Positions 1 to 64,000 of a stretch of DNA of 64,000 bases are shown here, piece by piece (positions within the stretch are counted from its first letter, which is position 1; each line of letters starts with the position of its first letter). The stretch spans positions 1 through 64,000 of the forward strand of contig CAINLR010000031.1 of assembly GCA_903850425.1 (NCBI GenBank). Reading direction: 5' to 3'. The position numbers and the translations under genes were made by a program. The notes beneath the pieces are model-generated. The model was not told where the DNA came from. It saw only the letters and a list, made by a program, of their open reading frames with translations, and did not search any database. The stretch is from an uncultured Verrucomicrobia subdivision 3 bacterium (lineage in GTDB: Bacteria; Verrucomicrobiota; Verrucomicrobiia; Limisphaerales; UBA11358).

Positions 1-771
1 CTTGGCCAGCTTCTCCAGTTCCTCGACGAGCACCGTGCCCTTGGGCAGCCACAGCGGCATGCCCGGCCCGACAAATTCCGTGTCAATCGCGAACAGCCCC
101 ATCTCCGCGCCGATCTTGCGATGGTCGCGGCGCTTGGCCTCCTCCTGCATCTTCAGAAACTCGTCGAGCTGCGTCTTGTTCTTGAACGCGATTCCGTAGA
201 TGCGTTGAAGTTGCGGATTCTTTTCATCACCTTTGTAATAGGCGGCAGCAACCTTATCCAACTTGAATGCGCCGATGTTGCCCGTGCGCATCACATGCGG
301 ACCGGCGCAGAGGTCAACAAAATCGCCGTTCTTGAAATACGAAATCGGTTCGCCCTCGGGGATCTGCTTGAGCAAATCCAATTTGAATTTCGAGGCATTG
401 CTAGGCCGTTCGCCGAGTCCGCCAAGCCGACCGCTCGATGCGTCGGCGATGGCTTGCTCGCGCGTCACCGTAATTTTTTCAAACGGATTGTTCGCCTTAA
501 TTTCCTTTTTCATCTCGGCCTCGATTTTTTCAAAATCTTCCGGCGCGATGCGGTGGGAGCACTCAAGATCGTAGTAAAAACCCGTTTCCACGGGCGGGCC
601 GTAGGCAAATTGGGCGTCCGGCCAGAGCCGCAAAATCGCCGTGGCCATGACGTGCGCGGCGGAATGGCGGATGCGCTCCAGCTCGGTCATCTTCGCGCGA
701 TCGTCCAGGGTCTTGCGTTCGGGATTCACCGCGTTGGCGGCATCAGTCGTCGGTTGTTGTTCAGCAGACAT
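1..771 (-). CDS. thrS: Threonine--tRNA ligase, N-terminal part (runs off the window)
   Basis: Charges tRNA(Thr) with threonine in the cytoplasm. The 257 visible codons hold the editing (N2) domain, with RHSAAH near residue 36 and DLCAGPHV near residue 154, and then the beginning of the catalytic core; the rest lies beyond position 1. Only about 35 residues precede the editing motif, so the usual N-terminal TGS domain (about 60 residues) is missing. The ATG at 771 is followed upstream, four codons away, by an in-frame TAA, so an upstream start cannot restore a TGS domain. Identification is firm from the motif order. It is transcribed away from the PQQ-repeat gene that lies further upstream. 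Confidence 0.93.
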   Translation of the reverse strand, partial: MSAEQQPTTDAANAVNPERKTLDDRAKMTELERIRHSAAHVMATAILRLWPDAQFAYGPPVETGFYYDLECSHRIAPEDFEKIEAEMKKEIKANNPFEKITVTREQAIADASSGRLGGLGERPSNASKFKLDLLKQIPEGEPISYFKNGDFVDLCAGPHVMRTGNIGAFKLDKVAAAYYKGDEKNPQLQRIYGIAFKNKTQLDEFLKMQEEAKRRDHRKIGAEMGLFAIDTEFVGPGMPLWLPKGTVLVEELEKLAK

Positions 772-944
772 GGGGCAAGTTTAACAACAAAGGAACGAAG
801 AAACGAAGCGGAAAACAGCGACAACGATCGGAGCGCGGCGGATCCTGCGGACGCAGCCGCGCTCCGTTTAAAGCGTCCGTTCAGCTGGGTTGCTTGGTTG
901 TTATCGCTGCTGGAGCCGCAAGTTTATTACCCCGCAGTTGTTGG

Positions 945-1256
945 CTAGGCAGCGGCGGCAGCGGTGGCAGCGGCAGCAGCAGCGAGGTTTTGCGCCGATC
1001 CGTTTTGGGATGCCAGCGACGTGACGCCAGCGCCGAACCCAGCCATTTCGTTGAACCAGAGTTGCGCGCCGGTGAGCGCATCAAGGCCATACATGTAGCC
1101 ATCCACCGCAACAATCAGCACATCGCCGTCCAGCAGGAGCGTGACATACGTCTGCCCGTTATGGAGTTTTTGTTGCCATATGATTTTGCCGGTCCGCTTA
1201 TCCAGGGCGGCAACGCGCCGGTTGAAACCAGTGAAGATCAAGTCTGATAGGTTCAT
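945..1256 (-). CDS. Short PQQ-repeat (beta-propeller blade) protein
   Basis: A 103-residue protein that starts MNLSDLIFTGFNRRVAALD and carries blades of the PQQ-like type: RVAALDKRTGKIIWQ followed by YMYGLDALTGAQLWF, each the AxDxxTGxxxW pattern. The tail is almost pure alanine/threonine. The ATG at 1256 is preferred over the GTG at 1277 because the family-like sequence begins there; the frame stays open a little upstream without an ATG. With about two blades it is far too short for a full eight-blade propeller. Function unknown; it has no signal peptide. It may be a free-standing module or a fragment of a larger ancestor. Confidence 0.6.
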   Translation of the reverse strand: MNLSDLIFTGFNRRVAALDKRTGKIIWQQKLHNGQTYVTLLLDGDVLIVAVDGYMYGLDALTGAQLWFNEMAGFGAGVTSLASQNGSAQNLAAAAAATAAAAA

Positions 1257-1357
1257 CAACGCCACGCTACCGGGCACAGGCTCGCGGGCAAGAAAAATCA
1301 GTCTTTGGCTCCCGCCGGAAGACGCTTTGCCGCTTCGTTCTTTTGTGGTTCAAAACT

Positions 1358-1576
1358 TCAGCGAATCTTGCCGTAGCCGTTCAGCCGACGCCCCGTGCTG
1401 ATTCGGGCTATTTCACTTCCCCCCCCCAGCGTCACGGCATCCAGCCCGAACACGAAACCCTTCACCGCCTTGGAATTTGCGCCGGCAATTTCAACCGCCA
1501 GTTTATGTTTGCCCGCGCCTTTTCCATTTTGAAAACGACACGACAGCAGGCACTGCTTCAACAGTCGAAGTCGCAT
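1358..1576 (-). pseudogene. Possible gene remnant with a poly-G frameshift
   Basis: The 72-codon frame contains GKHKLAVEIAGANSKAVKGFVFGLD, a pattern I associate with C-terminal ends of secreted carbohydrate-active proteins in this phylum (from memory, not searched). It then runs through nine consecutive G residues (C9 on the plus strand, 1419-1427). With eight G the frame would end LGGEVK-stop at 1408; with nine it continues for a further 17 residues of low-quality sequence. No good start is visible and the 5' end overlaps the end of the ABC ATPase gene. It is most likely a decayed fragment or a sequencing slip. Confidence 0.3.
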
Positions 1577-1611
1577 GGAGTAGATCCAGCACCGAAATCG
1601 CTGAGTTTCAA

Positions 1612-2589
1612 TCAGCGGGAAAAAATCTGCCGGATGACGTCCTCGATCGGCACTTCCTGAATATCAATGTCGCTCACCGGCAGTTCGTCCAGCAACGCTT
1701 TGCAAACCGGAATCACCCGGTCACGTTTCACTTTGAGCGTAATCGAATTGGGTGTCTTCGCCGTCACCTCGCCGTAATGCGACAAATCTTCCGCCGGCTG
1801 GGTATCGGCATTTTCGCATTGGATCGTGATGATTTTGCTGTCGGCGAAGCGATCCACGATTTCGCTCAGCTTGCCGTCAAAGAAAGTCTTGCCCTGGTCA
1901 ATGATGATGACGCGTTCGCACAAGGCCTGAATGTCCGCCATGTAATGACTCGTCAGCAAAATGGTCGTCTTCTGCTCGACGTTGTGGCGGCGAACAAATT
2001 CGCGGACGGTCTTCTGTGAAATCACGTCGAGACCGATGGTCGGTTCATCCAGAAACAAAACCTTCGGCTGATGCAGCAAAGACGCGATGAGTTCCATCTT
2101 CATCCGTTCGCCCAGGGAAAGCTCGCGCACGCTGACGTTGAGTTTGTCTTTGACGTTGAGCAGTTCCGTCATTTCGCCGACCGTGCGCTCAAAGCGGTCG
2201 GTGGGAATGCCGTAAATTTTTGCGTTCAGCTCCAGCGATTCGCGCGCGGGCAAATCCCACCACAGTTGATTTTTCTGGCCGAGCACCAGCGCGAATTGCC
2301 GGCGATAGCCATCGGCCCGTTCCCACGGCGTATAGCCCAGCACTTTGGCCGTGCCGCTCGTGGGATACAGCAGGCCGGCAAGCATTTTGAGCGTGGTGGT
2401 TTTGCCGGCGCCATTCGGCCCGAGAAAGCCGACGAGTTCACCTGGTTCGATCTTGAAGCTGACGTCGTTGACCGCGACGGTTTGATCATATTGCCGGCGG
2501 AAAAGTCCTTTAACCGCGCCACCAAAGCCGGGCTGCTTTTTGTAGGTGCGAAACGATTTGGTGAGATGGCTGACTTCGATGACGGGCAT
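1612..2589 (-). CDS. ABC transporter ATP-binding protein (NatA/DrrA type)
   Basis: A 325-residue ATPase of the ABC-2 exporter kind, expected to power a membrane permease from the cytoplasmic side. Visible are Walker A GPNGAGKTT (about 57-65), a signature-like LSLGERMKMELIASLL, Walker B VLFLDEPTIGLD and the switch region LLTSHYMAD. A family-typical C-terminal extension of about 80 residues follows. The N-terminus has an insertion (KKQPGFGGAVKGLFRRQYD) seen in the ABC-2 subgroup with large permeases. No permease gene adjoins it: downstream are small fragments and upstream is dnaA, so its partner is elsewhere. An 88-bp gap of AT-rich heptamers separates it from dnaA. Confidence 0.85.
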   Translation of the reverse strand: MPVIEVSHLTKSFRTYKKQPGFGGAVKGLFRRQYDQTVAVNDVSFKIEPGELVGFLGPNGAGKTTTLKMLAGLLYPTSGTAKVLGYTPWERADGYRRQFALVLGQKNQLWWDLPARESLELNAKIYGIPTDRFERTVGEMTELLNVKDKLNVSVRELSLGERMKMELIASLLHQPKVLFLDEPTIGLDVISQKTVREFVRRHNVEQKTTILLTSHYMADIQALCERVIIIDQGKTFFDGKLSEIVDRFADSKIITIQCENADTQPAEDLSHYGEVTAKTPNSITLKVKRDRVIPVCKALLDELPVSDIDIQEVPIEDVIRQIFSR

Positions 2590-2594
2590 GAAAT

Positions 2595-2677
2595 TTTTAG
2601 TTTTAAGTTTTGAATTCTTAGTTAAGCCAGCACGCGGGCACTTTACTAAAAACTAAAAATTAAGAATTAAAAACTTG
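2595..2677. repeat. AT-rich heptamer repeat, inverted arms
   Basis: The gap between dnaA and the ABC ATPase gene consists of two AT-rich arms around a GC-rich core. The right arm reads as four successive 7-mers (AAAACTA, AAAATTA, AGAATTA, AAAACTT). The left arm is the approximate reverse complement. The same heptamer family (CTCAAAA/CTTAAAA) occurs inside ileS at 7541-7575. Confidence 0.6.
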
Positions 2678-4045
2678 TCAGCGCGTCAATTGCTTTTCCA
2701 GATAGCTGACGACCTGGCGGACATTGGCGTCCACTTCCATGCGGTCTTTGACGAGGCGGCAGGCGTGCAACACCGTGCCGTGGTCGCGGCCACCAAAGGC
2801 TTCGCCGATGGTGTTGAGCGAGCTTTCCGTCATCTGGCGCGATAGATACATGGCGATCTGTCGCGGGAAGGCGATATTTTCCGGGCGGCGTTTGCTGGTC
2901 ATGTCCGCGAGCCGGATGTCAAAGTGCTCGGCCACCTTTTTCTGGATGACTTCGATGCTGATCACCTGCCGGCCTTCTTCGTGCAAAATTTCCCGGAGCA
3001 GGCCTTCGACGACTTCGAGCGTCAACTTCTTGCCCGTGAGCGACGCGAACGACGCCACGCGAATGAGCGCGCCTTCGAGCCGGCGAATATTCGTGCGGAT
3101 GCGGGTCGCGAGAAAATTAATAATTTCGTCGGGCAGTTCAACGCCCATGATCTTGGCCTTCTTCTGCAAAATCGCGAGGCGCATCTCCACGTCCGGCGGC
3201 TGCAAATCGGTGACCAGACCCCATTCAAAGCGCGAGACCAGCCGATGTTCAAGGCCTTGAATTTCACTCGCCGGCCGGTCGCAGGTCAGCACGATTTGTT
3301 TGTGCGATTCGTGCAGGGCGTTAAACGTGTGGAAAAATTCCTCCTGAATGCGCTCTTTGCCCGCGAGAAATTGAATGTCGTCAATCAGCAGCACGTCCGT
3401 CTGCCGGTATTTTTTGCGGAACTTCGCGAGCGAATTGTTTTGGATGGCATCAATGTATTCGTTCGTAAACTTCTCGGACGAAACGTAGGCCACCCGTGCA
3501 CTCTTCTTGGTGCTGCTGACGTGCTGCCCGATGGCGTGAAGCAGGTGCGTTTTGCCCAGGCCGACGCCGCCATAGAGAAATAGTGGGTTGTAAGATTTGC
3601 CCGGCGACTGGGCAACCGCGTGGGCCGCCGCGTGCGCAAAATTATTGTTGGTGCCCACCACGAACGATTCGAACGTGTTTTTCGGATTAAAATGTAAATC
3701 GCCGTTGCTGTTGCGATCCTGCGCCGGTTCAGCGGCTTTGGTTTTCGGCGGGAGCGAGCTGGCGGTGGCACTCGTGATGGCCACCGCATTCAGGCCATTC
3801 GCGGTTTTAAACTTCACCTGCAATTTGCAGCTCGCGGCCACCGCCACGGCGTCCTGCAGCAGCCCGAGGTAATTATCCTTGAGCCAGACCTCGCAGAACT
3901 CATTGGGGGCCTCGATGGTAATCTGATTGGCATCCACCAGGCAGGCGCGCAAGGGCGCGAACCACATGTTGAACGTGTCCCGGCTCAACTTGGCGCGGAG
4001 ATGTTCCTGCGCCGAGAGCCAAATTTTTTCTGCGGAGATCTGCAT
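2678..4045 (-). CDS. dnaA: Chromosomal replication initiator DnaA
   Basis: Binds DnaA boxes at oriC and melts the origin to start replication. The 455 residues show domain I (about 1-85, starts MQISAEKIWLSAQEHLRAKL), a variable linker, the AAA+ domain with Walker A GGVGLGKTHLL and Walker B VLLIDDIQFL, and the DNA-binding domain IV with the DnaA signature GGRDHGTVLHACRLV. The length is normal. It is not followed by dnaN as in many bacteria: dnaN is about 8.6 kb away on the other strand. A 784-bp intergenic region upstream may hold its promoter and origin elements. Confidence 0.97.
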   Translation of the reverse strand: MQISAEKIWLSAQEHLRAKLSRDTFNMWFAPLRACLVDANQITIEAPNEFCEVWLKDNYLGLLQDAVAVAASCKLQVKFKTANGLNAVAITSATASSLPPKTKAAEPAQDRNSNGDLHFNPKNTFESFVVGTNNNFAHAAAHAVAQSPGKSYNPLFLYGGVGLGKTHLLHAIGQHVSSTKKSARVAYVSSEKFTNEYIDAIQNNSLAKFRKKYRQTDVLLIDDIQFLAGKERIQEEFFHTFNALHESHKQIVLTCDRPASEIQGLEHRLVSRFEWGLVTDLQPPDVEMRLAILQKKAKIMGVELPDEIINFLATRIRTNIRRLEGALIRVASFASLTGKKLTLEVVEGLLREILHEEGRQVISIEVIQKKVAEHFDIRLADMTSKRRPENIAFPRQIAMYLSRQMTESSLNTIGEAFGGRDHGTVLHACRLVKDRMEVDANVRQVVSYLEKQLTR

Positions 4046-4829
4046 GTTTTTTTGCCGCTAATTCCCAAATTTTACCGTCTTATTCACTTTGCCTGCTTAC
4101 CAGTCGTTTGGACCGGAGCCGACTGCTAGTCAAACGCCCAAAATGATTCTGTTCAAGCCAAATCACAAAATGATTCAACCACACCGGTTGGTGAACCAGC
4201 CGTTTTAATTCCACAACACTCTAATTGTCAGCATATTAAAATACTACAGCCACTTGAAACCACCGTCACACCAGCTGATTTCAGAAATCGCAACGCGTGA
4301 ATGTGAATAGCGAGAGCGTTTTTAAGGCATCGCCCCGCAAGTTTCGAGGACAACATATTAACTCTTATTCGCAAGTTGTTCACAACCGATAAATCATATG
4401 AAAAAACGGCGGTTTTCGCTGGATTTTAACCTGTCCCCCGGCAGCCTAGCCAGATATTGGCCGCCAACCCACAAGAATTGCCGGCTAATCAACGGTGAGA
4501 ACATGAATACTTTAACTTATACTTTGCTATGCACATTGACAAAAATAAGAACTCGTGATTTAATAGGTGCAGTTGAGGGTGGCCTGACCAGCCGACCAAC
4601 GATTGCTCTTTGGATTTTAGGTTTTCGGTTCGGGCCCCAAGCGCAGGCTCGAACGCGAGTTCTCCGTAATCTTACGTTGTGCTCATTCGAAATTCCCCGG
4701 GTCTCTCGGCCACCTTCTGGCTGATTGACCCGGTTTTTTTTGCCAAAATCCCCCTAAAATGCCCGTATCCGTGCCTCCGTTGACACCCGATTGACCGGTT
4801 GTTACTGTGCTTTCCACAAACCTATCCTT
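4046..4829. other. Long non-coding region upstream of dnaA; candidate origin elements
   Basis: No convincing gene. The region is AT-richer than its surroundings and contains two near-matches to the DnaA box TTATCCACA: TTATTCACT at 4080-4088 and TTGTTCACA at 4376-4384, each with two mismatches. Two matches are too few for a confident origin. It must contain the dnaA promoter (minus strand) and the promoter of the dehydrogenase gene (plus strand). A 108-codon open frame at 4398-4724 has no protein-like features. Confidence 0.35.
4780..4808 (+). promoter_or_regulatory. Candidate sigma-70-type promoter
   Basis: TTGACA (4780-4785), a 17-bp spacer and TACTGT (4803-4808). The -35 box is perfect and the -10 box matches the consensus at three of six positions. 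It lies 21 bp before the start codon at 4830, so the leader would be very short. Confidence 0.4.
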
Positions 4830-5717
4830 ATGCTCGAAAAAATTGGCTTTGTCGGCGTCGGGCGCATGGGCGCGAATATGGCTCGTCGTCTGCAGGAATG
4901 CGGGTTTCCCGTGGCCGCCATTTATGATCTGAACCAGTCGTCCGCCCAAATTCTCGCCGGCGAACTCAAATGCGTCGCCGCCACCGAACTCAAAACGGTC
5001 ACCGCCCTGGCGGACGTCATCCTCACCGCGGTCAGTGACGACCAAGCGATGAAGAACATTTTCTCCGGCGGCCTGCTCCAACGCGCCAGAGGTAAATTAT
5101 TCATCAACTGCGCCACCGTCACGCCCGCCATCCATGTATGGGTTGAACAAAAGTGCGCCCGCAACGGTGCGAGTTCGCTCGAAGCCTGCATGGCCTCCAG
5201 CATCACGCAGGCGCGGCAGGGCAGCTTGTATTTGATGTGCGGCGGCCAGCCGGAAATATTCGAGCGCGCCCGGCCAATTTTGGAAAAACTCGGGAATTCG
5301 CCACGTTACCTCGGGACTTCTGGTCAGGCCGCACAAGTGAAAGCCTTGGTAAATATGGTGATGAATGCCAACACCGCCGCGCTGGCGGAAGGGCTGGGCC
5401 TCGGGGCCGCGCTCGGCTTGGATTTGACGATGTTGCGCGCAGTTTTCTCGCAGACCGGGGCGCGCTCCGGCGTATTGCAAACGGATGGCGAAGACATGCA
5501 AAACCGCGACCATTCCTGCTTTTTCTCCGCCGCACACGCGGCCAAAGATTCCGCCATTGCGCTCAAACTGGCCAGGCCGCACGGCTTGAATCTGCCGTTG
5601 GCCATCGCGACTAAAAAACAATACGACCGCATGATCGCCGGAGGTTTGGGCGGCCTCGACAAATCCGGCATCGCGGAACTCACCTTCAAAGGCCGCCACG
5701 CGGCGACGAAGCGTTAA
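4830..5717 (+). CDS. NAD(P)-dependent oxidoreductase, 3-hydroxyisobutyrate dehydrogenase family
   Basis: A 295-residue beta-hydroxyacid dehydrogenase that would oxidise a small hydroxyacid or reduce a semialdehyde using NAD(P). The Rossmann motif GFVGVGRMGANMARRL is at residues 6-21. The likely catalytic lysine lies in GQAAQVKALVNMVM. The substrate-binding DAPVSGG motif is replaced by EACMASS, so the substrate probably differs from classical members. The ATG at 4830 was chosen because it places the Rossmann motif at the usual distance; an upstream in-frame ATG at 4791 would add 13 unlike residues. It ends 58 bp before ileS on the same strand and may be co-transcribed. Confidence 0.85.
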   Translation: MLEKIGFVGVGRMGANMARRLQECGFPVAAIYDLNQSSAQILAGELKCVAATELKTVTALADVILTAVSDDQAMKNIFSGGLLQRARGKLFINCATVTPAIHVWVEQKCARNGASSLEACMASSITQARQGSLYLMCGGQPEIFERARPILEKLGNSPRYLGTSGQAAQVKALVNMVMNANTAALAEGLGLGAALGLDLTMLRAVFSQTGARSGVLQTDGEDMQNRDHSCFFSAAHAAKDSAIALKLARPHGLNLPLAIATKKQYDRMIAGGLGGLDKSGIAELTFKGRHAATKR

Positions 5718-5775
5718 ATCGCGTCCGGGCGTTTGACTCATCCGGCGTGGGTTGTTACCGTTTGTGTTCCTAGTC

Positions 5776-8697
<2,922 letters not shown>

Positions 8698-8728
8698 TTG
8701 AACCGGGTTCGTTGCAACAACCACAAGC

Positions 8729-9682
8729 TCATTTCAAGATGTCATCAACTTTTGGTTCTTGAATTCCGCAACGAATAAATGCCTCTTGAAGAATTTTTCG
8801 GGCGGATTGATTTCCGTGCGGTCGGACTCCGAACGCGGAATATGTCGCGTTCCAGCTTACGCCATCGGCAGCTACTCCATGCTGCTCGTGAATAGTAACA
8901 TTGCCAGGAATTGTTTCCGCACCAGTCCGAAACCTCCAATCTTCTGTAGATGGAGAAACTTCGACCTTATCAGGCAATACCTCCAAAATTGTTTGAATCA
9001 AATTGGTGTTTATATGCGGGCAAAATCGGTAAGTGAATAACTTGCTATTCAGTTCTTGCAGAATTTTTTCTTTGTCAAAAGTCCAAACGTATATATTTGT
9101 TCCTTCGCTTGATTTTTGAAGAGAACCATAGGCAAACCAGTCTGACCAATCATTCCAGCCCATTGAAAGCAGTTTACATCCCCAAAGATTGATATCTCTG
9201 TCATCAACCCCGAAACAATACGCTTTGGGATTATTTGAATATTTTCTAACAGATGTGCAAAACGTGAACGCAAATACATCACGCCAACGCTCTTCCTTGC
9301 CGTTGACGTAAATTTTGCGTTTCTTGTTTCCATCCAAAGATTTTGCCAATTCCATGACCAGTAAAAACTGATCTCCATTAAAAATAGCCAGATGCCACGT
9401 TGTCCTTCCTTTGATACAAGTTTCATACCTGAAGCTTTGTTTGGCTTTTTCCAGAACAGTGGGGAAGTTGTCAAATCCAGCATCGGCGAATTCAATTGCA
9501 TAACCTGTTTCAGGAATTTGAAAAGGAGGCACCGCCGGTTTTGCGCGCGGAACAGGCGTCGGTGTTTCTTGAATCACAAATTTGACTTTGCGCTCGCCAA
9601 AAATTTTATCAAGGAAAAACCACCCCGGCCGCGGCCTGACCCGGCGCAACCGGCGTTTCAGCCTCGCAGAGGCGGCAGACAA
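8729..9682 (-). CDS. Hypothetical protein, AT-rich gene with uncertain start
   Basis: I do not recognise the family. The 317-codon frame opens with a basic, GC-rich-coded segment (RPRPGWFFLDKIFGERK) and then an aromatic- and lysine-rich protein, for example WGCKLLSMGWNDWSDWFAYG and FTFCTSVRKYSNN, with no signal peptide or membrane segment. Base composition from about 8740 to 9520 is clearly more AT-rich than the neighbours, suggesting horizontal acquisition. The only start available near the 5' end is a TTG at 9682 that lies within the first bases of an inverted-repeat element, so the natural start may have been displaced. It converges with ileS. Confidence 0.5.
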   Translation of the reverse strand: MSAASARLKRRLRRVRPRPGWFFLDKIFGERKVKFVIQETPTPVPRAKPAVPPFQIPETGYAIEFADAGFDNFPTVLEKAKQSFRYETCIKGRTTWHLAIFNGDQFLLVMELAKSLDGNKKRKIYVNGKEERWRDVFAFTFCTSVRKYSNNPKAYCFGVDDRDINLWGCKLLSMGWNDWSDWFAYGSLQKSSEGTNIYVWTFDKEKILQELNSKLFTYRFCPHINTNLIQTILEVLPDKVEVSPSTEDWRFRTGAETIPGNVTIHEQHGVAADGVSWNATYSAFGVRPHGNQSARKILQEAFIRCGIQEPKVDDILK

Positions 9683-10004
9683 TAGCCCGCAGTTTCAATT
9701 GCGGGTCGGTGTTCCAAAATGTTTCAAGCCCCGGAGGGGCGACAGAACATTGGATGTAAATTGGCGTGCCTTCTTCCGTCGTCCCCTGCGGGACGAAATT
9801 ATTTTTTGTCCGGCCACCAGCCACTTCGTGGCTGGCTAATTTCCGGTTGTCCCTGCGGGACTCATTTCATTTTGTTCGTTGAACCCGCAGTTGAAACTGC
9901 GGGCTATTGTCATTCGTCGCCCTGCGACTTTCCGGCCGGCATCACGCTTTTGCCTTTTGCGCCCGCGAAAAATTTTATCAAGCAAAAACCACCCCGGCCG
10001 CGGC
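9595..10004. repeat. Pair of 41-bp direct repeats flanking a repeat cluster
   Basis: Positions 9595-9635 and 9964-10004 match at 39 of 41 bases. On the minus strand each codes a peptide PGWF(F/L)LDKIF. The first copy is the 5' part of the hypothetical gene at 8729-9682; the second stands alone, so it looks like the remnant of a duplicated gene start. Confidence 0.65.
9678..9911. mobile_element. MITE/REP-like element with 28-bp terminal inverted repeats
   Basis: The 28 bp at 9678-9705 and 9884-9911 are reverse complements with one mismatch; each arm also contains its own CCCGCAGTT...AACTGCGGG-type palindrome. Between them are further perfect hairpins: GCCCC-GGA-GGGGC, GCCAGCCAC-TTC-GTGGCTGGC and two GTCCC...GGGAC palindromes. 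There is no open reading frame for a transposase, so it would have to be moved in trans, or be a mosaic of REP sequences. Confidence 0.6.
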
Positions 10005-10164
10005 GGCGTCCCGACGCACCCGGCGCGCGGGTAGGGCGGGCAGTCCGCTGCCCGCCGTGAGCGGCAAAGCGGCTTATTTCTGCTGACGGCGGGCAGCGGG
10101 CAAGGTGTCCACCCGTCTCAACCGTCTATTTTTAGACATCTCCAGGCCGGGAAAACCCTAAAAA
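10005..10164. other. Non-coding spacer with hairpins
   Basis: No gene seen. It holds a perfect hairpin GGCGGGCAG-TCCG-CTGCCCGCC at 10035-10056, with a further GGCGGGCAG copy shortly after. Confidence 0.5.
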
Positions 10165-10458
10165 CGATGGCCTTTGCCCGTCGCAAGTCTTCCGATGGGC
10201 GCCGCAGGTCGTCCGCAGGCCATCGTAGGTCGTCCGCAGGCCGTCGCAGGTCGTCCGCAGGCCGTCGTGGGTCGTCCGCAGGCCGTCGTAGGTCGTCCGC
10301 AGGCCATCGCAGGTCGTCCGTAGGCCGTCGTGGGTCGTCCGCAGGCCGTCGTGGGTCGTCCGCAGGCCGTCGTGGGTCGTCCGCAGGCCGTCGTAGGTCG
10401 TCCGCAGGCCATCGTAGGTCGTCCGCAGGCCATCGCAGGTCGTCCGATGGGTGCCGCA
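10165..10458. repeat. 21-bp tandem repeat array I
   Basis: Twelve copies of GGTCGTCCG recur every 21 bp from 10207 to 10438, each in the unit GGTCGTCCGCAGGCCRTCGYR; degenerate units extend the array to about 13-14. Because 21 is divisible by three, several frames stay open (RPADDLR repeats on the minus strand). Those open frames do not look like proteins. It is not a CRISPR: the units are contiguous with no spacers. Confidence 0.9.
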
Positions 10459-10598
10459 GGCTGGAATTCGCCATCTTCGCGCGAGCGTGTCTTGAACTGC
10501 CGAAAGGCGGGCAATCAAGCGTTTCGGTGGCTCTGCCTTGAGGACTTTTCCCCGTGCAGAATATGGCGATCGGCCTCAACACTGCATTTGCAAGTTAT

Positions 10599-11216
10599 TC
10601 ACGCCCCTCGCACTGCCTGGATAAACGCCCGCATCTTCGCGGCGTCTTTTTTGCCCGGCGCGGATTCCACGCCGCTGGAAACATCCACGGCAAACGGCTG
10701 CACCTGCTGCACCGCGGCAGCCACGTTTTCCGGCGTGAGTCCGCCCGCGAGAAAAATGGGTTTGCCGAATCGCCGCGCGGCCACCGCCAGTTCCCAGTTG
10801 AACGGCTCGCCCGTGCCGCCGAGCCCGCTCTTGGAATACGCATCCAGCAGAAACGCGTCGGTGTGAAATTGCTCCAGTTGATTCAACGACTCCGCGTCGC
10901 GCACGCGCAGTGCCTTCAGGCTCATCAAACCGAACTGCGTGCAAAAATCCGAATCTTCATCGCCGTGAAATTGCAGCAGGCTCAAGCCGCATTCGCCCAG
11001 CGCGCGGGCGACCAGCGCCTCGTCCGGGTTCACGAACACGCCGACGCGCAGCACGAAGGGCGGCAGCGCGCGGGAAATTTCCACGGCGGTCGCGAGCGTG
11101 ATATGGCGCGGACTTTGTTCATAAAACATCAGCCCGATCATGTCCGCGCCGGCCGCGGCCGCGGCCAGCGCATCGGCGACATTCGTGACGCCACATATTT
11201 TTACCTGCGTTTTCAT
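10599..11216 (-). CDS. trpF: Phosphoribosylanthranilate isomerase
   Basis: Catalyses the Amadori rearrangement of phosphoribosylanthranilate in tryptophan synthesis. The 205 residues form a standard single-domain TIM barrel: KICGVTN at the N-terminus (catalytic Cys), then LMFYEQSPRHI, VGVFVNPD, LLQFHGDE, and FLAGGLTPENV and FAVDVSSGVESAPGKKD (phosphate binding and the catalytic Asp region). No other trp genes are nearby. The start codon overlaps the first bases of a heptamer palindrome that fills the 83 bp to the divergent cysteine desulfurase gene. Confidence 0.95.
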   Translation of the reverse strand: MKTQVKICGVTNVADALAAAAAGADMIGLMFYEQSPRHITLATAVEISRALPPFVLRVGVFVNPDEALVARALGECGLSLLQFHGDEDSDFCTQFGLMSLKALRVRDAESLNQLEQFHTDAFLLDAYSKSGLGGTGEPFNWELAVAARRFGKPIFLAGGLTPENVAAAVQQVQPFAVDVSSGVESAPGKKDAAKMRAFIQAVRGA

Positions 11217-11294
11217 TTACGATTTACGATTTACGATTTACGCTTGGCACCGCGTTGAACGGTTCGCGTAAATCGTAAATCGTAAATCGCAAAT
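11215..11294. repeat. Heptamer palindrome filling a divergent intergenic region
   Basis: Four ATTTACG units (11215-11242), a 24-bp GC-rich loop, then three CGTAAAT units and one CGCAAAT (11267-11294). The arms are almost perfect reverse complements. The element spans the whole gap between the start codons of trpF and the cysteine desulfurase gene, so both promoters must lie within it or in the neighbouring coding sequence. Confidence 0.85.
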
Positions 11295-11299
11295 TGCCA

Positions 11300-12445
11300 A
11301 TGCCGCGCACGGTTTACTTTGATTACAACGCCACGACCCCGCTGGATGCGGCGGTGCGCGCGGTCATGCTGCCGTTCTTGGGCGAAGTTTGGGGCAATCC
11401 TTCGAGCGTCCATCATGTCGGCCGCAAGGCGCGGGCGTTGCTGGATGATGCACGGGATCGCGCGGCAAAATTTCTGGGCGCGAAGCCGAGCGAGATCATT
11501 TTCACTGGTGGCGGAACGGAAGCGAACAACCTCGCCATCTTCGGCGCGGCGCGGCTGCTCAAGCCGAAAGGCAAACATCTCATCACTTCAGCCATCGAGC
11601 ATCACGCGGTGCTGCATTGCTTCGATTATCTGGAAAAGAAAGAGGGTTTTGCCGTGACGCGGCTTCCCGTTAACACTAATGGCACCGTTTCCGTCGAAGA
11701 TTTGAAAAAAGCCATCCGCCCTGAGACGGTGCTGGTTTCCATCATGGCGGCGAACAATGAGATTGGCACGCTCCAACCGGTGGCCGAACTCGGCGCAGTC
11801 TGCCACGAGCGCGGGATTGCTTTCCACTCGGATGCGGTTCAAATGTTCGGCAAAGAGCCATTCGAGAACCTCAGCCAGTTTCACGCCGACCTGGTTTCTG
11901 TTTGTGCGCATAAATTTCACGGGCCGAAAGGTGCGGGGCTGCTTTATATCAAGTCGCCGCTGCATCCCGATCCGATTCTGTTCGGCGGTGGCCACGAAAA
12001 CGAGCGTCGCGCCGGCACGGAAAATCTTCCCGCCATCATCGGTCTGGTCGCCGCGCTGGAAAAATTCGTGAAGCCGCCCGTGTTCGAGCGAACGAAACTC
12101 CAACCGCTCGCGGCCAAACTCATCGCGACGGTGGAAAAAATCCCCGGCTGCGAACTGGTCAGTCCGCGCGAAGATTGCTTGGCCAACACCGTTTCCTTCG
12201 TCGTGCGTGGCGCGGACAGCATCGGTTTGATGGCGGGTTTGGATCTGGAAGGCATCTGCGCGTCGAGCGGCTCGGCGTGTTCGGCGGGTTCCATTGAGCC
12301 GAGCCACGTCATTCTGGCGATTGGCAAGAAGGAATCCGCCAATTCGCTCGTGCGCTTTTCACTCGGCCGAGATTCGACGCTGGCGGAAGTGGATTTTGTC
12401 TGTGCGTCGCTGCCAGAAATTATTCGTCGCGCACAACTTGGCTGA
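11300..12445 (+). CDS. Cysteine desulfurase (NifS/IscS family)
   Basis: A 381-residue PLP enzyme that takes sulfur from cysteine for Fe-S clusters or thiolated RNA. It shows the N-terminal YFDYNATTPLD, the PLP region GGGTEANNLAI, the Schiff-base lysine in VCAHKFHGPKGAG and the sulfur-accepting cysteine in SSGSACSAG. The ATG at 11300 gives the normal N-terminus; a TTG two codons upstream is the only alternative and lies in the repeat. No isc/suf scaffold genes adjoin it, so its pathway (housekeeping Fe-S or tRNA thiolation) cannot be settled. Confidence 0.92.
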   Translation: MPRTVYFDYNATTPLDAAVRAVMLPFLGEVWGNPSSVHHVGRKARALLDDARDRAAKFLGAKPSEIIFTGGGTEANNLAIFGAARLLKPKGKHLITSAIEHHAVLHCFDYLEKKEGFAVTRLPVNTNGTVSVEDLKKAIRPETVLVSIMAANNEIGTLQPVAELGAVCHERGIAFHSDAVQMFGKEPFENLSQFHADLVSVCAHKFHGPKGAGLLYIKSPLHPDPILFGGGHENERRAGTENLPAIIGLVAALEKFVKPPVFERTKLQPLAAKLIATVEKIPGCELVSPREDCLANTVSFVVRGADSIGLMAGLDLEGICASSGSACSAGSIEPSHVILAIGKKESANSLVRFSLGRDSTLAEVDFVCASLPEIIRRAQLG

Positions 12446-12653
12446 TTCCCTGCGAATGGATGGTGAATGACTTGTGCACAGTGCCAACAACTTTGACTTT
12501 TCAATTATTCTGGTTCGCATAACTTGCAGTTGTCACCGCGAGCAATCGGATAATTCGCCGGACTGGATGGCGTTTTGAAAGTTGTTAGGCTTGTCCACAG
12601 GCCTTAATACGGATAGTTTTTTATTAAAGAAGAATACATATTATAAAGCGCGC
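12446..12653. other. dnaN upstream region with DnaA-box-like sequences
   Basis: It contains TTGTGCACA (12472-12480) and TTGTCCACA (12591-12599); the latter is one base from TTATCCACA. Next comes an AT-rich stretch (about 12612-12645) that could be an unwinding element. The dnaN promoter must be here. As an origin candidate it is suggestive but not proven. Confidence 0.4.
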
Positions 12654-13760
12654 ATGAACCTCACGATCACCAAAGACCAAATCATCGCCGGCCTCCAGGC
12701 TGTGCAAAACGTCGTCAGCACTCGCACCACGCTTCCGATCCTGTCCAACGTCCTGCTGCGCGCGGAGGACGGCAAGGTGGAGTTTACCGCCACCGACCTG
12801 GACGTGACCGTCGCCTGCAAGGTGGACGCCAAGGTGACCAAGCCAGGGGCCACCACGGTGCCCGTGAAAAAACTCTTCGGCATCGTGCGCGAACTCCAGG
12901 GCGAGATTGACATCGAGACCGACGAGAAAAACGTCACCAGCATCCGTAGCGGCGGTTCCTTCTTCAAGATCCACGGTCTCGCGGCCGACGAATTTCCCCC
13001 GCTCCCGAATTTCAAGGACGACAAGAAAGTTGCGCTCCCCCAGGAAACCGTCAAAGGCATGTTGAAGAAAACTTCCTTCGCCGTTTCCACCGATGAATCG
13101 CGCTACGTCCTCAACGGCATTTTCGTCAGCCTCAAGGATCACAAGATGACGCTCGTGGCCACCGACGGTCGCCGGCTCGCGCTCGTGGACGAGGAAGTGG
13201 ATATCTCCGAGAAGAGCAGCGGCGAATTCATCGTGCCTGCCAAGGCCGTGAACGAACTCAACCGCCTGCTGCTCGACAAGGGCGACGTGGAAATCAAGTT
13301 CGGCGAAAACCAGGCTTCGTTCGCGCTCAAGGACGACAAGGGTCTTTCCGTGCTGCTCATCACGAAGTTGATCGAGGGCAACTACCCGAACTACCGCCAG
13401 GTGATTCCCGGCGAACCCAAGGAACGTATCGCCCTCAACCGCGAGGAACTCGTGCAGGCCCTGCGCCGCGCCGAGATCATGACCAGCGAGAAAGCCAACT
13501 CCGTCAAGCTCACCTTCGGCAAAAACAATCTCACCATCACCGCCAATTCGCCCGAGGTTGGCGAAGCGCGCGAAACGCTGGCCGTGAACTACAAGGGCGC
13601 CGAGATCGCCATCGCCTTCAATCCCCGCTACCTGATTGACCCGCTCAACGCGCTGACGCAGGACGAAGTGTTCATCGAGTTGATTGACGAACTCAGCCCC
13701 GGCGTGCTGAAGACCAACACCCCGTTCCTCTACGTGGTCATGCCGATGCGGCTGAATTAA
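12654..13760 (+). CDS. dnaN: DNA polymerase III beta subunit (sliding clamp)
   Basis: Forms the ring that tethers DNA polymerase III to DNA. The 368 residues have the family start MNLTITKDQIIAGLQAVQNVVSTRTTLPILSN, the internal VATDGRRLAL motif and the clamp C-terminus FLYVVMPMRLN. An upstream in-frame start at 12582 would add 24 unlike residues, so the ATG at 12654 is chosen. It stands alone, about 8.6 kb from dnaA and on the opposite strand, with a presumed promoter in the AT-rich region before it. Confidence 0.97.
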   Translation: MNLTITKDQIIAGLQAVQNVVSTRTTLPILSNVLLRAEDGKVEFTATDLDVTVACKVDAKVTKPGATTVPVKKLFGIVRELQGEIDIETDEKNVTSIRSGGSFFKIHGLAADEFPPLPNFKDDKKVALPQETVKGMLKKTSFAVSTDESRYVLNGIFVSLKDHKMTLVATDGRRLALVDEEVDISEKSSGEFIVPAKAVNELNRLLLDKGDVEIKFGENQASFALKDDKGLSVLLITKLIEGNYPNYRQVIPGEPKERIALNREELVQALRRAEIMTSEKANSVKLTFGKNNLTITANSPEVGEARETLAVNYKGAEIAIAFNPRYLIDPLNALTQDEVFIELIDELSPGVLKTNTPFLYVVMPMRLN

Positions 13761-13817
13761 GCGCGCCCCAGCAAACGGAGCCGGGTTTGGCCAGGGTCAT
13801 GGGGGCGCAAAGGAACC

Positions 13818-14795
13818 ATGAAAAAGTGTGCATACTGTGGCCGCGACAACGCTGACGAGGCGTTGAATTGTTCCGAGTGCGGCACGGAGTTCGAGCGCGC
13901 GGTGAAGCCACCTGAAGTCACCAATGCCAAGCCGCATGACGAAGAGAAGACGCTCACGATCCGGATCTTCAGCAACTACGATCAAGCGGGCATCGCGGCG
14001 GCCAAGCTGGAGGCGCATGGGATCAAGTGCTGGGTGAATGCCGATGATTGCGGCGGGTGGTATTCCAACTTGACGGCGGCGGTCGGCGTGCGATTGCATG
14101 TTCGGGAAACGGATGCCGAACTTGCCGTTGCCGTGCTGGATGCGAAGCCCACGCCCGCCGAGAGCAGGCATATCGAAATCGAAGCCGTGCTGGCCCCTCC
14201 GCTGCCGATTGTTTCCACCAATAAACTGGCCTGGGGGCAAATCGTCGCCGGCATCTTTCTGGGGATACTTACTTGCCTGCTCTATCAATGGAAAAGCGAA
14301 CCCGCAACGACTCCTCAATATCATTACACAGCCGATGGTAAGCGCAACGGAGAGTGGATTTATCAAAAAGGACAAGTGGTCGAATATTTGGAAGACCGGA
14401 ATTTGGACGGACAGTGGGATCACTGGATTTACTACGACCACGGTGACGAGGTGCGTTCGGAATACGATAATAATTTTGATGGCAAAGCCGACGAGTTTTG
14501 GACGTATCCGGATGATGGACGAGATACATCTCAAAGAGACACGGATTTCAACGGTATCCCGGATGAATTTGGCACCTACAAACATCAAATAATACAGATG
14601 GTTGAGATGAAGCCCAACGGCTCGAAGTTCGCCACCGAACGGGAATATTTTAAGCACGGGGTCTTGACCGAAATTTGGCGGGGCGGTGACAGCAACGGCA
14701 ATTTCAAAGAAGTGGTGCAATACGATCCCTTTTTCAATCCGATCAGCACCAACGCGCCCGCGGGGCTCCCGCTGCCAACGCCCGGGGCCCAATAG
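13818..14795 (+). CDS. Zinc-ribbon / DUF2007-like membrane-anchored protein with Ca-binding-like repeats
   Basis: A 325-residue protein of unknown function. Domains in order: zinc ribbon CAYCGRDNADEALNCSEC (residues 4-21); a DUF2007-like segment (about 46-105, IRIFSNYDQAGIAAAKLEAHGIKCWV); one membrane helix (LAWGQIVAGIFLGILTCLLY, about 136-155); and an outer part with repeats DRNLDGQWDHW, DNNFDGKADEFW, DTDFNGIPDEFG. Those repeats look like EF-hand/dockerin-type DxNxDGxxD loops. The zinc ribbon would be cytoplasmic and the acidic repeats outside. It follows dnaN by 57 bp and may share its transcript. Confidence 0.7.
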   Translation: MKKCAYCGRDNADEALNCSECGTEFERAVKPPEVTNAKPHDEEKTLTIRIFSNYDQAGIAAAKLEAHGIKCWVNADDCGGWYSNLTAAVGVRLHVRETDAELAVAVLDAKPTPAESRHIEIEAVLAPPLPIVSTNKLAWGQIVAGIFLGILTCLLYQWKSEPATTPQYHYTADGKRNGEWIYQKGQVVEYLEDRNLDGQWDHWIYYDHGDEVRSEYDNNFDGKADEFWTYPDDGRDTSQRDTDFNGIPDEFGTYKHQIIQMVEMKPNGSKFATEREYFKHGVLTEIWRGGDSNGNFKEVVQYDPFFNPISTNAPAGLPLPTPGAQ

Positions 14796-14855
14796 CACTG
14801 TCCCAAACCGCCTAATCCACGGTCATTCTGCTCCTTTCCTGCGCCAATCTTTCAC

Positions 14856-15128
14856 CCGGAGACTTCAGGCCGCTGGCGGGAGAGCTCAGGATTCAACCCT
14901 GAAACCTCCGGTTGCCAGCGGGGAGCTTCCGGCCGGCCGCCTGGAGGTGCAGGGTTGCGGCTGGGGGGTTCAAGCTGGCAGCCGCGAGCTTCGGGACGGT
15001 GCCGTGAAGCCTCCGGCGGTCGGCCCACAGTCCCGGGGCGGCGGCGTGAAGGTTCCGGACGGAAGCCGGGCCGTCCCTGCCTGCGGCCGGAGGTATCCAG
15101 GTGGCCGCCGGAAAACCGCTGGCCAAGG
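14856..15128. repeat. 21-bp tandem repeat array II (degenerate)
   Basis: When cut into 21-bp pieces the 273 bp give 13 units that align on a loose pattern C-C-G-G-A-G-N-C-T-T-C-N-G-G. The minus-strand frame shows the same as a heptapeptide xxPExxx repeat. The units are more diverged than in array I, and the sequence is unrelated to it apart from the period and unit number. Confidence 0.7.
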
Positions 15129-15269
15129 CAGGATAACTCATTTCTTAACCCAAGATTATACTTGTCGCCAACCCATTGATATTTTGCCAAACGGGTGTTG
15201 AATCGGATGCGGCAGGACACCGATTCCCGGTGGCCGAAATCAAACCAACACGGGCAGGAGATTAATCAT

Positions 15270-15698
15270 ATGGCAGCTAAAATTGTCCGGGTGGAAATCC
15301 CCACCAATCCCCAAGCACTCATCACCCTCGCCTTGAAGCTCAAGGTGCAGGACGACAAACTCGGGCCGGCGAGTCCGCTCAAAGGCATCAAGAACTGGGA
15401 TAAATTCGCGGCGCTGCTGGCCACGGCCGACACGCAGCAGCAACTGGCCAACACGCTCGCGGAACAGGCCAAGACGGCCACGGAAAATCGCGACATCGCC
15501 CTGAACCATGAAGGGCAGTTGCGCGACAACACGGTGCGCCATTTTGTGCTGGCGGCGCGCGATACGATGCTCGGCCAGAACAAGGGCAATGAGCATGTGC
15601 TCGGCGACTTCGGTTTCGTCGTGGAGAATTCCCCGTCCGCCGCGTCGCTCGCCAAGAAGGCCGCCAAGGCGTCGGCCAAAAACGGCCCGGTGAAATAA
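15270..15698 (+). CDS. Hypothetical cytoplasmic protein
   Basis: A 142-residue protein I do not recognise, starting MAAKIVRVEIPTNPQALITLALKLKVQ. It is largely helical, with a middle part rich in Q/A/T (ATADTQQQLANTLAEQAKTATENRD) and a lysine/alanine tail (SLAKKAAKASAKNGPVK). There is no signal peptide. The ATG at 15270 is preferred over the longer frame from 15195 because GGAG sits nine bases upstream. A perfect hairpin at 15725-15747 follows. Confidence 0.6.
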   Translation: MAAKIVRVEIPTNPQALITLALKLKVQDDKLGPASPLKGIKNWDKFAALLATADTQQQLANTLAEQAKTATENRDIALNHEGQLRDNTVRHFVLAARDTMLGQNKGNEHVLGDFGFVVENSPSAASLAKKAAKASAKNGPVK

Positions 15699-15724
15699 GC
15701 CAAACGGCTGGTTCACCCGCACCT

Positions 15725-15747
15725 GGTGGCGGTCAAGGACCGCCACC
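15725..15747. terminator. Hairpin between convergent genes
   Basis: Perfect 10-bp stem GGTGGCGGTC-AAG-GACCGCCACC in the 56-bp gap between two convergent genes. There is no T-run on either strand, so it may be a REP-type palindrome as much as a terminator. Confidence 0.5.
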
Positions 15748-15754
15748 TACTTGC

Positions 15755-16654
15755 CTACTGCCGATAAGTCGGCATCCAGATCACGTCAGGTAACAAGGGC
15801 TCGTTCTTACCGCCAGTGGAAGGGTTGTCTTTAATGTATGATTGTTTGAAATAGGAAGCATGGCCGTCAAAGAAGTTGATAATCCCACCTTTGTTATGGC
15901 GGGAGCAGAAGCTGTTTTGGCGACCGAATGGATTGACCGAATTATATGCGGATGCGCTGGCCGTGGATTGCGGTTCCGTGACGGGGTCAAAGATGATATC
16001 AAACATGAAGACCGTCGCCGAAGTTTGGCGCAGCGACGTCATCTTGGGCATCTTGGGATAAGTCAATCGCGTCTTATCATCCACCTGCTTCAAATCAATG
16101 TTCATGGCATAACTGAAGAAGCCGCCCGCCCCAGTCCCGCTTAGCTGATTCGGATCGGTAGCAGTTGCCACGGACATGCTGGAACCGGGACATTCCCAGA
16201 TTTTGCTGGCGGCGAAGAAGCCGGTCGAAGCCGCGAAGTTGAACGGCGGAAATTTTTTCAACACGGCGCCGCCGGGTTGCGTGGAGTAAACGCCCAGCGG
16301 GCGTTCGTTGAACAAGGGCGGCAACAGATTGAACCACGCCCGGGGATCTTCCGCGTTGCCCATGTTATTGAAGTCGGGATAGGTGTTGCCCGAGGCCGAA
16401 GACGCGGCGTATTGGCCACCATCGTTACTGCCATCGCGCGGGATCCCGTCGTTGTTATCGGGAGAATACAATTGGATGCTCAAGCCCCACTGCCGCAGGT
16501 TGGAGAGGCAATTGACCTGCTGGGCCTTGCGTTTGGCGTTGGCCAGGGCGGGCAACAGCATCGCTGCCAGAATGGCGATGATGGCAATGACGACCAGCAA
16601 TTCAATCAGGGTAAACGCCTTCGTCGCGGGCTTGGATAAATCAGGCTGTTTCAT
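15755..16654 (-). CDS. Type II/IV pseudopilin with H-X9-DG motif
   Basis: A 299-residue prepilin-like protein. A short basic leader ends before [20 protein letters not shown] (residues 15-34), the cleavage/methylation signal for prepilin peptidase followed by the membrane helix. The C-terminus has [18 protein letters not shown], the H-X9-DG motif typical of the large pseudopilin families of Verrucomicrobiota, Planctomycetota and Lentisphaerota. It probably acts as a surface or secretion-linked pseudopilin; these proteins occur in many copies and the specific role is unknown. It stands alone in the gap between convergent and divergent neighbours. Confidence 0.9.
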
Positions 16655-16882
16655 AATCGTTCTCTCAAGGTCTCAAATCAATCCGCTCGGACTGTCGCGA
16701 CACTTTTCCTTGTGGAGAGACTAAAATTACTGGGGAAAAATATCAAGGGACATTCACGGGTTTTTTAATCACGCAAGCCATCCCGATGGCCGATGCCGGC
16801 GCGGGTGGCCGGGTGGCCACGCCCGGACCCTGCCGGCCTTTGACATTGAAAATCCGCGCGTCCGGCGCATCATGCTGCCGGC

Positions 16883-19123
16883 ATGAAGGAACAAGCCAAA
16901 CCAGTCCCGACCCAATGGCTGATTTATCTCGGCCTGGGATTGATCACGTTAGCCCTCTATCTGCCGGCGTTGTCACACGGCTTCGTGGAATATGATGACC
17001 AGCAGTATGTGACCGACAATCCGCGGGTGCAGGCGGGCCTGACGTGGGGCGGCCTGGTCTGGGCGTTCGGTTTTCATGCCGGCAATTGGCATCCGCTGAC
17101 CTGGCTGTCGCACATGCTGGATTGCCAGCTTTTCGCGGCCTGGGCCGGCGGGCATCACCTGACCAATGTGCTGTTGCATGTCGCCACCACGCTGCTGTTG
17201 TTTGCCGTCTTGAACCGGATGACGAACGCGCGGTGGCGCAGCGCGGCGGTGGCGGCGCTGTTTGCGTGGCATCCGCTGCATGTGGAATCCGTGGCGTGGG
17301 TGGCGGAACGCAAGGACGTGCTGTGCGCTTTTTTCTGGATGCTGACGCTGTGGCTTTACGCTCGCTATGTCGAAAAAACCTGCCTCACCCGCTATCTGCT
17401 CACGCTCGGATCCTTTGCCCTCTGTCTCATGGCCAAACCGATGGGGGTGACACTACCCTTCGTGATGTTGCTGCTGGATTACTGGCCGCTCGGAAGAGTG
17501 ATGGGTGACCAGTGGCAAGGGTCAGGAATGGCGCGGTTGGTCGTCGAGAAAACTCCGTTCTTCGCCTTGTCTGCTGCGGCCTGCGTGCTGACCTTGCGGG
17601 CGCAGGAACTGGCGATCGTCTCCACCGCCGGGCTGTCCGTTTCCCAGCGCCTCGCGCATGTGCTGGCGGCCTACGCGCATTACCTGGTCGCGATGTTCGT
17701 GCCGCGCCATCTGGCGGTTTATTACCCGTATCAACTTCATCTGCCCGCCTTGACCATCGTGGGCGCGGTCGTCGTCCTCTCACTCCTCACCTTGCTGGCG
17801 ATCACATTATTTCGCCGCCAGCCTTGCCTCGTGGTTGGCTGGCTGTGGTATCTCGGCACGCTCGTGCCCGTCATCGGCCTGGTGCAAGTCGGCGACCAAG
17901 CCTGGGCCGACCGCTACACCTATCTCCCCTTGATCGGCTTGTTCGTGCCGCTGGTCTGGTGGGCGTTTGCGGTCATTAAAAACCGGCTCGCCCTGCAAAG
18001 TCTCGCGGCGATCGTGGCGGTGACGTTGCTCGCGCTGACTTCCCGGCAACTCCGCCATTGGCAGAACACACGCACGCTGTTTGCCCACGCCGACCAGGTC
18101 ACGACCAACAACTACATGGCCGTCACCGTGCTCGGCAGCCTGCTCGCCAAAGAACACAAGCTGACGGAGGCCATGGCGTGTTATCAGACCGCCTTGCGCT
18201 ACCAACCCGGTTTTCCCGAAGCCCATTTCTTTCTCGGCAACGCGCTGGATGAACAAGGCCAGCTGGCGGAAGCCGTGGCCGAATATCAAAAGGCCCTCTG
18301 GTTTCGGCCCACGCAGGAACAGACGCACATCTTCATGGGCATCGCGCTGGGCAAACAAAAAAAATATGACGAGGCCATGGCCCACTATGCCGCCGCGTTG
18401 CAACTCAATCCCGATTCCGCCATCACCCACAACAACCTCGCCCGCTTGCTCCACACCCAAGGCCGGTTCGCGGACGCCATCGCCCATTACCGCGCCGCTT
18501 TGGAGCTCGATCCCAAACTGGAACTGGCCCACAACAATCTGGGCATTCTCCTGATTCAACAAGGCAAGTTAAGCGAAGGCACCGGGCAATTGCGCGAGGC
18601 TTTGCGGCTCAAACCGGAGAATGCCGAAACCGCCTTCAACCTCGCCCTGGCCCTGAACCAGCAGGCCCAATGGCGCGAGGCCGCCGGACTGTTCACCAAC
18701 ACGATGAGTCAGCATCTCAATGACCCGAAAGCACATTATGAATTTGCCCTGGCGCTGGGCCATTTGCAACGGACGCGCGAAGCCCTGAGCCAATACGCCA
18801 GCGCGCTGCTGCTCCAGCCCGATTTTCCCGATGCCCTGGATGGCCTCGCCTGGATCTTGAGCACAACCACCCAGGCGGATCTTCGCAACGGCCCGGAAGC
18901 GGTTAAAATGGCGGAACGCGCCTGCGAACTGACCGGCCAGCAAGACCCGGCCAAACTAAAGACGCTCGCCGCCGCCTACGCCGAAACCGGCCAGTTTGAA
19001 GCCGCACTGAAGACGTTGCAGGCCGCACACGCGCTGGCAACTCAAGCGCAGCTTCAGCCGCTGATCAAAGAGTGCGCCCGGATGCTGGAACAATTTCAAA
19101 GATCCGAGCGCTGGCGGGAATAG
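16883..19123 (+). CDS. TMTC-like multi-pass membrane protein with TPR domain
   Basis: A 746-residue protein. The first ~400 residues are hydrophobic with about ten membrane segments and match the O-mannosyltransferase/TMTC-like plan: GFVEYDDQQYVTDNPRVQ (acidic loop), FHAGNWHPLTWLSHMLD, HPLHVESVAWVAERKDVL. The second half holds roughly eight tetratricopeptide repeats (AEAVAEYQKALWFRP, DEAMAHYAAALQLNP, and others). A polyprenyl-sugar-dependent protein O-glycosyltransferase role is inferred from the acidic motif in the first loop, as in PMT-type enzymes; the sugar and target are unknown. It is monocistronic and followed by 21-bp array III. Confidence 0.8.
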   Translation: MKEQAKPVPTQWLIYLGLGLITLALYLPALSHGFVEYDDQQYVTDNPRVQAGLTWGGLVWAFGFHAGNWHPLTWLSHMLDCQLFAAWAGGHHLTNVLLHVATTLLLFAVLNRMTNARWRSAAVAALFAWHPLHVESVAWVAERKDVLCAFFWMLTLWLYARYVEKTCLTRYLLTLGSFALCLMAKPMGVTLPFVMLLLDYWPLGRVMGDQWQGSGMARLVVEKTPFFALSAAACVLTLRAQELAIVSTAGLSVSQRLAHVLAAYAHYLVAMFVPRHLAVYYPYQLHLPALTIVGAVVVLSLLTLLAITLFRRQPCLVVGWLWYLGTLVPVIGLVQVGDQAWADRYTYLPLIGLFVPLVWWAFAVIKNRLALQSLAAIVAVTLLALTSRQLRHWQNTRTLFAHADQVTTNNYMAVTVLGSLLAKEHKLTEAMACYQTALRYQPGFPEAHFFLGNALDEQGQLAEAVAEYQKALWFRPTQEQTHIFMGIALGKQKKYDEAMAHYAAALQLNPDSAITHNNLARLLHTQGRFADAIAHYRAALELDPKLELAHNNLGILLIQQGKLSEGTGQLREALRLKPENAETAFNLALALNQQAQWREAAGLFTNTMSQHLNDPKAHYEFALALGHLQRTREALSQYASALLLQPDFPDALDGLAWILSTTTQADLRNGPEAVKMAERACELTGQQDPAKLKTLAAAYAETGQFEAALKTLQAAHALATQAQLQPLIKECARMLEQFQRSERWRE

Positions 19124-19160
19124 TCATACCAATTCTCAAAGCGAAACGGGGGATTTTCCG

Positions 19161-19432
19161 GATGGCCGCCGAACGCTTGCTTCAGCGGCTATGGGTTTTC
19201 CCAGGTGCCCGCCAACGCGTTGGGAGGTCGTAGTGGATTTTGCCGGGTGCCTTCCAACGCTTTCGGAGGTCACTGGCGATTTCCACAGGTGCCATCCAAC
19301 ACGTTCGGAGGTCGCTGTGGATTTTCACAAGCCACTTCCAACGCTTGCGAAGGTCCTACTGACTTTCCACAGGTGCCTTCGAACGCTTTCGGAGGTCACT
19401 GTGGATTTCCATAGGTGCCTTCGAAAAGCTTC
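19161..19432. repeat. 21/42-bp tandem repeat array III
   Basis: Two alternating 21-mers, one of type AGGTGCCTTCCAACGCTTT and one of type AGGTCACTGTGGATTTCC, repeat as a 42-bp pair about six and a half times. AGGT recurs every 21 bp. Total length is about 272 bp, or 13 units of 21. It contains 7-of-9 matches to the DnaA box on both strands (TTCCACA and TGTGGAT). The open frame through it is not a protein. Confidence 0.85.
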
Positions 19433-19532
19433 GGTGCTGCCTTTAGCCCTTGATTTCAGGCGTTTTAGGCAAAAAACGCCGCCGGTGGGTAATTATTGCC
19501 GGTTTTGGCAGCCGCCCGCTGGTTCAGGCCAT

Positions 19533-19560
19533 AAAAAAGGGCGGCCATCGCTGGCCGCCC
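19533..19560 (-). terminator. Rho-independent terminator
   Basis: On the minus strand: GGGCGGCCA-GCGA-TGGCCGCCC followed by six T residues. It lies 24 bp past the stop codon of the secreted Ig-like gene. Confidence 0.9.
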
Positions 19561-19583
19561 TCGAAGGTTATGGAATCAAACCG

Positions 19584-21797
19584 TTAGGGATGAAACAACC
19601 GGAAGAATTGCGCCGCCAGACCCGAGGTGGCGGTATTGGTGCTGAAGCCGGTGCTGGCACCAGGAATGTCAATGTAAGGGCCGGCCACGTTGGTGGCGGA
19701 TTGCAAAGTAAACGAGGGGTCCGTCCAATTGAAGGTCAGGAGACCGCCCGCATAGACGATGCCCAGCGGAATGGCTGGCGGAGCCGGCGAGCCGGCCACG
19801 ATGTCCGAGAACTTGGTGACGGCCAGCGTGTAGGTCGGGTGGAAGCCATAGAGCACGCCGGTGACGGATGTGGCAAACGTCGGGAGGACCTGACCGACCG
19901 TATCCAAGTCCAGACTGAAGAAGGACAGGGTGAAGGTGGCGCCGGCCGCATTGGTCACGACTACTGGGGCGTTGGAAATGGTGTTGCCGGAGTTGGTGCC
20001 GAAATAAACATTGGACAGCTTCACGAGGGAACCCGCGAGGTTGGTGTTGATGTAGGCGTAACTGTAGGTGTTGGTCAAGGTGAAGGGAATGGATTTAGCC
20101 GCTGGCAACGGGTTGCCGCTGCTGAGGACGTTGTAAGAGGTGTAAGGCCGCGTGGTGGTGTCGGCGAACAATTCCAGTCCGCTGGTGAAGCTGGACATAA
20201 CGCCCACATAGGTCACCAAGTCGCCCTGCGCGGGCCGGAAAGACGAGCCAAAAGTGGCGAAGATGTTGATGCCGCCCGTGCCGTCCTGCAAGTAATAGGA
20301 GGAGGTGTTCCCCGTCGTGATGTTGGTATAGGTGGTGATGGTGCCAGTAACCTCATAGGGCTGCGTGGGGGAGGCTGTCGGCACAAACGTGGCCGGATCC
20401 ACCAAGCTGCGCAGGAAGCTCACGGAAACATGCGGGGGATTGAGCACGGTCACCACGGCATTGGTGCTGACGATGCCGTTGGCCACGATGTCATTGGTCA
20501 CGGCCACTTTGTAAGTGGCGGAATTGGCAGTCACCAGGCTATCAATTTCAAAGGCCGAGGCCCCGCTGTTGTCCGGGCCGGTCGTGGCCACGACCATGTT
20601 GTTGGAAAACCAGGTAAAGGTGCAGTTGCCGGGGCTGGCCACGGTGGTGGTGAGGATCATGTTCTGTCCGCGATAAAGCGATTGGCTGACCGGTTGGGTG
20701 ACAAAGGCAGGCGGCACGGGGGCGGCGCTGATCAGGACTTTGGCCACGGAACTGGTGGCGGAGAGGCCGTAAGGCGTGGTCACCACCAAGGTGTAATCAC
20801 CACTGTCGCCGACTTGGGCATTGGCCAAGGTAAGCACATTGGTATTGCCGTCCGGGTTGGTATAGGGAGTCACACCTTTATACCACTGATAGGTCAAACT
20901 TCCCTGGCCTTGACCGGCCGCCACCGCCACCAAAGGCACCGTCGAGCCAACGAAATTAGTGGCGCCGACCGGTTGATAAACCACCTTGGGCGACACCGCG
21001 TTGGTGGCCAGCACATTGGTGAACGCTTCATCGAACGTCGTAGATAGCACCAAATTCGAGACGGTCAGGAAGCCGCCGAATCCCGACGCCTGCCGGAAGC
21101 CGAAAGACTGCACGATGTTGCCGGCAGCCGGCGTGAAGGGATCCTTGGTTGTCACCGGCGTATCGCTGATTGAAATGGGGTTGACCCACAGAGTCACCGC
21201 ATACAAATTCACGGGATCCCAGCCCATGACCACTTGATAATCCGTGTTCAAAGCCAAATCCACGGGATAAATCTTATTGGCTGGATTGCCGCCGGTAGTG
21301 GCGGCCGCCACGCCCAAGCGGAAGGTGTTCGGCTGCGTGTAAAAATTATTCGTGGTCTGCGCCGGGTTGCCGGTCAGCGCATAGAGTTTTCCCAAGAAGG
21401 TCGAACTCCCATTTTGAAAATGCGCGATGTAGGCTCCATTCACCGTCGGCAGGTTCGTGAAGTTGACGACGAAGCTGGCGTAAAGAATCTGATGAACATT
21501 GGTGTAGGGACTGCCATTGGTCATGGACAAGTTGCGATGGACATCGCCTGAACGCGTGACCGTCACCCCGCCAAACGCCGACGAACTGCTCACCTCCAGC
21601 CGGTGGTTGTTGACATAGGAATCCAAGCTGCCACTGTGGGTGATCCAGTTGGACACCGTGGTGGAGCCGGTGCCGTTGGTGCTGGTGATCGAAACCGGTC
21701 CGTTGGAGTAGTTGAAGGTCTCCTGATATATCACGTCGGCGCGGGAAACAATGGCCGTCAAGCACGACGCCAGAATCAGTAGGGTTAGTTTTTTCAT
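19584..21797 (-). CDS. Secreted Ig-like domain protein
   Basis: A 737-residue exported protein: signal peptide MKKLTLLILASCLTAIVSRA, then a jelly-roll/LamG-like N-terminal part (about 25-255), two immunoglobulin-like segments (about 265-455: YQPVGATNFVGSTVPLVAVAAGQGQGSLTYQWYKG and FVTQPVSQSLYRGQNMIL), then an OB-fold-like segment with SSYYLQDGTGGINIF (about 480-640), as seen in nuclease-associated or DUF5689-like domains. A C-terminal domain with FNWTDPSFTLQSATNVAGPY is common in large secreted proteins of this phylum. No catalytic residues recognised. It has its own terminator and is probably an adhesive or substrate-binding surface protein. Confidence 0.8.
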   Translation of the reverse strand: MKKLTLLILASCLTAIVSRADVIYQETFNYSNGPVSITSTNGTGSTTVSNWITHSGSLDSYVNNHRLEVSSSSAFGGVTVTRSGDVHRNLSMTNGSPYTNVHQILYASFVVNFTNLPTVNGAYIAHFQNGSSTFLGKLYALTGNPAQTTNNFYTQPNTFRLGVAAATTGGNPANKIYPVDLALNTDYQVVMGWDPVNLYAVTLWVNPISISDTPVTTKDPFTPAAGNIVQSFGFRQASGFGGFLTVSNLVLSTTFDEAFTNVLATNAVSPKVVYQPVGATNFVGSTVPLVAVAAGQGQGSLTYQWYKGVTPYTNPDGNTNVLTLANAQVGDSGDYTLVVTTPYGLSATSSVAKVLISAAPVPPAFVTQPVSQSLYRGQNMILTTTVASPGNCTFTWFSNNMVVATTGPDNSGASAFEIDSLVTANSATYKVAVTNDIVANGIVSTNAVVTVLNPPHVSVSFLRSLVDPATFVPTASPTQPYEVTGTITTYTNITTGNTSSYYLQDGTGGINIFATFGSSFRPAQGDLVTYVGVMSSFTSGLELFADTTTRPYTSYNVLSSGNPLPAAKSIPFTLTNTYSYAYINTNLAGSLVKLSNVYFGTNSGNTISNAPVVVTNAAGATFTLSFFSLDLDTVGQVLPTFATSVTGVLYGFHPTYTLAVTKFSDIVAGSPAPPAIPLGIVYAGGLLTFNWTDPSFTLQSATNVAGPYIDIPGASTGFSTNTATSGLAAQFFRLFHP

Positions 21798-21854
21798 AAT
21801 GTTGTTTTAGTCGGCAGTTTTACTTTTAATTCTCTTAGCAACGACACGGATTGA

Positions 21855-21929
21855 GCCGCCATCAGCTTATCCGGTTCACCGGCGCGGGCGTGAAAAGTTT
21901 GGGTGACAACCCGGCAACGGTCTGGTGGC
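21855..21929 (+). other. Compact three-stem element of unknown nature
   Basis: GCCGCCA (21855-21861) pairs with TGGTGGC (21923-21929), enclosing two small hairpins, CCGGT-TC-ACCGG (21871-21882) and GGGT-GACA-ACCC (21901-21912). One closing pair is G-U on the plus strand and a mismatch on the minus strand, which favours plus-strand RNA. It lies about 300 bases before the S10 peptidase start. I cannot match it to a known family. Confidence 0.25.
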
Positions 21930-22226
21930 GAGCAAACGACGAGCAACACACGGTTGGACGCCGGATACAAAAACACTCCCACCTTGGCGAAAACTTCTCA
22001 TTTATTTATTGGTCGTCCTTTGTTTGCTCAAAACCAATGCAAATTTTTCTCACACTTCACTGGTGCGCGCAAGCACTTTTCCTGAAATGTCGGCACCGCC
22101 GGCGACGCTGGAGACGGCGCTGGATTTTTTTACCTGGGGGCGCGGATGCCGGGGACCGAAAAATTTTCCGTGGCGACGGACCGCAAAGTCGTTAAGCTCC
22201 GGCCACCTGAAAGCAATCCACCGACC

Positions 22227-23723
22227 ATGAAAACCCTTGCCACCTTGCTGTTGCTCGCCGCCACCCTGCCGCTCCGCTCCGCCGAAACGAATGCCCCGGC
22301 CACGAACGAAGCCGCCGTCGTCAAAATCCCCGATGCCGCGCACGCGCCGGCGCGGGTGACGAACACGGTGACCATCGCCGGCGAACGCGTGACGTATGTG
22401 GCGGAGACGGGCATGTTGCCGGTGCTCAAGCCGGACGGCACGTCGCGCGCCTCCATTTTTTATGTGGCCTACACGCGCACCGGCACCACGAAGGCCACGC
22501 GGCCAGTGATGTTTTGTTTCAACGGCGGACCGGGCTCGGCCTCGCTGTGGCTGCATCTCGGCGCGCTCGGGCCGCGCCGCGTGAAGATGAATGCCGACGG
22601 TTCGCAGCCGCCGCCACCGTCGGGCTTGCTGGATAATGAATATTCCGTCTTGAACGCGAGCGACCTGGTGTTCATTGATCCGGTGGCGACCGGTTTCAGC
22701 CGCGCAACGAAGGACGAAAAGACGGATGAATTTTTCGGCGACGCAGCAGATCTCGATTCCGTGGGCGAATTCATCCGGCTCTGGACCACGCGGAACGAGC
22801 GCTGGCTCTCGCCGAAATTTTTATGCGGCGAAAGTTACGGGGTGTTCCGCGCGGCCGGGTTGGCGGATAACCTGCGGTCGCGCTTCGGGCTGTATTTGAA
22901 CGGCCTGGTGCTGGTGTCGGGCGTCTTGGATTTCGCCACGATCAGCGGCGGCACCGGCAACGATCTGGCGTATCCGCTGATCTTGCCGGCCTTCACGGCG
23001 GCGGCGTTTTACCACGGCAAACTCCCGCCGGATTTGGCGCGGGACCTGCCGAAGGCCCTGGCCGAGTCGCGGGCATTCGCGCGTGGCGAATTCACCACCG
23101 CGCTGCAACTGGGCGCGGCGTTGCCCGCGGAGCAAAAACAGAAAATCGTGGTCGAACTGTCGCGGCTGACCGGGCTGACTTCCGACGTGATCAAGGACAA
23201 TGATTTGCGCGTGAATCAAGGCGTTTTCCGCAAACAACTGCTGCACGGCGCCGGCTTGATTTTGGGCGCTTACGATGCGCGGTTGACCGGGCGCGACGGC
23301 GACGCGGCCGCCGCTGGCCCGGCGTATGACCCGGCGAGCGCGGCGGTGATGGGTCCGTTTTCGGCGGCCATGAATTCCTATGTGCGGAGCGAATTGAAGT
23401 TCGAGGATGACCTGCCGTATGAACTGATCGCCGGCGTGCAACCCTGGAACTATGGCGCGCGGAACAGCTTTCCCAACGCGAGCGACCGCCTGGCCACGGT
23501 GATGAATCAAAATCCCTATTTGAAAGTGCTCGTGTGCGGCGGCCGCTGCGATCTGGTGTGCCCCATCGACACCATCCGGCACAGCCTGGAACATATGCCG
23601 GTGGCGGAAGCCGCCCGGAAAAACCTCAGCTACGCGGAGTTTGACGCGGGACACATGATGTATATCAACCTGCCGGATCTGCAAAAACTTCAGGGCGAAA
23701 TCGGGAAGTTCGTCCGGCCTTAA
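22227..23723 (+). CDS. Secreted serine carboxypeptidase (peptidase S10 family)
   Basis: A 498-residue exported carboxypeptidase that would trim C-terminal residues from peptides. The signal peptide is MKTLATLLLLAATLPLRSAE. Catalytic features: oxyanion region FCFNGGPGSAS, nucleophile serine in CGESYGVFRA, aspartate in CGGRCDLVCP and histidine in FDAGHMMY, the order expected for S10. The ATG at 22227 is chosen because it begins the signal peptide; the frame is open further upstream. Its stop codon overlaps the stop of the convergent PilX-like gene (shared TTAA), so transcription of the two genes must collide or end inside coding sequence. Confidence 0.88.
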   Translation: MKTLATLLLLAATLPLRSAETNAPATNEAAVVKIPDAAHAPARVTNTVTIAGERVTYVAETGMLPVLKPDGTSRASIFYVAYTRTGTTKATRPVMFCFNGGPGSASLWLHLGALGPRRVKMNADGSQPPPPSGLLDNEYSVLNASDLVFIDPVATGFSRATKDEKTDEFFGDAADLDSVGEFIRLWTTRNERWLSPKFLCGESYGVFRAAGLADNLRSRFGLYLNGLVLVSGVLDFATISGGTGNDLAYPLILPAFTAAAFYHGKLPPDLARDLPKALAESRAFARGEFTTALQLGAALPAEQKQKIVVELSRLTGLTSDVIKDNDLRVNQGVFRKQLLHGAGLILGAYDARLTGRDGDAAAAGPAYDPASAAVMGPFSAAMNSYVRSELKFEDDLPYELIAGVQPWNYGARNSFPNASDRLATVMNQNPYLKVLVCGGRCDLVCPIDTIRHSLEHMPVAEAARKNLSYAEFDAGHMMYINLPDLQKLQGEIGKFVRP

Positions 23724-25606
23724 TTGTGCTGGGGCGTGCTGGCGACCGAATTCGGCGGCGGCACGAACCAGGCGAAACGGATGGGCACCAGGGCGGTGGG
23801 AATGCCCGGGGGCACTTTGGCCGGATTGAGGAAATTCAGATCGTAGGCATAGTGCCGCGTCGGCGGGTTGTAGTAGGGATTCACCGGTGCCGGAGAAAAC
23901 CCCTGGGGATTTCTAAATTGGTTGGTCGCCATATTGCTATCCCACAGGCGCAGGATGGAAGTGTTCAGCCACAGATTTTTGCTGGTCCAATCTTCCAGCA
24001 GACGCGGCAAATTATGCACGCCGCCGCTGAAAGTGGAGTCGCTGGTGCCGGTGGAAGCCACCGTGCCGACGAGGATGGCGGCATTGATCGTGGTGTTATC
24101 CATAGCATCAAAAATACTATTGCCATTATTGTAGGTGGTGGCGGTTTCACTATCTGTAAAATTGGCGGACAGCACCGTGAGCGAGTCGGCCAGCAGGGCG
24201 GCGGGCACGGTATATGCAGTGTTCGTGCTCCCGGCGGAACTGCCGGCGCTCCCGGCGATTTGCGTGTTGTAATTGCCCCAGGTGTAAAGCGGGTTTTGGG
24301 TGGCGATGGTGAAACCGTAATTATTGTTGGCCGGCAATTGGGCGGCATTGCTCACCCGCACGACCGGCAGTTGCGCGGTGGTGACATTCCGGCGGTCGGC
24401 GACGTAGAGAATCGTCGGGTAAAGCCCCGAGCTGGCCGGCAGTTTGCCCTGCACATTGGCATTGGTGCTGGCCCAGGTGGCCAAGCGGCCCACATCCACC
24501 TGCGAGACAAGGGCCGTTTTGCGTTCCCGCTGATCCGTGAACGTATTGGTCAGCGACAAAAAAGGCAGGTTGGAACTGAGCAGGGCCGGGGAGGCGTTGG
24601 TGTAATACAGAACGGTCTTCCCGGGATCATCGCCGGGCACCGCGCCATTGACGCTGGCTTGAATGGTCAGCCGCACGGTGGGATTGCCGCTGCCGCTGAG
24701 GTCGTTCGTCACCACGAGCACCATCTGCGCCTTGTTGTAGAGCCGCTGGATGCCGTTGGTGGAGTTGGGGGCTTCGCTGTCGGGCGGAATATCAATCATG
24801 AAATGGGAATTAGTCATATTCAACGAGACCGACACGGCGGCGACATTGGTGGTGTAGCTGGGCACGGCGTTGAAGGTGGTGTTCCACGGACTGAATTGCC
24901 CCCCGCCCAGCCCGTCCACTTTCGGCGCGGTGAGCGTGCCGGTGGTGTTGACCCCGCTGTTGAAGAGGAGGGAAGCCGACGTCCCGACATAGATGGAACC
25001 ATTGGCCATCACCGGCCCGTTGACGGACATCGTGGCGCACTGGGTGAACTCCAGCAGGCCATTGTAAAAAATCGCCCAAGTCACCAACGGCACGGCGGCC
25101 AGCAGCACATCCTCCTGCGCGGTGCCGACGACCGTGATGCCACCATTGGTGCTGACCACATTCGAAACGATGCGGTAAACCGGCGCGCTGATGGTGAACA
25201 ATCCGGGATAGGCGGACGGCAGCGGGCCGGCGTAGCTATAGGCATAACCCACATAGGTCTGGCCGAGATTGCCCTGGGCGTCGGAAAATTGGAAGTTGGA
25301 CCAGAACGGATTTTCCCCCACCGTCGGAATGTTGTTTTTATACAAGCCCGAGCTCAGGTTGTAGTTGACCGCCGCGACGCCATAGCTCTGAAAGTCATAG
25401 GCCATGCGCGCATAGACTTTTTCGACGGCCGCCTCGGCGGCATTCAGACTGACGGCGTAACTGGCGTTGCGCTGGTTCAAGGTGGACACGCCCTGGGTCC
25501 GATACATCACGCTGGCCAGAATGACGATGCTGACGCCGACCAGCATCAGCACCATGATCAGGGCGATGCCCGCGCGACCCGGGGTGAAATGAGTGGGAAG
25601 TTGCAT
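23720..25606 (-). CDS. PilX-like pilus assembly protein
   Basis: A 628-residue protein with a type IV pilus minor-component N-terminus: basic leader and a single hydrophobic helix (RAGIALIMVLMLVGVSIVILASVMYRT, about 11-37) followed by an N/A-rich amphipathic stretch (NQRNASYAVSLNAAEAAVEK), typical of PilX, which lacks a classical prepilin cleavage site. The long periplasmic part is rich in Asn/Thr/Ser. It is the last gene of a PilV-PilW-PilX-like set of three transcribed leftward with 5- and 21-bp gaps. Such minor pilins prime or cap pili or type II pseudopili. Confidence 0.75.
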   Translation of the reverse strand: MQLPTHFTPGRAGIALIMVLMLVGVSIVILASVMYRTQGVSTLNQRNASYAVSLNAAEAAVEKVYARMAYDFQSYGVAAVNYNLSSGLYKNNIPTVGENPFWSNFQFSDAQGNLGQTYVGYAYSYAGPLPSAYPGLFTISAPVYRIVSNVVSTNGGITVVGTAQEDVLLAAVPLVTWAIFYNGLLEFTQCATMSVNGPVMANGSIYVGTSASLLFNSGVNTTGTLTAPKVDGLGGGQFSPWNTTFNAVPSYTTNVAAVSVSLNMTNSHFMIDIPPDSEAPNSTNGIQRLYNKAQMVLVVTNDLSGSGNPTVRLTIQASVNGAVPGDDPGKTVLYYTNASPALLSSNLPFLSLTNTFTDQRERKTALVSQVDVGRLATWASTNANVQGKLPASSGLYPTILYVADRRNVTTAQLPVVRVSNAAQLPANNNYGFTIATQNPLYTWGNYNTQIAGSAGSSAGSTNTAYTVPAALLADSLTVLSANFTDSETATTYNNGNSIFDAMDNTTINAAILVGTVASTGTSDSTFSGGVHNLPRLLEDWTSKNLWLNTSILRLWDSNMATNQFRNPQGFSPAPVNPYYNPPTRHYAYDLNFLNPAKVPPGIPTALVPIRFAWFVPPPNSVASTPQHN

Positions 25607-25611
25607 GACAG

Positions 25612-26262
25612 TTATTCGGGTAAATGCGGCGTGGCCATAAATTCCATTTTGTAATAGTCATACAGGCCATTGGTGCCCACCTGAGTGAGGGGATAGAGAA
25701 ACTGGCAGAACTGCAGCGTGGTATGAATGACGTTTTTGTAGGCCATGCTGTTGCCCTCATTGGTGGCCACGACGCCGTTGTAATTCTCCGCCACGAAATA
25801 AAGCGTGTTGATCAGGTTGGAGGCGATGATGACCGGATTCCAATTGGTGCTGCTGGTCCGCAGCAATGTGCCATTGTTCGCGCTGAGCCCGCTCACGTCA
25901 AAATAGTAGAGGATATACTGGCTGCCATTGGTGGTTTCATATAGTTGCAGTGCCGTGCCCTGCTGCGCGGTGCCCCCCGCAACTGGCGTGACGGTGGCAC
26001 CGGAAATATTGCCAATGCTCCACATTTTGGCCGACCGGATGTCCGCCGGCAACTGGTTGAGCACGCGCCGCGACGAATCACTGGCGCCCCCCTTGCTCTC
26101 CACCAGTTGATCCAACCGCAGGCCAACCAGATGCGCGCTCACCAACGCCGCGATGATGACTACCAAGATGGCCGAAGAGACCAGTCCTTCCACGAGCGTG
26201 AAGGCCGCCCGCCGCCTGGGCCCGCCGAACGGATGTGCTGAGGTGGTGGAAAGCGCTTTCAT
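25612..26262 (-). CDS. PilW-like minor prepilin
   Basis: A 216-residue protein with the prepilin signal AAFTLVEGLVSSAILVVIIAALV at residues 19-41 (cleavage expected before the Phe, with Glu at +5). The remainder is a globular pseudopilin domain. It is the middle gene of the three-gene minor-pilin operon, starting 21 bp after the PilV-like gene and ending 5 bp before the PilX-like gene. Assignment to PilW rests on size and position; sequence identity to named PilW proteins was not checked. Confidence 0.75.
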   Translation of the reverse strand: MKALSTTSAHPFGGPRRRAAFTLVEGLVSSAILVVIIAALVSAHLVGLRLDQLVESKGGASDSSRRVLNQLPADIRSAKMWSIGNISGATVTPVAGGTAQQGTALQLYETTNGSQYILYYFDVSGLSANNGTLLRTSSTNWNPVIIASNLINTLYFVAENYNGVVATNEGNSMAYKNVIHTTLQFCQFLYPLTQVGTNGLYDYYKMEFMATPHLPE

Positions 26263-26283
26263 GTCATTGGTCGAGCATCCATT

Positions 26284-26826
26284 TCAGAACCCACGATTAT
26301 CCGGTGCCAGATAGGTGCAAGTGCTATTCGTATAAATACGCACATCGAAATTGCCCCAGGCATTGAACGCCCAAACGGTGTCCGCGCGGACCAGCTGCAA
26401 CTGCACCGGCACATTGGTGAGGTTGTTTTCGTAAATCAACCGGATGGAAATGAAGTTGGTGGCCACCAAGTAATTCGTCCCTTTCCACGGCACATCCAGG
26501 ATGTTGGTCGTGTAGCCCGACCAGGTGAGGGTGCTGGCATCATACGCCTTGGCCAGTAGCGTCATGTTGGTCAGTTCATTCTTGTTCATCGCAATGTCCC
26601 AGACGGCGGAGCGCGCCTGTTCCAGACATTGGACGCTCAACGACTGCGCCGCCAGCGAATAGCCGCTCCATTGCGCCCGCTTGGCCCCGACCAGATAGCA
26701 GTTGAGGATGGTGGCAAAAACCAGCGCGACAATCACCATGGAAATCAACACTTCGGCGAGCGTCATGCCCGCGACGCGCGCGGGTCGGCCCGCCCGCTTC
26801 CCGTTAGGTTGTAATACAAGTCGCAT
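26284..26826 (-). CDS. PilV-like minor prepilin
   Basis: A 180-residue protein with a prepilin signal in which GMTLAEVLISMVIVALVFATIL (about 20-41) carries the conserved Glu at +5. It is the first gene of the operon. An alternative start at the second in-frame Met (residue 21) would remove the leader and is unlikely. The C-terminal part has VPVQLQLVRADTVWAFN and ends DNRGF, without cysteines. The operon promoter should lie in the 190 bp between here and tsaB. Confidence 0.75.
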   Translation of the reverse strand: MRLVLQPNGKRAGRPARVAGMTLAEVLISMVIVALVFATILNCYLVGAKRAQWSGYSLAAQSLSVQCLEQARSAVWDIAMNKNELTNMTLLAKAYDASTLTWSGYTTNILDVPWKGTNYLVATNFISIRLIYENNLTNVPVQLQLVRADTVWAFNAWGNFDVRIYTNSTCTYLAPDNRGF

Positions 26827-27016
26827 GAAAAATGGCCATTATGCTGGCGAACTACTGTCAGCACGCCATGTGCCACCCCGCGACTAGAAAATTGGTCGTC
26901 GTCGGTTGGTGCTAAACCTCTCTACGCCATCGCGCCGGGGCTCGGCGTCCCCTTGCCACTGGCGCCTCCGTCGTCCGGCCACCTGTCTTGCAATTCGACA
27001 ACCTTGTCCCGTCTCC

Positions 27017-27643
27017 TCAAAACACCCGGCCCGGCGGCGCCTTCACAAAACTCGTCGCCCGCAGGTAGATCGGGGCCAGCTCATCGCCCGCCACGAACTC
27101 CGTCCGCCCCGCCGCTAACTGCGCCAGCATCCCCGCGCGCGGCCATAAAATGTGGCCCGCTGCCGGGCCGACGCAAATCGCCCCGGCCCTCTGGAGCGCG
27201 GCCAATTCCTCCGCCGTGATGATTTCGAGCGGGGCGATTTCCTGCCGCCGCCCGGCGGAAATTTCCCAGGTTGCCCGATAAAACTCCCCGCGCTGTGCAT
27301 CCACCGCCACATTGACGCGCCCGAAGATTCCCGCCGCCTGCGCCTGCGCCGCCAGTGCGTCCACGCTGCTCATGCCGAGCAAGCTCACGCCCGTGGCCAG
27401 TTGCCAGCCCTGCGCCACCGCAATCGCCGCGCGGATGCCCGTGTAAGAACCCGGCCCCAAACCCACCACGATGACGGCGACTTGTTCCCGCCCGATGGCC
27501 GCGTCCGCCAGCACTTTTTCAAGCAGGCCAAAGGCTTTGGTATCGCGACCGCCGGTCTCGCCAGCCTCGGCCAGCAGGTGGCTGCCGCGCGCCAGCGCCA
27601 CGCTCCGTTGCTCCGAAGAAAATTCAAGCGCCAAGATCGTCAT
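27017..27643 (-). CDS. tsaB: tRNA threonylcarbamoyladenosine synthesis protein TsaB
   Basis: Partner of TsaD in making t6A37 on ANN-decoding tRNAs. The 208-residue ASKHA fold starts MTILALEFSSEQRSVAL and has GLGPGSYTGIRAAIAVAQG, the characteristic TsaB motif, then LLGMSSVDALAAQA. Its first 20 bases overlap the 3' end of tsaE, the ATPase of the same complex, so the two are translationally coupled. tsaC and tsaD are not in the window. Confidence 0.93.
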   Translation of the reverse strand: MTILALEFSSEQRSVALARGSHLLAEAGETGGRDTKAFGLLEKVLADAAIGREQVAVIVVGLGPGSYTGIRAAIAVAQGWQLATGVSLLGMSSVDALAAQAQAAGIFGRVNVAVDAQRGEFYRATWEISAGRRQEIAPLEIITAEELAALQRAGAICVGPAAGHILWPRAGMLAQLAAGRTEFVAGDELAPIYLRATSFVKAPPGRVF

Positions 27644-28088
27644 AAATAATTTTCCGTTCCGTTTCGTTCATCACTTCAATCATCACGCGCCGCACATTCG
27701 CCGGCAACTTGGATGTTGGATGTTGGATGTTGGATGTTGGATGTTCGCCTTCAAAAATTCTCTCCGCCCATTCAATCACGGTCACGCCGTCCGGCGACAA
27801 ATATTCCTCGATCCCCGCCGCCAAAATTTGGGCCGGTGTTTCCAGCCGGTAGAGATCGAGATGAAATAATTTCAGCCGGCCGCCGCCGTATTCGTTGACC
27901 AGCGTGAAGGTCGGCGAATGCACGCGGCCCACCACCGCCAGCCCGCGCGCCAGCCCGCGCACAAACTGCGTCTTGCCCGCACCGAGATCGCCGCTCAACG
28001 CGACCACCAGCCCGCGCGCCGCCGCGCGGCCCAGCTTCTCGCCGAGCGCTTCTGTTTCCGCCGGACTGTGAGAAATGAAGGCAGGCAT
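27624..28088 (-). CDS. tsaE: tRNA threonylcarbamoyladenosine ATPase TsaE
   Basis: ATPase that stimulates the TsaB-TsaD cycle in t6A synthesis. The 154 residues show Walker A SGDLGAGKTQFVRGLARGL, the family motif HSPTFTLVNEY, FHLDLYRL and VTVIEWAER. After the last motif comes EHPTSNIQHPTSK, a stretch foreign to the family and encoded by five TTGGATG heptamers at 27709-27743. The insertion is near the C-terminus, so activity may be kept. It precedes and overlaps tsaB. Confidence 0.92.
   Translation of the reverse strand: MPAFISHSPAETEALGEKLGRAAARGLVVALSGDLGAGKTQFVRGLARGLAVVGRVHSPTFTLVNEYGGGRLKLFHLDLYRLETPAQILAAGIEEYLSPDGVTVIEWAERIFEGEHPTSNIQHPTSKLPANVRRVMIEVMNETERKIIYDDLGA
27709..27743. repeat. 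Heptamer repeat (TTGGATG)x5 inside tsaE
   Basis: Five perfect head-to-tail TTGGATG units, 35 bp, encoding HPTSNIQHPTS in tsaE on the minus strand. It is one of several heptamer tracts in the window. Confidence 0.9.
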
Positions 28089-28181
28089 GGCTGGGCGGTT
28101 GAATTATCCGATCACGTTGATGAATGCTTGTTTCACGCCGCATCAACTTAAACCAAGCCACCCCCCGGACACAAGCTGGCG

Positions 28182-29711
28182 TCAGTCCGTGCACGGCAGG
28201 GTGACGGTGAACGTCGTCCCGACATTTTCCGTGCTGGCAACTTCAACCGTGCCGCCGTGCGCCTCGACGATGGACTTGGCAATCGCCAGGCCCAAACCCG
28301 CGTGGTTGCCGGTGCGGGACTGGCTTGCGCGATAAAACCGTTCAAACACGCGGGGCAGATCGGTGGCGGCAATGCCGCAGCCCGTGTCGGTGACCGTCAA
28401 AATCGCCGTGTTGTTTTCGAAGCGCGTCACGATTTGGATTTTGCCGTCGTCTTTATTGTAGTGAATGGCGTTGGTCAGAAGATTGGTGATCACTTCCGAC
28501 ATGCTGATGGCATCGCAAGAAATTTCCATCGGCGCAAGGTCGCAGAGAATTTGCAACTGGCGCGTGGCGGCGAGCGGGCGGATGAGCTGCACGCAGTCCG
28601 CAACGATCACGGAGAGATCGTTTTTTTCCCGCCGCAGGATTTCCTGTCCCGCGTCCAGCCGCGCGAGTTCGAGCAGCGCGTCGGTGAGCCGCCGCATTTC
28701 CTGCGCCGTGTCCAGGCAGGCGGCCACAGAATCGCGGTAATCCGCCGGGCTGCGCTCGCGGGCCAAGGTGGTTTGCGCTTCGGAAATCAGCACGGCGAGC
28801 GGCGTGCGCAGTTCGTGCGCGGCGTCGGCGGTGAATTGTTTCTGCTGCGCGAATGCCGCTTCGAGCCGCGCGAAGGTGGAGTTCAAAACGCCCGCGAGCT
28901 GGCCGAGTTCGCTGTCCGTTTCCTCGGCGTTGATGCGCTCGGACAAATTCCCGGCGGCGATGCGCTGCGCGGCGACGCTGATTTTCTCCACGGGGCGGAG
29001 CGCGCGGACAATGATGAACCAAGCGCCGCCGAGTCCGCCAGCCAGCACCACCAGGCTGCCGAGCGCCAGCCAGCCGGCGAAACGCCGCGCGCTGGAAAGC
29101 TCCGGCGCGAGCGTGCGGCCGACGAGCACGCTGTCGCCAAGTTCCGTCGCGTGGAACATTTCGCGGAATGCGCCGCGCGTGCGCGCATAAGTGCCGGTGT
29201 CTTTCTCGCCGACCGGCGGGCGCGCAACCCCGGCGGGACAGTTGGTGGATTTTTGGTAGGGCGTGGCGGCTTCGCGCGACCAAAGCGAAAAATAAAATCC
29301 GCCGGCGGCGTCCAGCGCAAAGCGGCGGGCGGCGGCCGAAATCCGCGCGGCATCCAAGCCCGGCCTGTCCGGCGGACGACCGAAACCGCCATTTTGGTCC
29401 GGCGGCGGGCCGGGCTGTTCATCCTGACCAGGTGGCGGATTTGCCAAATTGTCCATCGGTTCGGGTGGCGGGCCAATAGCATCACCCGGCCGGTTCGGCG
29501 GGCCGTTGCCGAATCGCGGCTGTCCCGGCCCCGGCGCATACAGCGTGGCGCTCAACGCCGCGACGCGGCGCTGCAATTCCCCGTCGAGCTGGCTCACGCT
29601 GTTCGCGAAATGGATTTCGTAGGCGGTGAAATCCAGCGCCAGCAGAACCAGCCCCAGCAGAAAGGCAATCCAGAGCAGCAGCCGCCAGTGAATGGATTTG
29701 GTGAATTTCAT
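28182..29711 (-). CDS. Sensor histidine kinase with Pro/Gly-rich sensor region
   Basis: A 509-residue membrane kinase. Order: TM1 (about 9-31); a periplasmic region (32-210) whose centre is Pro/Gly-rich (GPPPEPMDNLANPPPGQDEQ, about 80-118); TM2 (about 211-236); HAMP (237-289); HisKA with phospho-acceptor His299 in AAHELRTPL; and HATPase with NLLTNAIHYN, DTGCGIAATDLPRVF and GLGLAIAKSIV. Its gene overlaps the response-regulator gene by 4 bp (ATGA type), so they form a pair. The Pro/Gly region resembles the linker of the divergent membrane protein at 30735-31652. The signal sensed is unknown. Confidence 0.92.
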   Translation of the reverse strand: MKFTKSIHWRLLLWIAFLLGLVLLALDFTAYEIHFANSVSQLDGELQRRVAALSATLYAPGPGQPRFGNGPPNRPGDAIGPPPEPMDNLANPPPGQDEQPGPPPDQNGGFGRPPDRPGLDAARISAAARRFALDAAGGFYFSLWSREAATPYQKSTNCPAGVARPPVGEKDTGTYARTRGAFREMFHATELGDSVLVGRTLAPELSSARRFAGWLALGSLVVLAGGLGGAWFIIVRALRPVEKISVAAQRIAAGNLSERINAEETDSELGQLAGVLNSTFARLEAAFAQQKQFTADAAHELRTPLAVLISEAQTTLARERSPADYRDSVAACLDTAQEMRRLTDALLELARLDAGQEILRREKNDLSVIVADCVQLIRPLAATRQLQILCDLAPMEISCDAISMSEVITNLLTNAIHYNKDDGKIQIVTRFENNTAILTVTDTGCGIAATDLPRVFERFYRASQSRTGNHAGLGLAIAKSIVEAHGGTVEVASTENVGTTFTVTLPCTD

Positions 29712-30361
29712 TTCTCAATGCCATAGCCCTGGCCCCGCCGCGTGGCGATGAGCTCCGCGCCGAGTTTTTTGCGGATGCTGAAAACATGAACGTCGAGCAA
29801 ATTGGAAAGCGTGTCGTCGTTTTCGTCGAAGAGATGTTCGTAAAGCTCCTTGCGGGAAATGACTTCGCCGCGGTGGAGCGCAAGATATTCAAGGATGGCA
29901 AATTCGCGCGCGGTCAGCGTCACCGGTTTATCGGCCCGCGTGACGTTGCGCGTGCGCGTGTCGAGCGCGACGTCGCCGATTTCAATTTTATTGGTCGTTT
30001 GCTTTGCGCTGCGGCGGATCAGCGCGCGGACACGCGCGAGCAGCTCGGACAAATCAAACGGCTTGATCAAATAATCATCCGCGCCGGTGTCGAGGCCGCG
30101 CACGCGGTCGCCGGGCGCGTCGCGCGCGGTGAGCATGAGCACGGGCGTCGGCTTCTGTTTGCGGAGCCGCGCCAGCAACGCCCAGCCGTCGAGTTTGGGC
30201 AGCATCACGTCCAGCACAATGGCGTCGTAATCGCAGCTCTCCGCCTTGAAAAATCCGTCGTCACCGTCGCCGGCGGCGTCCACGGCATAGCCTTCCTCGC
30301 GCAAGGCCTTGGCCAGAGTGCGCTGCAAGCGCGGCTCGTCTTCCACGATCAGAATTCGCAT
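29708..30361 (-). CDS. OmpR-family response regulator
   Basis: A 217-residue regulator: receiver domain MRILIVEDEPRLQRTL with phospho-acceptor Asp51 (AIVLDVMLPKLDGW), conserved Thr (LMLTARD) and Lys (YLIKPFD), then a winged-helix DNA-binding domain (VTLTAREFAILEYLALHRGEVISRKELYEHL...RGQGYGIE). The ATG at 30361 gives the canonical N-terminus; an ATG at 30391 would add ten residues and cannot be excluded. Three predicted operators of the form CTTAAT-N5-CTTAAT lie in this locus, one before this gene, so it is probably autoregulated and controls the divergent and downstream genes. Confidence 0.93.
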   Translation of the reverse strand: MRILIVEDEPRLQRTLAKALREEGYAVDAAGDGDDGFFKAESCDYDAIVLDVMLPKLDGWALLARLRKQKPTPVLMLTARDAPGDRVRGLDTGADDYLIKPFDLSELLARVRALIRRSAKQTTNKIEIGDVALDTRTRNVTRADKPVTLTAREFAILEYLALHRGEVISRKELYEHLFDENDDTLSNLLDVHVFSIRKKLGAELIATRRGQGYGIEK

Positions 30362-30436
30362 CGCCGGTTTTTGTTCGACATTTTTCAGCATAAATCAAAC
30401 ACCGCCCCTAGGCACGTTTTTACGACATGAATGGGA

Positions 30437-30470
30437 AGCCTAGCTGACTGATGATTAAGCCAGCATTAAT
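30437..30470 (-). promoter_or_regulatory. Predicted response-regulator-dependent promoter A (two-component operon)
   Basis: On the minus strand: ATTAAT-GCTGG-CTTAAT, 11 bp, TAGGCT. The hexamers recur every 11 bp, as for OmpR-family dimers, and the -10-like box follows at the same distance as in promoters B and C. It reads towards the response regulator and kinase genes. Confidence 0.65.
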
Positions 30471-30513
30471 TCCGTCGGGGTTGCGAAAAATAAATTTCGC
30501 ACCAATTTTCCAG

Positions 30514-30547
30514 CTTCATCATGGCTTAATCAGGCCTCGTGTAGATT
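30514..30547 (+). promoter_or_regulatory. Predicted response-regulator-dependent promoter B (membrane protein)
   Basis: CTTCAT-CATGG-CTTAAT, 11 bp, TAGATT. It faces the gene at 30735, leaving a leader of about 180 bases. With site A it forms a perfect 11-bp inverted repeat TGATTAAGCCA/TGGCTTAATCA (30452-30462 and 30522-30532). Confidence 0.7.
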
Positions 30548-30734
30548 GGCCGTGGAAAATGAAAAACAAACACAACTATTCACGACCGGATGGCCAGCCA
30601 AGGCCGGTGAAATCCAAGTCCGTGATGCAGGGTGTTTATGGGAGTGAGCAGTTCACGCGGCGATGAGAAATAAACAAATCGCTGCGAACAACGGAAACAT
30701 AAACAAACAAAACAAAATGAAAGGAAAACAAGCA

Positions 30735-31652
30735 ATGAAAAATAAATTAATGTCAGGCCACTTCGCGGACGGGATGAATTTCAAGCGCCCGTCCTGGTTG
30801 GCAATATTCGCCAGTCTTGGAATGCTGCTCGTGGGCTATTACGCATATTACGGGATGTTCCCTTATGGGCACGCGGGGCAAGTCCAGGCCGTCAACATTT
30901 GGCAGATGCTGATGGAAAACGGCTCGTTTCTGCTGATGGTGGTGGGAGCCTTTGGAATTGTGGCGTCTTTGACTTGGTGGTTTTTGGCAGCGATCAAGTT
31001 CCGCTTTCGCAGTTCACCTCCTCGGCCGGCCGTGGCTGGTTCTTTGGTAAGCGGGTTGGGATTGGCGGCGGTTCTGTGCTTCTGTTGCGCAAACCTGCAA
31101 GCCCAAGATGATAACGGCGGCGGACCCGGCGGACCTCCGCCCGGACAACCCGGCGGTGGCGGGCCTGGCGACAACGGCGGCCCCGGTGGACCACCGCCGG
31201 ATGATTTCGGCAATGGCGGACCGGGCGGGCCGCCGCCTGGAAACTTCGGCAATGGCGGTCCCGGCGATACGCGCGGCGGCTTCGATCCCGCCCAGTTCCA
31301 GCAGCGCATGATGGAGCAAACCCGTCAAAGCCTCAACGTGACCAACGACGATGAATGGGCGGCGATTCAGCCGCTGATTCACAAAGTCATGGACGCCCGG
31401 CGCGAGGCCGGCGGTCCCGGCGGTCCCGGTGGCCGAGGCCGGCCCGGAGCGCAAGCCAGCAGCGAACAGCAAGCGTTGCAGCAGGCAATTGATGCCAGCG
31501 CCCCGGTCGCGCAAATCAAAGAAGCGCTGGCCAAATACCGCGCTGCGCGCAAAGACAAGCAAGCCAAACTCGAAGCGGCCCAAGCCAACCTGAAAACCGT
31601 CCTTAGCGTAAAACAGGAAGCACAGGCCGTGCTGCTGGGGCTGTTTCCTTGA
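30735..31652 (+). CDS. Membrane protein with Gly/Pro-rich linker and Spy/CpxP-like tail
   Basis: A 305-residue protein. Two or three hydrophobic helices come first (LAIFASLGMLLVGYYAYYGMF, FLLMVVGAFGIVASLTWWFLAAI, VSGLGLAAVLCFCCANLQAQ). A long Gly/Pro repeat follows (GPGGPPPGQPGGGGPGDNGG and similar). Then comes a helical domain, QSLNVTNDDEWAAIQPLIHKVMDARRE...LKTVLSVKQEAQAVLLGLF, that resembles periplasmic Spy/CpxP-type stress or metal sensors. The ATG at 30735 has AAGGAA seven bases upstream; earlier in-frame ATGs exist. It is divergent from the two-component genes and has predicted promoter B. It could be an accessory sensor or target of the kinase; that role is inference. Confidence 0.65.
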   Translation: MKNKLMSGHFADGMNFKRPSWLAIFASLGMLLVGYYAYYGMFPYGHAGQVQAVNIWQMLMENGSFLLMVVGAFGIVASLTWWFLAAIKFRFRSSPPRPAVAGSLVSGLGLAAVLCFCCANLQAQDDNGGGPGGPPPGQPGGGGPGDNGGPGGPPPDDFGNGGPGGPPPGNFGNGGPGDTRGGFDPAQFQQRMMEQTRQSLNVTNDDEWAAIQPLIHKVMDARREAGGPGGPGGRGRPGAQASSEQQALQQAIDASAPVAQIKEALAKYRAARKDKQAKLEAAQANLKTVLSVKQEAQAVLLGLFP

Positions 31653-31710
31653 CGGCGCGAAACAACCGGAAGCAGCGCTGCGGCAAATGAAAAATTCAGC
31701 GTGGCTCCGC

Positions 31711-31744
31711 CTTAATGTCCGCTTAATCTAGGCGGAACTATGCT
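31711..31744 (+). promoter_or_regulatory. Predicted response-regulator-dependent promoter C (CotH gene)
   Basis: CTTAAT-GTCCG-CTTAAT, 11 bp, TATGCT, with the ATG of the CotH gene 26 bp beyond. This is the best match of the three. Confidence 0.75.
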
Positions 31745-31769
31745 TGAGGCGTTTGATTGAAAGACTGAC

Positions 31770-34700
31770 ATGAAAACCATGCTTGCCTGCCTGTCTGCGT
31801 GTTTGACCTTCGCGCTGGCCGCGTCCGCGCAAATCGTCTTCACCGAAGTTCATTATCATCCGGTTGAGGTGCCGGCCTTCAACGCCGACGGCACGCCGTA
31901 TCTCGGTCTGACCAACGACATTCATGAGTTCGTGGAAATCCAGAACATTTCCGGCGCGATGATTGACGTGTCCGGCTGGACGCTCGGCGGCGGCATCAGC
32001 TACACGTTTCCGACGAACACCGCCGTCGCGTCGGGCGCTTTTCAGGTGATTGCCAAAAATCCCGCGCGGCTCGCGATTGTTTATTCGCTGAATGTCACCA
32101 ATATTCTCGGCCCTTACAGCGGGCATCTCGGCAACAGCAGCGACACGGTGCGGTTGGAGGATTTGTCCGGCAACGCGATGGACGCGGTTGCCTACAATTC
32201 AGAATTCCCGTGGGCGCAGGCCGCCGACGCGCTCGGCGCGTCGGACCGGTTCACGGGTTTGAACTCGACGAATTATCAATACAAAGGCCGCTCGCTCCAG
32301 CGCGTGAGCGTGACCTGGCCGTCGTCCGATCCGGCGAACTGGCTCGCCTCGCCGCTCACCGGCCCGACGCCCGGCGCGGCGCAGGCGGTCACGCGCACGA
32401 TTCCCAAGCCGGTGGTCGTCGCGTATTCCGCCGCGCAAACCGCCGACGGCGCGACGATCATCCGCTCAAACCAAATGGTCACGGTCAACTGCACTTACTC
32501 GGCCACGAACGGCTTGACCAACGTGGTGCTGGAATACTTCGTCGAAAATGTGAATCTCACGAATCAAGCGCACACCGTTGTGGCCATGACAAATCTGTTC
32601 AGCGCAAGTTACACGGTGAATTTGCCCGGCCAGACGAATCGCGCCATCGTGCGCTATCGTTTCAAGGCGGATCGCGGCGACGGTCTCGAAGTGGTTTCGC
32701 CGCGCGCGGACGATCCGCAAATTGCGCCGCTCGGCACCAACAACGCGCTCGAAGCGTGGTGGGGTTATTACGTCACGCCGGTGCGGAGCACGACGAACGC
32801 CGCGAGCTATGACATTTTTGTCTCCAACGACAATTACCGGGTGATGAGCAACAACATCGTGCAAAATCCCAAGCGCGTGACCGCCGCCAGCGCCACGGGT
32901 CTGCCGCGCGACACGCCGTATGTGGCGCTGACTGCGCCGCGCTGGGAAGGCTCGGTGCCGGGACTGTTTTGCACCGCCGGCCAGGTGTTCGACATGCAAA
33001 TTCGGTTTCACGGCAGCGTGGCGCATCGCGCGCCCACCGAACATTCTTACAAGGTGGATTTTCCCGACCATCAGCCGTTCAACGGCCAGTCGGGATGGTA
33101 TGAAACCTTGCACGGCTATGAATACATCGAGGCGCAAAAAATCATCCGACTGCTCGGTCTACCCTGTTCGCAAATGCGCCTGGTGGACTGGTATTTCAAC
33201 GCTGTCACCAACGAGCTGCATTCCGAGCAGGGCGTGTATAACAAAGACATGCTTGAGAGCTGGAGCGCCTTGCAGCAACAGTTGAATCCCGGCACGCCGA
33301 AAGAAGACGCCGGCGATCTTTTCAAATGCGTCGGCAACCGCAACGCGTCACAAAGCAACCTCGAAGGTCCTTACACGCGCGGTGACGAAGCGCCGATGTT
33401 GACCAACGCCGGGTGGAACCAGCTTCAGCGCTACGTCTGGAACTTCTCCATGGAAGACAACGAATGGAAAGGCTCGACGGAATTGCGTGACATGCTCGTG
33501 GGCATGTGGACGGTGCGCGGCGACACGCCGCAGACGCGCTCCTACACCAATACCTCCGCCACCGCGCCGACGGTGAAGCAATGGTTCACCAACAATTGGG
33601 ACATCGACAGAACCATCACCTCGATGGCGCTGCTCGAATGGATGAGCATCTGGGACGATGCCGCGCAGAACCATTATTTCTGGCGGCGGGCCAGTGGCCA
33701 GTGGTGCCGGCTCGGCTGGGATTACGATCTCGTCATGGGGGCCACTGGCAGCGCGGCCGGCAGCCTCGGCGGTGGTGGCGGTGGCGGTGGTGGCGGTGGG
33801 CCAGGCGGCACTACGAATCAAACCATTTATGGCGGCGAGGCCGGCGCGCCGGTTGTGTTCGATGGCACGAACTGGTTCATGGATACATTTTTCAAAACGT
33901 TCCGCGCCGAATACAACAAACGACTGTGGGAGCTGAACAATTCATTTTTCGATCCAACAAATCTGACCGCACAGGGCTTCGCGGTCGCACCCGTGTTCGC
34001 CAAAGGCCGCCAGGCATACATCAATTCCGTTTTGGGCGGCGCGTTCGGCACTTATTACAAACCCAACCGGCCGCTGAATGTTTATCCGGCAAGCAACGGC
34101 ATCGTCGTGCTGGCGACCAACTTTGTCACGAGCGCCTATTCGCATTCGCAGGGCACGCCGCAGTTGGCGACCCAGTGGGAAATCCGCACCGCCAGCGGCA
34201 CCTACGAGTCGCCAGTCCTGCGTGTCACCACAACCAACAGTTTCCTGACCAACTATCCGATTCCGTTTGATCAACTGACTTATGGCCAGCCGTATTACTG
34301 GCGCGCGACGCACATTGACACCAACGGCCATCCGTCCGTCGTCTCGGCGGAAACGCCGTTCACCTGGGGCACGGCCAACGTCTCAGCCGGCGCGCTGGTG
34401 ATGAATGAACTGCTCGCCGATAATCACACCATCGTCCAAAACGGCGGCACCTATCCCGATTACATCGAATTGTTCAACAACAGCGGCACGAACATTTCGC
34501 TCGGCAGCTATTCGCTCACCGACGATCCGACGAACACGACTAAATTTGTTTTTCCGTCCGGCACCACGATGTTGCCCGGCGGTTATCTCGTCGTGTGGTG
34601 CGATTCGCAAACCGTCGCGCCCGGACTGCACACCGGCTTCGGTTTGAGCAAGGAAGGCCAGACCGTTTTGCTCCTGCAGAACAACACGAACATCGTGGAC

Positions 34701-37535
34701 AGCGTGGCGTTCGGCCCGCAGGCGCCGGACGTTTCCATTGGCCGCATCATCAACGGCACCGGCGGCTGGCAGGCCAACACGCCCACGCCCGGCACCGCCA
34801 ATTCCGCCAAAATTCTCGGCGCGGTTGCCAATTTGCGCGTCAACGAATGGATGGCCGATCCGGCTTACGGCGACGACTGGTTTGAAATTTACAACACCGA
34901 CACGAACGTCGTCGCGCTCGCCAGCCTGTGGTTGAGCGACACGCCGTCCACGCCGATGATCACGCAAATCCCCGCGCTGTCGTTCATCGCCGGCAACGGC
35001 TGGACAAAATTCTGGGCCGACGGCAGCACGGCGGGCGGCAACCACTGCAATTTCTCGCTGAGCAAGAGCGGCGAAAACGTCGTGCTCACCGCCGCGAACG
35101 GCGCGACGACGATTGACACCATCAGCTTCAGCGCGCAGGGCTACGACATTTCACAAGGTCGTTTGCCCGACGGCGGCAATACGATGGTTTTCTTCACCAA
35201 CACCGCGTCACCCGGCGCTTGCAACTGGGTCGCGACCAACGTGGTCATCAACGAGCTGCTCGCCATTCCGGGAGCGCCGCTGGAGGACGCGATTGAAATT
35301 TACAACACGAATTCGTCCGCGCAGAACATCGGCGGCTGGTGGTTGAGCAACGACCTTTACAACCGGAAAAAATATCAGATCGCGTCCGGCACGACCATCG
35401 CCGCGAAAAGCGACAAAGTTTTTTATGGCGCGGATTTGGCGTCCGGCGCGGTGCCGTTTGCCTTCAGCGCGACCGGCGGGAACGCGATTCTTTCCGCCGC
35501 GGACGGCGCGGGCAATCTCACCGGCGCCGGCGCCATCGTGAGCTACGGCGCGCAGCCGACGAACACCTCGTTTGGCCGCGTGACGGCGACCGGCCTGAAC
35601 AACACGCTCGGCGGCGCGGAATTCTGGCCGCAGTCCGCGCACACGTTCGGCCAGGACAATCCGCCGGACGTGGCGACGTTCCGCACCGGCACCGGCGCGG
35701 CCAACGCCTCGCCGAAAATCGGGCCGGTCACGATCAACGAAATCATGTATCACCCGCTCGATATTCCGAATGTGATCGGCGGGGTTACGAATGTCAGCGA
35801 TGATTCGCGTGATGAATTTATCGAGCTTGCCAATATCAGCACGAACACTGTGGATTTGAGCGGTTGGATGCTCACCGGCGCTGTGTCGTGCACGCTCACC
35901 AACGGCACCACGCTCGCCGCTGGCGGGTATTTATTGCTCGTGAGTTTTGATCCGACCGTGACGACGAATCTCACAACGTTCCGCAGTTATTACAGCCTGT
36001 CCGCCGGCGTCCCGATTTACGGGCCGTATTCCGACAAGCTGCCGAACAACACGGCGATCCTCGAACTTGCGTATCCGCTGCTCATCGGCGGCTACACGAA
36101 TTTTGTCCAGGTGGACAAGGTCGAATATCGCGACGACTCGACGTGGCCCGGCAAGGCCGATGGCAAAGGCTCGTCGCTGTCGCGCGCCAGCAGCAGCGTC
36201 ATCGGGAACAACGCCGCGAACTGGGGCAGCAAGACGCCCACGCCCGGTGCGGCCAATCTCGGCGTCGTCACCAACGCGGTCATTTCAACCACTTCGCCGC
36301 TACCCGGCGTCGTCGTGGGTATTGGCTACACCAACACCTTCGCGGCCACGGGCGGTTCGACGCCGTATTCGTGGAGCATCACGTCCGGCTCGGTGCCCGG
36401 ACTTTCGCTCGCAACCAATGGAATTTTGAGCGGCACGCCGGCTTTGGCAGGCACCAATATTTTCACCGTGCAACTCGCGGACAACATCGGTTTCGCCACA
36501 AATAAACAATTCACTTTGGTGGTCGTCACCACCGCGCCGAGCATGACCACGGCTTCGCTGACGAACGGCACGCTAGGCGCCGCCTATTCGCAAACGCTGA
36601 CCGCGGCCGGCGGCACTTCGCCTTACAGTTGGAGCCTCGCCAGCGGCGCGCTGCCCGGCGGACTCACCTTGAACAGCGCCGGCGTCATCAGCGGCACGCC
36701 CGCCACCAACGGCACGTTCAGCTTCACCGCGCAACTGGCCGACGCTTATGGACTCACGGCGAGCAGTTTGTTTTCGCTGACGATTGTGGCCGCGCCGCTC
36801 GCCATCACCACGGTCTCGCCGATGTCAGACGGCACGCAGGGAAATTATTATTCCCAGGCGTTGACCGGCGCGGGCGGCATCATGCCGTATTCGTGGAGTC
36901 TCGCCGGCGGTGCGCTGCCGCCCGGACTTTCGCTGGATAATCTCGGTGACATCACGGGCACATCAACCAACCTCGGCACTTTCAATTTCACCGCGCGGGT
37001 GACCGACAATCTTGGCACGAGCGTCACCAAGCTGCTCGCGATTTCCATTGTCTCGCCGACGGTCAGCATCACGACGGCCACCCTGCCCGACGGCACGGTG
37101 GGCGCGGCGTATTTGCAATCGCTCGCCGCGTCCGGCGGCACGCCGCCTTACAGTTGGAGCATCGTGTGGGGCGCGTTGCCCGCCGGCTTGAACTTGAGCA
37201 GCGCCGGCGCGGTCAGCGGCACGCCCACGAACGGCGGCACGTTCAGCTTCATCGCACAGGTGGCTGACAACGCCAGTGTGACCGCACAGCAGATTTTCAC
37301 GGTCGCCATCCAAAACAACCCACCCGGCCTCAGCGTGCTAAGCGCGACGAACGGCACGATTCAGTTGCTCATCACCGGCGATGGTGGCGCGAATTACAGC
37401 ATCGAGTCTTCGGCGGAGCTGCTGGAATGGGAAGCGCGGCTGCTGACCAACGCGCCGGCGATGCCGTTTCGCTGGACGGACCCGCGTGCTGCCGACGGCT
37501 CGGCGCGTTTCTACCGCGTGTGGTTAAGCCAATAA
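31770..37535 (+). CDS. Secreted CotH-kinase / lamin-tail / Ig-repeat protein
   Basis: A 1,921-residue exported protein with signal peptide MKTMLACLSACLTFALAASA. Domains in order: a lamin-tail domain (about 20-215); a CotH-type kinase-like domain (about 370-680, with MQIRFHGSVAHRAPTEHSYKVDF, VYNKDMLESW and WCRLGWDYDLVMGATG); a run of ten glycines; several more lamin-tail domains (about 885-1500, for example VINELLAIPGAP and VTINEIMYHPLD); four putative Ig repeats (YSWSLASGALPGGLTLNSAG type, about 1510-1845); and a C-terminal segment. CotH proteins of spore formers phosphorylate proteins; activity here is inferred. It heads the VTC-DUF4956-HlyD gene set and has predicted promoter C. Confidence 0.88.
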   Translation: MKTMLACLSACLTFALAASAQIVFTEVHYHPVEVPAFNADGTPYLGLTNDIHEFVEIQNISGAMIDVSGWTLGGGISYTFPTNTAVASGAFQVIAKNPARLAIVYSLNVTNILGPYSGHLGNSSDTVRLEDLSGNAMDAVAYNSEFPWAQAADALGASDRFTGLNSTNYQYKGRSLQRVSVTWPSSDPANWLASPLTGPTPGAAQAVTRTIPKPVVVAYSAAQTADGATIIRSNQMVTVNCTYSATNGLTNVVLEYFVENVNLTNQAHTVVAMTNLFSASYTVNLPGQTNRAIVRYRFKADRGDGLEVVSPRADDPQIAPLGTNNALEAWWGYYVTPVRSTTNAASYDIFVSNDNYRVMSNNIVQNPKRVTAASATGLPRDTPYVALTAPRWEGSVPGLFCTAGQVFDMQIRFHGSVAHRAPTEHSYKVDFPDHQPFNGQSGWYETLHGYEYIEAQKIIRLLGLPCSQMRLVDWYFNAVTNELHSEQGVYNKDMLESWSALQQQLNPGTPKEDAGDLFKCVGNRNASQSNLEGPYTRGDEAPMLTNAGWNQLQRYVWNFSMEDNEWKGSTELRDMLVGMWTVRGDTPQTRSYTNTSATAPTVKQWFTNNWDIDRTITSMALLEWMSIWDDAAQNHYFWRRASGQWCRLGWDYDLVMGATGSAAGSLGGGGGGGGGGGPGGTTNQTIYGGEAGAPVVFDGTNWFMDTFFKTFRAEYNKRLWELNNSFFDPTNLTAQGFAVAPVFAKGRQAYINSVLGGAFGTYYKPNRPLNVYPASNGIVVLATNFVTSAYSHSQGTPQLATQWEIRTASGTYESPVLRVTTTNSFLTNYPIPFDQLTYGQPYYWRATHIDTNGHPSVVSAETPFTWGTANVSAGALVMNELLADNHTIVQNGGTYPDYIELFNNSGTNISLGSYSLTDDPTNTTKFVFPSGTTMLPGGYLVVWCDSQTVAPGLHTGFGLSKEGQTVLLLQNNTNIVDSVAFGPQAPDVSIGRIINGTGGWQANTPTPGTANSAKILGAVANLRVNEWMADPAYGDDWFEIYNTDTNVVALASLWLSDTPSTPMITQIPALSFIAGNGWTKFWADGSTAGGNHCNFSLSKSGENVVLTAANGATTIDTISFSAQGYDISQGRLPDGGNTMVFFTNTASPGACNWVATNVVINELLAIPGAPLEDAIEIYNTNSSAQNIGGWWLSNDLYNRKKYQIASGTTIAAKSDKVFYGADLASGAVPFAFSATGGNAILSAADGAGNLTGAGAIVSYGAQPTNTSFGRVTATGLNNTLGGAEFWPQSAHTFGQDNPPDVATFRTGTGAANASPKIGPVTINEIMYHPLDIPNVIGGVTNVSDDSRDEFIELANISTNTVDLSGWMLTGAVSCTLTNGTTLAAGGYLLLVSFDPTVTTNLTTFRSYYSLSAGVPIYGPYSDKLPNNTAILELAYPLLIGGYTNFVQVDKVEYRDDSTWPGKADGKGSSLSRASSSVIGNNAANWGSKTPTPGAANLGVVTNAVISTTSPLPGVVVGIGYTNTFAATGGSTPYSWSITSGSVPGLSLATNGILSGTPALAGTNIFTVQLADNIGFATNKQFTLVVVTTAPSMTTASLTNGTLGAAYSQTLTAAGGTSPYSWSLASGALPGGLTLNSAGVISGTPATNGTFSFTAQLADAYGLTASSLFSLTIVAAPLAITTVSPMSDGTQGNYYSQALTGAGGIMPYSWSLAGGALPPGLSLDNLGDITGTSTNLGTFNFTARVTDNLGTSVTKLLAISIVSPTVSITTATLPDGTVGAAYLQSLAASGGTPPYSWSIVWGALPAGLNLSSAGAVSGTPTNGGTFSFIAQVADNASVTAQQIFTVAIQNNPPGLSVLSATNGTIQLLITGDGGANYSIESSAELLEWEARLLTNAPAMPFRWTDPRAADGSARFYRVWLSQ

Positions 37536-37812
37536 ATGGCTGGTAAATCACAAAATAAATGGCTGGTTTGAATTTGTGCTTGGCTTATGATTCAGAATCA
37601 CAAATATGTTGCACCCGCTTCGGCATCACTCCGGGCTGCGCCCGCCAACGGAAGCACGAACCCCGCTGGTGGCCAGCACCTTGCTGCTGGCCATGATCCC
37701 GGACGGATGGGCGTCCAGCCGCCCGGCTCCCGGCGGGTTGGCGAAAATGCCTACGGTTTTTTCAGGCCCCGCCGATTTCAAAGGATGACCGTCCGCCATT
37801 GAATTTTGCCAA
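37536..37812. other. Intergenic region with REP-like hairpins
   Basis: No gene seen. It contains a perfect hairpin GGCCAGCA-CCTTGC-TGCTGGCC and smaller palindromes GGACG...CGTCC and CCGCC...GGCGG. It could attenuate, but not clearly end, transcription between the CotH and VTC genes. Confidence 0.4.
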
Positions 37813-38652
37813 ATGTCACAAGACCATCAGTTGCAACAACAGCGGTTCGAGCTCAAATATCTGGTGCCTGAGCCGGTGACGCTGGCACTGCGCGATTTCT
37901 TGAGCTGTCATTTGGAGTTGGACGATTTCGGCGTCGGCCGGCCGAATTTATCGTATCCCGTGCATAGCTTGTATCTCGACACGGACGACTTGATGACGCA
38001 TCAAGCCACGCAGAATGGTGACAAAAACCGGTTCAAGCTCCGACTGCGCTACTACAATGACGAGCCGGGGTCGCCGGTGTTTTTTGAGATCAAGCGGCGT
38101 GAAGCCAACTGCATTTTGAAACGCCGCTGTCCGGTGCGCCGCGACGCGGTGGCATTGATGCTCGCCGGGCAGATGCCCGATCTGGAGCAATTGCTTTCCC
38201 AGGAACCGCACCACCACGTCGCGCTGCAACAGTTCAACCAATTGCTGCTCAAATTCAATGCCCGGCCCAAAGCGCACAATAGCTACCTGCGCGAGGCGTG
38301 GGTCAGTCCGGAAAATAATTCCATCCGCGTCACCTTTGACCGCAGCATTCACATCGAACCGTGTTTCAAGACGGAGGCCGTCGTCGCCATGACGCGTCCG
38401 CTTCATATCTATGCCGAGGACGTGGTGCTGGAATTGAAGTTCACCAACCGGTTTCCCAACTGGTTCAAGGAACTCGTGCGGTGCTTCAATCTCATGCAAT
38501 TATCCGCCGCCAAGTATTCCATGGGCGTCACCCTGATCGGTGAGCATCGGTTCTACGAAAGCACCCATTTGCGCGAGTGGTCCGGCATGACCGCCGCCGG
38601 AAACTCCGAGGAAGAGTTATTCCCGGCCCCGGCCCCCGCCGCGACCAATTGA
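37813..38652 (+). CDS. VTC-domain protein (polyphosphate polymerase-like)
   Basis: A 279-residue member of the triphosphate-tunnel VTC family, whose yeast member VTC4 makes polyphosphate from ATP. Tunnel residues are visible as alternating charged strands: RFELKYLV (14-21), LYLDTDD, FKLRLRYY, VFFEIKRRE, KRRCPVRR and VLELKFTNRFPNWF. It begins a tight set with DUF4956 (6 bp later) and HlyD (overlap). The CotH-VTC-DUF4956 combination recurs in bacteria, suggesting the three act together at the membrane. The enzyme's actual product is not known for bacterial CotH-linked members. Confidence 0.85.
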   Translation: MSQDHQLQQQRFELKYLVPEPVTLALRDFLSCHLELDDFGVGRPNLSYPVHSLYLDTDDLMTHQATQNGDKNRFKLRLRYYNDEPGSPVFFEIKRREANCILKRRCPVRRDAVALMLAGQMPDLEQLLSQEPHHHVALQQFNQLLLKFNARPKAHNSYLREAWVSPENNSIRVTFDRSIHIEPCFKTEAVVAMTRPLHIYAEDVVLELKFTNRFPNWFKELVRCFNLMQLSAAKYSMGVTLIGEHRFYESTHLREWSGMTAAGNSEEELFPAPAPAATN

Positions 38653-38658
38653 TTTATT

Positions 38659-39345
38659 ATGAGCGACTGGTTTCTCAATGGCGATTTCGGCTCGGTGCCC
38701 ACCAACTATGCGGCGTTGATCATCGGCGTGCTGCTGGCGTTTGTCTGCGGCCATTTGATTGCGTGGACGTATATGTTCACCCACAACGGGCTTTCCTATT
38801 CCCGTTCGTATGTCAATACGCTGGTGCTCCTGCCCGTCATCGTCAGCATGGTGATGATGATTCTGGCCAACAATCTCGTGTTGGCGTTCGGGCTGATGGC
38901 GATCTTTGCCATGGTTCGTTTCCGCAGCACGCTGCGCGATACGCTGGATACGGCGTATGTGCTGGCGGTCATTGTGGTGGGTTTGGCCTGCGGCACCCTG
39001 AAATTCACCTCGGCCATTATCGGCTGCCTCGCCATCTCGGGCATCATGTGTTATCTGCGCTACACCGGCTTTGGCACCCGCCATCGGTATGACCTGATCT
39101 TGAATGTGCAATGGGTGCGTCCGGCGCTGGAATTGCCGGACCTGCTCAACTTGCTCCGGCGCCACAGCCGCGCCGTCCAATGCGCCAGTCAGCGCTCCAG
39201 CGAGAGCTTCGCGGGCATGGATATTTCCTACCGGTTGCTCCTGCGCGATCCGGCCCGCAGTCATGAAATGGTGGATGAAATCCGGGCCTTGAAAGGCGTC
39301 TCCCGCGTCACCAGCCTCCAAGCCGAGGATGAATCTGAATTATGA
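38659..39345 (+). CDS. DUF4956 membrane protein
   Basis: A 228-residue protein with about four membrane helices in the first half (ALIIGVLLAFVCGHLIAWTYMF, TLVLLPVIVSMVMMILANNLVLAFGLMAIFAMV, YVLAVIVVGLACGTL, IIGCLAISGIMCYL) and a soluble C-terminal domain of ~90 residues. MVRFRSTLRDTLDTAYVL after the second helix pair is the family hallmark. Family function is unknown; it is the usual neighbour of VTC and CotH genes and could be the membrane part of a polyphosphate or phosphoryl-transfer machine. Its stop overlaps the HlyD start (ATGA). Confidence 0.85.
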   Translation: MSDWFLNGDFGSVPTNYAALIIGVLLAFVCGHLIAWTYMFTHNGLSYSRSYVNTLVLLPVIVSMVMMILANNLVLAFGLMAIFAMVRFRSTLRDTLDTAYVLAVIVVGLACGTLKFTSAIIGCLAISGIMCYLRYTGFGTRHRYDLILNVQWVRPALELPDLLNLLRRHSRAVQCASQRSSESFAGMDISYRLLLRDPARSHEMVDEIRALKGVSRVTSLQAEDESEL

Positions 39346-40442
39346 ATAACGGTTTTCCCCCCATTCCTATTCCGGCGAGTCAGCACTGGCTCAATGCGCG
39401 CCTGCGGGTGGTGCCCGTCGTGGTTTTTGGCGCGGCGTTGGTGGCGATAGCGTTTTTGTGGGACGCCCACGTCGCGGCCCCCACGTTGGTCGGCCAGGCC
39501 GAGGCGCAGTTGGCGGCCGTGAGCAGCATCAAGCCCGGCACGCTGGTGGGCTTGACCGTGAGTCGCTTCCAAGCCGTCAAGGCCGGGGATATTATTGGTC
39601 GCGTTGTCACCACGGATCCGCAAGTGCTGGAAGCTTCGCTGGCGGTGATCCATTCCGAAATCGAGTTGCTGCGGGTGAACATGGGGCCCGTCGTCACCCA
39701 GCAGCGCAACGCGATTAATTTCGCACAAGTCAGGCTGGACTGGATGAAGGAGCGCGCCGGCCTCGCTGCCGCCCGCGTGAACTTGCAGTTGACCGAGTCG
39801 GAATGGCATCGCTCCGAGGAGTTGTTCAAAGCCAAGCTGGTGTCGGAAGCCAGTCGTGACACCGCCCAGGCCGCCTATCAGGTTTCCGTGCATGAGGTCG
39901 AGGAACTCTCGGCGCTGCTGACCGAGGGGGAAAAGAGTTTCAAGGATCTGCAAGGCACCAACAATAGCGACATCTCGATTGTTTCGGACGCGCCGCTGCA
40001 GGCCGCCATCGCCGTGCAGGAATCCAAACTGCGCCAGGTGGAGGCGGAACTGAATCCGGTCACGCTCAAGGCGCCGATTGACGGCGTGGTGGCATTGATC
40101 GAGCATTTCTCCGGCGAAGCCGTGATCGCAGGTCAACCCATCGTTTCGATTGCGGCGGCCGAACCGACGCGGATTGTCGGCTATGTGCGTTCGCCGTTAA
40201 GCGTCGAGCCCGCCGCCGGCGACCGGGTGGAAATCCGCACCCGCCGCCGGCATCGCGTGACGGCCTCCGCCCAAATCACGGCGATCGGCGCGCAGTTGGA
40301 AACGCTTCCCGCCGTGTTCAGTGCCGCCGGCCGGCTTGATCCCGCCCAACAGGGGCTGCCCGTGAACATCAGCCTGCCCGGCAATCTCAAAATCCACCCC
40401 GGTGAACTGGTGGACATCACGCTCCTGCCGCAAGCCAACTAA
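39342..40442 (+). CDS. HlyD-family periplasmic adaptor (membrane fusion protein)
   Basis: A 366-residue adaptor: one N-terminal membrane helix (VVPVVVFGAALVAIAFLWDA, about 24-43), a first lipoyl half (IKPGTLVGLTVSRFQAVKAGDII), a coiled-coil hairpin (about 95-220) and a second lipoyl half (TLKAPIDGVVALIEHFSGEAVIAGQPIVSI), then a beta-barrel. Such proteins normally link an inner-membrane pump to an outer-membrane channel, but no pump is adjacent. Its place as last gene of the CotH-VTC-DUF4956 set suggests it may bridge DUF4956 to the periplasm; this is speculation. Confidence 0.82.
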   Translation: MNNGFPPIPIPASQHWLNARLRVVPVVVFGAALVAIAFLWDAHVAAPTLVGQAEAQLAAVSSIKPGTLVGLTVSRFQAVKAGDIIGRVVTTDPQVLEASLAVIHSEIELLRVNMGPVVTQQRNAINFAQVRLDWMKERAGLAAARVNLQLTESEWHRSEELFKAKLVSEASRDTAQAAYQVSVHEVEELSALLTEGEKSFKDLQGTNNSDISIVSDAPLQAAIAVQESKLRQVEAELNPVTLKAPIDGVVALIEHFSGEAVIAGQPIVSIAAAEPTRIVGYVRSPLSVEPAAGDRVEIRTRRRHRVTASAQITAIGAQLETLPAVFSAAGRLDPAQQGLPVNISLPGNLKIHPGELVDITLLPQAN

Positions 40443-40489
40443 GCCGTAATTACAGCGGCCACGTGTCGCATCGGCGGACTGATGGTCTT

Positions 40490-41243
40490 GAAAATGGCTG
40501 GCGTTGGACCAGCAGATGCGCGGCGAAATCGCCACCCCAGAACAGCAGTTGCGGCAGGAGAATGCCCACGGCTGCCATGCTGGCGAGCAAACGGCATCGC
40601 CGTCAGCGTGAGAAACAACGCGAGATCGCAGAAGTAGAGAAAATTGGTCGGGCCAGATTGGATCCAGTAAACCGGCACGAGCACGGCCATGAACGCGGTG
40701 AAGGCCAGTTTGAGGCCCAGTGGAAGCCGACGTTTGACTTGGGTCGTGCTGACAGCGGTGTGTTGATGGTAGATAGATTTTGTCGGTTTTATGTTCGATG
40801 CGAATCGCTCGTTGTTTTTGCGTGGCCTCTCGTTATTTCACGGCTGGTTGCCGTTTCTGCTCTTGTTCGTGGTCGCGCGGCTGGGCTACGACCGCCGGGC
40901 TTTATTCGCGTGGACCGGACTGGCGTGGGTTGCGATGCTGACCTGTTATTTTTTTATGCCTGCCCCCGGTGCCATACTCGCCAACCCGCTGGTGCCGGTG
41001 AACATTGATTACGGTTACGGCTTCAGCGACACCACCGCGCAAAACTGAATGCCCGGTTGGGCCTGGCTCGTATTTTTAATCGTGGCGTTGCCGCTGCTGG
41101 TTTTCATCCCAACCCATTTTTGCCTGTGCAAACTTTCACCAAAACCAGCGACTCCCAAGAAGTCCGGCCCGCCCGATGGTGAAGACTCGATTAGTAAAGA
41201 TTCGATTAATCACCCGCTCGTTACAAATGTGGTGAATGCGTGA
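40490..41243. pseudogene. Broken membrane-protein gene: inversion, frameshift and nonsense codon
   Basis: The C-terminal half is on the plus strand (about 40785-41243): MFDANRSLFLRGLSLFHGWLPFLLL...YGFSDTTAQN, then a TGA at 41046-41048, then MPGWAWLVFLIVALPLLVFIPTHF in the same frame. A Trp codon (TGG) at the stop would restore it. The N-terminal half lies on the minus strand (about 40750 down to 40500): LKLAFTAFMAVLVPVYWIQSGPTNFLYFCDLALFLTL, continuing only after a frame change as RLLASMAAVGILLPQLLFWGGDFAAHLL. Together they make one multi-pass membrane protein of a family I recall in several phyla but cannot name. The segment 40.49-40.78 kb appears to have been inverted. Confidence 0.65.
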
Positions 41244-41344
41244 AAATCGGCTCGTTCTCCAACCCGTGAATAAACTCAATTGCCTTCCAATTGTGGACGT
41301 TACGCGTGCCGGGTTTGACACCTTCGCCAATGTTTGAGAGTGTC

Positions 41345-41497
41345 GTCTCGTATGCAGCCTAAGCTGGCTCGCCTTCCTGCGAGTCAGTGCGGGGGAACCA
41401 ACCCTTGGGAAACCAAGGATGGGGCTAACGCCGGTGGCGAACCACCGTCGCGGTCACTTTCAGGACCGAGCCCGTCAGCTAACCTCGTCGGCATCTG
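41345..41497 (+). ncRNA. ydaO/yuaA-type (cyclic di-AMP) riboswitch
   Basis: Two invariant blocks of the ydaO-yuaA motif are present: GCGGGGGAACCAAC (about 41389-41402) and CCGAGCCCGTCAGCTAACCTCG (41466-41487), followed by TCGGCAT closing against TATGC upstream. Between them is a GGGGCTAA-containing variable part. Ends are approximate. A perfect hairpin GATTTCGC-GTTT-GCGAAATC at 41514-41533 follows and may be the expression platform; no T-run follows it, so control could be translational. Downstream are a zinc-ribbon gene and an SPFH-protein gene. Confidence 0.85.
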
Positions 41498-41615
41498 GAA
41501 GGGCGATCCTCTGGATTTCGCGTTTGCGAAATCACCACGGTCTCCCCAATGAAACGCGTTGCCTTGTGGCGCGACGATAACTCGCGCCGTGATGCGACCA
41601 TGTCGGAGTCAAAAT

Positions 41616-41843
41616 ATGAACCCTGTAAAACCGTGTCCGGAGTGCGGGCAAAACAATCTGTTCGCCACCACGACAAATGCTGGCAGCGGTTACGGCCCGA
41701 TGTTGCTGCCCAAACTTGGTGGCTTCATCGTCCCAGCAACATTTGAGGTCGTTGTCTGCGCGGACTGCGGGTTGACGCGGTTCTTCGCCTCAAGCGAAGC
41801 GCGCAGTAAACTGGCCACCGCTAAAAAATGGGTTAGAAAATAA
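41616..41843 (+). CDS. Small zinc-ribbon protein
   Basis: A 75-residue protein with two CxxC pairs, CPECG near the N-terminus and CADCG near residue 52, framing a G/P/F-rich middle (SGYGPMLLPKLGGFIVPATFEVVV). This is a nucleic-acid- or protein-binding zinc ribbon. The ATG at 41616 has GGAG eight bases upstream. It is the first gene after the riboswitch and is followed 15 bp later by the SPFH gene, so the two should be co-regulated. Confidence 0.75.
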   Translation: MNPVKPCPECGQNNLFATTTNAGSGYGPMLLPKLGGFIVPATFEVVVCADCGLTRFFASSEARSKLATAKKWVRK

Positions 41844-41858
41844 GAAAGGAGTCGAGAT

Positions 41859-43667
41859 ATGAAAACAATTCTATTGGCATTCAGTGTCGGTGAATTCGGC
41901 ATTCACGTCGCGTGGTATTGGTGGCTGCTGGGTATGAGCGTGTTCGTATTATTCTCCAGCTTCGTGCTCATTCGCGAACGTCAGGTCGGCATCGTGATCA
42001 AGCGTTTCGCCGCCAAGTCGCTCCCGCCGGGACATCTGCTCGCGCTCGAAGGTGAAGCCGGATATCAAGCGGACACGCTCGCGCCGGGATTGCATTTCGG
42101 CTACTGGCCGTGGCAATACCGCATCATCAAAGTGCCGGTCATCGTCGTGCAGCAGGGCGAGATCGCTCTGGTCATGGCGGCAGATGGCGCAGCGATGCCG
42201 TCGGAGCACATCCTGGGCAAACGCGTCGAATGCGACAACTTCCAGGATGCGCGGAAGTTCCTGCTCTACGGTGGCGAGAAGGGTCGGCAACTCGGCATTC
42301 TCACCGGTGGCACTTATCGCATCAACACCGCGCTGTTCACGATCATCACGTCCGTAACCGCGCACGAGCACGGCATGTTGCCGGAGCAACTGCTCTTGCA
42401 ACGCGTCGAGTCCGACATGGTCGGAATTGTCACCGCACTGGATGGTCAGCCCATTGCGGCCAGTGAGATCGCGGGGCAGTCCATCGCCGGACACGACAGC
42501 TTCCAGAATGCACAGGCATTTCTGGATGGCGGCGGCAGTCGTGGTTTGCAGGAGCAAATCATTTTGTCCGGTGCGTGGAACCTGAATCCGTGGTTCGTGC
42601 AAGTCGAGCAAGTGCCGATGGTGCAGATTCCCATTGGCTATGTCGGTGTCGTGATTTCGTTCGTCGGCAAGGCGCACGAAGATGTGAGCGGCCTGGACTT
42701 CAAGCACGGCGACCTTGTAAACACTGGTCACAAGGGTGTATGGGTCACCCCATTGTATCCGGGTAAACATCCGCTCAACACGCGGGTGATGAAGGTTGAG
42801 CTCGTGCCCACGACGAACATCGTGTTGAACTGGGCGAACCGCACGGAGGCGCATAATTACGACTCGAAGTTGCAGTCCATCACCGTGCGCTCGAAGGATG
42901 GGTTCGCGTTCAACCTCGATGTGTCGCAGATCATCCACGTGGGCGCGCTCGATGCGCCGAAGGTGATCAGCCGCGTGGGCTCGATGCAAAATCTGGTGGA
43001 TCATGTCCTCCAGCCGATTGTCGGAAATTATTTCCGCAACTCGGCGCAGGACTTCACGGTGCTCGACTTCCTGAGCGCGCGCAGTCATCGGCAATTGGAC
43101 GCGGCCGAACACATCCGTGCCGCCATCGGCGCGTATGATGTGCAGGCGATTGACACATTGATCGGCGACATCAATCCGCCCGCGGAACTGATGACGACGC
43201 AGACGGATCGCAAGATCGCCGAAGAACAACAAAAGACCTACGAGACCCAGCGTGCCGCGCAGGAGCAGCGCCAGCAACTCGTGCGTCAAACCTCGCTCGC
43301 GGACATCCAGCAGCAGGTTGTCGGCGCGGAACAAGGCGTGAACATTGCCGAGCTGAAGGCCAACGCCAGTGTCAAACACGCGACCGGCGAAGCGGAAGCG
43401 ATTCGTCTCCGGGCGATCGGCGAAGCGGGCGCCATCCGCGCCACCGGCGACGCGAAAGCGCAGGCGTATCGCGCGGGCGCGGAGTCCATCGGCGTGCAAG
43501 GCTACACCGTCATGCAGATCATGCAGATCATCGGTGAACGCAACGTGCGCATTGTGCCGGACGTTTCCGTCAGCGGCACCAACGGCAGCAACGGCTTGGT
43601 GGATGGTTTGCTTGGCATCCTGTTGCGCGGCCAGAATAACGAGCAAAAGCAGACCGAAAAGAACTGA
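41859..43667 (+). CDS. SPFH-domain (flotillin/prohibitin-like) membrane protein
   Basis: A 602-residue scaffold protein. One N-terminal membrane helix (WYWWLLGMSVFVLFSSFVLI, about 17-36) is followed by RERQVGIVIKRF and an extended SPFH region in two parts (about 40-280 and 290-400, the latter ITVRSKDGFAFNLDVSQIIHV). A long alpha-helical coiled region follows (about 415-545, Gln/Ala/Glu-rich with repeated GEAEAIRLRAIGEAGAIRAT) and a C-terminal tail. Such proteins form ring oligomers that organise membrane domains. AGGAG lies before the ATG. A hairpin terminator follows. Placement downstream of a c-di-AMP riboswitch is unusual. Confidence 0.9.
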   Translation: MKTILLAFSVGEFGIHVAWYWWLLGMSVFVLFSSFVLIRERQVGIVIKRFAAKSLPPGHLLALEGEAGYQADTLAPGLHFGYWPWQYRIIKVPVIVVQQGEIALVMAADGAAMPSEHILGKRVECDNFQDARKFLLYGGEKGRQLGILTGGTYRINTALFTIITSVTAHEHGMLPEQLLLQRVESDMVGIVTALDGQPIAASEIAGQSIAGHDSFQNAQAFLDGGGSRGLQEQIILSGAWNLNPWFVQVEQVPMVQIPIGYVGVVISFVGKAHEDVSGLDFKHGDLVNTGHKGVWVTPLYPGKHPLNTRVMKVELVPTTNIVLNWANRTEAHNYDSKLQSITVRSKDGFAFNLDVSQIIHVGALDAPKVISRVGSMQNLVDHVLQPIVGNYFRNSAQDFTVLDFLSARSHRQLDAAEHIRAAIGAYDVQAIDTLIGDINPPAELMTTQTDRKIAEEQQKTYETQRAAQEQRQQLVRQTSLADIQQQVVGAEQGVNIAELKANASVKHATGEAEAIRLRAIGEAGAIRATGDAKAQAYRAGAESIGVQGYTVMQIMQIIGERNVRIVPDVSVSGTNGSNGLVDGLLGILLRGQNNEQKQTEKN

Positions 43668-43691
43668 GCCGGCGTTAATATTGGAAACAGA

Positions 43692-43717
43692 AGAGCACGC
43701 TGGAAACGGCGTGCTCT
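43692..43717 (+). terminator. Terminator hairpin
   Basis: Perfect 9-bp stem AGAGCACGC-TGGAAACG-GCGTGCTCT followed by ATCTTT, 24 bp past the SPFH stop codon. The T-run is weak. Confidence 0.75.
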
Positions 43718-44041
43718 ATCTTTCAAACAAGTTCCTCGGTTGCCGCAGAATGGCGCCGGCTGGCCGTGCGCCGGCAAGCGTGGTGGCCCGACGAAATTGT
43801 GAATGGCGGTGAATAACTTCGGGTTGTCCCCGCGACTAGTTGTGATATCTTTGGCCGGCGCGACGAACAGCTCGCATCCAAATACCGGCGTTGAGATCTT
43901 TGAGCCGGGGCGTGGATTGCTCTCTGAGCAGAATCCGCTTGCGGATAGGCCCATCTCATTTGAGCGTTCGTTGCGCAATTTTTTTGTTGCGCGGGAGCCG
44001 GTATTTGCCCCCACCAACATCGCTGAGACCCTTCAACCGAT
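43718..44041. other. Intergenic region, nothing recognised
   Basis: About 320 bp between the SPFH terminator and the end of the LysR-like gene. Short open frames here lack protein character; I see no RNA gene, repeat or further terminator. Confidence 0.5.
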
Positions 44042-44944
44042 TCAATTTGCCAATGTCAACCGTTTGGCAAGCAGCCCCGCCAATAAATCACGCCGGCGAG
44101 CCGCATGAGGATTCAAGCGCAGCAGCCTTGGGTTCCAGGCGAGGTGAAAATGAAAGGTGAGGGCGTCAATCTTCGGAAGGCGGACTCGGACGAATGACTT
44201 CGACATTTTTTCGGGAGCCAGAAAATGCGGGATAAACGCGGCCAGTTCCTGCTCCTCCATGGCGGCTCTGGCTTCGAGAAAGTTATCGCAGATCAGGTGG
44301 GCCGGATATTTGGCCAGCGGAGACACATCCAATCCGGCCAGTTCGTTTCTGGCCAAAACCAACGGCAGCCGCCGTTCTTGAAAACTCTGTTTCGCGCCAG
44401 GTTCACCAAGGCCCAAGGCTTTCGGCACCCACAAGTCCAATGTCCATTTCCCCAGCACCTTCGTTTGCAGCGGACGGCTGATGGCGGCGCTGCCGACGAT
44501 CCCAAAATCCAGCGTCAGGTCGTGGAGCCGCCGCTCAATTTCTTCATGGCTGACGACCTCGGTGCTGTAGCTCGCGCCAATTTTCTTCGACGGTGAAAGC
44601 ACAGGCAGCAGGAACTGCCGGATGAAGGTGGCACTGGCCCCGATCCGGAAGGTCTGTTCCTCGGCCAGACAGCCACGCTGAAAATTCGACAGCCCCAGCA
44701 TGAAGAACCGCGAGATGCGCGCGAGTTCCTTGCCGCTGGGCGTCAGCCGCGTTCCTTTGCCCTGCCGCTCGATCAGCTTGATGCGAAAGAAGTCCTCCAG
44801 CTCTTTGATCTGCCGGCTGTATTGGCTTTGGCGGACAGGATCGCCCGCCGCCGCCTTCACGATGCTGCCGGACGCGCCCACTTCCAGCAGCGATTTCAGG
44901 CGGTCCAGCGAAAGTCCGCTCTCGGCAAAGAGTTTGGCAAACAT
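44042..44944 (-). CDS. LysR-type transcriptional regulator
   Basis: A 300-residue regulator with an N-terminal helix-turn-helix (GLSLDRLKSLLEVGASGSIVKAAAGDPVRQSQYSRQIKELEDFFRIKLI, ending RLTPSGKELA) and a periplasmic-binding-like effector domain (FRIGASATFIRQFLLPVLSP). An ATG at 44944 is chosen; a TTG 33 bases upstream is the alternative. It is divergent from an acyl carrier protein gene with only 71 bp between the start codons. This is the classical arrangement in which such a regulator controls its divergent neighbour. The effector is unknown. Confidence 0.82.
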   Translation of the reverse strand: MFAKLFAESGLSLDRLKSLLEVGASGSIVKAAAGDPVRQSQYSRQIKELEDFFRIKLIERQGKGTRLTPSGKELARISRFFMLGLSNFQRGCLAEEQTFRIGASATFIRQFLLPVLSPSKKIGASYSTEVVSHEEIERRLHDLTLDFGIVGSAAISRPLQTKVLGKWTLDLWVPKALGLGEPGAKQSFQERRLPLVLARNELAGLDVSPLAKYPAHLICDNFLEARAAMEEQELAAFIPHFLAPEKMSKSFVRVRLPKIDALTFHFHLAWNPRLLRLNPHAARRRDLLAGLLAKRLTLAN

Positions 44945-45015
44945 GACTGGTTGGTAAGGTAGTATGCAGTAATCCAACTATCAAGGCTGGCACCACGCGG
45001 TAGAGTGAAGTCGCT

Positions 45016-45309
45016 ATGAACAACATTCTATCAGATAAAGACACGCAGGCGCTGTTTGACTTGCTCGTGGAACAATTGGGCGTTCCGCGGGAGCAACTGA
45101 CGCCCGAGGCCAGGATTCAGGAAGACCTCGGCGCCGATTCCCTGACCATCATGGAAATTACCATGGCCGTGGAGGAACGATTCGACCTGGTAATCCCGGA
45201 CGAGGAATCGGAACAAATCTCAACGGTGGGAGACCTGTTCGGCACGCTCGCGAAACTACTGGTGATACGGAGCCGCGAGTCGGCTGGAGCCATCAAGCAG
45301 CGCATTTGA
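45016..45309 (+). CDS. Acyl carrier protein
   Basis: A 97-residue carrier protein with the phosphopantetheine site GADSLTIMEITMAVEERF (Ser42 expected to be modified) and the acidic helix II of ACPs (IPDEESEQISTVGDLF). It carries acyl chains as thioesters. It is not next to fab genes, so it is likely a dedicated ACP for a specialised lipid or secondary product rather than the housekeeping AcpP; the nearby SGNH hydrolase and acyltransferase-like protein may be partners. It has a ~20-residue C-terminal extension beyond the usual ACP end. Confidence 0.9.
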   Translation: MNNILSDKDTQALFDLLVEQLGVPREQLTPEARIQEDLGADSLTIMEITMAVEERFDLVIPDEESEQISTVGDLFGTLAKLLVIRSRESAGAIKQRI

Positions 45310-45440
45310 ACGGGCCCGGAAACCGGGGCGCCGCCGGTGGACGACCTCGTTCACAGGGGAACGGCAGGCTGGATGATTTCACGGCGCGAAGCCTTTCCGC
45401 CCGTCGGCGCAGCCACCCGCAACGCGGCGACGGCGGCGGC

Positions 45441-46157
45441 TTATTTTAACAGCGGCCGCACGGCTTCTGCCCAGAGCGCATAGCCGGTCGCGTTCATGTG
45501 GAGTTGATCGGCTGCGTAGATGTCCGGTCGTGGCAATCCGTCCGGGCCGAGCATGAGATCAAAGGTGTTGACGAACGTGATGCCATGTCGGCGGGAGTAG
45601 TCCGCGATCAGCGCGTTGGCTTTCCGTATGTCCGCAGTCTGCGCCCAGCGTTGCGGGCTGGGCGGACACGAAATGAAAATCAACTTCGCCTGCGGCAGGG
45701 CGGCTCGAAGTTTTTTCATCAGCGCCACGAAGTCGCCAAAGACAATCTCCGGCGGCTTCTTGGCGGCGATGTCATTGCCACCGGCGTAGAGCGCGACCGT
45801 GCGCGGCGCGTAGCCGATCACGATCCGGTCGGCATAGTGATAAACGTCCGCCAACTGACAGCCGCCGAAGCCGCGATTGACCACCGGCCGGCCGGGAAAA
45901 TCAGCGGCCAGACTCTGCCAAAGCCGGATGTAAGAACTGCCGGTGAAGACGATGCACCCCGGCGCCGGCGCGTTGGTCCGGTCCTGGGCCTCGTAGGCGG
46001 CAATGTCGCGTTCCCACTTCGCCGGATCGTGCGTGGCCAAGGAGTTTGGCGGCGTGGTGGCGCAACCAGTGACGAGGAGCAAGCTGGCAAACACCAGCAG
46101 CATTGGCCGAACCCCGCGTTGCCAGCCCGGAGAGAATTGAAACTGTTTAGTTTTCAT
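45441..46157 (-). CDS. SGNH/GDSL-family hydrolase, lipoprotein
   Basis: A 238-residue hydrolase. The N-terminus is a lipoprotein signal with lipobox LLVTGC (Cys at about 32). SGNH motifs: GSSYIRLW (block I Ser), GFGGCQL (block II Gly), GGNDI (block III Asn) and DQLHMNATGY (block V Asp and His). It should deacylate an ester-linked substrate at the periplasmic face. It ends opposite the ACP gene with about 130 bp between and diverges from the acyltransferase-like gene. Confidence 0.88.
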   Translation of the reverse strand: MKTKQFQFSPGWQRGVRPMLLVFASLLLVTGCATTPPNSLATHDPAKWERDIAAYEAQDRTNAPAPGCIVFTGSSYIRLWQSLAADFPGRPVVNRGFGGCQLADVYHYADRIVIGYAPRTVALYAGGNDIAAKKPPEIVFGDFVALMKKLRAALPQAKLIFISCPPSPQRWAQTADIRKANALIADYSRRHGITFVNTFDLMLGPDGLPRPDIYAADQLHMNATGYALWAEAVRPLLK

Positions 46158-46298
46158 GGATCAAATCGGATGGGCAGCCACCGTCTTTTTTTTGCGGGGA
46201 TGCTTTTCGTCAGCGATTGTGAGATAGTCTCGCCACCATGTCAAAAGCTTCACCTGCTGGATGCGCTCATCGCCGGCGTCGCTTGGAAAGGAATTGTC

Positions 46299-47585
46299 TT
46301 GGAACCCACGCCTAAATCCACGTTGGAAATTTCCGCGCCGCCCCCGCCACGGATCCACTCCATTGATGCGCTGCGCGGCTTCGTTATGTTCACCATGATC
46401 TTCGTGAACGACCTCGCCGGGGCGCCTAAAACAATTGTGCCGGACTGGCTGGTTCACTTCAGTGATCGTCACCCGGAAGGGAGCGGGATGACCTTTGTGG
46501 ACTTGGTTTTTCCGGCGTTCATTTTCATTGTGGGCATGTCCCTTCCGTTTGCCCTTGGCCGCCGCATCGCGCAGGGCGAACCGGTCTGGAAAATCTTTGG
46601 CCACGTCGCGATCCGCACCGTTTCGCTGCTCATGATCGGCATTCTGATGGTTCACGAAACGCCGGCTTCGGACCGGCTTGGCTGGTCGGGCGAACTCTGG
46701 TGCGTGCTCATGTATCTCGCGGCCATCGCGGCGTTCGGCTCGTTCGGACCGCGCCGTCCAACTTCCACGCCAACGCATGTAACCGCCGCGAGAGCTCTTA
46801 ACCTGGGCCTGCGCGTGACGGGCCTGGCCGCATTGATCTGGCTGGCGTTTGCCTTTCGCGGCGACCACGGCCAGCGCATCGTCACGCTCACGCCGCTGCA
46901 TTTGGACACGGACTGGTATGGCATTCTCGGGCTCATTGGCTGGGCGTATCTGGTGGCTTCAACCGTCTATCTGGTTTTTCGCGGCCACCGCACGGCCCTA
47001 CTCGGCTGCATGGTTTTGTTACTGTGCCTGTTCGCGGCGGACCGGCGGGGGCTGTTTGAAAAGTGCTGGCTCAACCAAGTGGTTGGCATCGGTGAAACGC
47101 TTGGCTCGCAGGCGGCCATTGCCGTGGGCGGATTGCTTTTAGGTTCAATGCTCGTCGCCACGGATGTGACCACCTTGCGGTCGCGCCTGACATTTACCGG
47201 CTGGTTTGCCGCCGGCTGCGCTGGCGCGGCGCTATTGTTGAATCCGCTCTATGGCATCAGCAAAAACAACGCCACCCCGCCCTGGTGTTTGTGGGCCTGC
47301 GCCTTCACCGCCGGGCTTTGGTTCCTATTCTATCTGATCACCGATGTTCGCCCGGTGAAAATCCTTGCGCGCCCGCTGGCGCTCGCCGGACAGAACGTGC
47401 TGCTCGCCTACCTTATTTCTGAAATGCTGCCGGGGCTACTCGACGTGCTTCACCTTGGCGACTGGTATGGCCGTTTGAGTGAAGCCCATCTCGCCAGCGC
47501 CATCGCGCGGTCAGCTTTTTGCGGCGGCTTGATTCTCCTCATCGCCACCGGACTGAACCGCGTCGGCTTCCGGCTCAAACTCTAA
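46299..47585 (+). CDS. Multi-pass acyltransferase-like membrane protein (DUF5009/NAGAT type)
   Basis: A 428-residue protein with about ten membrane helices. It matches the heparan-alpha-glucosaminide N-acetyltransferase-like family: RIHSIDALRGFVMFTMIFVNDLAG near the N-terminus, then TFVDLVFPAFIFIVGMSLPFAL. The start is uncertain: the frame is open far upstream, and the TTG at 46299 preceded by AGGA is the best candidate because no ATG sits nearer the first family motif. Such proteins move acetyl groups across the membrane onto sugars. Divergent from the SGNH esterase, it could add the acyl group that the esterase removes; this is inference. Confidence 0.72.
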   Translation: MEPTPKSTLEISAPPPPRIHSIDALRGFVMFTMIFVNDLAGAPKTIVPDWLVHFSDRHPEGSGMTFVDLVFPAFIFIVGMSLPFALGRRIAQGEPVWKIFGHVAIRTVSLLMIGILMVHETPASDRLGWSGELWCVLMYLAAIAAFGSFGPRRPTSTPTHVTAARALNLGLRVTGLAALIWLAFAFRGDHGQRIVTLTPLHLDTDWYGILGLIGWAYLVASTVYLVFRGHRTALLGCMVLLLCLFAADRRGLFEKCWLNQVVGIGETLGSQAAIAVGGLLLGSMLVATDVTTLRSRLTFTGWFAAGCAGAALLLNPLYGISKNNATPPWCLWACAFTAGLWFLFYLITDVRPVKILARPLALAGQNVLLAYLISEMLPGLLDVLHLGDWYGRLSEAHLASAIARSAFCGGLILLIATGLNRVGFRLKL

Positions 47586-47608
47586 GCCGGAACCCTGCCG
47601 TTGCGAGC

Positions 47609-47633
47609 GGGAGCGCCGGCCGCGTGTGCTCCC
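47609..47633. repeat. Short palindrome related to the ileS insert
   Basis: GGGAGC (47609-47614) and GCTCCC (47628-47633) with an inner GCCGGC, 24 bp past the acyltransferase-like stop. The ends match those of the 104-bp element at 7056-7159. It could also serve as a terminator, though no T-run follows. Confidence 0.4.
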
Positions 47634-47714
47634 CAATCAGCTGCATAGTTCCGGATTAGCCGCTGGGCAACCAAGTCGCGGCACCAAGTGGAACCCACTG
47701 GTTTGGCACGACGG

Positions 47715-49451
47715 TCATTTGCCACCGCCCAGCCAAAGCAGTCCATCAATGATCAGTTGATTCTGAGTCTCGTTGTCAAAGGTGAACGACAAGGTCTTGT
47801 TAGTGCGGTCAAATTTGTGCTCATAATCCATGTCGTTATGGCCCATATTGACATAGATCATCCGGTATTTCTTATTGGTCCAGACTACCGGGTAATAGCC
47901 GCTCTGCCAGATCTCATATTGCTTCGGGCCCGTGCCAAGCGGGAAGCTGGCCGGGTCAATCGAGAGTAGGATTCTAATATCCGGGTTGGTCCGCAAATCC
48001 TTCGACCAGCGATACCATTCATTTGGTGAGGCTTTGAAGGTCGCCGGCAAATGCCGGGTTGCCGGCTGCTGTTGATCTTCGACGCGCAAGGTCGCGGAAG
48101 TAGGTCGCCAAGTATTGCTGACATACTCGCCGGACCCTAAAAATTGGTTGTGATACCAGTCCCAGTTTTGCGGATAGCCCGAGGGGGTCAAGGCAAACGC
48201 GGCAAAGTGAAACCCCAGCCACGCGCCGCCATGCTCCATGTATTTTTGGAAAGCGACTCTTTGCGCGGGAACCTCCGGCCGGGTATCCAGGAAAATGACC
48301 ACCTGATATTGCGTTAGAAAATCCGTATTCAAATCATTCCAATTCGTAGTCTGGTCATACTTGAAGTTATAGGTCGCGGCCAGCTTGGGGAACCACTGAT
48401 TGGCTTCCTGCACAAAGCTGACATGCGCCAGATCCTCCTTTCCAGTATAGAAGGCGATGACTTTGAACTGCGGGCCGGCAGCCTTGCCGCCAGCGGTAGG
48501 CGAACCCTTGGTCAAAGTCTTATGGATGGCGGTCAATAGGGATCGCCCGTCTTGAACATCATAGTCCAATGACCAAATCATGATTCCACCCAGGCCTTGT
48601 TCCACGACATACTTGCACTTCTCGGTAATGGTCGGAATCCCGTTATACCAGATCGTCTCTCCTACCTGATCCACCTGCTCCGCGCCGGGATAGGCGGCGA
48701 GAATTTTTGCATAGCCATAGTCTCCTTTGCGATAGGCTTTGCCAAAGCCATAGCCGTAGAAGGGCACGCCCAAAACGGCTTTGGCTTTGGGGAGTCCACG
48801 CTGGAGCCAATACGCGACGTTGTTGGTGGTGAAGGCAAACGAGGAGTGTTGTCCAGGAGACTTGGGATCCCACGAACCCGTGCCGTCGTAGGCCATGATG
48901 TTGACAAAATCCAGTTCGTTGAAAACCGAAGCCGGCACCTTGACGCCACCGTAACCCTGGGATAACGCCGCCGTCAGCAGCTTGCCCTTCGGCTTCAGTG
49001 CCAGCGAAAGGTCATGGATGAATGCGCCATAATCCTTGCCGATGGACGGGCCTTCGAGGTCCACATCCAGGCCATCGAAGTTATGCCGCGCGAGATAGTC
49101 GGCAAGGCGGGCCACAAAGGCGGCGCGGTTGGGATCGGCGAGCAAATCGGAGTATCGTTTCAACAATACTTTGTCGCCCGACGCGGAACCGCCGCCGATC
49201 GAGACCAGCACGGCGACATGATTGGTATGCGCCCGCGCAATCAGGATGTCATTCTGTGGGTTGAAGGTGAGTTCGCCGGCGGCATCGGGATTCTCAAAAG
49301 CGATGTTGATGTGCGTGAGTTTGGCGTATTGGATTTTGGCGGATAACGCGGTCAAGTCCACCCAGTTTGGCACATAGGCCACCACTTTGGATTGTGCCGG
49401 TGCGGCGAAGGCGATCAAAATCAGAGCGAGAGCGACAACGATGTTATTCAT
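47715..49451 (-). CDS. Secreted GH18 glycosidase fused to a ThuA-like domain
   Basis: A 578-residue exported protein: signal peptide MNNIVVALALILIAFAAPAQS; a GH18 TIM barrel (about 22-325) with the catalytic motif DGLDVDLEGP (126-135, acid Glu133) and NIMAYDGTGSWDP; then a ThuA-like domain (about 345-575: FKVIAFYTGKEDLAHVSFV, HGGAWLGFHFAAF, VVWTNKKYRMIYVNMGHND). GH18 enzymes cut chitin-like or peptidoglycan-like beta-1,4-GlcNAc polymers; ThuA-like proteins are linked to sugar metabolism. The ATG at 49451 starts the signal peptide; the frame extends 78 codons upstream without protein character. Confidence 0.88.
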   Translation of the reverse strand: MNNIVVALALILIAFAAPAQSKVVAYVPNWVDLTALSAKIQYAKLTHINIAFENPDAAGELTFNPQNDILIARAHTNHVAVLVSIGGGSASGDKVLLKRYSDLLADPNRAAFVARLADYLARHNFDGLDVDLEGPSIGKDYGAFIHDLSLALKPKGKLLTAALSQGYGGVKVPASVFNELDFVNIMAYDGTGSWDPKSPGQHSSFAFTTNNVAYWLQRGLPKAKAVLGVPFYGYGFGKAYRKGDYGYAKILAAYPGAEQVDQVGETIWYNGIPTITEKCKYVVEQGLGGIMIWSLDYDVQDGRSLLTAIHKTLTKGSPTAGGKAAGPQFKVIAFYTGKEDLAHVSFVQEANQWFPKLAATYNFKYDQTTNWNDLNTDFLTQYQVVIFLDTRPEVPAQRVAFQKYMEHGGAWLGFHFAAFALTPSGYPQNWDWYHNQFLGSGEYVSNTWRPTSATLRVEDQQQPATRHLPATFKASPNEWYRWSKDLRTNPDIRILLSIDPASFPLGTGPKQYEIWQSGYYPVVWTNKKYRMIYVNMGHNDMDYEHKFDRTNKTLSFTFDNETQNQLIIDGLLWLGGGK

Positions 49452-49716
49452 GATGACAATTCCACATTTCACTGGCACGACCAACTTGCCCGAAGGAACC
49501 AGCGCGACGCAAGCCCGGAGGCAAATTGCTGCCGTAAAGGTCGCAACTGCCCAAGCCCTTTCGCGGGGTGATCGCGCAATCCGTATCGGCTGAGCGGTTC
49601 TCGGTTGCGGTCGGCACCGGTTGCGGGAAAGAAATTGAAGTTCACGATTTTCCTGAATAGAATGGCCCATCGCCACCAAGCGCAAAAAACCCGTAAAGTC
49701 ATTTCACCAAAAGCAA

Positions 49717-49812
49717 ATGACGAAATTGAGCCTCATCTTGGGCACCCTGATGATTGTGGTTTTTACCCTGATCGCCTGGTTTGCGGGCCACCACAATCCT
49801 TACGGCAAATAA
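49717..49812 (+). CDS. Possible 31-residue membrane protein
   Basis: A short frame encoding MTKLSLILGTLMIVVFTLIA followed by WFAGHHNPYGK: a single hydrophobic helix with a His/Tyr/Pro tail. Composition is that of a genuine small membrane protein, but there is no clear ribosome-binding site and no neighbour on the same strand. Confidence 0.4.
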   Translation: MTKLSLILGTLMIVVFTLIAWFAGHHNPYGK

Positions 49813-50090
49813 GGGAAGCTGTCGGCCTGGTGAAAGAAGGTGGTGACTCTCTGCGGTGCCGCGCGAACTTTTTTCAAGGGCAACAACCCTCGTTTCATCA
49901 CGTTTTTTCTACTTTTTGGGTATCCCCACAACTGTCCCCACGGCGGGGATAGGGTGCTGTTTCTGACCGCCCTTTGTTCCCAAACGTTTTTCTACTTTTT
50001 GCCTTTTTGCTCCACCCCCGAATACGGTCGGTTTTATGGCTCGCGCGGCCTGTTGCAAAGGGGGACTGCCGCGCTGGCGGAAACAGTGTT
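49813..50090. other. Intergenic region, nothing recognised
   Basis: No gene or clear repeat seen. It includes several T-rich stretches (CTACTTTTTG occurs twice, about 70 bp apart) and the palindrome-like CCCCAC...GGGGAT. Confidence 0.4.
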
Positions 50091-50468
50091 TTAGGAAACC
50101 AGCTCGACGGCGGCGTGCTTGATACCGGTGTCAAGCGTAGCCAAGCGAAGCCCGTGTTTATCTGCCAGCGTGGCAAGGTAGCTGTCCGTGACCGCTTCCG
50201 ACTTCTTGGGCGACGATTTCAGCGAGGGAAGATCGTCGGCAATCCATCCGGCACGCCGCTCCTCGACAAACTTTTTTAGCAGTTCCCGGCTTTTGTCCAT
50301 CGGCGCGTTGATGGCTTTTGGCTGCGTGCTGATTCGGAGAAAGCCAAGCTCGGTCAGCGGGCAGACGGAAACCGTTTTACCCGCCATCCAAGCAAAGGCG
50401 CGCGGGTGTTGCGGATGATTGGACCAGATGACGGCCAACAGCAAGTTGACATCGAGCAAGTATTTCAT
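50091..50468 (-). CDS. vapC: PIN-domain ribonuclease toxin (VapC-like)
   Basis: A 125-residue PIN nuclease, expected to cleave RNA and arrest growth when free of antitoxin. The first acidic residue is in MKYLLDVNLLLAV; the others lie in LTELGFLRI, SEAVTDSYLATLA and RLATLDTGIKH. The frame is open far upstream, but the ATG at 50468 is right for the PIN fold and overlaps the stop codon of the antitoxin gene (ATGA), giving translational coupling. Confidence 0.88.
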   Translation of the reverse strand: MKYLLDVNLLLAVIWSNHPQHPRAFAWMAGKTVSVCPLTELGFLRISTQPKAINAPMDKSRELLKKFVEERRAGWIADDLPSLKSSPKKSEAVTDSYLATLADKHGLRLATLDTGIKHAAVELVS

Positions 50469-50695
50469 GGGAATTCCGCCAAAGCTTCTTTGAGCGCGGA
50501 CGGGTTGATTTTGCGGCCAGTATCGCCTACGGAAAATCCGTCTTTCCGCGAGACGGTCACACTCGCGGCGCGCGGTTCGACCGGAGCGAGCCGGGTAAGA
50601 ATGAATTTGTCTTCCCCAAACGCTTCCAACTCGAACCGGACGCCCGGACGGGTGGGAAGCGTCACGCGTTTCTTTTGGTCGGTCGTTACGGTCAT
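50465..50695 (-). CDS. Antitoxin of the VapC pair
   Basis: A 76-residue protein starting MTVTTDQKKRVTLPTRPGVRFELEAFGEDKFILTRL, resembling the swapped-hairpin AbrB/MazE-type DNA-binding antitoxins (KKRVTLP at the expected place). The C-terminal ~35 residues would wrap the toxin. The ATG at 50695 is preferred over an upstream GTG/TTG region. It precedes and overlaps vapC by 4 bp and probably represses the pair's promoter. Confidence 0.75.
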   Translation of the reverse strand: MTVTTDQKKRVTLPTRPGVRFELEAFGEDKFILTRLAPVEPRAASVTVSRKDGFSVGDTGRKINPSALKEALAEFP

Positions 50696-50749
50696 GGTGG
50701 GACTGTCCCACACCTAACCGCCTTGTCAATGCTGTTTTGACCGGACATC

Positions 50750-51084
50750 TTGGGCACAGAAAAACCAGCCGTCACCGTCATCCGAGCCGGTGCCAGCGGT
50801 TTTTTTCTAAAACGTGCAACGTCGGAACGGCTGTTCCAAGCCATCCTCGGCGCGTCGAGCGACGGCGAACCGCGCATGGTCAACGAGATCGCCAGAATCA
50901 TCGGGCAAAAACCGGGGCAGGCCTCCAACATTTGGCGGTGCTGCGACTTGCGGGGATGGTGGTGATCAACCGGCGGCGGTATCACGTGCCCACGCACTAC
51001 CTCGCCGCCGCCGACAAGCGGCATCTGGATTTCGGCCACTGCCTCCTGCGCCTGCCCGACGCCAACGGCCAGCCGACACTGTAA
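50750..51084 (+). pseudogene. Frameshifted ArsR-like helix-turn-helix gene
   Basis: Frame one encodes LFQAILGASSDGEPRMVNEIARIIGQKPGQAS; the matching continuation, QHLAVLRLAGMVVINRRRYHVPTHYL...LDFGHCLLRLPD, is in the next frame from about 50926. Inserting one base in GCCTCCAAC (about 50922-50930) would join them into a ~110-residue winged-helix regulator. Either a real 1-bp deletion or a sequencing error. Confidence 0.65.
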
Positions 51085-51330
51085 AATTGTTAAAATGCCA
51101 AGGCGCAAAGCCGCGAAGCGGCATCGGAAATTGCTCGTTCTCCAAAAACATCTAAAATCACATCCTGATGGAGGAAGTCCTCAACCGTATTTTATACCAG
51201 CCATGGTCCAAGCCGGTGCGGAATTCCGGCATGGTCTGAAATGATTCGAGTTCGTAAAAAGGAAAAACCGCCGCGACATGGTCGCGACAGTTTTCTTGGA
51301 TGATTTTTTCAAAAAGCCTGCCGGCCTTGA
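51085..51330. other. Intergenic region, no firm gene
   Basis: A 49-codon frame from the ATG at 51094 (MPRRKAAKRHRK...) starts in a GCGCAAAGCCGCGAAGCG-type repeat common near gene ends in this window and lacks protein character. Nothing else recognised. Confidence 0.3.
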
Positions 51331-51792
51331 TTATTTTAGAGCCAGTGCCGTGTTGAGTTCGCTGATCGCCTTGGCGAGATGTTTTACGATCGGTTTCTGA
51401 TCCTTGACCTCGGCGGCGTTGAGCACGCTTGAAATCTGGTTTTTGGCGGCCCGCAATTTAGCGTCAGAGAGGGTTTGTGGTTCGTGGTCCTTCAAGTCGC
51501 CCTTCAAATTCAGGCCCAGCAGTTTGCCCGCGGCCTCCACGGCGTGCATGGCTTTGATGCGATGCCCGCTGTAATCATGGTCGGCGGTGGCGAGCGTGTG
51601 GTAGGCATCGCGCAACATCCCTGCTTCCGCCGAGTCATGGAACGCCGCGGCATTGAATTTATGTGGCTGGCTTTTTTCCGCCGCCGGCGTTTGGGTTGTG
51701 GTCCGGGCGTCCGCATACTGGCTCGTAGCCAGCGATAATCCGATGGCCAAAACCGCAAGGCGGGTTGTTTTTACAAGATAGGTTGTGATCAT
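51331..51792 (-). CDS. Hypothetical exported protein
   Basis: A 153-residue protein with a signal peptide (about 1-30, LAVLAIGLSLATSQYADA). A helical domain follows, with AYHTLATADHDYSGHRIKAMHAVEAAGKLLG and a C-terminal helix pair (LRAAKNQISSVLNAAEVKDQKPIVKHLAKAISELNTALALK). The DHDYxGHRxxAMHAVExAxKLLG pattern recurs in small exported proteins of Planctomycetota and Verrucomicrobiota that I cannot name. No cofactors seen. Confidence 0.65.
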   Translation of the reverse strand: MITTYLVKTTRLAVLAIGLSLATSQYADARTTTQTPAAEKSQPHKFNAAAFHDSAEAGMLRDAYHTLATADHDYSGHRIKAMHAVEAAGKLLGLNLKGDLKDHEPQTLSDAKLRAAKNQISSVLNAAEVKDQKPIVKHLAKAISELNTALALK

Positions 51793-51890
51793 GTTGATGC
51801 GGACGCCGAGGTTGCCGGAGAGGTTACGGGCCAGTCATAATGTCTTGCCGCGCCGTTGCCCAGGGCGCAATGGTCTGGCATCCCCAATAA

Positions 51891-56438
<4,548 letters not shown>

Positions 56439-56442
<4 letters not shown>

Positions 56443-57227
56443 GCGAAACACTGCTCAATCCGGCGGTCATTGAAATGTGCAACGCAGACATCAGCGCGTT
56501 GCGCGATGCCTCGCTGACGGTGCTGGGAGCGGTGAACTGGTCGGTGCAGCCGGGCGAATTCTGGGTGGTGGCCGGCGGCCAGCATTCCGGCAAAAGCGAC
56601 TTGCTGATGCACGCGGCGGGTCTGATGACCCCGCAGCGCGGCAGCATCCGCGTGTTTGGCTGCGAGACCGCCGAGTTCGGCGAGGCGCAACTGGCGGATC
56701 GCCTGCGCGTGGGCTTCGTGTTCGCGGGCGGAAAATTATTCAACCAGCTTACCGTGGCGGAGAACGTGGCGCTGCCGTTGCGTTATCAAAGGGATTTGCG
56801 GTTGGCAGAAGTGGCCCGGGCGGTGGAAACCCTGATGGAATTGCTGGAACTCACGCCCTTCACCAACTCCTCGCCGGCGAATCTCCCGGCCAACTGGCGG
56901 CAGCGGACGGCGCTGGCGCGGGCGCTGATTTTGCAGCCGGAACTGCTGCTGCTGGACAATCCGCTCGGCGGCTTGGACGCGCGGCATCGCGCGTGGACGC
57001 TGCAATTTCTCGATCAGCTCTGGCGCGGCCACGCGCATTTCGTCGGCCGGCCGATGACGCTCGCCGTGACCACCGGCGATTTGCGGGCGTGGTCGCCGCC
57101 CCAACGCAAATTCGCGGTGCTGGCGGAGAAAAACTTCTCGGTGCTCGGCGCGTGGAACGAACGGGAATTCACCCGACACCATGTTGTAAAAGAATTGCTG
57201 GCCGAACCCGATGTGACAACACTCTGA
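56439..57227 (+). CDS. MlaF-like ABC ATPase with degenerate signature motif
   Basis: A 262-residue ATPase of the MCE transporter. Walker A is GGQHSGKSDLL and Walker B is LLLLDNPLGGLD, with Asn where most ABC proteins have the catalytic Glu (DE to DN). The LSGGQ signature is replaced by LPANWRQRTALARAL. The switch His region is also altered (LAVTTGD). The enzyme may bind ATP but hydrolyse it slowly. It overlaps the permease start and is 12 bp before the MlaD-like gene. Confidence 0.82.
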
Positions 57228-57239
57228 CGAAAGAATTTT

Positions 57240-58514
57240 ATGCCGCTGCAAGACCTGACTCCGCAACTTCGCACCCGCCTCAACCAGATGGAGCGCGCGG
57301 TTGGCTGGTTTGTTTTTTTCGCCGCCGCGCTGCTGCTCTTCGGTTTTGGCTACTACATTTATCACACGGCGGAACACAAAGGCTGGTTCAAGATCAAGGC
57401 ACCATTCCACGTCTTTGTCCAAAGCTCGGTGGGTTTGAACATTGGCGATCCCGTCGTGATGATGGGCTTCGCGGTCGGCAACATCACCAAGGTCGAGCCG
57501 TTGCCGCCCTACGATAAACACAACGTGAAAGTGGATTTTGAAATTGTTGACCCTTACTTCCGCCGCATCTGGCTGGGCGGCTCGTATGTGAAAGTGAATG
57601 CGGCGGATTTTCTGGGCAAGCGGCAGCTCGAAATCACGCGCGGCACCAACGGCCCGGCGATTTGCGTCACGCAGCCGGGCGTGTGGAAATCCATCTCCGA
57701 ACTGCAAACCCTCATCGTCACGGAAACGAACCGCTGGCAGCTCTATCAGGATGTCGTGGATGAGCAAACGAATCTGCTTTTTGGAGCCTACACCATGCTC
57801 TCAGAGTCGAATCTGCAACGCATGGCCGAGCTGCCGTTGCCGACCAATGCCATTTTTGTTTACGACAACAAGCCGAATTTTAATCATATCGTGGCCTCGT
57901 GGGACAACCGGGTGCGACGCTATGTGAACTTTGCTTCCGAGAGCGACACAGCCTATCTGCGCGCGGTGGAGACGCCGCCGATCGGCGACCAATTGCAGGC
58001 CATGGTCTCGCAAGTGCAGGTGGCGCTGCCGAATATTCTGGCGCTGACCAACAAGCTGGTCGCCTTGCTGGACAACGCCAATCTCACGCTCGGCAATGCC
58101 GCGCTCGCGACGTCCAACTTGAACGCCACCATCGTGGCCGCGCAGCCGATGATTACCAACTTCAACGCCATCAGTGGCGAGTTGCGCGAGCCGGGCGGGC
58201 CGGTCTTGTGGGCGCTCGGCCCCAACGGCAACCAGCAGCTTCAGGGCGCGCTGACGAATTTGAATTCGCTGCTCGTGAATACGGACACCAATTTGAACCG
58301 GATGACGGCGGAGGTTTCTTTGACGCTGGAAAATGTCGCTGGCATCACGAGCAATCTCAACGCGCAGGTGCAGGCGAATTCAAATCTGCTGTGGGGAATT
58401 TCGAAAACCGTGATGGATGCGGATGACATGATGCAAGGACTCAAGCGGCACTGGCTGCTGCGCTCCGCGTTCAAGACCAAGGCCACCAACCAACCGCCGA
58501 CGCGGACCAAATAA
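57240..58514 (+). CDS. MlaD/MCE-domain substrate-binding protein
   Basis: A 424-residue inner-membrane anchored protein: one helix (VGWFVFFAAALLLFGFGYYIYHT, about 21-43) followed by the MCE domain (about 50-150: FVQSSVGLNIGDPVVMMGFAVGNITKVEPL) and a long helical part (about 240-405, with repeated TNLNxxLxNxxxxL) that can form the hexameric needle or barrel of MCE proteins. It ends the operon. It should carry lipid across the periplasm with the MlaE-like permease. Confidence 0.88.
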   Translation: MPLQDLTPQLRTRLNQMERAVGWFVFFAAALLLFGFGYYIYHTAEHKGWFKIKAPFHVFVQSSVGLNIGDPVVMMGFAVGNITKVEPLPPYDKHNVKVDFEIVDPYFRRIWLGGSYVKVNAADFLGKRQLEITRGTNGPAICVTQPGVWKSISELQTLIVTETNRWQLYQDVVDEQTNLLFGAYTMLSESNLQRMAELPLPTNAIFVYDNKPNFNHIVASWDNRVRRYVNFASESDTAYLRAVETPPIGDQLQAMVSQVQVALPNILALTNKLVALLDNANLTLGNAALATSNLNATIVAAQPMITNFNAISGELREPGGPVLWALGPNGNQQLQGALTNLNSLLVNTDTNLNRMTAEVSLTLENVAGITSNLNAQVQANSNLLWGISKTVMDADDMMQGLKRHWLLRSAFKTKATNQPPTRTK

Positions 58515-58553
58515 GTTGGTCGGCGTCGGCGGATTGGTGGGGTCACTTCTGAA

Positions 58554-58718
58554 TTATTTTGCCAGGAGGAAAATCAGGCCCACGAACGCCGCCATGAAAC
58601 CCACGACGAGGGCGGTGTCCAACGCGCCAAAACGTGATGAGCCAACCTTGCGCGACGGGGCGAAAGCGAAATGGTGATCGCCATTCTTTTCGCGCCGAAT
58701 GAATTCGGTGTTGGTCAT
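58554..58718 (-). CDS. Small membrane protein
   Basis: A 54-residue protein MTNTEFIRREKNGDHHFAFA... with a polar N-terminal half and one C-terminal membrane helix (TALVVGFMAAFVGLIFLLAK). The ATG at 58718 is the sensible start. It converges with the MCE operon. Function unknown. Confidence 0.5.
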   Translation of the reverse strand: MTNTEFIRREKNGDHHFAFAPSRKVGSSRFGALDTALVVGFMAAFVGLIFLLAK

Positions 58719-58968
58719 ACAGCGTTGTATCAGCAAAAGCCAAGCCAATGTCGGTAGTGTTCGGCTGTGCGGGAGCGCGGCTGGGTCGAAGACCCGCCGC
58801 GCTCTTTAAAAGGCCGCGTTCGTCATTATGGCAAATGCCAACCGGCCTTGACGCCGAGGCTTCAGCGGCTAGATTTGAGGCAGGGCCGTCCAAAGTTTTG
58901 ACACGCGCGTCTGATTTGGCGGTCCGTCAGAATCTTGGACCGCCATTAATCCACCAAACCAAATTGAT

Positions 58969-59742
58969 ATGAAAAAAATTCTGCTGCCACTCGTTCTCGC
59001 TGTTTCTATCGGCTCCGCGCACGCGGGCTGGCTCGACGCGCTGGGGTTCGGCAAAGCTACCACCAACTCCACCGCGACCGCCGGACTGGCCGCGCTGTCG
59101 CAAACTCAGATGGCCGGCGGTTTGAAGGAGGCGCTCGGCAACGGCCTCCAGCACGCGGTCGCTTCGCTGGGCAAGGAAGGTGGCTTCCTCACCAATGTCG
59201 CGGTCAAAATTCCGATGCCGCAAAAATTGCAGACGGTGGAAAAAACCCTGCGGGCGCTCAAGCAAGACAAGCTGGCGGATGATTTTATCGCCACGATGAA
59301 TCACGCCGCCGAGCAGGCGGTGCCGGCGGCGGCGGCGGTTTTCGGCGACGCGGTGAAGCAAATGTCCATTGAGGATGCGAAGTCGGTTTTGACCGGGCCC
59401 CAGGACGCGGCCACGCAGTTTTTCCGCCGCACCACGCAGACGAATTTATACACGCGCTTCCTGCCCATCGTGCAGCAGGCCACCGCCAAGACCGGCGTGA
59501 CTTCGGCCTACAAAAACATGATCGCCAAGGTCAGCGGCGGGAGCGGATTGGGCGGCACCTTGGGCGGGCTGGCGAGCAATTATCTTGGCACCGACGCGCT
59601 GGACGTGGACGCCTACGTCACCAATCAGACGCTCGACGGCCTGTTCAAAATGGTGGCGGAGGAAGAAAAGCAGATCCGCGAAAACCCCGTGGCGCGCACG
59701 ACCGATCTGATGAAGCAGGTGTTTGGCGCGGTCGGGAAGTAG
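58969..59742 (+). CDS. DUF4197 exported protein
   Basis: A 257-residue exported protein with signal peptide MKKILLPLVLAVSIGSAHA, then the DUF4197 fold: GLKEALGNGLQHAVASLG near residue 47 and the hallmark QMSIEDAKSVLTGPQDAATQFFRRTTQTNLY near 127-157. DUF4197 proteins are all-helical and of unknown function. It has its own leader (about 220 bp from the preceding gene), and its stop codon lies 2 bp from that of the convergent gene. Confidence 0.9.
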   Translation: MKKILLPLVLAVSIGSAHAGWLDALGFGKATTNSTATAGLAALSQTQMAGGLKEALGNGLQHAVASLGKEGGFLTNVAVKIPMPQKLQTVEKTLRALKQDKLADDFIATMNHAAEQAVPAAAAVFGDAVKQMSIEDAKSVLTGPQDAATQFFRRTTQTNLYTRFLPIVQQATAKTGVTSAYKNMIAKVSGGSGLGGTLGGLASNYLGTDALDVDAYVTNQTLDGLFKMVAEEEKQIRENPVARTTDLMKQVFGAVGK

Positions 59743-59744
59743 AA

Positions 59745-60323
59745 CTACGACTGGCCCAAAACGCGCCGCAGCCGGTTCAACAATTTTTGCGCGAACCGTT
59801 CGTAGGGCTGCAGCGAGCGTCCGTGCGTGCGGAGTTCTTCGATCGTCTCCAGCGCCATGCTGAAATCAAAATCATGAAAGGCGCGGTCGCGTTTCACCCG
59901 GTGCAACCAGCGACTAAGAGCCGTGATTTCTTCAATGTCACCCGCGTAACCGGGGCAAAATGACACTCCCCATTCGTCACGACGCGTGAACCCGTCGCGC
60001 GCCGCCCGTTCTTCGAACCATGCATCGCAGAGCAAAATGCAGACGGACTTCTGATGAAACGAGCCCAGCCGGTAAAAAACCATCCGCGCCCCCGACTCGC
60101 CAAAGTGGTCGTAGGCGGTTTCAATCGCCTCGTCCGGCGGCGGGGTGAACCGCGTCTGGAAGCCGATGCGAAAACTTCCGGGAGTGGCGCGCGAATGTTC
60201 GATGCACAGGTTCTCGGCGAAAATCCAGAGCATCTCCGTCGGCAGGCGCCGGTCGGCGAGACATTGCTGCCAGGCCGAGAGGGCTTCGGCGAGCGGCGGA
60301 CGGGTGAATGCGGCGTTGCTCAT
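59745..60323 (-). CDS. Hypothetical protein downstream of an epimerase
   Basis: A 192-residue soluble protein I do not recognise: MSNAAFTRPPLAEALSAWQQCLADRRLPTEMLWIFAENLCIE, then an alpha/beta part (SFRIGFQTRFTPPPDEAIETAYDHFGE...ARMVFYRLGSFHQKSVCILLCD) and a basic helical end. The ATG at 60323 is chosen because the upstream extension overlaps the epimerase gene. It probably shares a transcript with the epimerase (22-bp gap). Confidence 0.65.
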   Translation of the reverse strand: MSNAAFTRPPLAEALSAWQQCLADRRLPTEMLWIFAENLCIEHSRATPGSFRIGFQTRFTPPPDEAIETAYDHFGESGARMVFYRLGSFHQKSVCILLCDAWFEERAARDGFTRRDEWGVSFCPGYAGDIEEITALSRWLHRVKRDRAFHDFDFSMALETIEELRTHGRSLQPYERFAQKLLNRLRRVLGQS

Positions 60324-60345
60324 CAGTGAACCTTGGTTGCCGCTA

Positions 60346-61299
60346 TTACTGCCGGTTTTTGCGGAGCCAATCAACAAAAAGCGGGATGCCCTTGTCCACT
60401 TTCACTTTCGGATGGTAGCCGAGCATCCGCCGCGCTTTGGAAATATCGGCAAACGTGATCGGCACATCGCCGGGCTGGAGCGGCTGCCGGTCAATGACCG
60501 CTTTCTTCCCAAGCGCGTTTTCAATCAACGCGATCAACTCCGATAATTTCACCGTCTGCGATTCACCCAGATTGAAAATTTCAAAGCCGAATTCGCGCTG
60601 GGTGCAGGCGAGGATGCCTTCGAGAATGTCCGCGATGTGGGTGTGATCGCGCGCCGTGCTGCCGTCACCAAAAACGGGAATCGGCTGGCCGGCCTCGATC
60701 AGCTTGGTGAACTTGTGGATGGCCAGATCGGGCCGCTGGCGCGGGCCATACACCGTGAAGAAGCGCAGCATCGCCACGTCCATTTTGTAGAGGTGATGCC
60801 AGGTGTGGCCGAGCGCTTCGCACGCGAGTTTGCTGGCGGCATAGGGCGACACCGCGGAAAAAATCGGGTCGCTCTCACTGAACGGCACTTTGGCGTTCAC
60901 GCCATAGACGGAGGACGACGACGCGATGGTGATTTTTTTCACCCCGGTTTTGCGCGCCGCTTCCAGCACGTTGACCGTGCCCTCGACATTCACGCGCTGG
61001 TAAAGCGCTGGATGCTCGATACTCGGCCGCACGCCTGCCCGCGCGGCGAGATGGATGACCTGATCGAACGGCACGGACGCAAACAGTTCGGCGAGCGCGG
61101 TGGGATCGCACAAGTCGCCGGGGATAAATTCAAAGGGCTTGGCGAGCGATTGGATTTCGCGAAGGTTGGCACGCTTGCAGTGCGGATCGTAGAAATCGTT
61201 CAAGTCGTCGAACGCCCAGACGCGGTGGCCATCGCGGAGGAGGCGTTCGCACACATGCGAACCAATGAAGCCCGCGCCGCCAGTGACGAGAAAATTCAT
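60346..61299 (-). CDS. NAD-dependent nucleotide-sugar epimerase (UDP-glucuronate 4-epimerase-like)
   Basis: A 317-residue extended short-chain dehydrogenase. It shows NAD-binding TGGAGFIGSHVCERLL (6-21), catalytic SSSSVYG and SPYAASK (Tyr and Lys), RFFTVYGPRQRPDLAIHKF, which resembles GalE/UDP-GlcA-epimerase members, and the C-terminal DGSTARDHTHIAD. It should interconvert UDP-sugars for lipopolysaccharide or exopolysaccharide. No glycosyltransferases adjoin it; the downstream hypothetical gene is the only operon partner. Confidence 0.9.
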   Translation of the reverse strand: MNFLVTGGAGFIGSHVCERLLRDGHRVWAFDDLNDFYDPHCKRANLREIQSLAKPFEFIPGDLCDPTALAELFASVPFDQVIHLAARAGVRPSIEHPALYQRVNVEGTVNVLEAARKTGVKKITIASSSSVYGVNAKVPFSESDPIFSAVSPYAASKLACEALGHTWHHLYKMDVAMLRFFTVYGPRQRPDLAIHKFTKLIEAGQPIPVFGDGSTARDHTHIADILEGILACTQREFGFEIFNLGESQTVKLSELIALIENALGKKAVIDRQPLQPGDVPITFADISKARRMLGYHPKVKVDKGIPLFVDWLRKNRQ

Positions 61300-61374
61300 G
61301 AGCGAAAGCTAACCAGTGACGGGTGAAGTGTCGAGCGTGCAGGAAATCAGCCGCCCCACACGCAGGCTTTCAGC

Positions 61375-61665
61375 TCAATCTTTTTTCTCAATGGCCTTCA
61401 CCATGCGATCCAAGCTTTGCTCCACCCGCTCCATGTGCTGCACTTGCCTTTCCATGTGCAATTTGTAATCCGCTTGCAACTGCCTGCTCCGATTCATTGG
61501 CTTGCGAAGGAATATGAAAAAAAACAGGACCAGGATCACAAAAGGAAGAATGCCCCAGAATAAATTGGCCAGCGTTGAGGTGTCTCCACTGGTCGCTTGG
61601 GTGTCTGCCTGAGCCAGCAAAGGAAACAGCGGAATCGCAAGGAGGCCGGTCGTTAGCGGTTTCAT
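61375..61665 (-). CDS. YajC-like small membrane protein with coiled coil
   Basis: A 96-residue protein with a signal-like N-terminus (MKPLTTGLLAIPLFPLLAQA), a membrane helix (LFWGILPFVILVLFFFIFL, about 36-54) and a basic coiled coil (KPMNRSRQLQADYKLHMERQVQHMERVEQSLDRMVKAIEKKD). This resembles YajC, the accessory subunit of the Sec translocon, in topology, but the coiled-coil tail differs. No Sec genes are nearby. Confidence 0.6.
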   Translation of the reverse strand: MKPLTTGLLAIPLFPLLAQADTQATSGDTSTLANLFWGILPFVILVLFFFIFLRKPMNRSRQLQADYKLHMERQVQHMERVEQSLDRMVKAIEKKD

Positions 61666-61844
61666 GCTTTGACTTTATTTTGCGCGCCAGTTTTTGTCCA
61701 GCGTTTCACCGCCGCGAACATTCAGCTAATGGAAGCCGCCGCTATCCGCCCCGGCATTCTTTTTGCTGAGATAGCCCCGCGCCGGGTCCGGCGTTTGAAA
61801 AAGACATTGTCGCGGGCGCAATATTTTAGTTAATCCTTGTGCCC

Positions 61845-62396
61845 ATGAACCGTCCGACGAGAACCGAATCCGACAAGGCGGCGCACACGCGTGCGCTTTG
61901 CGACCAGGCTTTATGGCCGGAGGTGCTGGCGTTTGCCCAAAAGTGGCACGCGGACAACCCGGCGGACGCGAAGGCATTGTTTTATGCGGGCGTCGCACTC
62001 TCGGCGCTGGGCAAACTGGCCGAGGCGGAGACGAGCTATCGGCGCGCGTTGAAACTGGACGCGACGGATTTCAAAACGTGGAACAATCTCGCCGCGCTGC
62101 TGTTCGAGGCCTTGCACCGGCCCGGCGAGGCGATCAAGTGTCTGGACGAAGCGCTACGACTCAATCCGGCGAATCCACTCGGCTGGGCGAATCTGGCGAG
62201 CATGAACGGACAATTAGGCCGCCACCGGCAAGCCCGCCAATGCGCCGAACGCGCGCTGGCGCTGGAACCGCAGATGGTCGAGGCGCAGTTGCATCGCGCC
62301 CGCGCGGCGCAAATGCTCGGCCAGCCGGAGATCGTCGAGGCGGTCTGCGAATCGCTCGCCGCCCTGCCGCCGGAAAAATTTCAGCGCACGCGGTAG
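61845..62396 (+). CDS. TPR protein
   Basis: A 183-residue protein with about four tetratricopeptide repeats (ALFYAGVALSALGKLAEAETSYRRALKLDA, GEAIKCLDEALRLNP, ANPLGWANLASMNGQLGRHRQARQCAERALALEP). It has no signal peptide or membrane helix, so it is a cytoplasmic scaffold or adaptor; partner unknown. The ATG at 61845 is preferred over the GTG at 61839. Confidence 0.78.
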   Translation: MNRPTRTESDKAAHTRALCDQALWPEVLAFAQKWHADNPADAKALFYAGVALSALGKLAEAETSYRRALKLDATDFKTWNNLAALLFEALHRPGEAIKCLDEALRLNPANPLGWANLASMNGQLGRHRQARQCAERALALEPQMVEAQLHRARAAQMLGQPEIVEAVCESLAALPPEKFQRTR

Positions 62397-62411
62397 CGAG
62401 ACAATTCCAAC

Positions 62412-62513
62412 TTGGATGAATGGATAAATGGATGGTTGGATCGATGGATTTTGTCAGGCAGCCGTTGCCGTTATCCAGGTATCCACAAATCCATTCATCC
62501 AATTATTCAATCC
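62412..62513. repeat. GGAT-type 8-mer repeat with inverted arms
   Basis: Left arm: GGATGAAT, GGATAAAT, GGATGGTT, GGATCGAT, GGAT (62414 on). Right arm: ATCC...ATCC...AATCCATTCATCC, the approximate reverse complement. It fills the gap between the TPR gene and mqnC, like the heptamer tracts at 2595 and 11215. Confidence 0.7.
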
Positions 62514-62553
62514 TCCGTTTGCGCGCAAACGCGGGTTTGGTTAAACTCTGCCC

Positions 62554-63687
62554 GTGATTTACGACGCATCGCTCGACGATTTGCTCCAGAAAGTTTGGAA
62601 CGGCGGCCGCATCAACGCCGCCGAGGCGTTGCGGCTTTATGCCCTGCCGCTGGAGGAACTCGGCGCGCTCGCCGACCGCCGCCGCCAACTCGCGAAGGCC
62701 GCAGCGTATGAAGGCCGCGGCAACGAGATCGTTACTTACAACGTGGATCGCAATGTCAATTACACCAATGTCTGCAACGTCTATTGCAAGTTCTGCGCTT
62801 TCTACCGGACGGAGAAAGACGATGATTCCTACGTCATCACGCTCGACGAGATGGACAAGAAGATTGAGGAGACCATCGCGCTTGGCGGCTCCCAGATGCT
62901 TTTGCAGGGCGGACATCATCCCAAGCTGACCAAGCAGTGGTATCTGGACATGTTGGCGCACGTCAAAAGCAAGTTTCCCGGCTTCAACATCCACGGTTTC
63001 AGCCCGAGCGAATTCATCCATTTCCGCGACGTGTTTCAAGAGCCGCTGGAAAAAATCATCGGCGACTTCAAGGCGGCTGGGCTTGGCTCGATTCCCGGCG
63101 GCGGCGGCGAAATCCTCGTGGATCGCGTGCGGCAGCGCATTGCGCCGCTCAAAGCCATGAGCAACGACTGGCTCGAAGTCATGGACGAGGCGCATCGCCT
63201 CGGACTTTATTCCAGCGCCACGATGATGTTCGGTCACGTTGAAACGATTGAAGATCGCGTTGAACACCTAGAGCGGTTGCGCGCGCAGCAGGAAATTTCC
63301 CTGAAGCGCGTGGCGGAATACAACAGCAACGGCATCAAGCCCGGTCATTTCACCGCGTTCATCGGCTGGACGTTTCAGGCCGAGCATACGAAGTTGAAAG
63401 CGCCGACGGTCGGCGCGCACGAGTATCTGCGGACGCAGGCGCTGGCACGGATCTACCTCGATAATTTCCAGAACGTGCAAAGCTCCTGGGTGACGCAGGG
63501 ATTGGAGATCGGCCAGATCGCGTTGAAATATGGCGCGAACGATCTCGGCAGCATCATGATCGAGGAAAACGTGGTGTCGCAGGCGGGCACGACCTTCTGC
63601 ATGACGGTGCCGGACATGCACCGGCTTATCAAAGATCTCGGCTACGAACCGCATCAGCGCGACAATTGGTATCGGCTGGTGAATTAA
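62554..63687 (+). CDS. mqnC: Cyclic dehypoxanthinyl futalosine synthase (radical SAM)
   Basis: Third step of the futalosine route to menaquinone: converts dehypoxanthinyl futalosine to its cyclic form. The 377 residues show the radical-SAM motif CNVYCKFCAFYR (residues 74-85), GGSQMLLQGGHHP, FNIHGFSPSEF and GSIPGGGGEILVDRVR, the MqnC hallmark. The start is GTG at 62554, preceded by the 8-mer repeat. MqnA, B, D and E are not in the window. It implies an anaerobic-capable or microaerobic respiratory chain. Confidence 0.95.
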   Translation: MIYDASLDDLLQKVWNGGRINAAEALRLYALPLEELGALADRRRQLAKAAAYEGRGNEIVTYNVDRNVNYTNVCNVYCKFCAFYRTEKDDDSYVITLDEMDKKIEETIALGGSQMLLQGGHHPKLTKQWYLDMLAHVKSKFPGFNIHGFSPSEFIHFRDVFQEPLEKIIGDFKAAGLGSIPGGGGEILVDRVRQRIAPLKAMSNDWLEVMDEAHRLGLYSSATMMFGHVETIEDRVEHLERLRAQQEISLKRVAEYNSNGIKPGHFTAFIGWTFQAEHTKLKAPTVGAHEYLRTQALARIYLDNFQNVQSSWVTQGLEIGQIALKYGANDLGSIMIEENVVSQAGTTFCMTVPDMHRLIKDLGYEPHQRDNWYRLVN

Positions 63688-63697
63688 AATTCGCGCT

Positions 63698-63934
63698 ATG
63701 CCAACCGTGATGCGAATCGGGCCGTATCGCTTTCATTTCTACAGTCGTGAAGGCAACGAGCCGCCACACATTCATGTCACGCGCGAGGAAATGGAGGCGA
63801 AGTTTTGGCTGCGTCCAGTTTCGCTTGCGTCCAACCACAACTTTGCCAAGGCCGAACTTGCCCGCATCGAAAAGCTCGTGGAAGAGCATTGCCAGAAACT
63901 GCTGGAAGCCTATATTCAAGTGCATGGTCATTGA
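63698..63934 (+). CDS. DUF4160 protein
   Basis: A 78-residue protein: MPTVMRIGPYRFHFYSREGNEPPHIHVTREEMEAKFWL, with the EPPHIHV motif that defines DUF4160, and a C-terminal helix LARIEKLVEEHCQKLLEAY. DUF4160 genes usually pair with DUF2442 genes in what look like toxin-antitoxin-type modules; function unproven. It overlaps the next frame by 11 bp. Confidence 0.85.
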   Translation: MPTVMRIGPYRFHFYSREGNEPPHIHVTREEMEAKFWLRPVSLASNHNFAKAELARIEKLVEEHCQKLLEAYIQVHGH

Positions 63935-64000
63935 GCCAAAAACCGAAACCGTCGCGGTGCGCGGCTGGGTGGAAGCCCGGCGCGTGTGCCTTGAATTGGC
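63924..64000 (+). CDS. DUF2442-like protein, N-terminal fragment (runs off the window)
   Basis: The 25 visible codons, MVIEPKTETVAVRGWVEARR followed by VCLEL, fit the start of a DUF2442 protein (a strand ending before an LADGR-type turn). The frame is open to the end of the window and its start overlaps DUF4160, as expected for such a pair. Confidence 0.5.
   Translation, partial: MVIEPKTETVAVRGWVEARRVCLEL

Follow-up and report, generated by a model that had tools for sequence, protein, structure and literature searches.

Three promoter-like sites with the same geometry lie around a two-component locus in the DNA analyzed here, a stretch of 64,000 nucleotides from an uncultured bacterium of Verrucomicrobia subdivision 3 (the window). 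Which protein reads these sites, and which genes do they serve? Each site is made of two hexamers separated by 5 bp, an 11-bp spacer and a TAnnnT box resembling a -10 element, and all of these are present in the window letter by letter as given in the first-pass annotation. The site before the response regulator-kinase operon (30437..30470, minus strand) reads ATTAAT-GCTGG-CTTAAT-CATCAGTCAGC-TAGGCT, the site before the divergent gene (30514..30547, plus strand) reads CTTCAT-CATGG-CTTAAT-CAGGCCTCGTG-TAGATT, and the site before the CotH gene (31711..31744, plus strand) reads CTTAAT-GTCCG-CTTAAT-CTAGGCGGAAC-TATGCT. We interpret them as putative operators and promoters of the type called class A in this work. 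Counting 7 nt after the -10 box, transcription should start at about 30430, 30554 and 31751, respectively. The consensus YTTAAK-N5-YTTAAK, with which the sites had been compared, has both halves only at the CotH site: the other two sites present its second half, but not the first. We consider it highly likely that all three serve as operators for the neighbouring response regulator, which would activate the regulator-kinase operon, the divergent gene and the CotH-VTC-DUF4956 unit.

The response regulator (29708..30391, minus strand, 227 aa) contains the Response_reg (PF00072, 2.2e-28) and Trans_reg_C (PF00486, 2.3e-21) domains of the OmpR/PhoB family. It has Phe204-Ser205 in its recognition helix and is the proposed binder of the boxes. 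Its gene overlaps that of a membrane sensor histidine kinase of 509 aa with HAMP, HisKA and HATPase_c domains (28182..29711, minus strand), so that a cognate kinase accompanies the regulator, as in other OmpR/PhoB two-component systems. The regulator had been described as PmrA-type, a name which we have not kept. Its nearest curated family is PmrA, tied with CztR/SilR/CopR at 226 bits each, and both cut-offs are missed (330 for NCBIfam PmrA, 279.2 for TIGR01387). The kinase also falls short of the corresponding CztR/SilR/CopR family (249.9 bits, TIGR01386 cut-off 292.55). Among solved structures matched over the full length of the regulator, DrrD is the best and PmrA the second. An AlphaFold model of kinase residues 3-285 has a mean pLDDT of 82. 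It has three matches in the PDB with E values no higher than 0.001, all of them to integrative models of membrane proteins from Bacillus (WalK-YycH, Mcp), and the fold thus gives no hint about the signal. RExxE is a metal-binding motif; in the sensor, only Arg183-Glu184 is conserved in both classes, and the matching second Glu is not seen.

On the other side, a reading frame of 35 aa, a putative leader, is found directly 3' of the divergent promoter (30559..30666, plus strand). Its stop codon, TGA, shares bases with the ATG that opens the following 329-aa frame (ATGA), and the two frames are possibly coupled in translation. The latter (30663..31652, plus strand) codes for a membrane or secreted protein with a Gly-Pro-rich stretch. 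It had been considered Spy-like, an identity which we could not sustain: no Pfam or NCBIfam family matches it at E 0.001, including Spy/CpxP (LTXXQ, PF07813). The positions of the sites before the regulator-kinase genes and before CotH are as previously proposed. In the two nearest relatives examined the divergent gene is different, HupE/UreJ in L066 and a family-less frame of 263 aa in L191. The CotH gene (31770..37535, plus strand) codes for a secreted protein of 1921 aa, which also has lamin-tail (LTD) and Ig-like domains. It is followed on the same strand by genes for a VTC-domain protein of 279 aa (37813..38652), a DUF4956 membrane protein of 228 aa (38659..39345) and an HlyD-like membrane-fusion protein of 366 aa (39342..40442). 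Despite the gap of 277 bp, the VTC gene probably shares a transcription unit with CotH, and the HlyD-like gene is presumed to be the last of the operon.

The pattern is rare in this genome. One half of it, YTTMAT-N11-TANNNT, is found five times in the window, compared with a mean of 0.39 in shuffled sequences, and none of 100 shuffles reaches five. The full 34-bp pattern, HTTMAT-N5-YTTAAT-N11-TANNNT, has only four exact matches in the whole genome (6,888,713 bases in 197 contigs), three of them in the window, while the reversed pattern has none in the same 6.89 Mb. The possibility that the pattern might be common elsewhere, unlinked to this locus, is thus not borne out. The fourth match, C27:22428(-), lies 90 bp upstream of a gene for a 398-aa protein of the NAGPA (phosphodiester glycosidase) family. 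When up to two mismatches are allowed, no excess is found (21 forward and reverse matches, 23 controls), so within this genome the claim depends on the exact pattern. The genome is 96% complete with 3.7% contamination: Some mixing of contigs is conceivable, though the pattern recurs in other genomes.

In fact, the full pattern appears 14 times in 8 of 59 genomes (this one and its relatives), with no control matches. Four of the 10 sites outside our genome directly adjoin a regulator gene 69-84% identical to that of the window, followed by a kinase gene. Some of the sites, such as those in G019 and G022, seem to be rich in AT and lack an obvious target. Matches to the regulator at E 1e-75 or better number 76, in 66 of the 196 genomes of the order. 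We have examined 66 regulator loci: 65 of these matches (the 11 weakest were excluded) and G004. A count that makes no use of the motif, recording pairs of near-identical hexamers up to 250 bp upstream of these 66 regulators at spacings from 6 to 35, gives a clear maximum at 11 bp, with 361 pairs (shuffle mean 86, highest of 10 shuffles 122). Spacing 6 comes next with 146 pairs, and spacings 6, 9, 14 and 15 slightly exceed their own shuffle maxima. At 11 bp, ATTAAG and CTTAAT are the hexamers that recur most often.

Boxes selected by their two hexamers alone, leaving the -10 element out of the criteria, are found in 61 of the 66 loci: 96 boxes, 55 towards the regulator and 41 divergent. No box reaches the threshold in L234, L237, L245 (with only 137 bp of upstream sequence), L248 and L249. 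The -10 element reappears in the profile of these boxes at the 11-bp distance first noticed in the window, although it played no part in the selection: Of the 96 boxes, 90% have A at position +29 and 89% have T at +33. T at +28 is present in 47% of all boxes and in 76% of the divergent ones. A core repeat, TTMA-N7-TTMA, is found upstream of 63 of 66 regulators of this family, compared with one weak match among the eight other OmpR-type regulators of the same genome, which are 37-44% identical. In a separate set of 80 loci from named records, of which 34 were examined in one scan and 38 in another, boxes were detected in records labelled Verrucomicrobia with close regulators. None was detected at the few Sphingomonas-type regulators tested.

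A second kind of site, CTTMAY-N5-CTTAAGG, appeared in the list obtained from our own genome with up to two mismatches. As the pattern CTTMAY-N5-CTTAAGG-N10-TANNNT, it is found 87 times in 40 of the 59 genomes, with no control matches. The regulator loci may be divided by their best box: 29 belong to class A (CTTAAT), 32 to class B (CTTAAGG or CTTAAGC) and five have none; L238 would count as mixed if weaker boxes were included. Both dialects coexist in our genome (G000), where the window regulator is class A and a paralogue on contig C176, 71% identical, is class B. G052, G056 and G142 likewise have regulators of both classes. The CTTMAY-N5-CTTAAGG box marks a sister regulon, represented by G000:C176:45187-49953 (L072) and by the 87 sites in 40 of the 59 genomes, where it precedes YHYH, EF-hand and lone-receiver genes as well as the gene of its own regulator.

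The residue which best separates the classes is 204, in the recognition helix: 71 of 73 regulators agree (four duplicate records were dropped from this set). Phe or Tyr is present in 33 of 34 class A regulators, and Ser or Cys in 38 of 39 class B regulators. The exceptions are L238, with Ser and a best box of class A, and L228, with Phe and a class B box lacking a -10 match. In the alignment, residues 204 and 205 correspond to His195 and Asn196 of PmrA. In the structure of PmrA with DNA, as described in PMC4660055, the contacts of His195 with bases are hydrophobic, and those of Asn196 are base-specific. Phe204 and CTTAAT are also found together beyond the main clade of class A, as in L062, L085, L239 and L095. 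Nevertheless, supported branches of the tree provide only three independent contrasts. One agrees with residue 204 as the specificity switch, none contradicts it and the other two show no difference, so that such a role lacks formal significance. We regard the idea that residue 204 sets the box dialect as a strong lead, rather than as a proven rule.

The association between boxes and regulator extends over the order. The strict class A pattern, CTTAAY-N5-CTTAAT-N11-TANNNT, is found at 40 sites in 26 of the 196 genomes, with two control matches. The regulator (E 1e-75) is present in 25 of these 26 genomes and in 41 of the 170 without the pattern (Fisher P 8e-13). Together with the boxes of identical geometry at 61 of 66 orthologous loci, this strengthens the suggestion that the adjacent regulator is responsible, which had been advanced as an inference. 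It also makes very unlikely that the boxes are read by another OmpR-family protein encoded elsewhere, the adjacent regulator being just one target. G147 would fit such an arrangement, with two sites of the strict class A pattern but no regulator at this threshold. A different exception is G070, which has one strict class A site, yet both its regulators have class B boxes. Against a distant regulator we should also count that the dialect of a box goes with the sequence of the regulator beside it, also in the four genomes with paralogues of both classes, and that the other OmpR-type regulators of our genome lack the repeat, save for the weak match mentioned. A chance resemblance in AT-rich intergenic DNA agrees with the results obtained with up to two mismatches in our genome, where the pattern does not outnumber its control, but we give it hardly any weight. 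Exact matches exceed controls in our genome (4 vs. 0), in the 59 genomes (14 vs. 0), for class B (87 vs. 0) and for strict class A (40 vs. 2), the 11-bp spacing exceeds its shuffle mean (361 vs. 86), the -10 element emerges unselected and the co-occurrence is as given above. For practical purposes, such conservation rules out chance.

It is also rather unlikely that the regulator binds the boxes mainly as a repressor, acting on its own gene and on other promoters which would be active without it. The box covers the usual position of a -35 element, where a repressor could also act. On the other hand, no TTGACA-like -35 element is seen in the profile of the regulator loci, whereas the -10 and both half-sites emerge. 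Activation of the PhoB type is well known and also counts against repression, as does the spacing, which is that of activated promoters described for this family in PMC4682146 and PMC4660055. The boxes are very probably the regulator's own operators, in activated promoters of the PhoB/PmrA type. Since relatives keep the same repeated word beside the matching regulator gene, this two-component system very probably controls itself and neighbouring genes for secreted or surface proteins. In the mechanism that we propose, the kinase would phosphorylate the regulator, which would then bind head to tail as a dimer on half-sites whose 11-bp offset corresponds to one turn of the helix. The dimer would be placed just upstream of the -10 box, in place of a -35 box. 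From there it may activate its own operon (autoregulation), the divergent membrane-protein gene and the CotH-VTC-DUF4956 unit.

The loci examined contain 93 distinct exact sites of class A or B, which lead to 91 target frames. Pfam was run on 80 of them, excluding nine regulator genes and two doubtful frames, and detected YHYH in 20, EF-hand families in about 20, CotH in 12, Response_reg in 10, LTD in four and VTC in one. According to local models, CotH is found downstream of 10 of the 33 class A sites, a response regulator of six, EF-like proteins of four and YHYH of none. For the 58 class B sites the figures are YHYH 20, EF-like 12, CotH six and response regulator three. Among class A regulators, 15 of 29 have a CotH gene no more than 7 kb away, as do three of 32 class B regulators (P 5e-4), and YHYH is near none of 29 and 10 of 32, respectively (P 9e-4). 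This split could be favoured by the origin of the models, since class A targets seeded that for CotH and class B targets that for YHYH. Ten further class A targets from the strict-pattern set include three CotH and two YHYH (L282 and L295) by Pfam. The association of CotH with class A and YHYH with class B thus seems to be only a tendency, because six of the 58 class B sites are followed by CotH, and two class A sites by YHYH. As to whether the pattern stays with CotH and VTC, it does so for CotH in about half of the class A loci. A general link with VTC is not supported: A weak search (a two-sequence model and phmmer) found VTC in just two places, the window and L200. Two other sites of our genome may be mentioned. 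A class B site at G000:C17:158594 (L073, 7311-8588) precedes a gene for an LTXXQ (Spy/CpxP) protein (PF07813, 1.3e-6). The site ATTAAT-N5-ATTAAG-N11-TAGAGT at G000:C16:1491 (L006) is located 7 bp before a gene with an Lcl C-terminal domain.

A striking feature of these sites is the position of the start codon. In 35 of the 93 sites an ATG is located exactly 7 bp past the last T of the -10 box, while other offsets up to 70 average 1.7. This ATG falls at the expected start of transcription, and therefore leaderless mRNAs are predicted for many of the targets. The three promoters of the window do not belong to this type: They have no ATG at the predicted start, and the first codon lies 46 bp after the -10 box for the regulator, 12 bp for the leader frame, 116 bp for the 329-aa frame behind it and 26 bp for CotH, instead of the expected 7. 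Among 591 genes without a box, taken from loci L062-L079 and L191-L250 and from the window, with starts approximated by the first ATG of long frames, TANNNT ends 7 bp before the ATG in 25 cases, compared with 0 to 14 cases at the other offsets tested. Only 50 of the 591 have a Shine-Dalgarno-like word. This suggests that leaderless genes are general in this lineage.

These observations may be combined in a wider reading, which we offer tentatively, its chances being slightly below even. The order of Verrucomicrobiota studied here would possess a paralogous two-component pair, in which an operator base and residue 204 separate two regulons of secreted or surface proteins. CTTAAT would be read through Phe or Tyr204 and CTTAAGG through Ser204. 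Many targets would be leaderless, the start point of the promoter being the start codon.

This work provides a predicted binding site, a regulator and a list of targets for a two-component family in a phylum with little regulatory work. The targets, which include CotH kinase-like, YHYH, EF-hand and lone-receiver proteins, are otherwise poorly understood. With the -10 box and the ATG at a fixed distance, starts of transcription can be predicted to single-base precision. The pair formed by classes A and B is a natural test of how paralogues avoid cross-talk, in which a single residue and a single base could be exchanged.

The targets of PmrA are genes for lipid A modification, unlike the CotH, YHYH, EF-hand and lone-receiver genes found here. 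PmrA/BasR of enterobacteria is also an OmpR/PhoB-type regulator which reads head-to-tail hexamers 5 bp apart, but the recognition helix of PmrA has His195-Asn196, instead of the Phe-Ser of class A or the Ser-Asn of class B. The half-sites of the PmrA box are given as CTTAAG/XTTAAT or CTTAAT/CCTAAG, 5 bp apart, in PMC3973317. BqsR of Pseudomonas is described as an activator which recognizes TTAAG-N6-TTAAG, the downstream repeat overlapping the -35 (PMC4682146). This corresponds to the 11-bp period of our sites. For BqsR/CarR (Pseudomonas; BqsR was compared by its published description) and DbfR (Vibrio), the regulator and kinase genes adjoin a gene for a periplasmic protein (PMC12714742), an arrangement similar to that of the window. 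The kind of system is therefore already known, since the same plan has been published for PmrA (PMC3973317) and BqsR (PMC4682146). Our literature search, which covered titles and the beginnings of abstracts, found no description of this regulator family, its box and dialects or its regulon in Verrucomicrobia, although papers beyond its range may exist. According to PMC7112168, genes for CotH, a polyphosphate polymerase (VTC) and DUF4956 accompany the Pel clusters of Gram-positive bacteria as an accessory set. The window also has these three genes in a row, and the comparison covers these genes alone. Unlike the Pel set, the CotH protein of the window is secreted, has 1921 aa and carries LTD and Ig-like domains, and the set follows a box of the response regulator.

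What the first reader, a model, noticed from the sequence alone, without database searches (positions are those of the whole stretch)
41345..43667. c-di-AMP (ydaO/yuaA) riboswitch ahead of a zinc-ribbon/SPFH-protein operon
Core blocks GCGGGGGAACC and CCGTCAGCTAACCTCG are those of the ydaO-yuaA class that binds cyclic di-AMP. Known targets are mostly potassium/osmolyte transport and cell-wall enzymes. Here the first genes are a small zinc ribbon and an SPFH (flotillin-like) scaffold. If real, c-di-AMP would control membrane-domain organisation, a link I do not know to be described.
Basis: partly seen in the sequence, partly recalled or inferred. Interest (0 to 1): 0.8.

Follow-up and report, generated by a model that had tools for sequence, protein, structure and literature searches.

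The report
c-di-AMP riboswitch controlling vault-like SPFH protein
An RNA switch that senses the bacterial signal c-di-AMP, best known for controlling potassium uptake, is in this group of bacteria consistently placed in front of a gene for a membrane-anchored, probably cage-forming protein, which suggests that this protein is made together with the potassium importers.

Summary
Observation confirmed. Window 41346-41508 is a full-length RF00379 c-di-AMP riboswitch (55.1 bits, cut-off 38), the only one found in the genome. It leads a two-gene operon: a zinc ribbon and a 602-aa SPFH protein. The same aptamer sits directly ahead of close homologues of this SPFH gene wherever upstream DNA is visible in Verrucomicrobiota (10/10 loci from species contigs, 10/10 in whole-genome relatives; the sets overlap partly) and in 0 of 70 loci from other phyla. 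A tree gives one riboswitch-bearing clade plus a second, separate origin on a distant SPFH gene. Other targets of this riboswitch here are mostly K+ importers (KdpA, Kup, KimA-like); several genomes carry one switch on Kup and one on SPFH. A diadenylate cyclase operon is present. The protein is not a plain flotillin: models show a membrane helix, beta-repeats matching major vault protein repeats, an SPFH core and a long helix, i.e. a membrane-anchored half-vault. Most likely an OFF switch lets it be made when c-di-AMP (K+/turgor) is low. Ligand binding, switch direction and dome function are inferred. No earlier report was found, but the two key surveys could not be read.

The parts
41315..41320 (+). 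TTGACA, putative -35 element of the promoter
   Evidence: TTGACA or TTGAC lies about 40-50 nt before the aptamer in nearly all leaders of the genus, SPFH and K+ importer alike; the -10 of the window copy is weak and the scan did not call a promoter, so this is inferred
41346..41508 (+). c-di-AMP riboswitch aptamer (RF00379)
   Evidence: 55.1 bits, E 4.8e-10, full length; core blocks the same as in K+ importer leaders
41496..41501 (+). UGGAAG, 3' tail of the aptamer that can pair with the CUUUCA loop (pseudoknot strand)
   Evidence: conserved in leaders; pairing inferred from the known class
41501..41546 (+). post-aptamer stem: GGG.GAUC (41501-41508) with GGUC.CCC (41539-41546) around hairpin 41514-41533; candidate expression platform
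   Evidence: same element behind SPFH, KimA-like, KdpA and Kup aptamers, inner hairpin with two-sided changes; no U-tract
41568..41588 (+). second leader hairpin GGCGCGA/TCGCGCC
   Evidence: direct sequence and folding; not tested for function
41605..41608 (+). ribosome-binding site GGAG of the zinc-ribbon gene
   Evidence: direct sequence; GGAG at the like position in most SPFH leaders of the genus
41616..41843 (+). 75-aa zinc ribbon (Lar_restr_allev-like)
   Evidence: Pfam 32 bits; below the NCBIfam cut-off; relatives in few loci
41859..43667 (+). 602-aa SPFH protein: membrane helix, vault-like repeats, SPFH core, long C-terminal helix
   Evidence: Band_7 102 bits; models and fold searches

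Best explanation
A genuine c-di-AMP riboswitch controls an operon whose conserved gene encodes a membrane-anchored, vault-like SPFH protein. Shown by computation: the aptamer, its fixed linkage to this SPFH family across Verrucomicrobiota, two separate origins of that linkage, and sharing of the same aptamer and post-aptamer stem with K+ importer genes. Inferred from the known class: c-di-AMP binding switches expression off, so the protein is made when c-di-AMP is low, i.e. under K+ or turgor shortage, together with K+ importers. With no terminator in sight, control is probably at translation initiation or through Rho. Inferred from SPFH biology: the protein assembles into a dome that rings a patch of membrane or particular transporters and so supports ion uptake or membrane stability.
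For: RF00379 at 55.1 bits. Linkage in 10/10 verrucomicrobial loci, 10/10 evaluable genomes among 59 relatives, 5 adjacent pairs in an even 288-genome phylum sample, 0 of 70 loci outside the phylum. Tree: one riboswitch clade of 21 (95/95) plus a second origin. Of 43 above-cut-off riboswitches in the 59-genome set, 10 precede SPFH and nearly all others precede KdpA, Kup or KimA-like/APC permeases. G047, G051, G052 and G054 have one switch on Kup and one on SPFH; G018 has two on KimA-like genes and one on SPFH. Core blocks are the same in SPFH and K+ leaders. Diadenylate cyclase gene beside ybbR and glmM. OFF logic of the class, and a terminator-less member that acts on translation in C. glutamicum (PMC9960051). 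[quoted passage not shown]
Against: No binding or expression data. The platform has no recognisable terminator and no consistent pairing with the ribosome-binding site, so direction and level of control are unproven. In this genome the SPFH operon is the only RF00379 target and the Kdp operon has none, so co-regulation with importers is seen in relatives, not here. SPFH is absent from most genomes of the genus, so it is not essential to K+ homeostasis.
Confidence: 0.7

Rival explanations
1. The riboswitch regulates SPFH as a general envelope-stress protein (osmotic or cell-wall stress, like bacterial flotillins), with no direct tie to K+ transporters.
For: c-di-AMP also governs a cell-wall peptidase in C. 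glutamicum (PMC9960051); SPFH proteins serve membrane surveillance in B. subtilis (PMC8581546, abstract); homologues in other phyla show no recurring K+ gene beside them, some lie beside ATP synthase genes.
Against: Within this phylum the genes under the same riboswitch are almost all K+ or cation transporters.
Confidence: 0.3
2. The riboswitch acts as an ON switch, or through another level, so that the dome is made when c-di-AMP is high.
For: No terminator and no clear platform logic in any leader.
Against: Characterised c-di-AMP riboswitches repress, and the same platform element stands before K+ importers, for which OFF makes sense.
Confidence: 0.12
3. The aptamer serves the zinc ribbon or is a relic; SPFH is there by accident.
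For: In L108 the same zinc ribbon follows a riboswitch without SPFH.
Against: Most relatives have riboswitch and SPFH without the zinc ribbon, and the pairing is kept over more than ten families.
Confidence: 0.03

Closest known systems
ydaO/yuaA c-di-AMP riboswitch (RF00379) ahead of kimA, ktr, kdp, kup
   Same: Aptamer class, core blocks, diadenylate cyclase in the genome, and in relatives the same K+ importer targets
   Different: The target is an SPFH protein; no intrinsic terminator as in B. subtilis kimA
C. glutamicum nlpC c-di-AMP riboswitch (PMC9960051)
   Same: Non-transporter target and no canonical terminator; translational control there
   Different: Actinobacterial cell-wall peptidase operon; here a membrane scaffold-type protein and a shared stem element behind the aptamer
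QmcA, HflK/C, stomatin, prohibitin, flotillin (SPFH domes)
   Same: N-terminal membrane helix, SPFH core, long helix; QmcA is the nearest solved sequence
   Different: About three extra beta-repeats between membrane helix and SPFH core
Major vault protein
   Same: Predicted repeat fold plus SPFH-type shoulder plus long cap helix
   Different: Membrane helix at the N terminus, fewer repeats, about 10% identity, no Pfam vault match

Membership tests
RF00379 c-di-AMP riboswitch | covariance score above the gathering threshold over the full model | tested here: met
   55.1 against 38 bits, positions 1-134 of 134
RF00379 c-di-AMP riboswitch | conserved core blocks intact | tested here: met
   GCCTAA, CGGGGGAACC, CCCGTCAGCTAACCTCG
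RF00379 c-di-AMP riboswitch | binds c-di-AMP | not testable with these tools
   needs in-line probing; a cyclase gene is present
RF00379 c-di-AMP riboswitch | controls the downstream gene | tested here: inconclusive
   same strand, no intervening promoter found, linkage conserved; no expression data
SPFH / Band 7 | Band_7 domain above the Pfam cut-off | tested here: met
   102.3 against 23.6 bits
SPFH / Band 7 | membrane-bound ring or dome assembly | not testable with these tools
   only a monomer was modelled
Flotillin | flotillin family match (Pfam Flot) | tested here: not met
   window protein has no Flot match; 4 of 40 homologues at best E 0.0095
Major vault protein | vault repeat fold | tested here: met
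   (predicted model only)
Major vault protein | recognisable vault sequence families in Pfam | tested here: not met
   therefore called vault-like and not filed as MVP
Major vault protein | 39-fold half-shell assembly | not testable with these tools
   needs electron microscopy

The most novel reading that the evidence does not exclude
A bacterial membrane-bound half-vault, built on demand under c-di-AMP control, encloses or corrals K+ (or other) transporters in the cytoplasmic membrane when turgor falls; it would be a regulated membrane compartment and a structural link between vaults and membrane SPFH domes.
Probability: 0.25. Interest if true: 0.88.

Novelty: new variant of a known kind. 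Interest (0 to 1): 0.62.

Why it matters
It adds a scaffold-type protein to the c-di-AMP regulon, whose known riboswitch targets are transporters and cell-wall enzymes, and the linkage is kept across many verrucomicrobial families and arose at least twice. It gives a physiological handle (K+, turgor, c-di-AMP) on an SPFH protein family that is found in many phyla and for which I found no described role, and it points to a vault-like architecture at a bacterial membrane that microscopy could test directly.

Tried and rejected
Intrinsic terminator as platform: none found. Pairing of the GGUCUCCC strand with the ribosome-binding site: fits several SPFH leaders by eye (CUCC/GGAG) but not KimA-like leaders, so not claimed. 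Stem energies of the platform are only mildly below shuffles (median z -1.3 over all leaders, -1.8 for SPFH), so the case for that stem rests on conservation. Kup, TrkH and KimA-like importers in the own genome: none found (the KimA query was a 116-aa piece, so a weak negative). Chance adjacency: rejected. Pfam vault families: no sequence-level match even at E 5. Neighbours of SPFH in other phyla: no K+ gene recurs. Block 2010 and Nelson 2013 are not in the library, so an earlier listing of SPFH/Band 7 among riboswitch targets cannot be excluded; no held paper combines c-di-AMP with SPFH, or 'c-di-AMP riboswitch' with flotillin, and the one holding SPFH and riboswitch is, by its title and abstract, on another subject.

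Full report
OBSERVATION. cmscan places RF00379 at 41346-41508, plus strand, 55.1 bits against a gathering score of 38, full length, the only Rfam hit in the window. It is also the only RF00379 hit in the 6.9-Mb, 96% complete genome. Behind it lie a 75-aa zinc ribbon (41616-41843) and a 602-aa SPFH protein (41859-43667) on the same strand, 15 nt apart, the second with a clear ribosome-binding site. The scan found no sigma-70-like promoter and no terminator-like site between the RNA and the genes.

HOST CAN PROBABLY MAKE THE LIGAND. One diadenylate cyclase gene (DAC, 141 bits) is present, and its flanks read as folP, cdaA, ybbR, glmM, the usual cdaA surroundings (neighbours named by eye from the translations). 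KdpA is present without a riboswitch; Kup and TrkH were not found.

LINKAGE IN RELATIVES. A search of species genomes with the SPFH protein gave 80 loci. All ten verrucomicrobial loci among them carry RF00379 ahead of the gene (45.7 to 64.5 bits); none of the 70 loci from Chloroflexota, Cyanobacteriota, Bacteroidota, Myxococcota and others does. In 59 whole-genome relatives the SPFH family occurs in 11; in all ten where upstream DNA exists, a riboswitch lies within about 350 bp on the same strand. The eleventh is cut by a contig end. Two of these genomes appear to be the same organisms as L002 and L003, so the two counts overlap. In an even sample of 288 genomes of the phylum, SPFH (E below 1e-60) occurs in 13 and RF00379 in 15 genomes, and five pairs are adjacent (G000, G143, G275, G236, G309). 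With about one riboswitch in twenty genomes of several megabases each, chance adjacency is negligible (inference). The tree of 62 SPFH sequences puts 21 riboswitch-bearing ones in one clade (support 95/95) and G236/G309, whose SPFH is only about 37% identical, far away, so the linkage arose twice.

REGULON. Of the 43 above-cut-off riboswitches in the 59-genome set I count by downstream gene: SPFH 10, KimA-like permease 16, KdpA 8, Kup 6, a Usp-bearing permease 2, and one ahead of a small membrane protein whose next gene lies outside the locus (representatives checked by Pfam, the rest by eye). In the phylum sample further targets are a sodium/hydrogen exchanger, a BBP2 porin and a citrate synthase. 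Four genomes carry one switch on Kup and one on SPFH, and G018 has two on KimA-like genes and one on SPFH. Aptamer core blocks do not differ between SPFH and K+ leaders. SPFH is therefore a regular member of a c-di-AMP/K+ regulon in this phylum.

HOW THE SWITCH MAY WORK. Nearly all leaders of the genus have TTGACA about 40 nt before the aptamer, so transcription probably starts at its edge. After the aptamer most leaders of all target classes share an element: the tail UGGAAG, which can pair with the CUUUCA loop as the pseudoknot of the class does (own knowledge), then GGG.GAUC pairing with GGUC.CCC around a hairpin whose sequence varies, with two-sided substitutions in three pairs. There is no U-tract. 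Known members repress on ligand binding (PMC6488665, PMC9337991, PMC9960051), and a terminator-less member in C. glutamicum most likely acts on translation. I therefore infer an OFF switch at translation initiation or through Rho; this step is not shown.

WHAT THE PROTEIN IS. Pfam sees only Band_7; E. coli QmcA is the nearest solved sequence. AlphaFold on a 40-sequence alignment gives a membrane helix, a long beta-rich region of high confidence, the SPFH core and a long helix (mean pLDDT 74.6, pTM 0.51). Foldseek ranks major vault protein first (E about 4e-12), then prohibitin, HflK/C, QmcA, flotillin. To see whether the SPFH core alone drives this, residues 34-322 were folded by themselves (pLDDT 88.8, pTM 0.80): the three matches under E 0.001 are all MVP (best E 3.1e-4), and VIA gives MVP Z 8.4 to 10.6 (best 197 residues, 4.4 A), while other SPFH proteins match mostly one short repeat (Z up to 6.7). 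By the alignments the ordinary SPFH proteins begin at about residue 254, so the stretch 36-253 is the extra part. This predicts a membrane-anchored half-vault; no assembly was modelled. [quoted passage not shown] A role around K+ transporters is a guess that fits the regulon.

NOVELTY. The riboswitch class is known and has been predicted ahead of K+ transporters in phyla including Verrucomicrobia (PMC6488665, citing Nelson 2013 and Block 2010). I found no report of an SPFH target, but those two surveys could not be read. I class it as a new variant of a known kind.

Noticed in passing
L127 1501-2772 (G206): An RF00379 riboswitch (86 bits) directly ahead of a citrate synthase gene, an unusual metabolic target.
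   Followed up: partly
L133 (G224) and L126 (G073): RF00379 ahead of a BBP2 outer-membrane porin and of a sodium/hydrogen exchanger.
   Followed up: partly
L108 1501-3163 (G035): A 75%-identical copy of the window's zinc ribbon sits between a riboswitch and KdpA, without SPFH; in L002 a 43% relative lies behind SPFH.
   Followed up: partly
L086, L087, L095, L108, L110, L152: A small membrane protein (about 150-180 aa, motif LRWRFGPGLI, no Pfam match in the one tested) sits between the riboswitch and KimA-like, KdpA or Kup genes in six genomes.
   Followed up: partly
L014, L016, L018, L024, L078 and L057, L061, L066, L068, L079: Homologues of the SPFH gene lie beside ATP synthase genes in cyanobacteria and in Flavobacteriales (and one Glaciecola record), at different points of the operon (genes named by eye).
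   Followed up: no
upstream of the aptamers in L007-L010, L128, L129, L131, L132: A motif like GTTCTTTGG lies just ahead of the aptamer in these leaders instead of the TTGACA of the genus; possibly another promoter type.
   Followed up: no
L164 (G032) and L166 (G047): The SPFH frame holds one in-frame stop (TAA, TGA) in these two genomes; assembly error or decay not resolved.
   Followed up: no
window 37813-40442: A VTC-domain gene (polyphosphate polymerase type) followed by a DUF4956 membrane protein and a HlyD-like protein.
   Followed up: no
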